In this document: in pieces, positions 1 to 25,578 of the stretch
How positions within the stretch are numbered: position 1 is the first letter of the stretch
Layout of the letters: every line of letters starts with the position of its first letter
Virus record (IMG/VR): IMGVR_UViG_3300035204_001893
Coordinates: 1-25,578 of that record
Strand: one strand, 5' to 3'
Source of the DNA: a virus
DNA length: 25,578 bases
Made by a program: the position numbers and the translations under genes
Notes under the pieces: generated by a model
Database searches by the model: none
What the model was told of the DNA's origin: nothing
The model's input: the letters and a program-made list of their open reading frames with translations, nothing else

Positions 1-188
1 TAGTATACTATATTGAAGATGAGGAGCATAGATTGGAAAAACCAAAAGAAGAGTGGTTATTCTTTAACACTGACCAAGACGTTGGATTAATTCCTAGTGG
101 GTACGTGTGGGTTATAGGTGACAACAGAGACATAACTTGGTTCGGTAAAATCAAAATTGAAGACATAAAAGGTCTAGTTATTTTATAA
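1..188 (+). CDS. Signal peptidase I (S26 family), C-terminal fragment
   Basis: The 5' end lies outside the window; the frame is open from base 3 to the TAA at 186-188 and gives about 61 residues. It contains PSGYVWVIGDNRDITWFG, followed by a KIKIEDIKGLV tail. This matches the last conserved boxes of type I signal peptidases (GDNRD...S...G.V....I.G), which close the catalytic beta fold. The catalytic Ser and Lys are upstream and cannot be checked. The family removes signal peptides from Sec-exported proteins at the inner membrane. The stop overlaps the next ATG by one base (TAATG), so the two genes are translationally coupled. The window also encodes several proteins with signal peptides, a plausible reason for a phage to carry this gene (inference). 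Confidence 0.75.
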   Translation, partial: VYYIEDEEHRLEKPKEEWLFFNTDQDVGLIPSGYVWVIGDNRDITWFGKIKIEDIKGLVIL

Positions 189-430
189 TGAAAGAGAAAG
201 TCGCAGAGGTAACGGTTAATTCATTAATTATAGATATATATAAAAATTGTGACAGAGATTCTTATTACCCAAAAGATCATTGGTGGGGTTACAAGGTCTT
301 TGTTTACGATGGTTTAAGCGATGTGTCTGAGCAAGAAGTTCAAAAAATAATGGAATATTTATATGACGAAGGCTTCATCCCCGATAGGCGAGTGGAGTAC
401 GAAATTGTGAAGGGCGAAGATTTTTTATAA
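188..430 (+). CDS. Hypothetical protein, 80 aa
   Basis: A small acidic protein with the start codon overlapping the signal peptidase stop by one base, hence very likely in the same operon. It has no signal peptide, TM segment or cysteine pair. The C-terminal half is predicted by eye to be mixed helix/strand (QEVQKIMEYLYDEGF, then VEYEIVKGEDF). I do not recognise the family. It ends 10 bp before the convergent gene at 441-653 and no clear bidirectional terminator is visible between them. Confidence 0.7.
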   Translation: MKEKVAEVTVNSLIIDIYKNCDRDSYYPKDHWWGYKVFVYDGLSDVSEQEVQKIMEYLYDEGFIPDRRVEYEIVKGEDFL

Positions 431-440
431 CAAGTTAAAA

Positions 441-653
441 TCACCACAAAATAAAACAATTATTTTCTTCGTAATCCCAGTCTGTCCAATTTAAGTCTTC
501 CGCGCCCTTCGCTTTTCTTCTCTTATTTTGAGAATAACACACCGCCGCACGCTGCTTCTGCTCAGGGAATTCTGATATCATGTCTGGGTCGCTCATGCAG
601 TTGGATATAAACGAATCCTTATCTTGGCCTTTTCTTGGTGATGGTAGCGGCAT
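441..653 (-). CDS. Small phage protein with FISxCMSDP...EFPxQKQRxAVCYSQ motif, 70 aa
   Basis: The N-terminal half (MPLPSPRKGQDKDSFISNCM, then SDPDMISEFPEQKQRAAVCYSQ) is a motif I know from many phage proteins, often standing alone or at the N-terminus of head-protease/structural polypeptides. Its molecular role is unknown. The C-terminus is acidic and aromatic (NWTDWDYEENN). The gene lies beyond the minus-strand terminator at 677-730, so it either has its own promoter or relies on read-through; no good -35/-10 pair was seen in the 40 bp upstream. The motif is one of the better phage markers in the window. Confidence 0.75.
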   Translation of the reverse strand: MPLPSPRKGQDKDSFISNCMSDPDMISEFPEQKQRAAVCYSQNKRRKAKGAEDLNWTDWDYEENNCFILW

Positions 654-676
654 TTTAATAAATTACACTGTGTGTT

Positions 677-730
677 TGGAGGGGGGAAAAGGGCGTGGCG
701 CGATTTTACTCACGCCACGCCGGGCCTCCA
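677..730 (-). terminator. Compound hairpin, probable intrinsic terminator (minus strand)
   Basis: A perfect 9-bp stem (GGCGTGGCG 692-700 with CGCCACGCC 713-721) has a 12-nt loop. A second 6-bp pair, TGGAGG 677-682 with CCTCCA 725-730, encloses it across an internal loop. Read on the minus strand the inner stem is followed by TTTT. It lies just downstream of the glycosyltransferase at 749-1633 and would end the long minus-strand operon. The outer arm is unusual for a simple terminator. Confidence 0.7.
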
Positions 731-748
731 CCTTTACTCCCCTTAGCT

Positions 749-1633
749 CTAACGAGTCGCCTCTATTAATTTCGATAGCTGATCTGTAATTGGCATTTGA
801 CGAAACAATTCGTAATGTTTACGCGCGATCTCTTCTCGGTCTGATCTGTTTAAGGTTTCTTCACAAAGCTCTATTACATCATCAAATTTTAATGCGTGGA
901 GATAACAATCCGACAACCACCCCATGTCATCAGTTTCCTCGCCCACAACCAAGCCACGATTATTTAATAAGTAAGTAACTCTGCCCCACGCTAGGTGGGC
1001 GTCGTCTTCAGTTTGATTAATAGATAAATTAATTTTTGCCCTAGCGATTGCGTCATTTCTGTAAACAGACCCAGCCTTACCATCTAACCACACAACGTTA
1101 TAGTTTTTGCTATCGAGTCTCGTTAAAAACTTTTTCCTCCACTCTGTTAGCGAGCCAAAAAAAAGAAAATCAATATCTTTATTTTTTTTATGGGTAATAT
1201 TTTCCAAACAAGCCGCGTAGCCTCCTTCCCAAAAAGCGTAATCGACCCCAAGAAAATCAAGCTGAGAGGTATTACTTGGCACAGCTTCCCAAACTTTTTG
1301 AGCTCCCTTCATTAAAGGAAGATAAAAATTATCAAACTGGTCTCTAGCTGCTTCCTTATAGGCGGGGGCGGCATTTACATATCTCGTGTTGTTCTTGAAA
1401 ATTTCAGACTGTAAAACAATATAATCTAAGTCTTTTAATTTCTCCACTACGTCTGTTTCGGTTATTAAGTGACCCCCAATAATAATGTTTGTTCTATCTA
1501 GATAAAGATGATTTTTAGAAATTACGCAATTATGACCAAGCTCCGTTAGACCTCCATCTATAAGCCTTATGAGGTCATAAAGGAGGTGCTCATAGGGGTT
1601 CTCCCCTGTGATGTATGCGATATTAAATTTCAC
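749..1633 (-). CDS. Glycosyltransferase-like protein (GT-B fold, CgeB-like), 294 aa
   Basis: The start MKFNIAYITGENPYEHLLYDL and the second-half pattern DIDFLFFGSLTEWRKKFLTRL (residues about 153-173), followed by NLSINQTEDDAHLAWGRVTYLL and NRGLVVGEE (about 202-234), resemble GT-B glycosyltransferases of the CgeB/phage type, with a nucleotide-sugar binding second Rossmann domain. There is no signal peptide. It follows the exported protease gene after a 4-bp gap, so it is co-transcribed. Donor and acceptor cannot be named. It is one of five glycosyltransferase-like genes in the window, so a role in modifying a virion or host glycan is likely (inference). Confidence 0.65.
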   Translation of the reverse strand: MKFNIAYITGENPYEHLLYDLIRLIDGGLTELGHNCVISKNHLYLDRTNIIIGGHLITETDVVEKLKDLDYIVLQSEIFKNNTRYVNAAPAYKEAARDQFDNFYLPLMKGAQKVWEAVPSNTSQLDFLGVDYAFWEGGYAACLENITHKKNKDIDFLFFGSLTEWRKKFLTRLDSKNYNVVWLDGKAGSVYRNDAIARAKINLSINQTEDDAHLAWGRVTYLLNNRGLVVGEETDDMGWLSDCYLHALKFDDVIELCEETLNRSDREEIARKHYELFRQMPITDQLSKLIEATR

Positions 1634-1637
1634 ATTC

Positions 1638-2636
1638 TTAATGCTTCTCCATGGTTTTGAAAAGCTCTGGCTGAGTCTTTAAAAAGTTCGGGCGTCCGTC
1701 CTCATACTTGGGGTAAACCCTAAGCATAAAGGGGAACTTTTTAGTCTCTGCGTTGTCTTCTGTGTTTTCTTCCTCTTCTGACTCCTTCTTACTTTTAGGT
1801 TCGTGTTCGATTGGTAACTTTTTAAGCTCATCTCCCGTTGGCATGTCAACCTCAGCATCTAAGGCCCACATAATTTTATGTTTCTCGCAATAATCTTGCA
1901 TTCTTCTCACGGGTACGATAAGGTTAAACCCTTCGCCGGCACCTCTTACCAACATGCCAATATATTTTGCATCAGATTTTAGGTACACACCACCCCCACT
2001 ACTTCCCGGGAAAGCCGTGACCGTCGTCTGATCGAACACGTGCTTATTTAAAGACTTGATTATCCTACCGTGCTGAGAATAAATACCATCTGTCATACTG
2101 CTCGCACCCATTTGACCCAATAAAGAGCCAACATGCAAAAGATCTGTTCCTAACGTGGGGATTTTTTTATCAAGATAAAATGTAACAGTGTCTGTTACAA
2201 AATTGTATTTCCTTATTCGTAATAAGGCTAAGTCGTGTCCATCCTGAGCGTCACTATACTTTAAAACTTCTGCGTCCATTTGGAGACGACCGACAGTTCT
2301 ACCGGCTTGGCGAATTTCTTTAACCACCATCGGGTCTTTAAACTCTACGATTGTTTTGGGCGTGCCATTGACTACCGTTTTTCTTGTTTTCCTAAGGTTA
2401 TCTATGACGTGCGCGGCAGTCCACACGAAATTGACTTGATTACCTTTTGCGTCTTTTCTAGTAAAAATTACACCTGAACCCTCTCCCACGGAGAAGTCGC
2501 CCTCCGACCTAATAGTAACAGAAACATTCTGAAGGTGTTCCGCAGTGTTTTTAGCAATAACAGCGGGGTTTTTCTCGGCTGCGAACGATGACGTTACGAT
2601 GGCGAGACCAAGGATGGTAGACGATAGAGTTTTCAT
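1638..2636 (-). CDS. Exported trypsin-like serine protease (S1 family), 332 aa
   Basis: A Sec signal peptide covers residues 1-20 (MKTLSSTILGLAIVTSSFAA, likely cleavage after SFAA). The catalytic triad is visible: His76 in VWTAAHVIDN, Asp135 in DGHDLALLRI and Ser213 in PGSSGGGVY. Spacing and the GSSGG motif fit chymotrypsin-like/HtrA-type trypsin domains. There is no PDZ domain; the C-terminus (about 270-332) is a charged, Glu-rich linker followed by a short tail. The product should be periplasmic or secreted, where it could attack host envelope proteins or process phage proteins (inference). An AGGGA Shine-Dalgarno lies 5 nt before ATG, and a TATAAT (2652-2657, minus) with a poor -35 lies just upstream, so it may have its own promoter. 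Confidence 0.85.
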   Translation of the reverse strand: MKTLSSTILGLAIVTSSFAAEKNPAVIAKNTAEHLQNVSVTIRSEGDFSVGEGSGVIFTRKDAKGNQVNFVWTAAHVIDNLRKTRKTVVNGTPKTIVEFKDPMVVKEIRQAGRTVGRLQMDAEVLKYSDAQDGHDLALLRIRKYNFVTDTVTFYLDKKIPTLGTDLLHVGSLLGQMGASSMTDGIYSQHGRIIKSLNKHVFDQTTVTAFPGSSGGGVYLKSDAKYIGMLVRGAGEGFNLIVPVRRMQDYCEKHKIMWALDAEVDMPTGDELKKLPIEHEPKSKKESEEEENTEDNAETKKFPFMLRVYPKYEDGRPNFLKTQPELFKTMEKH

Positions 2637-2686
2637 ATTTTCCCTAAATTTATTATAGTAAACTTGAATAAAAAATTAAAAAACTT

Positions 2687-3439
2687 TTATAGCTCTATGT
2701 CTTTTGAATGAATTAACTCGCCTCGAGTCGGTATATTATAGCAAGCTTCTGTTCGTTTCAATGCCTCAGCCACGGGTAAATAAGTAAGGTAATCATTTAT
2801 CTTTGAATCTGGTGTGCAAGATATAACTTCTACGCCGTAAGCTGAAGAGGCGTTGGAAAAAAATTTCCAGAACTCAACCAACTCCTTATACAATAAAGCG
2901 TTTGCGCTTTTATTTCTTTCTGAGAGTTTTATATTTCGGTCATGATAATCACCCTTATCTAAACTAAGATCGCAACCTATTAGATGGATTCTTTTTACAC
3001 CCATCCAAAGTATAATCTGAAGAGCAGAGGCTACAACATTACCTTGCCATATGAAAGTCATGTCCTCTTTAATGTTGAAAATGTTTTCTCTCGGGCCTTC
3101 TGCGAGATCAGCGAAGTACAAATTAAAACAATCTTTTAGCTCTCTCCCCTCGCATAAAATGTGCTGGTATCCGCCTCGCATTACTTTTATGAAGGGCTCC
3201 CAAAATACAGATCTGTTATAGCAGTGCGGGTGATCCATACCGAACCATATGTCTGGACGAACATAAGGGTAAGCATTATTTAATGCTATTTTTAGTACGT
3301 TTGGTTTATTTAAGACCTCGGGGTTTAAATACCTTAAAGAAGGACCGGGGCAACAAATATAAGCGTCCATTTCAATCCGCCCTTTATAAAAGGAGCAGGT
3401 AGACATCTTACCGTCATCTGTGTACCTCCACAAAGACAT
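2687..3439 (-). CDS. MptE-like / DUF115-type protein, 250 aa
   Basis: The CPGPSLRYLN motif (about residues 31-40), LKIALNNAYPYVRPDIWFGMDHP and later MGVKRIHLIGCDLSLDKGDYH fit the DUF115/6-hydroxymethylpterin-diphosphokinase MptE-like family. This fold is shared with some sialyltransferase-like enzymes and occurs in phage and surface-glycan loci. Pterin activity is not implied; nucleotide-sugar or glycan chemistry is at least as likely given the neighbours. An alternative start is Met24 (MDAYICCPGPSL), which would put the motif close to the N-terminus; I kept the longer start because the first 23 residues look coding. It begins 2 nt after the zincin stop codon, so it belongs to the glmS operon. 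Confidence 0.65.
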   Translation of the reverse strand: MSLWRYTDDGKMSTCSFYKGRIEMDAYICCPGPSLRYLNPEVLNKPNVLKIALNNAYPYVRPDIWFGMDHPHCYNRSVFWEPFIKVMRGGYQHILCEGRELKDCFNLYFADLAEGPRENIFNIKEDMTFIWQGNVVASALQIILWMGVKRIHLIGCDLSLDKGDYHDRNIKLSERNKSANALLYKELVEFWKFFSNASSAYGVEVISCTPDSKINDYLTYLPVAEALKRTEACYNIPTRGELIHSKDIEL

Positions 3440-3441
3440 AA

Positions 3442-3747
3442 TTACTTTTCAACTCGTCGCCACTTTTTTTCATTATACAAAAATCTACTCACTGCATCTG
3501 AGAACTTTTTAACATCCTTCTCTGACTTGTCCCAAAAAAAAGCATGAGCAAACTCATGTATTGCTGTGTTTAGCTGAGTCTGATCTGTTCTGTGAGGGTT
3601 AATTTGTATCTTCGGGTTAGGCAAGCTTGGGTTAGTGCATACACCATCGCAATCTTCCCCGTAAATATTTTTGTTAGGTTTTCTGAAAACAACCTCCACT
3701 TCTTTACCGGAGGCATTTTTAAATTTAAAATTCTTTTTCTTTTTCAT
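3442..3747 (-). CDS. Small zincin-type putative metallopeptidase (HEFAH), 101 aa
   Basis: The motif TAIHEFAHAFFWD (HExxH at about residues 64-68) marks a zinc-metallopeptidase core. The basic N-terminus (MKKKKNFKFKN) and lack of a signal peptide indicate a cytoplasmic protein. Small HExxH proteins of this size, SprT- or M78-like, are common in large marine phages, but the substrate is unknown. The ATG overlaps the GlmS stop (ATGA, 3744-3747), so translation is coupled to glmS. The third zinc ligand is not evident; catalytic activity is an inference from the motif only. Confidence 0.7.
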   Translation of the reverse strand: MKKKKNFKFKNASGKEVEVVFRKPNKNIYGEDCDGVCTNPSLPNPKIQINPHRTDQTQLNTAIHEFAHAFFWDKSEKDVKKFSDAVSRFLYNEKKWRRVEK

Positions 3748-5570
3748 TCTACGGTTACTGATTTTGCTAAGTTTCTCGGCTTGTCCACGTTTAACTGTTT
3801 TATTTCAGCTAAATAAAGTGGAATTAACTGCATAGGTATAGTCGCTAGTATAGGTAAAATATAATCCTTAGCTTTAGGAATTTCAATTGAATAATCATAA
3901 CAATCTTTGGGGACTTTTTGACCACGGTGTTTTATCAAGACGACTCTACCCCTACGAGATTTTATCTCTTTCATCGATGTAATGTTCTTCTCTTTCATTC
4001 CCCTCTCTGGGGCAACAAAGATATACATATCACACATGTGAGCAATGGGGCCGTGTTTTAGTTCTCCGGTTGGATAGCCGTGAGTAGATATATAACACAA
4101 CTCTTTCAATTTTAGCGCGCCTTCTAGAGCTATCGGGTACATGTATTGCCTGCCTAAAAAGGTACAAGCTGACACCATCTGCTGCGCGCAAGCTACTTTT
4201 CGACAGTTCTCTTTACACAACTCAAGGGTGTCTTCAACTAGCTTGGGAAGATACCTCAGTTGTTTTATGTAATCTTTAGACTCTATTGAGCTTAACTTAT
4301 TTTTTCGACCCAACAATACGGCCAACATTAAAATTAAAGTTACTTGAGAGGTGAAGGCTTTGGTGGACGCTACCGATACCTCTTGACCTACTCTTTGATA
4401 TATTCCTTCTTCTACTTGCCTAGCTATGCTGCTCATGACCGTGTTTGTAATAGCTATGGCATTTACCCCTTTATCTTGGGCCTCTCGAACAGCAAATAAG
4501 GTATCTATGGTTTCACCTGATTGAGAAATTGCTATAACGAGTGTTCCTTCTTCGGTCGGATTGTTTTTATATCTATACTCCGAGGATATCTCTACGCTTG
4601 CGGGTATACCAGCAATGTTTTCCATATAATACTTACCCAGTAACCCGGCGTGATAAGCCGTACCACAACCCAAAAAAACGATGCGCTTAATTTCTTTATC
4701 TGTATCTATCCCGCCAAATACGACAGAGGAATAGTCCTTACTAAACCTACCTCTGGTCGAGTCCCTAATGCAGTCTGCTTGTTCGAAAATTTCCTTCTCT
4801 AAAAAGGTAGAATATTCACCGAGCTTCGCTTTCTGTTTGCGGGGTTTGATTCTCTTAGATAAGCTAAAATTGTCGATCTCCCTCTCTGTTTCCAAATTGT
4901 AAACCTTAAAATCTTTTTTTGTAATCCGCGTGATCTGATCATCTTCTAAATAAACTATTTTATTTACGTGCGAGGGTATGGCTGAGGCATCACTAGCTAA
5001 AAAATATTCATTATCGTGCACCCCCACTACCAATGGGGAACTTCTTCTTGCGCCGTATAAAACTTCCCCTGATTCATCTTTGAATAAAATAGCTAACCCG
5101 AAAGTTCCCTCGACCTGAGCAAGCGCGGATTTTATAGAATCTAAGGGGTCGTTAGTGGTCTTGTGGTAAAAGGAAATTAAATTAGCAAGAACCTCTGAGT
5201 CCGTATCTCCATAAAATTCATAATTATCCCTAAGTAAAATTTCTTTTATCTCCTCTGAGTTTTCTACAACCCCGTTGTGAACTAAGTAAACCTTCTCGTC
5301 TTGACAGTGATGTGGGTGAGTATTTTCGGTATTAACTTCCCCGTGTGTAGCCCAACGGGTATGTCCTACACCGCACCCTGAAGGAAATTTAATAATTTTG
5401 AGATCGGAAGGCGGACCAATAGTTTTGAAAAGTCTAAATTCATTCCAGCCTTTGTTGACTAGAGCTATCCCACAAGAATCGTACCCCCTATATTCTAAAC
5501 ACTTTAGACCGTCGTGTATTACGCTTCCTGCGTCACTACTCTCGCCTATGTAACCTATAATCCCGCACAT
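3744..5570 (-). CDS. glmS: Glutamine--fructose-6-phosphate aminotransferase (isomerizing), 608 aa
   Basis: Full length compared with bacterial GlmS (about 609 aa). The N-terminal nucleophile is MCGIIGYIG with Cys2. The glutaminase domain (about 1-240) carries GHTRWATHG, HNGVVENSEEI and GDTDSEV. The two SIS domains (about 290-600) carry GCGTAYHAG, ISQSGETIDTL, VASTKAFTSQ and HGYPTGELKHGPIA, and the protein ends in the canonical NLAKSVTVE. The enzyme makes glucosamine-6-phosphate from fructose-6-P and glutamine, the first committed step to UDP-GlcNAc. All key motifs are intact, so it should be active. A TATTAT box (5579-5584, minus) lies 8 nt before ATG with only a weak TTATAT at -35, so the mRNA may be leaderless. 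It leads the operon glmS-zincin-MptE-like. No ribozyme or riboswitch is visible in the 44 bp upstream. Confidence 0.97.
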   Translation of the reverse strand: MCGIIGYIGESSDAGSVIHDGLKCLEYRGYDSCGIALVNKGWNEFRLFKTIGPPSDLKIIKFPSGCGVGHTRWATHGEVNTENTHPHHCQDEKVYLVHNGVVENSEEIKEILLRDNYEFYGDTDSEVLANLISFYHKTTNDPLDSIKSALAQVEGTFGLAILFKDESGEVLYGARRSSPLVVGVHDNEYFLASDASAIPSHVNKIVYLEDDQITRITKKDFKVYNLETEREIDNFSLSKRIKPRKQKAKLGEYSTFLEKEIFEQADCIRDSTRGRFSKDYSSVVFGGIDTDKEIKRIVFLGCGTAYHAGLLGKYYMENIAGIPASVEISSEYRYKNNPTEEGTLVIAISQSGETIDTLFAVREAQDKGVNAIAITNTVMSSIARQVEEGIYQRVGQEVSVASTKAFTSQVTLILMLAVLLGRKNKLSSIESKDYIKQLRYLPKLVEDTLELCKENCRKVACAQQMVSACTFLGRQYMYPIALEGALKLKELCYISTHGYPTGELKHGPIAHMCDMYIFVAPERGMKEKNITSMKEIKSRRGRVVLIKHRGQKVPKDCYDYSIEIPKAKDYILPILATIPMQLIPLYLAEIKQLNVDKPRNLAKSVTVE

Positions 5571-5614
5571 GTTACTTTATAATATAAAAAAAATAAGGGA
5601 AATATAAAATAAAA

Positions 5615-5690
5615 TGGAGCGAGTAGCGGGGGTCGAACCCGCAACCTTGTCGTTGGCAACGACATGCTCTACCAATTGAGCTATACTCGC
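5615..5690 (-). tRNA. tRNA-Gly (anticodon GCC)
   Basis: The minus strand folds as a cloverleaf: acceptor GCGAGTA with TACTCGC, D-arm GCTC...GAGC, anticodon stem TGTCG/CGACA with loop TTGCCAA (anticodon GCC) and T-arm GCGGG-TTCGACC-CCCGC. The discriminator is T and CCA is encoded. It reads GGC/GGU. The genome-encoded CCA fits phage and gamma-proteobacterial style tRNA genes. Confidence 0.95.
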
Positions 5691-5694
5691 AAGA

Positions 5695-5886
5695 CTACTG
5701 ATTTTTAAGCTCGTCTTCAAAGTCTTTTAAACTAATGAATTCGTGCTCTACGATTTTAGTAGGGTAGACTACGGTTTTAGTATTGTAAAGCTGCGTGTAC
5801 TTTTCAGCATCCTCTTTTTTTCTTAGAAACGCTAAGCTTGACCACATTAAATTATTTAGTTGTTGTTTGACTTCGTAAAATTTCAT
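5695..5886 (-). CDS. Hypothetical protein, 63 aa, between tRNA genes
   Basis: I start it at MKFYEVKQQLNNLMWSS (ATG 5884-5886). The frame is open further upstream, but that part would be translated from the 3' half of tRNA-Leu (RVPPRPP), which is spurious. An AGAGG Shine-Dalgarno is placed correctly for the inner ATG. The product is a small charged protein with a helical N-terminal half and KDFEDELKNQ at the end; I do not recognise the family. It lies between tRNA-Leu and tRNA-Gly on the same strand, so it is probably released by tRNA processing. Confidence 0.6.
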   Translation of the reverse strand: MKFYEVKQQLNNLMWSSLAFLRKKEDAEKYTQLYNTKTVVYPTKIVEHEFISLKDFEDELKNQ

Positions 5887-5898
5887 AATTAACCTCTT

Positions 5899-5986
5899 TG
5901 GTGGGCGAGGCGGGACTCGAACCCGCATGGCTTGACCCGCCGACAGATTTTAAGTCTGTTGTGTATACCAATTCCACCACTCACCC
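5899..5986 (-). tRNA. tRNA-Leu (anticodon TAA)
   Basis: Acceptor GGGTGAG pairs with CTCGCCC (one G-U), the D-arm is TGGTGGAATTGGTATACA, the anticodon stem-loop ACAGA-CTTAAAA-TCTGT gives anticodon TAA, and the long type II variable arm and T-arm GCGGG-TTCGAGT-CCCGC are present. Discriminator A and CCA are encoded. It decodes TTA/TTG, frequent codons in this AT-rich sequence. Confidence 0.95.
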
Positions 5987-6035
5987 TATACATTATATTG
6001 TCGCAGTTTCTTGGGGTTCAGTCAATAAATTAATA

Positions 6036-6112
6036 TGGTACTCTCGCTGGGACTCGAACCCAGAACCCTCTGTTTAGAAGACAGATGCTCTATCCAGTTG
6101 AGCTACGAGAGC
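6036..6112 (-). tRNA. tRNA-Arg (anticodon TCT)
   Basis: Acceptor GCTCTCG pairs with CGAGAGT (closing G-U), D-arm GCTCAACTGGATAGAGC, anticodon arm TCTGT-CTTCTAA-ACAGA (anticodon TCT), T-arm CTGGG-TTCGAGT-CCCAG, discriminator A, encoded CCA. It reads AGA/AGG, used heavily in the window's genes. Its 5' end directly abuts the T-run of the terminator at 6113-6154. Confidence 0.95.
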
Positions 6113-6154
6113 AAAAAAATTCGCCACGCGCTATCCAAAAACGCATGACGAATT
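6113..6154 (-). terminator. Intrinsic terminator (minus strand) abutting tRNA-Arg
   Basis: On the minus strand, 6154-6142 pairs with 6130-6118 to give a continuous 13-bp stem (two G-U pairs) with an 11-nt loop, followed by seven U (6119-6113). The G-U positions pair only in the minus-strand RNA, which fixes the orientation. It follows the small membrane-protein gene 6179-6433 and leaves no space before tRNA-Arg, so the tRNAs depend on read-through or an unseen promoter. Confidence 0.8.
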
Positions 6155-6178
6155 AATCCTCTTTACGCAAGAATCGCT

Positions 6179-6433
6179 CTACTCGGAGGGTTCGGTAGAA
6201 ACTTCTTGCGTGGTGGAGGGAGGAGTGGTGGTCGTTGTTGGCTGCGATACAGTTGTTAACTCTTCGCTAGTTACACCATTGGCCTCATCTACTTGCATTT
6301 GAACGCTCGAGTTGAGGTTGACCACCACATACGTTGTAAGACAAAAGTTAACCGCTAACAAGAGCATTGCTGCTCGAGCATATACGGTTTTAACCGTTGT
6401 CAATTTATTATTACTTTCTGTTTTATCTGACAT
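6179..6433 (-). CDS. Small single-pass membrane protein with Thr/Pro-rich tail, 84 aa
   Basis: One TM helix is predicted at about residues 18-41 (ARAAMLLLAVNFCLTTYVVV), preceded by a short charged N-terminus. The C-terminal 30 residues are low complexity (TTVSQPTTTTTPPSTTQEV). No family is recognised. The tail would be outside the cytoplasm if the basic N-terminus stays inside, and such Thr/Pro stretches are typical extracellular linkers (inference). It is a monocistronic unit, with its own promoter (TTGACT 17 nt before TAACAT) and a terminator at 6113-6154. No Shine-Dalgarno is present and the predicted +1 is 2-3 nt before ATG. Confidence 0.7.
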   Translation of the reverse strand: MSDKTESNNKLTTVKTVYARAAMLLLAVNFCLTTYVVVNLNSSVQMQVDEANGVTSEELTTVSQPTTTTTPPSTTQEVSTEPSE

Positions 6434-6471
6434 ATTAACACTATGTTAATTCATTGTTGCTATTCAGTCAA
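6434..6471 (-). promoter_or_regulatory. Promoter for the 6179-6433 gene, with start-site dyad
   Basis: Minus strand: -35 TTGACT (6471-6466), 17-nt spacer, -10 TAACAT (6448-6443), predicted +1 at about 6436, ATG at 6433. A perfect dyad ATTAACA-N3-TGTTAAT (6434-6450) covers the -10 box and abuts the ATG. The -35 directly follows the T-run of the hsp20 terminator. Confidence 0.6.
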
Positions 6472-6473
6472 GT

Positions 6474-6502
6474 AAAAAAATCACCGCAATTTCTCGCGGT
6501 GA
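6474..6502 (-). terminator. Intrinsic terminator of hsp20
   Basis: Perfect 7-bp stem TCACCGC (6481-6487) / GCGGTGA (6496-6502) with an 8-nt loop. On the minus strand it is followed by seven T (6480-6474). It lies 8 bp after the hsp20 stop codon. Confidence 0.9.
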
Positions 6503-6509
6503 AGTTTTA

Positions 6510-6860
6510 TTAATTTATTTTAATATCCACAGGTTTAGATTCCTGCTTCTTGTTAATTTTAAGGTATAAAATACCATCTTCATAACGAGCTACGGGGGAG
6601 CTCGTGTCTGCCTTCTTAGGGACTTGAAAATTCTTAGCATATTTCGTGCCACCCTTCTCTGATGTTACTTTAAGTAAGCCATCCTCAAGGGAAACTTTAA
6701 TATCCTCTCTTTTTGTACCGGCTAAATTTACTTCAAATTGATAACCGTCTTTTGTTTCTTTATGATCCGGATTAGAATGATCAAGTTCTAAATCATCGAA
6801 TAAATTCCACAGACTATGTAGTCTGTCCGCTCTGTTGTTTAATCTAATTGTAGTTAACAT
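6510..6860 (-). CDS. Small heat-shock protein, Hsp20/alpha-crystallin family, 116 aa
   Basis: An alpha-crystallin domain fills residues about 32-116: DGYQFEVNLAGTKREDIKVSLEDG, LLKVTSEK, then ARYEDGILYLKINKK, which is the family's A-x-x-x-n-G-v-L signature. It is an ATP-independent holdase for unfolding proteins. The N-terminal region is short and the IxI tail reduced to VDIKIN, consistent with short phage forms found in cyanophages and other T4-like marine phages. There is no clear Shine-Dalgarno; a TTGAGT 35 nt upstream and an RpoN-like site (6874-6890) lie in the 31-bp gap to the previous gene. A terminator follows it. Confidence 0.93.
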   Translation of the reverse strand: MLTTIRLNNRADRLHSLWNLFDDLELDHSNPDHKETKDGYQFEVNLAGTKREDIKVSLEDGLLKVTSEKGGTKYAKNFQVPKKADTSSPVARYEDGILYLKINKKQESKPVDIKIN

Positions 6861-6873
6861 AACAACTTACCGG

Positions 6874-6890
6874 AGCAAGTATCATGCCAA
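6874..6890 (-). promoter_or_regulatory. Sigma-54-like promoter match upstream of hsp20 (tentative)
   Basis: The minus strand reads TTGGCATGATACTTGCT. Against YTGGCACGRNNNTTGCW it has one mismatch and the exact GG-N10-GC spacing. Predicted +1 is about 6863, 3 nt before the ATG. An alternative reading is the window's own TTGAGT box (6895-6890), 35 nt before ATG but with a poor -10 (CGGTAA). Confidence 0.35.
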
Positions 6891-6891
6891 C

Positions 6892-7245
6892 TCAAAACCC
6901 CTTATTTCCGGAGTTATTCTTATGTGGAGTGTCACTCTGGCGCACGTATTCTTCCCAGCGCTTGTTCATTTCTGAGACAACGTGTCTCTTATCGGCTTTG
7001 TCAAGTCTCTCTACTCCTGTCATTATCTTGTCTAAATTTTTATCTTCCCATTGACCTTTCGCTATTAAGTACTCAATTTTCTTCTCAAGCTCCTCCCTCT
7101 CCTCTGAGACATGATATGGGTCAATCTCTTCGTCAAAACGTTTTAACTGGGCTAGGCCCCTGTTCATTTCCACCTGCCACCAGATTGCACTTCTGTTTGC
7201 TATCAATGTAGCCTCGATAAGATGCTCTAAATTTTTATCACTCAT
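6892..7245 (-). CDS. Hypothetical protein, charged helical, 117 aa
   Basis: Soluble, strongly charged and probably all-helical, with a coiled-coil-like stretch at residues about 43-80 (EEREELEKKIEYLIAKGQWEDKNLDKI). The tail is disordered (SDTPHKNNSGNKGF). No family is recognised. The start overlaps the end of the Zn-ribbon gene by 8 bp (7238-7245), so they are one translational unit. Phage genes of this type are often small regulators or host-takeover factors, but nothing here proves it. Confidence 0.7.
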   Translation of the reverse strand: MSDKNLEHLIEATLIANRSAIWWQVEMNRGLAQLKRFDEEIDPYHVSEEREELEKKIEYLIAKGQWEDKNLDKIMTGVERLDKADKRHVVSEMNKRWEEYVRQSDTPHKNNSGNKGF

Positions 7246-7546
7246 ATTTATCTACTATCTTCACCTTTACAATATAGCTCTCTTCGCCATCTAACACAAG
7301 TAAGGATAATTCGTCCTCATCTGGTTTCGCTTTTTGAGCAACCGAATCAATTAAACAGTCATCACAAAACACCTTCTTTGAAGTAGGTGGGAATTGAAAA
7401 AATACAACCTTTTTCGCCTCAAAAAGAATTTTATAATCCCTAGCGTTGTAAGAAGCGTAACGACAGGAAGAACATTTAAATTCCTCCCTCCTTGTTCGGG
7501 CTGGGTTTAAGACCTTCGCTTTTAACTGCCTAGGCTTCGACGACAT
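7238..7546 (-). CDS. Small zinc-ribbon protein, 102 aa
   Basis: Two CxxC pairs, CSSC at residues 25-28 and CDDC at 61-64, give a four-cysteine zinc ribbon flanking about 35 residues. The N-terminus is basic (KPRQLKAKVLNPARTRREE), suited to nucleic-acid contact. The C-terminal part is a short acidic beta region. The family is not recognised. The gene overlaps both neighbours: its first 17 bases lie inside the end of the 7530-7691 gene and its end lies inside 6892-7245. Confidence 0.7.
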   Translation of the reverse strand: MSSKPRQLKAKVLNPARTRREEFKCSSCRYASYNARDYKILFEAKKVVFFQFPPTSKKVFCDDCLIDSVAQKAKPDEDELSLLVLDGEESYIVKVKIVDKYE

Positions 7547-7691
7547 AAAAGGATTCTTTGTGTTTTTTCTTTAGCATTTTGGCGTAAGCTTCCGCAGCCA
7601 ACTTACCCTCATCCCCAAGTGGGAATGCTCCGTAATATTTCTTACCATCTGCCGTTTGGACAAGGTAGTATTTTTTAACTTTTTTTCTCAC
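7530..7691 (-). CDS. Small basic protein, GTG start, 53 aa
   Basis: This gene is too short for most gene finders. GTG at 7689-7691 opens VRKKVKKYYLVQTADGKKYY, then GAFPLGDEGKLAAEAYAKML, ending YVVEA with TAG at 7530-7532. The composition is protein-like (beta-strand start, then helix EGKLAAEAYAKMLKKKH). The GTGA overlap with the stop of the exported HExxH gene (7688-7691) and the overlap with the Zn-ribbon gene downstream fill an otherwise empty 140-bp gap, which supports it. Function unknown. Confidence 0.7.
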   Translation of the reverse strand: MRKKVKKYYLVQTADGKKYYGAFPLGDEGKLAAEAYAKMLKKKHKESFYVVEA

Positions 7692-8431
7692 TTGATGTTG
7701 AATATTCTATTTTCTCTTGCTGTCTGGCGCTCCATTATCTTCTTCATGTTTACTTTGGGGAGGGAGCCGTAGAGCTTCATTTTAGATTTAAAAAATTTCT
7801 CACCCCAAACGTAAGCCATAAGATTCATACCCTCCTTATCTATCTTAGTTAATTTTTCCCTCATAATAAAAAAGTTTACAGATAATTCAGCAAAAAGCTC
7901 AACATGATTCTCTAAACCATGTATCAATGGGTAATTTGGATCTCTTTTTGCGTACCAGTATTTTCTCCAAACATACTCGTTTGAGTAACCAACTAAGGTG
8001 AAGTGGTAATGGTGAGCAAGCTCATGAGTTATGAAATATAAAAAATTAAAATCATCCAAGTCATTAAATAAAGTCGTTGGGATAACCACCGAATTGTCTA
8101 AAAATTTTTCGTACTTACGTGTCCAGTTACTTGTATTCTCCTGCACGTAAAGCATCTTCGACTCATTGTTAATCGTTCGGGGCGTTACTACTACAATTTT
8201 TAACCCTGAGTCCCTCAAATAATCATAAGCGTGTTTTGGTAATTTTTTACTCAAAGTCTCTAGAGACTTACTTAATTTAAGTAGATGTTTTGGCTTATCT
8301 TTTTCTGAAATAGAAGAGTCAATACACACCGGCCACTTTAGTAGAACATGGCTGTCGTAAACATTTACCGGCGCAGCAAAGGAGAAGCTTGAGAACCACA
8401 GAAAGACAACCGTAACTAGACTTTTCTTCAT
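7688..8431 (-). CDS. Exported putative zinc metallopeptidase, 247 aa
   Basis: A signal peptide covers residues 1-20 (MKKSLVTVVFLWFSSFSFAA, cleavage probably after FAA). The motif FITHELAHHYH gives HExxH at 136-140. Downstream, HVELFAEL (176-183) offers Glu178/Glu182 as third zinc ligand, as in gluzincins. The protein should act in the periplasm or outside the cell. The substrate is unknown; with the trypsin-like protease it makes two exported protease candidates in one phage segment. It has its own leaderless-type promoter (8429-8466) and no Shine-Dalgarno. It is followed by overlapping small genes, so it heads an operon running to hsp20 or to its upstream gap. Confidence 0.75.
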   Translation of the reverse strand: MKKSLVTVVFLWFSSFSFAAPVNVYDSHVLLKWPVCIDSSISEKDKPKHLLKLSKSLETLSKKLPKHAYDYLRDSGLKIVVVTPRTINNESKMLYVQENTSNWTRKYEKFLDNSVVIPTTLFNDLDDFNFLYFITHELAHHYHFTLVGYSNEYVWRKYWYAKRDPNYPLIHGLENHVELFAELSVNFFIMREKLTKIDKEGMNLMAYVWGEKFFKSKMKLYGSLPKVNMKKIMERQTARENRIFNIK

Positions 8432-8466
8432 ACCGTCATGGTATGCTTGTTTTACAATTTAGTCAA
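8429..8466 (-). promoter_or_regulatory. Promoter of the exported metallopeptidase gene, with start-site dyad
   Basis: Minus strand: TTGACT (8466-8461), then AAAT and TGTAAAA, 17-nt spacer in total, -10 TACCAT (8443-8438), predicted +1 at 8431, which is the A of ATG. A perfect dyad CATACC-N5-GGTATG (8429-8445) spans the -10 box and start codon. Confidence 0.6.
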
Positions 8467-8475
8467 GTAATTGCT

Positions 8476-8862
8476 TTAAAGATCACATTTAATGTGATTA
8501 CCGGAACTGGTTGGGACATTAACTTTAATGCTTTTTAGGCCGAAGCCATCCTTAATCTTAACAAAGATCGCACTAGCCTCATGTGAGGCAATAAAAGAAT
8601 GGGTTGCTTCCTCTACGCCGACTAATCTTTTGGCCTTAGTGCAGCCGCACCCTTTGTTTAGTCCTTCCCATTGCTCTTCTATGGCTCGGATCTTGCTCTC
8701 GTCCGCGGAGTCTAAGTAGCCTTCTTTGATTGCTTCTTTTAGGACGTTTCTTAACAACACTGAGTTCGTAATTGATAAGTTATAACCCGCCTTCTCCAAA
8801 TGCTGTTTAAACATATTAGAAAACGCCGCGACTGGATGTAATTTTGGTAATTCTTCAGACAT
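8476..8862 (-). CDS. Hypothetical protein, 128 aa
   Basis: Soluble protein with a helical N-terminal half (PVAAFSNMFKQHLEKAGYN, then VLLRNVLKEAIKEGYL), a GCGC dipeptide pair at residues 71-74 and a beta-rich C-terminus (FVKIKDGFGLKSIKVNVP) ending HIKCDL. Three scattered cysteines could bind metal, but no known motif is complete. No family is recognised. Its start lies 8 bp inside the end of the membrane-protein gene (8855-8862). It ends 10 bp before the -35 of the next unit, and no terminator is visible. Confidence 0.65.
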   Translation of the reverse strand: MSEELPKLHPVAAFSNMFKQHLEKAGYNLSITNSVLLRNVLKEAIKEGYLDSADESKIRAIEEQWEGLNKGCGCTKAKRLVGVEEATHSFIASHEASAIFVKIKDGFGLKSIKVNVPTSSGNHIKCDL

Positions 8863-9238
8863 CTGACTTCCTCATTACTAATTTAATTATAAAATATAAG
8901 AACAGAGAAAACCAAAGATTTATTGAAAAAATTTGAAAATTTTCATGAACAAAAAAGCTAAATATATTGAGCCATACACCTAAACAGATCGGGCACACTA
9001 TCAACCTAACAAAAAAGGAGTCATGCCTAATTAAAAGGTAATTCAAATAAGTAATGTTTGGGTCACCCTCTCCTAAGCCTGTTTGCGCCTCGTACAAATA
9101 ATCATCATAATCTTGAACTTTAAAAAAGCTTACGAAGCCGAACGCCCTGCAATACTCTACGAAAAAATCAGTATGATTCCATAAGAATAAGGCGGCTGAA
9201 ATTAAAAAAGCTAAATATAAATTATCAGCAATGTACAT
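8855..9238 (-). CDS. Membrane protein with CPxCLGVW motif, DUF1360-like, 127 aa
   Basis: I start it at MYIADNLYLAFLISAALFLW (ATG 9236-9238), right after the previous gene's stop; a longer open frame runs back into that gene and is not credible. TM segments are likely at residues about 6-22, 75-97 and 103-120. The motif CPICLGVW at 82-89 matches the cysteine motif of DUF1360-type phage/bacterial membrane proteins (C..CLGVW). Function is unknown. It is tightly packed between the DUF6445-like gene and the 8476-8862 gene. Confidence 0.65.
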   Translation of the reverse strand: MYIADNLYLAFLISAALFLWNHTDFFVEYCRAFGFVSFFKVQDYDDYLYEAQTGLGEGDPNITYLNYLLIRHDSFFVRLIVCPICLGVWLNIFSFFVHENFQIFSINLWFSLFLYFIIKLVMRKSDV

Positions 9239-9239
9239 A

Positions 9240-9806
9240 TTAATACTCTGTGTCGAAAAAGAATGTTTGAAATAATCTACCGGAAAATTTATCTTCACCA
9301 AAGTAAAGCATACTTGAATGATAAAAATCACCACGGTACAAAACTAATCTATTAAATCTATTGGAAACAACGTCTGTTAGCGTCCATTTCGATGGGTCCC
9401 CGCCGTCTTGATTTAACTTATTAACTAGTTCTTCGTTCGCGGGCTTTCTGAAAATTCCAGTGTCCGTATGGGTGAAATGTCCTGTTCCTGAATTATGGGG
9501 TGCCGCGGGCGTAAGGTAACATACGCCCGCCCACGTGTTAAAGTTATCGCAATGAACCCATGATGTATCGTGCTTAGTTGTGTATTGGTAGGCACCCGTG
9601 TATTGATCCTCCCCCCAGTAAGTAACCTCGCCACCCAAAGGCTTAATGAGTCTTTGGATAGTTTCCTTAACGCTATCGTTTAGGTAGGAAGTTGTTCTGG
9701 CTCCGGGGTAGTTGCCCTCCACGTTGAATTCAGCGTTTAAACCAGTGAGGCGAACCTCCTCTGGGTTGTTGTAAAAATCATCAATAATTAATGTACTTGT
9801 TTGCAT
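9240..9806 (-). CDS. DUF6445-like protein, 2OG-Fe(II)-oxygenase fold, 188 aa
   Basis: The protein has the core of a jelly-roll oxygenase: HxD at His85/Asp87 in TSWVHCDNFN, then GVCYLTP, GTGHFTH, the distal His163 in YRGDFYHSS, and Arg177 in SGRLFQTFFFD as possible 2-oxoglutarate anchor. Length and the closing FQTFFFD agree with the DUF6445 family seen in marine phages and bacteria. Hydroxylation of a protein, nucleotide or sugar is possible; the substrate is unknown. AGGTGG about 12 nt before ATG is a plausible Shine-Dalgarno. It is followed by the membrane-protein gene with no spacing. Confidence 0.75.
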   Translation of the reverse strand: MQTSTLIIDDFYNNPEEVRLTGLNAEFNVEGNYPGARTTSYLNDSVKETIQRLIKPLGGEVTYWGEDQYTGAYQYTTKHDTSWVHCDNFNTWAGVCYLTPAAPHNSGTGHFTHTDTGIFRKPANEELVNKLNQDGGDPSKWTLTDVVSNRFNRLVLYRGDFYHSSMLYFGEDKFSGRLFQTFFFDTEY

Positions 9807-9862
9807 TTTTATATATCGTCCACCTTATCTTTCCTCATCTCTTTGGGGAAATTTTCAATTTT

Positions 9863-10279
9863 TTATTTCTTATTATATTTTATACCATAAAAATCAAAAA
9901 TATCAAGCGCCTTTGTGTCTCTCTCGTAAACTTCTCCATAAATAACATGTGGTATTTCGTACGCTGCTATTGTTGTGGCGCAATAGGAGCAAGGCAAAAG
10001 GGTTACGGCCAGAACTTTGCACTCCCCTCTTTTAACACCCGCAAGGCAATTAGTTTCAGCGTGGATCATGTATGGCCTGCGAGCATCTCTATCTTCCCAA
10101 AATGAAGACTCAACATCTTTACCCGACATTAAGCCGTTGTAACCCAAGCCCAAAACCGCATGATCCCAACCTAATGCACAAGCCCCTACCTTAAAGTAGG
10201 GGTCTTCGCTTCTGGATGCTGCTGATTGAGCTAACTCTAGGGCATATTTCTCCCAAGATATTCTAGGCTCAACTTTCAT
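9863..10279 (-). CDS. dCMP deaminase / cytidine-deoxycytidylate deaminase family, 138 aa
   Basis: I start it at MKVEPRISWEKYALELAQ (ATG 10277-10279); upstream codons in the same frame belong to the leader. The zinc site is complete: His73-Ala-Glu75 (MIHAETN) and Cys97-Ser-Tyr-Cys100 (LLPCSYC). The end IFDFYGIKYN is typical for the family. It converts dCMP to dUMP for dTTP synthesis in the cytoplasm. The protein is shorter than T4 Cd (193 aa) but normal for small deaminases. Its ATG overlaps the stop of a 23-codon micro-ORF (ATGA), so translation may be coupled. It works with the dNMP kinase and RNR encoded to the right. Confidence 0.88.
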   Translation of the reverse strand: MKVEPRISWEKYALELAQSAASRSEDPYFKVGACALGWDHAVLGLGYNGLMSGKDVESSFWEDRDARRPYMIHAETNCLAGVKRGECKVLAVTLLPCSYCATTIAAYEIPHVIYGEVYERDTKALDIFDFYGIKYNKK

Positions 10280-10347
10280 AATAAAGCTTTCTTCGCGCCT
10301 TTGTATACTAAGTAGTAACAGTAAAGTAAAAATAACGAAGTAATCAT
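10276..10347 (-). CDS. Hydrophobic micro-ORF upstream of dCMP deaminase, 23 aa
   Basis: ATG 10345-10347 opens MITSLFLLYCYYLVY, ending KGAKKALL, with TGA (10276-10278) overlapping the deaminase ATG as ATGA. One short TM helix followed by a basic tail makes a plausible single-pass membrane microprotein. The start lies 2 nt after the +1 predicted from the promoter at 10356-10384, so it would be translated from a leaderless mRNA. It could be a leader peptide that delivers ribosomes to the deaminase start, whose own Shine-Dalgarno is weak. Evidence is positional only. Confidence 0.45.
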   Translation of the reverse strand: MITSLFLLYCYYLVYKGAKKALL

Positions 10348-10355
10348 ATACTCGT

Positions 10356-10384
10356 ATATTATATGGCATTTACAAGGGAGTCAA
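10356..10384 (-). promoter_or_regulatory. Promoter of the dCMP deaminase unit
   Basis: Minus strand: TTGACT (10384-10379), N4, TGTAAAT, N4, then TATAATATA; with a 17-nt spacer the -10 is TAATAT (10361-10356). The whole 30-nt frame matches the tmRNA promoter at 10858 in all fixed blocks. A dyad ATATAC-N2-GTATAT (10346-10359) reaches the micro-ORF start. Confidence 0.7.
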
Positions 10385-10397
10385 GCTATAATTAAGC

Positions 10398-10856
10398 ATG
10401 ACAGTTTATGACGCCACCCACAAACTCTTTGAGTTTTTTACAAATAAACACGTGTTCTGCATGAATAAACATTTTAAAGATGTTGTTCCTATATCTGAAG
10501 AAGAAGAGGTAGAAAAAGCAACGCTAAATCTAGCTCTTGAAGACATGGCTAAAAACGAAATACTTAAACAAACTAAAATTGAAGGAGATGAATATTACAT
10601 TCTTGCGAGGCCAATGGAGTCGTTCGAGCAGAGCGTACCTCTTAACTATACAACAGCATTTATGGTCGCTCACGCGCTAAACGAATTTTGCGAGGCTATT
10701 GGGGACTACACTGACGCAGCAGAAGTGGGGAATATCTCTGAAAAGGACATTAAAAATCTAGTAATCTTAAATGAGCATCACAAAACCCAAATGACAAAAT
10801 TAATGCAGAAAGAGTCTGGATCTTTCGGGGACAATATTAATTTCGACAACCTCTAA
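10398..10856 (+). CDS. Hypothetical protein, 152 aa
   Basis: Soluble acidic protein. Residues about 1-75 (YDATHKLFEFFTNKHVF, VEKATLNLALEDMAKNEILK, GDEYYILARPME) look like a winged-helix or small mixed alpha/beta domain; the rest is helical (TTAFMVAHALNEFCEAIGD, NLVILNEHHKTQMTKLMQ). No family is recognised. A TATAAT at 10387-10392 is 5 nt before ATG without a good -35 (TGGCAT at 17 nt), so transcription probably starts at the ATG. It diverges from the deaminase unit over a 40-bp shared promoter region. Confidence 0.75.
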   Translation: MTVYDATHKLFEFFTNKHVFCMNKHFKDVVPISEEEEVEKATLNLALEDMAKNEILKQTKIEGDEYYILARPMESFEQSVPLNYTTAFMVAHALNEFCEAIGDYTDAAEVGNISEKDIKNLVILNEHHKTQMTKLMQKESGSFGDNINFDNL

Positions 10857-10857
10857 C

Positions 10858-10886
10858 TTGACTTAAGTGTAAATATATTATAATAT
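10858..10886 (+). promoter_or_regulatory. Promoter of the tmRNA gene
   Basis: -35 TTGACT (10858-10863), TAAG, TGTAAAT, 17-nt spacer in total, -10 TAATAT (10881-10886; TATAAT also present at 10879). The tmRNA 5' G at 10895 is 9 nt after the -10 box. A 14-bp perfect palindrome (10874-10887) covers the -10. Because the RNA end is known by homology, this site calibrates the other promoters in the window. Confidence 0.8.
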
Positions 10887-10894
10887 AAATTCAT

Positions 10895-11311
10895 GGGAGC
10901 GTACTGGATTCGATTTAGATTCTTACGCAAGACAGCAAGTAGAGGATGATGGTTGGCCTCTTAAAATACCCATTAACAACACATATGCCAATAGCAATAT
11001 TGACATGGAGTTGGCTCCTTCGTTAATCGAAGCTGACGAGATTCTCGCCAAGTTCGGTTACGCTGAGGAGGAAGCCCTCCAGATGGCAGCATAAGTCCTG
11101 CCCCGTCCTACTCCGGATGCTCGTTAAGGAGATAGGGCGTCGACAACGAGCAAAAAAACTAGGAAGGGTGAGGAGTCTAGTCTAAATAAAGTGCCTCCAA
11201 CCTCGTGTGTAGTTGTCAGTGATGAAGCACGAAAATTAACACTGACTAAACTTGTAGCGGTCTGAGCCGATGGTTCTAAAGACGCGGGTTCGACTCCCGC
11301 CGCTTCCACCA
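10895..11311 (+). ncRNA. ssrA: tmRNA (one-piece) with a 35-codon tag
   Basis: 5' GGGAGCGTACTGGATTCGA and 3' GACTAAACTTGTAGCGG...GACGCGGG-TTCGACT-CCCGC with CGCTTCCACCA form the tRNA-like domain: the acceptor GGGAGCG pairs with CGCTTCC, and CCA is encoded. GAGG...GGCCTC at about nt 49-67 is PK1. A later H-type pseudoknot pairs 11106-11116 with 11130-11141 and GCTCGTT with AACGAGC. The tag ORF begins at GCC 10987 (nt 93, as in E. coli at 90; A at -4 conserved) with residues ANSNIDMELA, and ends EEEALQMAA before TAA 11092-11094. This is 35 codons against 10 in E. coli; the extra length accounts for the 417-nt size. tmRNA with SmpB rescues stalled ribosomes and tags the product for proteolysis. 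Confidence 0.93.
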
Positions 11312-11319
11312 ATTTTATT

Positions 11320-11733
11320 ATGAACCCATTATCCATAAAGACCGCGAGGAAATTACTGGCAAATGTTAAAGCTGGTCAATCCCGCAATAAGCAAAGAAAG
11401 TCTTTGGGTAATAATGTTCGTGTTGAAGACGTAGAAATTACTCATCAAGATATCATTGATAAATTCAACGAGCAAGAAGGTCTATGTTTTTATTCGAAGC
11501 TCCCCCTGCAAGAAGAATATAATTATGTTTACAAGCATCCATTTGCGATAAGCGTAGAGAGGATTGATAACAGGAAGGGTTACCTAATGGATAACGTGAG
11601 GTTAACTAGAAGGCTATTTAATCTTGGCAGGGGCAGTTACGACGGAGACTTTCAGGGAGTCATGGACGAGCTTGTTTCAGAATTATCAAGAAAAGAACGG
11701 TGGAATAATCTTGACAACTCAGCAAAAGAATAG
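11320..11733 (+). CDS. HNH-type endonuclease-like protein, 137 aa
   Basis: The core EGLCFYSKLPL (about residues 51-61), then FAISVERIDNRKGYLMDNVRLTRR and FNLGRGSYDGDF, resembles small phage HNH/homing-type nucleases: C...L, S-V-E-R-I-D with the acidic/basic pair, GY..DNV.L and FN.GR. The N-terminus is basic (KTARKLLANVKAGQSRNKQRKS), as expected for DNA binding. The classic first HH pair is not clear, so catalytic competence is uncertain. ATG is 8 nt after the tmRNA CCA end, without a Shine-Dalgarno; 3' processing of the tmRNA would free a nearly leaderless mRNA. A structured non-coding region follows it. Confidence 0.6.
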   Translation: MNPLSIKTARKLLANVKAGQSRNKQRKSLGNNVRVEDVEITHQDIIDKFNEQEGLCFYSKLPLQEEYNYVYKHPFAISVERIDNRKGYLMDNVRLTRRLFNLGRGSYDGDFQGVMDELVSELSRKERWNNLDNSAKE

Positions 11734-11906
11734 GACACTTCAAACAGTTCTTTTAAATAGCGGTGAATAGCGCGAAAAACGTTTAGACACCTCAAAGCCC
11801 GTAAAAAGGCACCAATCAAGTTGACCTAATAAGTCACACGTTACTGCGGGAGCGCGCGGCGTTTGAGATTGGAGAAATTCCAGAAACTTAAATCCTTTAC
11901 GAAGGA

Positions 11907-11921
11907 AAAGCTAGGAGTCAT
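11907..11921 (+). repeat. 15-bp direct repeat, copy 1 (AAAGCTAGGAGTCAT)
   Basis: Identical to 12142-12156. Both copies are preceded by AATCCTT...GGAAAA, so a module of about 35 nt is duplicated inside the candidate RNA. Confidence 0.85.
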
Positions 11922-12141
11922 TGCCAAAAGAAAAGTTCCACCGCTGAAATTAAAAGAATATAGTACATCGACTTAGATGGTTACGAGCTACCGAGTTCAA
12001 ACCTAAAAGCCTTACGAGGCGGGGGAGAACCGAGACTGCGAGAGCGGGGGATGCGAAGAACTGAAGTAGCTATCTAAGTTTAAAATATGCCTGTTTTCTT
12101 AATAGGGCTTCCTATTGCTTAATCCTTACTTCGGAAAATTT

Positions 12142-12156
12142 AAAGCTAGGAGTCAT
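12142..12156 (+). repeat. 15-bp direct repeat, copy 2 (AAAGCTAGGAGTCAT)
   Basis: Identical to 11907-11921. Its AGGAG (12148-12152) is also placed as a Shine-Dalgarno for the micro-ORF at 12161. Confidence 0.85.
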
Positions 12157-12160
12157 CTTG

Positions 12161-12220
12161 GTGATATTCTTAATATTTCTTGAGTTAATTCTCACATTAG
12201 GCTATACTAATTTAGTATGA
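12161..12220 (+). CDS. Hydrophobic micro-ORF coupled to the GT32-like gene, 19 aa
   Basis: GTG 12161 (or TTG 12158) opens VIFLIFLELILTLGYTNLV with TGA 12218-12220 overlapping the next ATG (ATGA). AGGAG ends 8 nt before the GTG. The peptide is almost entirely hydrophobic, like a TM helix or leader peptide. The downstream gene has no Shine-Dalgarno of its own, so coupling is plausible. It competes with the leaderless promoter reading of the same bases, since that promoter lies inside this ORF; both could operate on different transcripts. Confidence 0.4.
   Translation: MIFLIFLELILTLGYTNLV
12180..12208 (+). promoter_or_regulatory. Promoter of the GT32-like gene
   Basis: -35 TTGAGT (12180-12185), 17-nt spacer, -10 TATACT (12203-12208), ATG 9 nt later, predicted +1 about 12215. 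A perfect 7-bp dyad ATACTAA-T-TTAGTAT (12204-12218) covers the -10 and the start codon. The TGTAAAT block is absent. Confidence 0.6.
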
Positions 12221-12858
12221 TTCCTAAAATAATCCATCAAATATGGCTAGGCTCACGCAAAAGGCCAAGCGACCATATGAAAACTTGGCCTGACCTTCAC
12301 CCCAGTTGGCAATATGTATTTTGGGACGAGCAAACAATTAAAGCCTACTTTCCGGACGGATTAATAAATCAAGACCACTTTGATTACGCTACCGCACCTT
12401 GCGCTAAGGCTGACATTCTTAGGTACGAAATTCTACTTAAATTTGGCGGTATATACATAGATGCCGACACGATTTGCTTGAGACCGTTAGATGATCAGTT
12501 TTTGTCTCCAAAAGTTTGGGCGACCTTTGAGAACGAAAAAACAAGAGGGGATTTATTAGCAAATGGTTTTATTGGTGCAGAAAAAGGTGATAAATTTATT
12601 GAGTTAATGGTCCAAGACTTAAGTAAAAGATGTAATTTTAAGTATGCAACCGAGATTACGGAAGAGTATTTTTCTTGGCTTAATTACGGACCGGTATTCC
12701 TTACTGAATCCGTATTAAGATATAGGCCAAATATAATCACATTCCCTTCTCATTATTTTATACCTAATCATTATAGTGGTGTATCTTACGATGGTCCAGA
12801 TAAACCTTACGGTGATCATGACTACTCACATGAATCAAACACTACGCGCGTACCATGA
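12217..12858 (+). CDS. Glycosyltransferase with DXD motif (GT32/OCH1-like), 213 aa
   Basis: MIPKIIHQIWLGSRKRP at the N-terminus, HPSWQYVFWDE, then CAKADILRYEILLKFGGIYIDADTICLRP (about residues 67-95) are hallmark segments of the Gly_transf_sug/GT32 family; the DXD is Asp89-Ala-Asp91 in YIDADT and binds the metal-nucleotide sugar. The protein is slightly short but both motifs and the later NGFIGAEKGDKF region are complete. It transfers a hexose to an unknown acceptor. It overlaps the next glycosyltransferase by ATGA and has its own promoter. Confidence 0.9.
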   Translation: MIPKIIHQIWLGSRKRPSDHMKTWPDLHPSWQYVFWDEQTIKAYFPDGLINQDHFDYATAPCAKADILRYEILLKFGGIYIDADTICLRPLDDQFLSPKVWATFENEKTRGDLLANGFIGAEKGDKFIELMVQDLSKRCNFKYATEITEEYFSWLNYGPVFLTESVLRYRPNIITFPSHYFIPNHYSGVSYDGPDKPYGDHDYSHESNTTRVP

Positions 12859-13637
12859 ACGTTACGGTCTTATTTTTTAGTACAAATAGGCTGGAGTATC
12901 TTATCCCTACATTAAAATCATTTGAAGACAATATTGATTTTACTGATTGTAATGTTCATAAAATATTTATAGACGATTACCCCAAGGGTAGAGATGATTC
13001 TATATTTCAAAATATAAAAAAGGATTATAATATTGATGAATTGATATTACATAAGCAAAACCAAGGACAAAGTGTTACTTGGAAAGAGGCGTGGAGTATA
13101 ATACCCGAGGACACTAACTACATTTGGCATCAAGAAGACGACTTTATCTTTCCCCAAAAAATTATAATAAGAGATTTAATAAACTTAATCCAGCAGTGCC
13201 CGAAAACCCTTAGTCAAGTATGTCTCAAAAGGCAAGTTTGGTACAAAGGGGCGAGTGATTTTATAAAAAGAATAGAATCCGGAGAAGTTGGTGAAGAGTT
13301 AGAGTTCCCAGTGAATGGAGTTAATAAAAAAATAATTTTACATCAAGATTACTTTAATGCTAACCCTTGCCTGTACCCCGTTTGGGTGACTAAAGAGAAG
13401 TATTCATACAACCCCCAAGAATCAGTAATTGCTACAGACTTTAGAAACAAGTACGGTAATTCTGTTTTTTCTGCTATATATGGAGGAAGGAAAGACGACC
13501 ATCTGTGTCATCACATAGGCCACTACACTCAAGGTCAAAAAGTTAGCGAAAACGAACCGGGTTGGGATTGGCTCAAGGACTACGACCCAAGCAAAAAATA
13601 CCACTCGAGAGGGCACTTACTAGAATACGAAGAGTAA
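12855..13637 (+). CDS. Glycosyltransferase family 2-like, GT-A fold, 260 aa
   Basis: MNVTVLFFSTNRLEYLIPTL with later FIDDYPKGRD and HKQNQGQSVTWKEAWSII matches the first half of GT-A transferases, where N.G......N is usual. YIWHQEDDFIF (about residues 91-101) supplies the acidic metal site (EDD). The second half holds VWYKGASDF and the acceptor region. The end KKYHSRGHLLEYEE is polar. It starts inside the previous gene (ATGA). It probably acts on the same glycan as the GT32-like enzyme. Confidence 0.8.
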   Translation: MNVTVLFFSTNRLEYLIPTLKSFEDNIDFTDCNVHKIFIDDYPKGRDDSIFQNIKKDYNIDELILHKQNQGQSVTWKEAWSIIPEDTNYIWHQEDDFIFPQKIIIRDLINLIQQCPKTLSQVCLKRQVWYKGASDFIKRIESGEVGEELEFPVNGVNKKIILHQDYFNANPCLYPVWVTKEKYSYNPQESVIATDFRNKYGNSVFSAIYGGRKDDHLCHHIGHYTQGQKVSENEPGWDWLKDYDPSKKYHSRGHLLEYEE

Positions 13638-13647
13638 AGGAATTTAC

Positions 13648-13676
13648 TTGACTCGAAAGTAAAAATAAGTCATTAT
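13648..13676 (+). promoter_or_regulatory. Promoter of the dNMP kinase unit
   Basis: TTGACT (13648-13653), N4, AGTAAAA, 17-nt spacer in total, -10 CATTAT (13671-13676), predicted +1 about 13683. Unlike its siblings it leaves a 21-nt leader, which starts with the hairpin at 13682-13697. Confidence 0.6.
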
Positions 13677-13681
13677 CAATA

Positions 13682-13697
13682 ATACCTTCCGAGGTAT
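13682..13697 (+). promoter_or_regulatory. 5'-terminal UNCG hairpin covering the ribosome binding site
   Basis: ATACCT (13682-13687), tetraloop TCCG, AGGTAT (13692-13697): a perfect 6-bp stem with a UNCG-type loop. The GAGG Shine-Dalgarno (13691-13694), 9 nt before ATG, is within the loop and 3' arm. It would both protect the mRNA 5' end and mask the ribosome binding site. Confidence 0.6.
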
Positions 13698-13703
13698 CTC
13701 ACC

Positions 13704-14303
13704 ATGAATGAATACAAAATTATAGGGCTTTCTGGCTGCGCAACAGTTGGTAAGGACTTCTTTTATTCAATACTGGAAAGCATGCACCCCTCGAGAAGAT
13801 TTTCCTTAGGCGACATCCTCAAGAACGAAATGAGACAGAAGCTCCAAGAAGAGACGGGTATAGATATTTTTAACTGCTCAGCAGAACAGAAAGAAAAAGT
13901 ACGCCCCAAACTTATCGAATACGGAGGAAGAAAAAGAAGAGAAACAAAAGGCAGATATTTTACTGGTATTTTAACAAGCTATATAATTAATACTTTCACA
14001 ATGGGTCAAATACCCGTCATAACAGACATACGATACGCTCAATACGATAAAGACGAATTAAGCTGGCTTAAAAAGGAGTTAGGTGGAGTATTAGTTCACA
14101 TAGAAAAGCACTCTATCGTAGGCGGTGAAAAAAAATACGTCGAGCCACCAAACGAAGATGAAAAAATAAATACCCCAATATTAAAGAAAAATGCAGATTA
14201 TATCATAGATTGGCCAGAAGCAAAGGGTGATTTTTACAAAAAACAAGAAGTTCTTAAGCCTCATGTCGAAAAATTCATTGACTGGTACTCTAAACTCGAG
14301 TAG
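13704..14303 (+). CDS. Deoxynucleoside monophosphate kinase (T4 gp1-like), 199 aa
   Basis: The P-loop region IIGLSGCATVGKDFFYSIL (residues about 6-24, Lys17) has the SGxxxxGKD form typical of T4 gp1-type dNMP kinases. SLGDILKNEMRQKL, then GRYFTGILTSY, PVITDIRYAQYDKDE and the lid-like KKYVEPPNEDEKIN follow the family order. It phosphorylates dNMPs (in T4: dGMP, dTMP, hm-dCMP) to dNDPs. It complements dCMP deaminase and RNR in the window. Translation may be controlled by the hairpin at its 5' end. Sigma-factor gene follows 17 bp later. Confidence 0.85.
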   Translation: MNEYKIIGLSGCATVGKDFFYSILESMHPSRRFSLGDILKNEMRQKLQEETGIDIFNCSAEQKEKVRPKLIEYGGRKRRETKGRYFTGILTSYIINTFTMGQIPVITDIRYAQYDKDELSWLKKELGGVLVHIEKHSIVGGEKKYVEPPNEDEKINTPILKKNADYIIDWPEAKGDFYKKQEVLKPHVEKFIDWYSKLE

Positions 14304-14319
14304 TCTTATAGAGACTACT
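14299..14319 (+). promoter_or_regulatory. Hairpin directly before the sigma-factor start codon
   Basis: AGTAGTC (14299-14305) and GACTACT (14313-14319) form a perfect 7-bp stem with a 7-nt loop, containing the kinase TAG stop and ending one base before the sigma ATG. No Shine-Dalgarno is present, and no U-run follows, so it is not a terminator. Ribosomes terminating at the kinase stop would melt it, suggesting translational coupling (inference). Confidence 0.55.
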
Positions 14320-14320
14320 A

Positions 14321-14893
14321 ATGAGTATAACAGACAATGAGCTAATTACAAGAGTAAAAGAAGACCTTTGTAGTGAGAGTTTTGAGGAGCTATTATCTAG
14401 GCATTCCAATTTATATTATAAAGTTTGCCAAAAATACTTACCGACGCTCAAACAATTAGGAGTCCCATCGGAAGATGTTTTTAACGATGTTCAATTTGTT
14501 TTTTTTAAAAGTTTAAATAGTTTTAATCCAAATAAAAATACAAAGTTTTCAACATGGTTAGGCAATTACGCAAGATACAACTGCCTAAACTACATCAATG
14601 AATATAAGAAGCATAACTTTTACGAAGAGTCTGACTTAGAAGCTAATCTCGACTATGAGATTACTTCCCCACCAGACCACGAAAGTGACGCAACCATTAA
14701 TCATATCTACTCTATATTAAAAAATTTAAAAGACAAAAGAATAGTCAAGGTTTACTCTTTAAGATATGAAAAAAACGGTGACAAAAAAGCAACTTGGTCA
14801 GAGATAGCAAAAAAAATGGATATAAGCACACAAACAGCAATCAACCTACATACCCGCGGAAGAAATTTTTTAAAAAACAAACTTAAAGCTTGA
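14321..14893 (+). CDS. RNA polymerase sigma factor, sigma-70 family, phage type, 190 aa
   Basis: Region 2 is at about residues 23-100 (FEELLSRHSNLYYKVCQKYL, VFNDVQFVFFKSLNSFNPNKNTKFSTWLGNYAR, then CLNYINEYKK), with the F..W....AR promoter-melting signature. Region 4 is at about 130-188 (RIVKVYSLRYEKNGDKKATW, then SEIAKKMDISTQTAINLHTR), a helix-turn-helix for -35 recognition. Regions 1 and 3 are absent, as in ECF or T4 gp55-like sigma factors. It probably redirects host RNA polymerase to phage promoters, perhaps the TTGACT class described here (inference). It shares the kinase transcript; its start is masked by a hairpin. Confidence 0.85.
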   Translation: MSITDNELITRVKEDLCSESFEELLSRHSNLYYKVCQKYLPTLKQLGVPSEDVFNDVQFVFFKSLNSFNPNKNTKFSTWLGNYARYNCLNYINEYKKHNFYEESDLEANLDYEITSPPDHESDATINHIYSILKNLKDKRIVKVYSLRYEKNGDKKATWSEIAKKMDISTQTAINLHTRGRNFLKNKLKA

Positions 14894-14918
14894 CAGCTTT
14901 GCAAATTCAAACTATGAT
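14890..14918 (+). promoter_or_regulatory. Promoter of the DUF736-like gene
   Basis: -35 TTGACA (14890-14895), GCTT, TGCAAAT, 17-nt spacer in total, -10 TATGAT (14913-14918), predicted +1 about 14925, ATG 14927. The dyad ATGAT-N5-ATCAT (14914-14928) spans -10 and ATG. This is the closest to consensus sigma-70 in the window. It overlaps the end of the sigma gene. Confidence 0.75.
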
Positions 14919-14926
14919 TCGATATC

Positions 14927-15205
14927 ATGACAGAAACAAATAACAACAATAATAATGATTGGCAAGAGCGCGAATGCGGTGCTCTTTGGAAACAGAAGGG
15001 TAAAAATCAAAATTTCCTTTCTGGTCATGTAGAAGTAGACAATGGCCTTGGCGAAAAACAAAAGGTCAAGCTAGTTGTCTTTTCTAACAAACATAAGAAT
15101 GCAGATAACCATCCCGACTTTAGGGTTTATCTGTCTAAGGAACGTGAGGCGGCAAGCACTACGGTCACCGAAACTACTGACTCAAACAGTGACGATTTGA
15201 TCTAA
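14927..15205 (+). CDS. Small DUF736-like protein, 92 aa
   Basis: After an Asn run (residues 5-10), the segment ERECGALWKQKGKNQNFLSG, then VKLVVFSNKHKN and HPDFRVYLSKE resembles the small beta-barrel DUF736 proteins (GALW....K..LSG...V...N....HP.YRV). The Ser/Thr/Asp-rich tail (about 71-92) is probably disordered. The role of DUF736 is not known. The strong promoter and predicted leaderless mRNA suggest high expression. It ends exactly where the next ATG begins (TAA-ATG). Confidence 0.65.
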   Translation: MTETNNNNNNDWQERECGALWKQKGKNQNFLSGHVEVDNGLGEKQKVKLVVFSNKHKNADNHPDFRVYLSKEREAASTTVTETTDSNSDDLI

Positions 15206-16309
15206 ATGCAATACGCACTAAACGTTCCAATTAACCAAGTTTCCTTTGGGCAGGTATCAACATGCCTGCTCAAGGAAATTTTTTATAAATCTTTATTCGA
15301 CCCAGACAGCGATGAGTCTTCAATATTCCCCGTTGGCGGAGTCAATTTGCAAAACCTAGCCACAGAAGATCAAGATTTTTACAACTGGCTCCAAGATAAA
15401 ATTTCCAAGAACGTAATTAATCATACAAGAAAAAACCCCGCCATAAAACTCTGGCACCTTAACGGAGGGTTTGAGTCAGTAAGCGAACGTCAAGTCTTAT
15501 TTACGTTCTACGAACTAGACAGCCCTACAACTGTCGAGAAAAAGATAGCGAAGGACGTCCGATTAGTGGTATCTTCTAAATACACGCAAGAAGTATTTAA
15601 AGAGCACGGTATTGAAACGGGATACGCTCCCTTAGGTTTTGACAAAAACACTTTCCAGAAAACCGACAAGGAATACCACCCCGAAGATAGAATTGTATTC
15701 AACGTAGTAGGTAAGCTGGAGCGCCGCAAAAATCACGATAAGATAATTAGAGCGTGGTTGAAAAAATACGGAAATAATAAAAAATACTTCCTTCAGTGCG
15801 CTGTTCATAACCCGTTTATGAACGACGAACAAAATAAACGAGCACAAGAATCCTTAATTGAAGGGAAGAGTTATTTTAACTTAGCGTTCTTACAATACAT
15901 GCAAAGTAACGCGGCTTATAATGATTACCTAAACTCTGCCGATATTGTAATCGGTATGTCAGGAGGAGAGGGCTGGGGTCTACCCGAGTTTCAATCAGTT
16001 GGCCTAGGAAAACACGCAGTAATCCTAAACGCCCACGCCTATAAAGAATGGGCTACTCCAGAGAACTCTGTTCTGGTAGAGCCCTCAGGTAAGACAGAAG
16101 CTTACGATGGCTTCTTCTTTAGGCAGGGAATGCCATTCAACCAAGGTAACATCTTCTCCTTCGAAGAGGAAGCCTTTATTGATGGCTGCGAGCAAGCGAT
16201 TAAGAGAGTGGAATCTAACAGAGACAACTCAGAAGGCTTAAAAATTCAAGAGGATTTCACTTACGAAAAGACATTGGAAATGTTATTAAAAGAAATTAAT
16301 AATATTTAG
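15206..16309 (+). CDS. Glycosyltransferase, GT4-like (GT-B fold), 367 aa
   Basis: The C-terminal domain has VFNVVGKLERRKNHDKIIRA (about residues 162-181) and the catalytic ADIVIGMSGGEGWGLPEFQSV region (about 248-268), typical for group 1/GT4 transferases, where E-G-W-G-L-P-x-x-E binds the nucleotide sugar. The N-terminal domain contains LWHLNGGFESVSERQVLFTFYELD and a surface-acceptor half. No signal peptide. It starts immediately after the DUF736-like stop and is followed one base later by the FmdB-like gene, so the three form one operon. Confidence 0.88.
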   Translation: MQYALNVPINQVSFGQVSTCLLKEIFYKSLFDPDSDESSIFPVGGVNLQNLATEDQDFYNWLQDKISKNVINHTRKNPAIKLWHLNGGFESVSERQVLFTFYELDSPTTVEKKIAKDVRLVVSSKYTQEVFKEHGIETGYAPLGFDKNTFQKTDKEYHPEDRIVFNVVGKLERRKNHDKIIRAWLKKYGNNKKYFLQCAVHNPFMNDEQNKRAQESLIEGKSYFNLAFLQYMQSNAAYNDYLNSADIVIGMSGGEGWGLPEFQSVGLGKHAVILNAHAYKEWATPENSVLVEPSGKTEAYDGFFFRQGMPFNQGNIFSFEEEAFIDGCEQAIKRVESNRDNSEGLKIQEDFTYEKTLEMLLKEINNI

Positions 16310-16310
16310 T

Positions 16311-16703
16311 ATGCCTATATACCTATATCAAAACCCCAAAACTCAAGAAGTAATAGAAGTCATCCAAAAAATGAAGGACGATCATGTTTACTTTGACGAG
16401 AGTGGTCTTGAATGGAAGAGGATTTGGGTCAATCCTCAAATGAGAGTTGGAAGTTATTTGGACCCATATTCATTTAAGGACTTTGATATGACCAGCGCCA
16501 ATAAAAATTACACCGTAGGTGAAGTCTGGGAGCGCGCAGCGGAGATGAGTGGCAAACGAGCGGAGATTGAAGGAGGCGTAGATCCAATTAAAGAAAAGTG
16601 GAAGAAAGACTACTCAAAGAAACGCAAAGGCACCAAGTACACTCCAGACGGTAAGGGGCTTATGGGTGGGGGTGAAGCTCCATCTATTGAAATGGGTGAA
16701 TAG
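16311..16703 (+). CDS. FmdB-like phage protein lacking the zinc cysteines, 130 aa
   Basis: The start MPIYLYQNPKTQEVIEVIQ with FDESGLEWKRIWVNPQM resembles the FmdB zinc-ribbon domain (MPIYEY.C..C...E..Q), but all four cysteines are missing, so it cannot be a zinc ribbon. Similar Cys-less versions occur in marine T4-like phages (from memory). The middle (TVGEVWERAAEMSGKRAEIE) is helical; the C-terminus is basic then Gly-rich (KKRKGTKYTPDGKGLMGGG). Function unknown. It ends the operon 109 bp before nrdA. Confidence 0.65.
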   Translation: MPIYLYQNPKTQEVIEVIQKMKDDHVYFDESGLEWKRIWVNPQMRVGSYLDPYSFKDFDMTSANKNYTVGEVWERAAEMSGKRAEIEGGVDPIKEKWKKDYSKKRKGTKYTPDGKGLMGGGEAPSIEMGE

Positions 16704-16776
16704 TTACACAGGATCTCCCCTTGGCTAATTTTTTTTTCGTTCTTGGCGGTTTTTTCTTTCCTTCTTCACAAAAATC

Positions 16777-16793
16777 CTGTAATATTATTACAG
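16777..16793 (+). promoter_or_regulatory. Perfect dyad upstream of nrdA
   Basis: CTGTAATA (16777-16784), centre T, TATTACAG (16786-16793): an 8+1+8 inverted repeat ending 19 nt before the nrdA ATG. It is AT-rich in the middle and may overlap the -10 (TATTAT 16784-16789). It does not fit the NrdR-box consensus I know. The rest of the 109-bp gap is T-rich without a clear terminator. An AAGG at 16801-16804 is the likely Shine-Dalgarno. Confidence 0.5.
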
Positions 16794-16812
16794 TTCTATT
16801 AAGGCAGTAAAG

Positions 16813-19290
16813 ATGAATTCAAAAAATTTCCACGTTAAAAAAAGAAACAACCGTCTCCAAAAACTAGACATCAATAAAGTTAACTTATGTGCTCAAAGGG
16901 CATGCGACGACCTGACAGATGTTTCCGCAAGTGAAGTCGTTATTGATGCTAACGTGCAGCTTTACGACAAAATTCCCACTAAAGAAATCGATCAAGCTTT
17001 AATCATGTCCGCAAGGGCAAAAATCGAAAAGGAACCCAACTACTCTTACGTAGCCGCCCGACTTCTCTTAGGTAATATCCACAAGGAAGTTTTTGGATGC
17101 TCCGTAGACAAGGATGCCTTTGATCACCAGTATAGACTGTCCTTTATAAGAAACATAAAACTTTTAGTCAAAGACAATAGATTAAATAATAAACTTTTAG
17201 ATTTTGATTTAAAAAAACTATCAGAAGCTCTTAAATTAGATAGGGATTTTAAATTTAAATATTTAGGGCTGCAAATCCTATACGATAGATACCTTCTGCA
17301 TATAGACAGTCGTCGCCTAGAATCTCCTCAATCACTCTGGATGAGAGTAGCCATGGGACTAGCCTTAAACGAGAAAGATAAAGAAAAAAAAGCAATAGAA
17401 TACTATGAAGCGCTATCAACATTTCGTTTATGCTGCTCTACACCCACTCTTTTTAATAGTGGGGCTGTTCGTAGTCAGCTTAGTTCTTGCTATCTCAATA
17501 CTTTCGATGATAGCATTGATGGTATATTCGAGGGTGCTTGGCAAGAAGCCCGCAAATCTAAATTTGCTGGGGGTTTAGGGTTTGATGTATCAAACTTCAG
17601 ATCTTTAGGTTCACACATCAAAGGTACGAACGGAACGTCTAGTGGCCTAGTTCCATGGCTGAAAATATTTAATGACCTTCTCGTAGCTGTTAATCAAGGC
17701 GGCAAGAGACCCGGTGCTGGCTGTGCCTACCTTGAGCCTTGGCATCTAGATATCGAAAGTTTCCTTGAACTTAAAAAGAACACCGGAGATGAACGACGCC
17801 GCTGTCATGACCTAAATACGGCTAACTGGTTACCAGACCTATTCTTTCGCAAGGTAGAATCTGACGCAGATTGGTATCTATTCTCTCCCTCTGAGGTAAA
17901 TCTTCATAACGTATGGGGTCCAGAGTTTGATAAGAAATACAAAAGCTATTGTAAAAAAGCAGACAAGGGAGACATTAAAAATTTTAAAGTAATAAAAGCT
18001 AAAGACCTTTGGAAAAAGATGCTTAGAGCCTTATTTGAAACAGGCCACCCTTGGATTACCTTTAAAGATAACGCTAACTTTCGTTATTCTAACCAACACG
18101 AAGGGATAATCAATAGTTCTAATTTGTGCACGGAAATTTTCCTACACACTAAGCCGTCTAAATACAAACACGGAGAAAAAGTAGAGGTAGGTGAAACCGC
18201 TGTATGTAACCTTAGTTCAGTAAACTTAAAAGAACATCTAAAAACAAACGGCAAATTAGATTTCAAACTTTTGGGAAAAACCATAGCTACTCAAATGAGG
18301 ATGCTAGACAATGTAATTGATTTGAATTTCTACCCAACAAAAGAAGCACACAACGCGAACATGCGTCATCGCCCAGTTGGCGCCGGAACGATGGGGTGGT
18401 CAGATATATTTCATTCTTACAAAATAAACTTCTCATCAGAGGACGCTGTAAAATTCTCCGACGAGCTTTATGAATTCATTTCCTATCAATGTATTTTAAA
18501 TTCAAGTAAGTTAGCCAAAGAGCGCGGCACGTACTCATCTTACGAAGGTTCCCTATGGAGCAGGGACGTATTCCCGATAGACACTTACAAAGATTTAATG
18601 TCGTACATGAATCAAAAGCCAATTATCCATCGCGGTCATAAGTTCTGTCCAGAACTAGACTGGAAAGACGTTCGGTCTCACGTCAAAGAACACGGTATGA
18701 GAAATAGTAACACGATGGCTATCGCACCCACAGCAACAATATCTTACATCCAAGGGTGTGCTCCTTCCGTGGAGCCAGATTTTTCAACACTTTTTGTTTA
18801 TGAGAATAAGTCTGGAAACTTAATGATTGCCAATGAATGGTTTGTTAAAGAATGTAAAGATCTTGAAGTCTGGGATACGAATTTAATAGAAATGCTAAAA
18901 GCCGTAAACGGAGACGTAAATAGATTAAACGGAGAACTCCCACAAGAATTAAAAGATAGATACAGGACAGCCTTCGATCACGACCAATTTATCCTAGTAG
19001 ACTGCGCTGCTGCTAAGCAAAAATGGATAGATATGGGCCAAAGTTTAAATTTATTTAATAATTCCACCTCATTAAAGTTCTTGAATGATTTGTACATGCA
19101 TGCTAGAATAAGAGGACTTAAAAGCACATACTATTTAAGAAACAAAAGCGCCAGTGAAATTGAAAAGTCAACGTCGACAGCTAAAGAAGATAGTGACACT
19201 ACTAATAGTGATACAAGTAACGGTGATGGTGATCTTTCTGGCGTTAAAGCTTGTTCAATAATAGACCCAGATTGTGAAAGTTGTCAATAA
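16813..19290 (+). CDS. nrdA: Ribonucleoside-diphosphate reductase, class I alpha subunit, 825 aa
   Basis: An N-terminal ATP-cone covers residues about 4-95. The catalytic barrel shows Cys226 (SQLSSCYLNT), Asn437/Cys439/Glu441 (SSNLCTEIF), Cys465 (ETAVCNLSSVNL), and GTMGWSDIF and TATISYIQGCAPSVEP. The C-terminal redox pair CESCQ gives Cys821/Cys824. All key residues for thiyl-radical chemistry are intact and no intron or intein interrupts the gene. It reduces NDPs to dNDPs with NrdB as radical source. The ATP cone suggests dATP feedback. The C-terminal linker (about 770-810) is Ser/Thr/Asp-rich. Its stop overlaps the nrdB ATG (TAATG). Confidence 0.96.
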   Translation: MNSKNFHVKKRNNRLQKLDINKVNLCAQRACDDLTDVSASEVVIDANVQLYDKIPTKEIDQALIMSARAKIEKEPNYSYVAARLLLGNIHKEVFGCSVDKDAFDHQYRLSFIRNIKLLVKDNRLNNKLLDFDLKKLSEALKLDRDFKFKYLGLQILYDRYLLHIDSRRLESPQSLWMRVAMGLALNEKDKEKKAIEYYEALSTFRLCCSTPTLFNSGAVRSQLSSCYLNTFDDSIDGIFEGAWQEARKSKFAGGLGFDVSNFRSLGSHIKGTNGTSSGLVPWLKIFNDLLVAVNQGGKRPGAGCAYLEPWHLDIESFLELKKNTGDERRRCHDLNTANWLPDLFFRKVESDADWYLFSPSEVNLHNVWGPEFDKKYKSYCKKADKGDIKNFKVIKAKDLWKKMLRALFETGHPWITFKDNANFRYSNQHEGIINSSNLCTEIFLHTKPSKYKHGEKVEVGETAVCNLSSVNLKEHLKTNGKLDFKLLGKTIATQMRMLDNVIDLNFYPTKEAHNANMRHRPVGAGTMGWSDIFHSYKINFSSEDAVKFSDELYEFISYQCILNSSKLAKERGTYSSYEGSLWSRDVFPIDTYKDLMSYMNQKPIIHRGHKFCPELDWKDVRSHVKEHGMRNSNTMAIAPTATISYIQGCAPSVEPDFSTLFVYENKSGNLMIANEWFVKECKDLEVWDTNLIEMLKAVNGDVNRLNGELPQELKDRYRTAFDHDQFILVDCAAAKQKWIDMGQSLNLFNNSTSLKFLNDLYMHARIRGLKSTYYLRNKSASEIEKSTSTAKEDSDTTNSDTSNGDGDLSGVKACSIIDPDCESCQ

Positions 19291-20300
19291 TGAGTAAGAC
19301 AGGACTACTACTAGAAGAAGATGTAGCGGGAGTAAATCAAATACTTCCGCATAAGCACCAGTTAGCTTGGGACTTGTTCTTAAAAGGGGTTGCGAATAAT
19401 TGGTCCCCTGCTGAAATAAATATGTCAGACGATATAGATCAGTGGAAAGGAGACGAGTTAACAAAAGATGAAAAATTACTGGTTAAAAGATGTCTTGGTT
19501 TTTTTGCTGGGAGCGAATCTTTAGTTGGTAATAATTTATTACTTATCGTAGCCAAATGGGTAACTGACGCAGAGTGTAGGCAATATATATTAAGACAAGC
19601 GTACGAAGAATCCCTACACAACTGGACGGTTGTTACTTGCTGCGATTCCTATTCATTAAAAGTTTCAGAAGTCTACGAGGCTTACAACAACATCGAAAGC
19701 ATTAAAGCTAAGGATGATTTCTTAATGGAGATAACAACGAACGTTAACAGACAAGACTTCTCCACGAGAACCATAGACGGCAAGAGAGAATTTTTACGTA
19801 ATTTAATTTCATATTATATAGTTTGTGAGGGTACGTTTTTCTTTAGCGGATTTGCCATGCTACTCGCCCTCGGAAGACAAAACAAATTACCCGGCCTGTC
19901 AGATCAAATAAGATACACCTTAAGAGATGAAAGCTTACATATACAATTTGGAACATATTTAATTAACACAATCAAAGAGCAATACCCATCGGTGTGGACT
20001 AAAAAATTCGAAGAAGAGACAGTTAAACATATCAAACAAGCTGTTGAGCTAGAAGTAAAATATGCCCACGACGTTCTCCCTAGAGGAATTCTTGGCCTAA
20101 ATGCTGAGATGTTCGTTGAATACATGGAGTACATCGGGAACAGACGTCTCGAGGGGATAGGTATCGAGTATCGCTTTGATAGCGACAACAATCCTTTCCC
20201 TTGGTTGTCGGAAGTAGTTGACACAGGAGCAATGACAAATTTCTTTGAGAGGAAAGTAAAAGATTATCAAAGCAGTGGTTCATTAGTGGATGATTTTTAA
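19290..20300 (+). CDS. nrdB: Ribonucleotide reductase beta subunit, class Ic-like (Tyr-less), 336 aa
   Basis: I start at ATG 19290, overlapping the nrdA stop, and not at the in-frame TTG 9 bp earlier. Metal ligands are Glu76 (AGSESLVGNN), Glu107 and His110 (EESLHNWT), Glu180 (VCEGTFF), Glu214 and His217 (RDESLHIQF). The radical tyrosine should be at His110+4, but that residue is Val114. From memory, the protein closely resembles Chlamydia trachomatis NrdB (AESLVGNN; EAVHTHTF with Phe127; Glu as first ligand). It is therefore predicted to use a Mn/Fe cofactor rather than a tyrosyl radical. The end SGSLVDDF replaces the usual R2 tail that docks to NrdA. Confidence 0.92.
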   Translation: MSKTGLLLEEDVAGVNQILPHKHQLAWDLFLKGVANNWSPAEINMSDDIDQWKGDELTKDEKLLVKRCLGFFAGSESLVGNNLLLIVAKWVTDAECRQYILRQAYEESLHNWTVVTCCDSYSLKVSEVYEAYNNIESIKAKDDFLMEITTNVNRQDFSTRTIDGKREFLRNLISYYIVCEGTFFFSGFAMLLALGRQNKLPGLSDQIRYTLRDESLHIQFGTYLINTIKEQYPSVWTKKFEEETVKHIKQAVELEVKYAHDVLPRGILGLNAEMFVEYMEYIGNRRLEGIGIEYRFDSDNNPFPWLSEVVDTGAMTNFFERKVKDYQSSGSLVDDF

Positions 20301-21050
20301 ATGAATAGCGCAAAAATTAAGAAAGGACTAAAGGAGTTGGAGTCAAAGGGCTGCAAGTGGTGGCATGTTATCGATTTGAACGATGAGATTTCAACCCCCG
20401 GAATGCACCCATCTATAAAAGAAAAAGCTTCGTATTGGAAACTAGATGCGATTGACTTCAAAGACAGGTCCGTATTAGACATCGGTACTTGGGATGGTGG
20501 GTTTTCTTTTTACGCAGACAAACGCGGGGCCTCAGACATAACTTCAATAGATTTATGGGGCGCAGAAAATGGCGGCATGGAACCCGGTGAAGATATATTA
20601 TTATCTAAAACGCTAGACGCTCAGTGGGGGAGCAGGGCATGCTTTGAATTTGCAGCAAAAGCCCTAGACTCAAAAGCTAAACCCCAAGTAATGAACGTTT
20701 ATGACGTGTCCCCAGATAAATTAAAAAAGTTTGATATTGTTATGTTCTTCGGGGTATTATATCACCTACGACATCCCATGCTTGCTTTAGAAAAAATCAG
20801 AACTGTAGTAAAAGACGGAGGAACACTCCTACTGGAAACTTTAATTAGCCCACCCGTGTTTATGGCTGGAGATAACGAGTGTGTTATGCAATTTTTTCCC
20901 GGTGGGCTCGGCGGTGACCCTACTACGTTCTGCGCGCCTACCTCAAAGTGTTTAACATTTTTATTGAGTTCTGCTGGCTTCACGGTAAATAAACTTATCA
21001 TTCCCAGTAAGGAACCAAACAGAGCCTTTTGCGTGTGTAGCGCAATTTAA
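20301..21050 (+). CDS. SAM-dependent methyltransferase (DUF1698/CmoB-like), 249 aa
   Basis: Motif I is VLDIGTWDGGFSFYADKRG (about residues 58-76), followed by ITSIDLWG (acidic motif II), FDIVMFFGVLYHLRHPMLAL and GGTLLLETLI. The combination DIGTWDGGFSF and YHLRHP is typical of the DUF1698 methyltransferases that include CmoB, but the CmoB tRNA-binding N-terminus is shortened, so a tRNA role is not supported. A sugar or small-molecule acceptor is more likely near the glycan genes. It begins right after the nrdB stop (TAA-ATG). Confidence 0.85.
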   Translation: MNSAKIKKGLKELESKGCKWWHVIDLNDEISTPGMHPSIKEKASYWKLDAIDFKDRSVLDIGTWDGGFSFYADKRGASDITSIDLWGAENGGMEPGEDILLSKTLDAQWGSRACFEFAAKALDSKAKPQVMNVYDVSPDKLKKFDIVMFFGVLYHLRHPMLALEKIRTVVKDGGTLLLETLISPPVFMAGDNECVMQFFPGGLGGDPTTFCAPTSKCLTFLLSSAGFTVNKLIIPSKEPNRAFCVCSAI

Positions 21051-21055
21051 TACGT

Positions 21056-21247
21056 ATGAAAACATTAGTAACATTAACATTAGGGATGCTACTTGTAGCA
21101 TCAGGTTGTAGCACTGGAGTTCAACTCGGACCCCAAGCTAATAAAAAGACATGTCTTAGCGGTTCCGTAGGTTGGAACCACGTAAGCGCAACTCTTCCGT
21201 TGATTTCAGTTGACGCAAGAGTGGTTAAAAGTGAGTCAAAAGAGTAG
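21056..21247 (+). CDS. Small lipoprotein, 63 aa
   Basis: A lipoprotein signal peptide is clear: MKTLVTLTLGMLLVASGC with lipobox VASG-Cys18. The mature part is about 46 residues with NKKTCLSGSVGWNHVSATLP, ending charged. It would be anchored in the inner or outer membrane after Sec export and signal peptidase II processing. Small phage lipoproteins include o-spanins and superinfection-exclusion factors; no coiled coil or proline-rich stretch identifies it. A terminator follows 22 bp later. Confidence 0.75.
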   Translation: MKTLVTLTLGMLLVASGCSTGVQLGPQANKKTCLSGSVGWNHVSATLPLISVDARVVKSESKE

Positions 21248-21269
21248 TTTTTGCTACAAAACTGTCAAG

Positions 21270-21301
21270 CCTCACGATTTTTTCGTGAGGTCTTTTTTTT
21301 T
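21270..21301 (+). terminator. Intrinsic terminator after the lipoprotein gene
   Basis: Perfect 8-bp stem CCTCACGA (21270-21277) / TCGTGAGG (21283-21290), 5-T loop, followed by TCTTTTTTTTT. It closes the nrdA-nrdB-methyltransferase-lipoprotein unit. Confidence 0.93.
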
Positions 21302-21317
21302 GAGTGTAAACATTACT

Positions 21318-21602
21318 ATGGATTATCAAGTATTATTCAACCTTGCCCTTGGTTGCTTGAGCGTAATCGCCGGTTGGTTTTTTAAAGTCTTATACGACCG
21401 ATTAAGAAGTATCGAAGTTGAAGTAAATGATCTAGAAGACAATCACGAGTCAGACCACAGAAATATAACAGATAAAATAAACGATTTAGCGCTATCTTTA
21501 CCAGAAAAATACGTCTCGAAAGGAGACTACGATAATTTAGTTAGAGTCGTCCATCATAGATTCGATAGATTAGAAGAAAAACTAGACAATTTAAAGAAAT
21601 AA
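21318..21602 (+). CDS. Membrane-anchored coiled-coil protein, 94 aa
   Basis: I start it at MDYQVLFNLALGCLSVIAGW (ATG 21318), after the terminator; the longer frame would run through the terminator hairpin. One TM helix is at residues about 5-24, then a long charged helix (LRSIEVEVNDLEDNHESDHR, then LVRVVHHRFDRLEEKLDNLKK) likely forms a coiled coil facing the cytoplasm or periplasm. Similar one-TM plus coiled-coil phage proteins are found near lysis genes, and the lipoprotein next to it invites the idea of a spanin or holin-like pair, but sequence does not prove it. Confidence 0.65.
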   Translation: MDYQVLFNLALGCLSVIAGWFFKVLYDRLRSIEVEVNDLEDNHESDHRNITDKINDLALSLPEKYVSKGDYDNLVRVVHHRFDRLEEKLDNLKK

Positions 21603-21603
21603 A

Positions 21604-21640
21604 TTGACTTTACTGAGTGCCTAGGCGACACTTACCTAGG
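21604..21640 (+). promoter_or_regulatory. Possible promoter and start-site hairpin of the 21640 gene
   Basis: TTGACT (21604-21609) lies 36 nt before the GTG start, as in the other leaderless-type promoters, but the -10 position (GACACT) is poor and the TGTAAAT block is absent. CCTAGG (21620-21625) pairs with CCTAGG (21635-21640), and the last G is the first base of the start codon. Confidence 0.4.
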
Positions 21641-22635
21641 TGAATATTCTTTTTCCAGATATACATTTGAACCTCACTAGGAATATGGCTCGAGCCTTTT
21701 CGTGCCTAGGTCATCAGATTATATTGCCCTCAAAGGACTATATCCCTACCCGTCGTTGCGCTGCAGAGGTTGCCTCCTCCATGGGAATCCTTGGCGTTAG
21801 TCCCAGTTTTGTTTGGGATGAAACGTGGGATTCAGAAAAAATAAAAAAATATTTTAATACCGATAATGTTACTTGCCTTAACAAAGAAGAAATCCTAGAC
21901 CTTAAGCCAGAGATTATTTTTATAACAGCGTACGAAAATCAATTTGAGATTCTTGAAGAATTATGGCCCCACCTAAAAGATAAAAGTAAAATCGCCATGT
22001 ATAGCGGTAATCGCTATTGGCCAGAAGCTTACCCGTTCGACAAAGTAGAAAACTATCTATCAGTAGATTGGTTATCATACAATCTATGCATGCATCATAA
22101 AAAAAATTTTTTATATTATCGGCCATGGGTGGATTACGACACCTTCATTTTCAACGGGGGTAACTCATCTAACGTGGTGGGTTCTTACATCTCTAACTTT
22201 AGCGAGGCTTTTCCAGCAGACTACGAATACTCAAACTATCTAAAAAAGGCTTTAGATTTCTTGGACATAAAACTACACAGGAACATACCTCACGAAGAAG
22301 TCCCCATTGAAATGGAGTACAGTATGGCCTCACTCCACGTAAAAAGTCAAGAGGGCTACGGGTACTCTATAATAGAAAGCATGGCTTCGGGAAGACCCGT
22401 ATTTTTATACTCTAAATACAAGGAGGACAAAAGCTACCAGCAATGGGCGATAGAGAACGTGACAGCTTTATACTTCTCAGACGCTTACGAACTACACTGT
22501 AAAGCGAAAGCAATGCTAGAAAGCGAAGACTACAGACACCACCTTCAGCATACTTGCGCCGAACATATAAGAAAATTTATAAACAATGAAGAACAAACTA
22601 ATAATCTTAAACAATTTTTGGAGAACTTAAAATGA
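21640..22635 (+). CDS. Glycosyltransferase, GT-B fold, GTG start, 331 aa
   Basis: The GTG start gives MNILFPDIHLNLTRNMARAF. No ATG alternative preserves the N-terminal Rossmann strand. The donor domain has SMASLHVKSQEGYGYSIIES, continuing MASGRPVFLYS (about residues 230-260), in which E-G-Y-G-x-x-x-x-E is the GT4-like nucleotide-sugar motif. It lacks the usual GxLxxxK patch in clear form. It overlaps the next methyltransferase by ATGA and starts the sugar module. Confidence 0.78.
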   Translation: MNILFPDIHLNLTRNMARAFSCLGHQIILPSKDYIPTRRCAAEVASSMGILGVSPSFVWDETWDSEKIKKYFNTDNVTCLNKEEILDLKPEIIFITAYENQFEILEELWPHLKDKSKIAMYSGNRYWPEAYPFDKVENYLSVDWLSYNLCMHHKKNFLYYRPWVDYDTFIFNGGNSSNVVGSYISNFSEAFPADYEYSNYLKKALDFLDIKLHRNIPHEEVPIEMEYSMASLHVKSQEGYGYSIIESMASGRPVFLYSKYKEDKSYQQWAIENVTALYFSDAYELHCKAKAMLESEDYRHHLQHTCAEHIRKFINNEEQTNNLKQFLENLK

Positions 22636-23204
22636 GCATGAGGTCAAAAGGTGAGAAGGACTACGGTGGTGGTCTCGGTGACTATAGCTGCTTTGCTTAC
22701 GGACTAATCAGAGAATTTAAACCGCAAAGAGTACTAGAAGTAGGACTGGGCCCACATGGATACTCAGCCAGAGCTATATTAAATGCCATCATAGAAAACG
22801 AACAACTCTATAACATACAAGGTAAGTACACGTTCATAGAGTTAGAGAAAAACTTCAACTCATTCTCTAAGGTAGAGAAGTTTCCTACTTGCTTATGGGA
22901 AGCTCGCTGGGGGGACTCGAGAGATGTAAATCTGTTCTGTGAAATAAAAGATAGAAATGATGAGTCTGGTCCGGTAGACATTGCTTTTATCGACGGTAAC
23001 CACACGGAAGAATACTGCTACAATGATACCAGAAATCTAATAATGACTAATACAATTCAACCAGAGAAAGGATTAATAGTATTTCATGACACAATGATGA
23101 ACACAGTAAAAAGAGCAGTTAAAAGACTAAAAGATGATTTTGATTTAGATGTATTTCATATGCCTCAGCGCAGCCTAGCACTAGCTAGAATTGTTTATAA
23201 ATGA
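22632..23204 (+). CDS. Class I SAM methyltransferase (Methyltransf_24-like), 190 aa
   Basis: VLEVGLGPHGYSARAIL (about residues 34-50) is the SAM-binding motif I; FIELEKNF the acidic motif II, and VDIAFIDGNHTEEYCYNDTR (about 117-136) with GLIVFHDTMMN the conserved IDG.H and HD motifs of the Methyltransf_24 family. Such enzymes methylate sugars or small molecules in glycan clusters. ATGA overlaps bind it to both neighbours, so it is part of a strict translational chain. Confidence 0.85.
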   Translation: MSMRSKGEKDYGGGLGDYSCFAYGLIREFKPQRVLEVGLGPHGYSARAILNAIIENEQLYNIQGKYTFIELEKNFNSFSKVEKFPTCLWEARWGDSRDVNLFCEIKDRNDESGPVDIAFIDGNHTEEYCYNDTRNLIMTNTIQPEKGLIVFHDTMMNTVKRAVKRLKDDFDLDVFHMPQRSLALARIVYK

Positions 23205-24199
23205 ACAGAGTCACAAGCATACTTAGTAATAATTACGATTTATTTTGTTTAGCAGACGCTCTAGACAAGATAGAAGAGAGCTTTAACCATACGGTTATTA
23301 ACACTCATGACCACTATTCATCACTAAACAACCTGAAGGAAGAAGTTGTCGACACAAACCCAGAGGTTATAATCTTTTGGGGAAATTCCGCAGCTAACGA
23401 CGCCTCTATTTTATTAAAAAAAGAAGGGTATACTATAGTCCACGTAGGCGCGGGGATTAGGTCAGGCTCCAGAACCTCCCCATCAGAAATAGACAGAACG
23501 GTTTGCGACCTTTGCTCCGATTATCATTTTGTTTACCACGACCACTACGGAAAAAATTTATTAAAAGAAAACTTCAAAAAAGAAACTATATTTGTAACAG
23601 GTAACCCAACATATCAAACCAACAAAGAAGCCCGAGACAAAGTAACAAAAACTAAAACCCCGACATGGTTCAAAAAAAGAATAATACTTAACATAACCGA
23701 CCCTCAAAATATCAACAACGAACAAAGGCTCAGCAATTTAATAGCGTACGCATTTCATTGTGAGCAAGAATTTAACACCGGTATAACTTTCCTAAACTCG
23801 CCAGAAGCTCTCAAGCAATGCGAGCAAGCGAATATAGACCTGCCCTTTCCTGAAGACGCGCGGCGTACATTATCCATAAATGAGACTATAGATTACCTTA
23901 ACCTAGCTCAACTCGTAGCTCAATCAATTTTTGTTATATCTGATTCGGAAATGCTAGCTTATCAGGCTTACGCTTCAGAAGTTCCAGTAATCATACCTAT
24001 TGATTACCTTTATGAATCCACCAGCTTCAATAAGTCATGCTACACTTACGTTGATGTAAACGAATTATTTAACCCCAGCTGGAAAAAAAGCCTTAACTGG
24101 GTAGAAAAAACCGAACTCAATTTAGATTGGATAAAGAATCAAGACGCTCCAGAGAACATAGTAGACTCCTTGAAGATTGTAATAGAGGAAAAACAGTAA
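23201..24199 (+). CDS. UDP-N-acetylglucosamine 2-epimerase-like protein, 332 aa
   Basis: IVHVGAGIRSGSRTSPSEID (about residues 79-98) with RTVCDLCSDYHFVY and IFVTGNPTYQTN matches the WecB/NeuC signature HVEAGLR...PEE.NR...D and V.GN. In the second half, NLAQLVAQSIFVISDSEMLAYQA and VPVIIP match the S.xx.DSGG..EEA region, but the canonical Gly-Gly and Glu-Glu are replaced (DSEMLAYQA). The substitution of Glu in HVEAG by Gly (HVGAG) is also notable, so activity or substrate may differ from UDP-GlcNAc/ManNAc interconversion. ATGA-coupled to the previous gene. Confidence 0.75.
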   Translation: MNRVTSILSNNYDLFCLADALDKIEESFNHTVINTHDHYSSLNNLKEEVVDTNPEVIIFWGNSAANDASILLKKEGYTIVHVGAGIRSGSRTSPSEIDRTVCDLCSDYHFVYHDHYGKNLLKENFKKETIFVTGNPTYQTNKEARDKVTKTKTPTWFKKRIILNITDPQNINNEQRLSNLIAYAFHCEQEFNTGITFLNSPEALKQCEQANIDLPFPEDARRTLSINETIDYLNLAQLVAQSIFVISDSEMLAYQAYASEVPVIIPIDYLYESTSFNKSCYTYVDVNELFNPSWKKSLNWVEKTELNLDWIKNQDAPENIVDSLKIVIEEKQ

Positions 24200-24200
24200 G

Positions 24201-24992
24201 ATGCAATGCGTATTTGAAAACGACAACAATGTCAAAATTAATTTACCTGACGACGCGAACGCCTCGTGTCTTTTAGATTTCCCTAAAAGAAATAAACATG
24301 AAATTATATTCCGCCGGATACATTCTTTCTTAATAAAGAACAACATAATTAAAAACAACATAATAGACCTTGGGTGCTGGGTAGGAGATAATTCCATTCC
24401 ATGGGCTATGCAAATACCCGGTACAGTATATGCCATAGACCCTTCGGAAGACAACGTCAATTTTATAAATCAAGTTTGCGAGCTCAATAACGTAAAGAAT
24501 GTCAAAACCATACTAAAGGCAATAAGCAACAAGAAGGAAACCTTGTATAGCGAAATCAAAACCAACCACTACACGCTTAGCTCTTTCAACGTCGGTCAGC
24601 ATAAGTTTGAAGCCGTATCCCTAGACTACCTACACGAAACAAATCAAATAGAAAACATAAGCCTCATACACCTAGACGTGGAAGGTATGGAGGCTAAAGT
24701 CGTAGAAGGCTCAGAGAGGATAATTGAAACATACAGACCCATAGTATCCTTTGAGCAACATGTGGCAAGAGAGCCATACATGGAAATAGTAAACTCCTTT
24801 ATTCAGAATAATTATGAAGTTTATTTAATAAACGAATCCCTGCCGGGGTGCCTTCCGGACTGTAGAAATTTCATAGCTTTCCCAATGGAATTAGGAATTG
24901 ACATAAACAAAATATGCACCGAACGAGATTATGTGTACTTAATTTCCGCCCAAGAAATAGGTGTTTTTCATAATCAACACAAATGGCTCTGA
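24201..24992 (+). CDS. FkbM-family methyltransferase, 263 aa
   Basis: NIIDLGCWVGDNSIPWAMQI (about residues 53-72) is motif I; VYAIDPSEDNVNFINQ the SAM-ribose site; VSLDYLHE followed by ISLIHLDVEGMEAKVVEGSE (about 150-169) is the FkbM hallmark LDVEG.E..VL.G. FkbM enzymes O-methylate sugars or polyketides. It begins one base after the epimerase stop. It is the third methyltransferase of the right half and ends 43 bp before the next promoter-controlled gene. Confidence 0.88.
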   Translation: MQCVFENDNNVKINLPDDANASCLLDFPKRNKHEIIFRRIHSFLIKNNIIKNNIIDLGCWVGDNSIPWAMQIPGTVYAIDPSEDNVNFINQVCELNNVKNVKTILKAISNKKETLYSEIKTNHYTLSSFNVGQHKFEAVSLDYLHETNQIENISLIHLDVEGMEAKVVEGSERIIETYRPIVSFEQHVAREPYMEIVNSFIQNNYEVYLINESLPGCLPDCRNFIAFPMELGIDINKICTERDYVYLISAQEIGVFHNQHKWL

Positions 24993-25000
24993 AAGAAAGC

Positions 25001-25029
25001 TTGATTATTTCCCAATTAAAAGTTATTAT
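25001..25029 (+). promoter_or_regulatory. Promoter of the RmlD-like gene
   Basis: -35 TTGATT (25001-25006), 17-nt spacer, -10 TATTAT (25024-25029), predicted +1 at about 25036, the A of ATG. No Shine-Dalgarno, and no TGTAAAT block. Confidence 0.6.
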
Positions 25030-25035
25030 AAAAAT

Positions 25036-25578
25036 ATGAAAAAGGTTGCGATATTAGGCTGCGAAAATATACTAGGCTACGGGGTGCTTGAAACCTTCTT
25101 AAAGACTCAGAGTAATAATTATGAATTAAAAATTTTCAACAACCTTCAAGATGGTCAAAAGATTATTAATCACCTAGGTGATCGCGCTAATTCTAGTATA
25201 AAAAACTTCAGCCCTTGGAGCATTAGTACACTACAAAGTCTGTGTGTCCCGAATTCGAAAGACAACCCAGACTATATAATAAACTGCCTAGATTACGAGT
25301 CCGAAAACCCACGTTTAAACAGCTATATAAATGGCTACTTTCCTCATGCCTTAAGTGAATGGGCGCAAAAATGCAATGTAAAATTAATACACTTTAGCTC
25401 CATAAAAGCCCTAGACATTAGTAAAAAAATCGACCACACAGAAAATCACGAGACCTTTTCTAATGAAAAGTATGGTTTAAGCAAAAAGATCGGCGAACCA
25501 AATGAATGCATGACCCTAAGAATTAACACACCCATAGGTATATGCCCCCGAGAGAAGGAAGGCTTACTGACCCTCATA
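25036..25578 (+). CDS. RmlD-like NAD(P)-dependent sugar reductase (SDR), N-terminal 181 aa, partial
   Basis: The gene runs off the window in frame. MKKVAILGCENILGYGVLET carries the Rossmann GxxxxxG variant seen in RmlD-like proteins; then DYIINCLDYESENPRLNSYI, NGYFPHALSEWAQ and VKLIHFSSIKALDIS correspond to D.VIN......, N......LA......K.IH.ST, and KYGLSKKIGEP to the catalytic YxxxK (Tyr-Gly-Leu-Ser-Lys) followed by GE. MTLRINTPIG is the family's LR.....G strand. The family reduces dTDP-4-keto sugars or acts as epimerase/dehydratase; the substrate is open. It probably starts a further unit of the sugar module. Confidence 0.8.
   Translation, partial: MKKVAILGCENILGYGVLETFLKTQSNNYELKIFNNLQDGQKIINHLGDRANSSIKNFSPWSISTLQSLCVPNSKDNPDYIINCLDYESENPRLNSYINGYFPHALSEWAQKCNVKLIHFSSIKALDISKKIDHTENHETFSNEKYGLSKKIGEPNECMTLRINTPIGICPREKEGLLTLI

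Follow-up and report, generated by a model that had tools for sequence, protein, structure and literature searches.

A first-pass annotation of the 25,578-base uncultured virus record analysed here (the window, that is, the whole stretch of DNA) had put forward a region of about 425 bp, next to an HNH gene and a tmRNA gene, as a candidate structured RNA. The questions raised by this locus are whether the region is indeed a gene for such an RNA and, if so, what kind of RNA it encodes. The region contains no open reading frame of at least 60 amino acids, as had been claimed. The accompanying argument that the density of stems is not expected by chance found no support in the single sequence, because the region's sequence in the window folds no better than its dinucleotide shuffles (minimum free energy −105 vs. 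−99.0 ± 5.8, z = −1.04; 16 of 100 shuffles equally good). Folding energy is uninformative here, and the decisive evidence for an RNA gene comes from comparison with relatives.

The RNA gene and its relatives

Phage NrdA used as bait returned 80 loci, about 20 of which were matched in a single-sequence nhmmer search with positions 11734-12216, each a few kb upstream of nrdA. Iterated searches (nhmmer and covariance models) and two pattern scans extended this to a set of 27 distinct sequences including the window, all from uncultured phage contigs, which we refer to as family A; its most divergent members (e.g., L303 and L304) are different enough for structure testing. The RNA is present as a single copy in all seven records with a match. 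Named phages and plasmids gave no family A match by distant blastn, and a pattern scan of cellular genomes gave only unrelated loci among the matches listed. The 14-mer repeat AAGCTAGGAGTCAT as bait produced chance matches only, and the HNH protein and the gene 10398 protein, as baits against viral contigs, recovered no relatives. As far as searched, family A appears to be restricted to a clade of uncultured tailed phages.

Based on these homologues, the region is almost certainly a conserved noncoding gene for a structured RNA, and it is preceded by a promoter-like sequence:

11711-11739, plus strand: promoter-like sequence, TTGACA (11711-11716), 17-base spacer and GACACT (11734-11739), ending 6 bases before the RNA
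11746-12157, plus strand: predicted noncoding RNA gene of family A, about 412 nt, found through iterated nhmmer and covariance model homologues, with its extent taken from the alignment

The first-pass annotation had placed the start at 11734; since 11734-11739 is the −10 element, the RNA more probably begins at about 11746, and the position of the promoter-like sequence fixes this 5′ end. The −35 element TTGACA falls inside the end of the HNH gene. The site was not listed in a generic promoter scan of the window alone, and a sequence of the form TTG..-N16-18-TA...T lies at a similar distance upstream of most homologues (strongest in L071, L074, L164, and L304), with TTGACA- or TTGCTT-like −35 and TANNNT-like −10 elements mostly 6–8 bases before the RNA. 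We infer that the RNA is transcribed from its own sigma-70-type promoter.

A search of Rfam 15, which had been proposed as a check, matched no family in the flagged region, either at the gathering threshold or with E-values up to 10, two plastid matches being disregarded as meaningless, and none in the homologues at permissive E-values. The models for tmRNA, RNase P, SRP, 6S, and group I/II introns were all unmatched, with the best permissive match being to group II (E 7.9) on the other strand. The suggestion that this is a large structured RNA of a new kind, belonging to none of the classical families, is upheld by these results and by the compensatory changes in the homologues (below). The RNA does include a pseudoknot (PK1, below). 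No publication describing the family A RNA was found in the open-access literature. Judged against Rfam 15 and open-access papers, this is a new RNA family, of which unpublished or closed-access descriptions could exist.

A link to retrons or DRT systems was considered separately and rejected, as no reverse transcriptase (PF00078) was found in 12 phage records of 84–180 kb, possibly fragments, with positive controls.

Fold of the family A RNA

The 5′ domain was analysed in an alignment of 23 sequences (A1) with a hand-written structure comprising P2, PK1, P5, P6, P7, P8, and P9. The predicted elements with their positions in the window, together with a pairing of the 5′ end (P1), are as follows:

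11746-11752, plus strand: P1 5′ strand AGTTCTT, putatively pairing with AAGAACT (12056-12062) in the P15 loop, as a pseudoknot with P11
11759-11765, plus strand: P2 5′ strand AGCGGTG, pairing with CACCGCT (11939-11945) and closing the 5′ domain
11798-11801, plus strand: PK1 5′ strand CCCG, pairing with CGGG (11847-11850) and crossing P5
11812-11817, plus strand: P5 5′ strand CCAATC, pairing with GATTGG (11867-11872)
11823-11835, plus strand: P6 hairpin GAC-CTAATAA-GTC, with double changes in all four pairs
11838-11862, plus strand: P7, ACGT (11838-11841) with GCGT (11859-11862), with the PK1 strand CGGG in its loop

Across this domain, 92.9% of the pair cells are canonical; shuffles reach 79.0 ± 0.8, and slid partners never exceed 43.9%. 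Double changes occur in 23 of the 36 pairs (126 double-change cells vs. 39), and the covariation score of 0.426 compares with 0.18 for shuffles and a maximum of 0.131 for slid partners. Because the structures come from the very sequences being counted, these values should be judged against the slid and shuffled controls. RNAalifold, run without a supplied structure, also recovers P5, P6, and P7, and a tree-based covariation scan (a simplified R-scape) places pairs of P6 (11823-11835 and 11824-11834), P5, P7, and P11 at the top of its ranking, six of the seven top pairs being canonical.

Two crossing pairings had been proposed as pseudoknots from the window sequence. The pairing CCAATC/GATTGG is real in the comparative sense, with double changes in six of six pairs and 100% pairing (P5), but it is an ordinary helix that does not itself play the crossing role; rather, it is crossed by CCCG/CGGG. 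CTCAAA/TTTGAG had to be rejected, as it is not kept in homologues (CACAGG stands opposite GTTGAG in the L108 group). The pseudoknot PK1, on the other hand, is directly supported by the alignment: it is 100% paired, and CCCG/CGGG changes on both sides to UCCG/CGGA in three sequences (L075, L302, and L163). For P2, three pairs show double changes and four of the rest are invariant.

The 3′ domain was treated in a second alignment (A2) with a structure containing P11, P12, and P15, in which 90.1% of pair cells are paired vs. 70.5% and the covariation is 0.590 vs. 0.246. The predicted elements located in the window are:

11972-11979, plus strand: P11 5′ strand, pairing with 12070-12078; the main segment of the long-range helix proposed earlier
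12009-12020, plus strand: hairpin GCCU-UACG-AGGC, within an insertion found only in the window and L074 in alignment A2
12052-12068, plus strand: P15, TGC (12052-12054) with GTA (12066-12068), whose loop bears the P1 3′ strand

P11 is kept across relatives despite completely different sequences. In a swap test comparing each phage's own arms with the arms of other phages, which is independent of alignment columns, cognate arms pair at −7.87 kcal/mol and non-cognate arms at −3.52 kcal/mol (0 of 2000 permutations). The test is conservative, because the pattern captured the 3′ arms of L071 and L303 wrongly, and it is the cleanest structural evidence that we have. The three-segment helix that had been drawn at 11971-12079 is retained in this main segment (11972-11979/12070-12078), but its AGCTA/TAGCT segment is not kept, the place being used by the hairpin 12052-12054/12066-12068. 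The two UACG hairpins noted earlier (11894-11905 and 12009-12020) are borne out, with the latter lying, like the GAGA hairpin, within the insertion. Two further hairpins, P13 and P14, were weak (P14: 443 of 5000 permutations) and were not retained. The pairing of the 5′ end with the P15 loop (P1) is moderately supported, at least four pairs being kept in 15 of 16 distinct sequence pairs, with 117 of 5000 permutations as good.

Taken together, these comparisons show a predicted fold made up of P2, PK1, P5 to P8, P11, P12, and P15 and its conservation among relatives. The compensatory changes by which the first-pass annotation had suggested judging its candidate are present in the homologues, P11 included.

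A second RNA family and the twin tails

In relatives without family A, about 500 bases in the same slot, which is fixed upstream of the dNMP-kinase/sigma-factor/nrdA block in the phages of both kinds, hold a second conserved structured RNA, family B. It is found in at least 29 loci (e.g., L110:6511-6878, L113:6428-6808, and L096:7071-7450), together with family A in none, with double changes pronounced both in hairpins and in long-range helices. Family B has no Rfam match above chance, and the family A covariance model (R1) gave no credible match in family B records, so that homology of the two could not be established by this route. The families nevertheless resemble each other in their slot, a similar length, an upstream promoter-like sequence, a duplicated 3′ element, a pairing of its first tail with an internal site (X), and A-rich stretches such as GAGGAAAA. 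The duplicated element reads CCTC-A-GAGGAAAAGGG in family B (L080) and CCTC-CCAA-GAGGAAAAAGG in family A. Unlike in family A, the two copies in family B are adjacent, flanking a G+C-rich hairpin, and both tails lie downstream of X. That the two families share an ancestor is plausible.

A CsrA-type sponge acting through GGA motifs was also considered for these RNAs and discarded, as GGA is not kept in family B.

In both families, the element consists of a small hairpin or stem, an A-rich run of the GGAAAA type, and a variable tail. In the window, the two copies and X are arranged as follows:

11894-11919, plus strand: duplicated element copy 1, hairpin CCTT-TACG-AAGG (11894-11905), AAAAG, and tail CTAGGAGTC (11911-11919)
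12102-12118, plus strand: site X, ATAGGGCTTCCTATTGC, complementary to the copy 1 tail; the copy 2 tail is identical in this phage
12124-12157, plus strand: copy 2 of the duplicated element, closing the RNA on its 3′ side, with tail CTAGGAGTC (12146-12154)

The tails are alike within a phage and different between phages, with a longest shared stretch of 10.2 vs. 4.6 in family A and 6.0 vs. 3.7 in family B (0 of 5000 permutations in each). Recent gene conversion as the sole cause of this likeness is disfavoured, since the hairpins next to the tails differ in sequence between the two copies. Tail 1 pairs with X in family B, where no permutation of 5000 was as good. Both the tails and the X segments were selected manually, by eye, which weighs most on the family A result (63 of 5000 permutations as good, with X between P11 and copy 2), and support for the tail 1–X pairing in family A is modest. 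For tail 2, pairing with X is not significant in either family (606 of 5000 permutations in A and 353 of 5000 in B), and the second tail could be kept for a reason other than X pairing.

It is possible to draw these features into a single model. The RNA would fold into a compact body, in which tail 1 of the duplicated 3′ element holds X in cis. Since X can pair with only one tail at any one time, the presence of an identical second tail points to either competition in cis or pairing in trans; that is, tail 2 might compete for X as part of a two-state switch, or it might capture the X of a second molecule, leading to self-association. On this basis, we tentatively suggest that family A may be a scaffold-type RNA that, in the course of infection, assembles with itself or changes between conformations, comparable to GOLLD, ROOL, and OLE and a member of none of them. 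As a more speculative extension, families A and B might be the two branches of a single new class of phage RNA, one whose members self-assemble or switch conformation and which occupies the same genomic slot throughout a large clade of uncultured phages; the twin tails would then take turns on a single internal site, either in one molecule or between two.

Alternatively, the RNA might act as a sponge or decoy, its two identical 3′ elements (hairpin, GGAAAAAGG, and tail) titrating a host or phage protein or RNA. Such a role would suit an RNA with its own promoter-like sequence and with two copies of the element, matching within a phage, in both families. We nevertheless consider it unlikely, as strongly variable tails and the tail 1–X pairing fit internal pairing better than a fixed external binder, and the elements account for only the smaller part of the conserved structure. 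It is quite unlikely that the RNA is instead a ribozyme or otherwise processes itself, with X guiding recognition of tails 1 and 2 and the transcript being cut at one or both. No Rfam ribozyme or intron model matched, no conserved catalytic site was identified, and pairing of tail 2 with X is not significant. In favour of this reading, one site resembles a guide in being complementary to two sequences that are the same, the conserved RNA ends in copy 2, and a compact fold is suggested by the pseudoknot together with conserved A-rich loops.

Genomic slot and likeness to known RNAs

The usual order in relatives is dCMP deaminase, a gene like 10398, the RNA, dNMP kinase, sigma factor, an SSB-like gene, glycosyltransferase, and nrdA. 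The window departs from this order: gene 10398 is separated from the RNA by the tmRNA and the HNH gene, and the RNA from the kinase by two glycosyltransferase genes (12217-13637, one of the two being a glycosyltransferase by Pfam). A relative of the second of these genes occurs in the same place in L074.

The constant position upstream of the dNMP kinase, sigma factor, and nrdA block raises the possibility of a cis-regulatory leader of these genes, such as a riboswitch or attenuator, and the G+C-rich hairpin between the two tails of family B is terminator-like. The gene immediately downstream varies, however, being a glycosyltransferase in the window, a sigma factor in L163, and a tRNA-Gly in L164, and the downstream genes appear to have promoters of their own. 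In L302, TTGACA-N17-TATAAT lies just downstream of the RNA, and the window has a similar candidate in the same place:

12180-12208, plus strand: promoter-like sequence TTGAGT-N17-TATACT, 3′ of the RNA and before the next gene (12217)

About one match of this kind is expected by chance, and the site is consistent with a separate transcription unit. A terminator-like sequence (hairpin and T-run) also follows the RNA directly in L304. Taking both sides together, a leader function is unlikely. Because the RNA appears to form its own unit with a varying downstream gene, it would act in trans, and we consider it very probable that family A represents a stand-alone gene for a trans-acting, pseudoknotted noncoding RNA of about 410 nt, of a family outside Rfam 15.

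In L164, the tRNA-Gly gene (L164:1310-1382) follows the family A RNA directly and is possibly co-transcribed with it.

The first-pass annotation had drawn attention to the HNH gene and the tmRNA as neighbours. The HNH protein has no tblastn match in the relatives' loci, where the RNA is present in a conserved slot of its own, and the tmRNA matches in relatives fall mostly at other places; both neighbours are for these reasons best regarded as incidental. The tmRNA gene (10895-11311) is intact and separate, and it is the sole tmRNA match in the window, the arrangement at 10895-11733 suggesting that the tmRNA was relocated together with the nuclease gene. We give almost no credence to the idea of a mobile element or intron tied to the HNH gene (an intron remnant or an IscB-type guide RNA): this gene (11320-11733) does end 12 bases before the RNA, but relatives' loci free of HNH carry the RNA, the tmRNA is intact, and no Rfam intron or HEARO model matched.

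Several neighbouring genes deserve mention in their own right. The HNH protein has weak PHROG matches to an Srd anti-sigma factor and a decoy of host sigma70 (E 6e-4 and 0.0085). Gene 10398-10856 encodes a small protein and, in most phages, immediately precedes the RNA, whether this is of family A or of family B. The protein has no Pfam or PHROG match; its AlphaFold model is confident (pLDDT 90.5), with a winged-helix-like secondary structure, and the PDB structures that match it best, of winged-helix and MarR types, do so weakly (E 0.02). The protein is a possible partner of the RNA. Elsewhere in the window are a phage-encoded GlmS-like aminotransferase with SIS and GATase domains (3744-5570) and an Hsp20-like protein judged from sequence only (6510-6860).

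Compensatory changes over most of the fold, a fixed locus, and a replacement RNA family in sister phages point to a core function in this group of uncultured phages. To our knowledge, large structured RNAs are uncommon once messengers, introns, and the translation machinery are set aside, and phages have yielded few of them. For the self-assembling or switching scaffold that we tentatively favour, the coevolving twin tails offer a testable mechanistic handle.

The first-pass comparison with GOLLD and ROOL holds as a likeness in kind, but neither covariance model matches family A. GOLLD is a large, highly structured phage RNA, often exceeding 800 nt and often near tRNA genes, that forms homo-oligomers (PMC12286853). 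Family A is likewise a predicted large structured phage RNA, but it differs from GOLLD in its length of about 410 nt, its nucleotide-metabolism locus, and its duplicated tail element with site X. Proximity to tRNA genes of the GOLLD type is seen in L164 (tRNA-Gly downstream) and, with the tmRNA upstream, in the window, whereas most homologues occupy a slot among protein genes. ROOL, which comes from phages or prophages, has multiple pseudoknots, often lies close to tRNA islands, and assembles as an octamer (PMC12286853); it gave no Rfam match at a permissive threshold, and its architecture differs from that of family A. OLE, an ornate RNA of about 600 nt found mostly in Bacillota, is a dimer and part of a ribonucleoprotein complex (PMC12286853; PMC12054373); the fold predicted for family A is likewise ornate, and OLE gave no Rfam match. 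Intermolecular pairings occur in GOLLD, ROOL, and OLE alike (PMC12286853), and family A itself can be placed only in the broad, loose class of large structured RNAs from phages.
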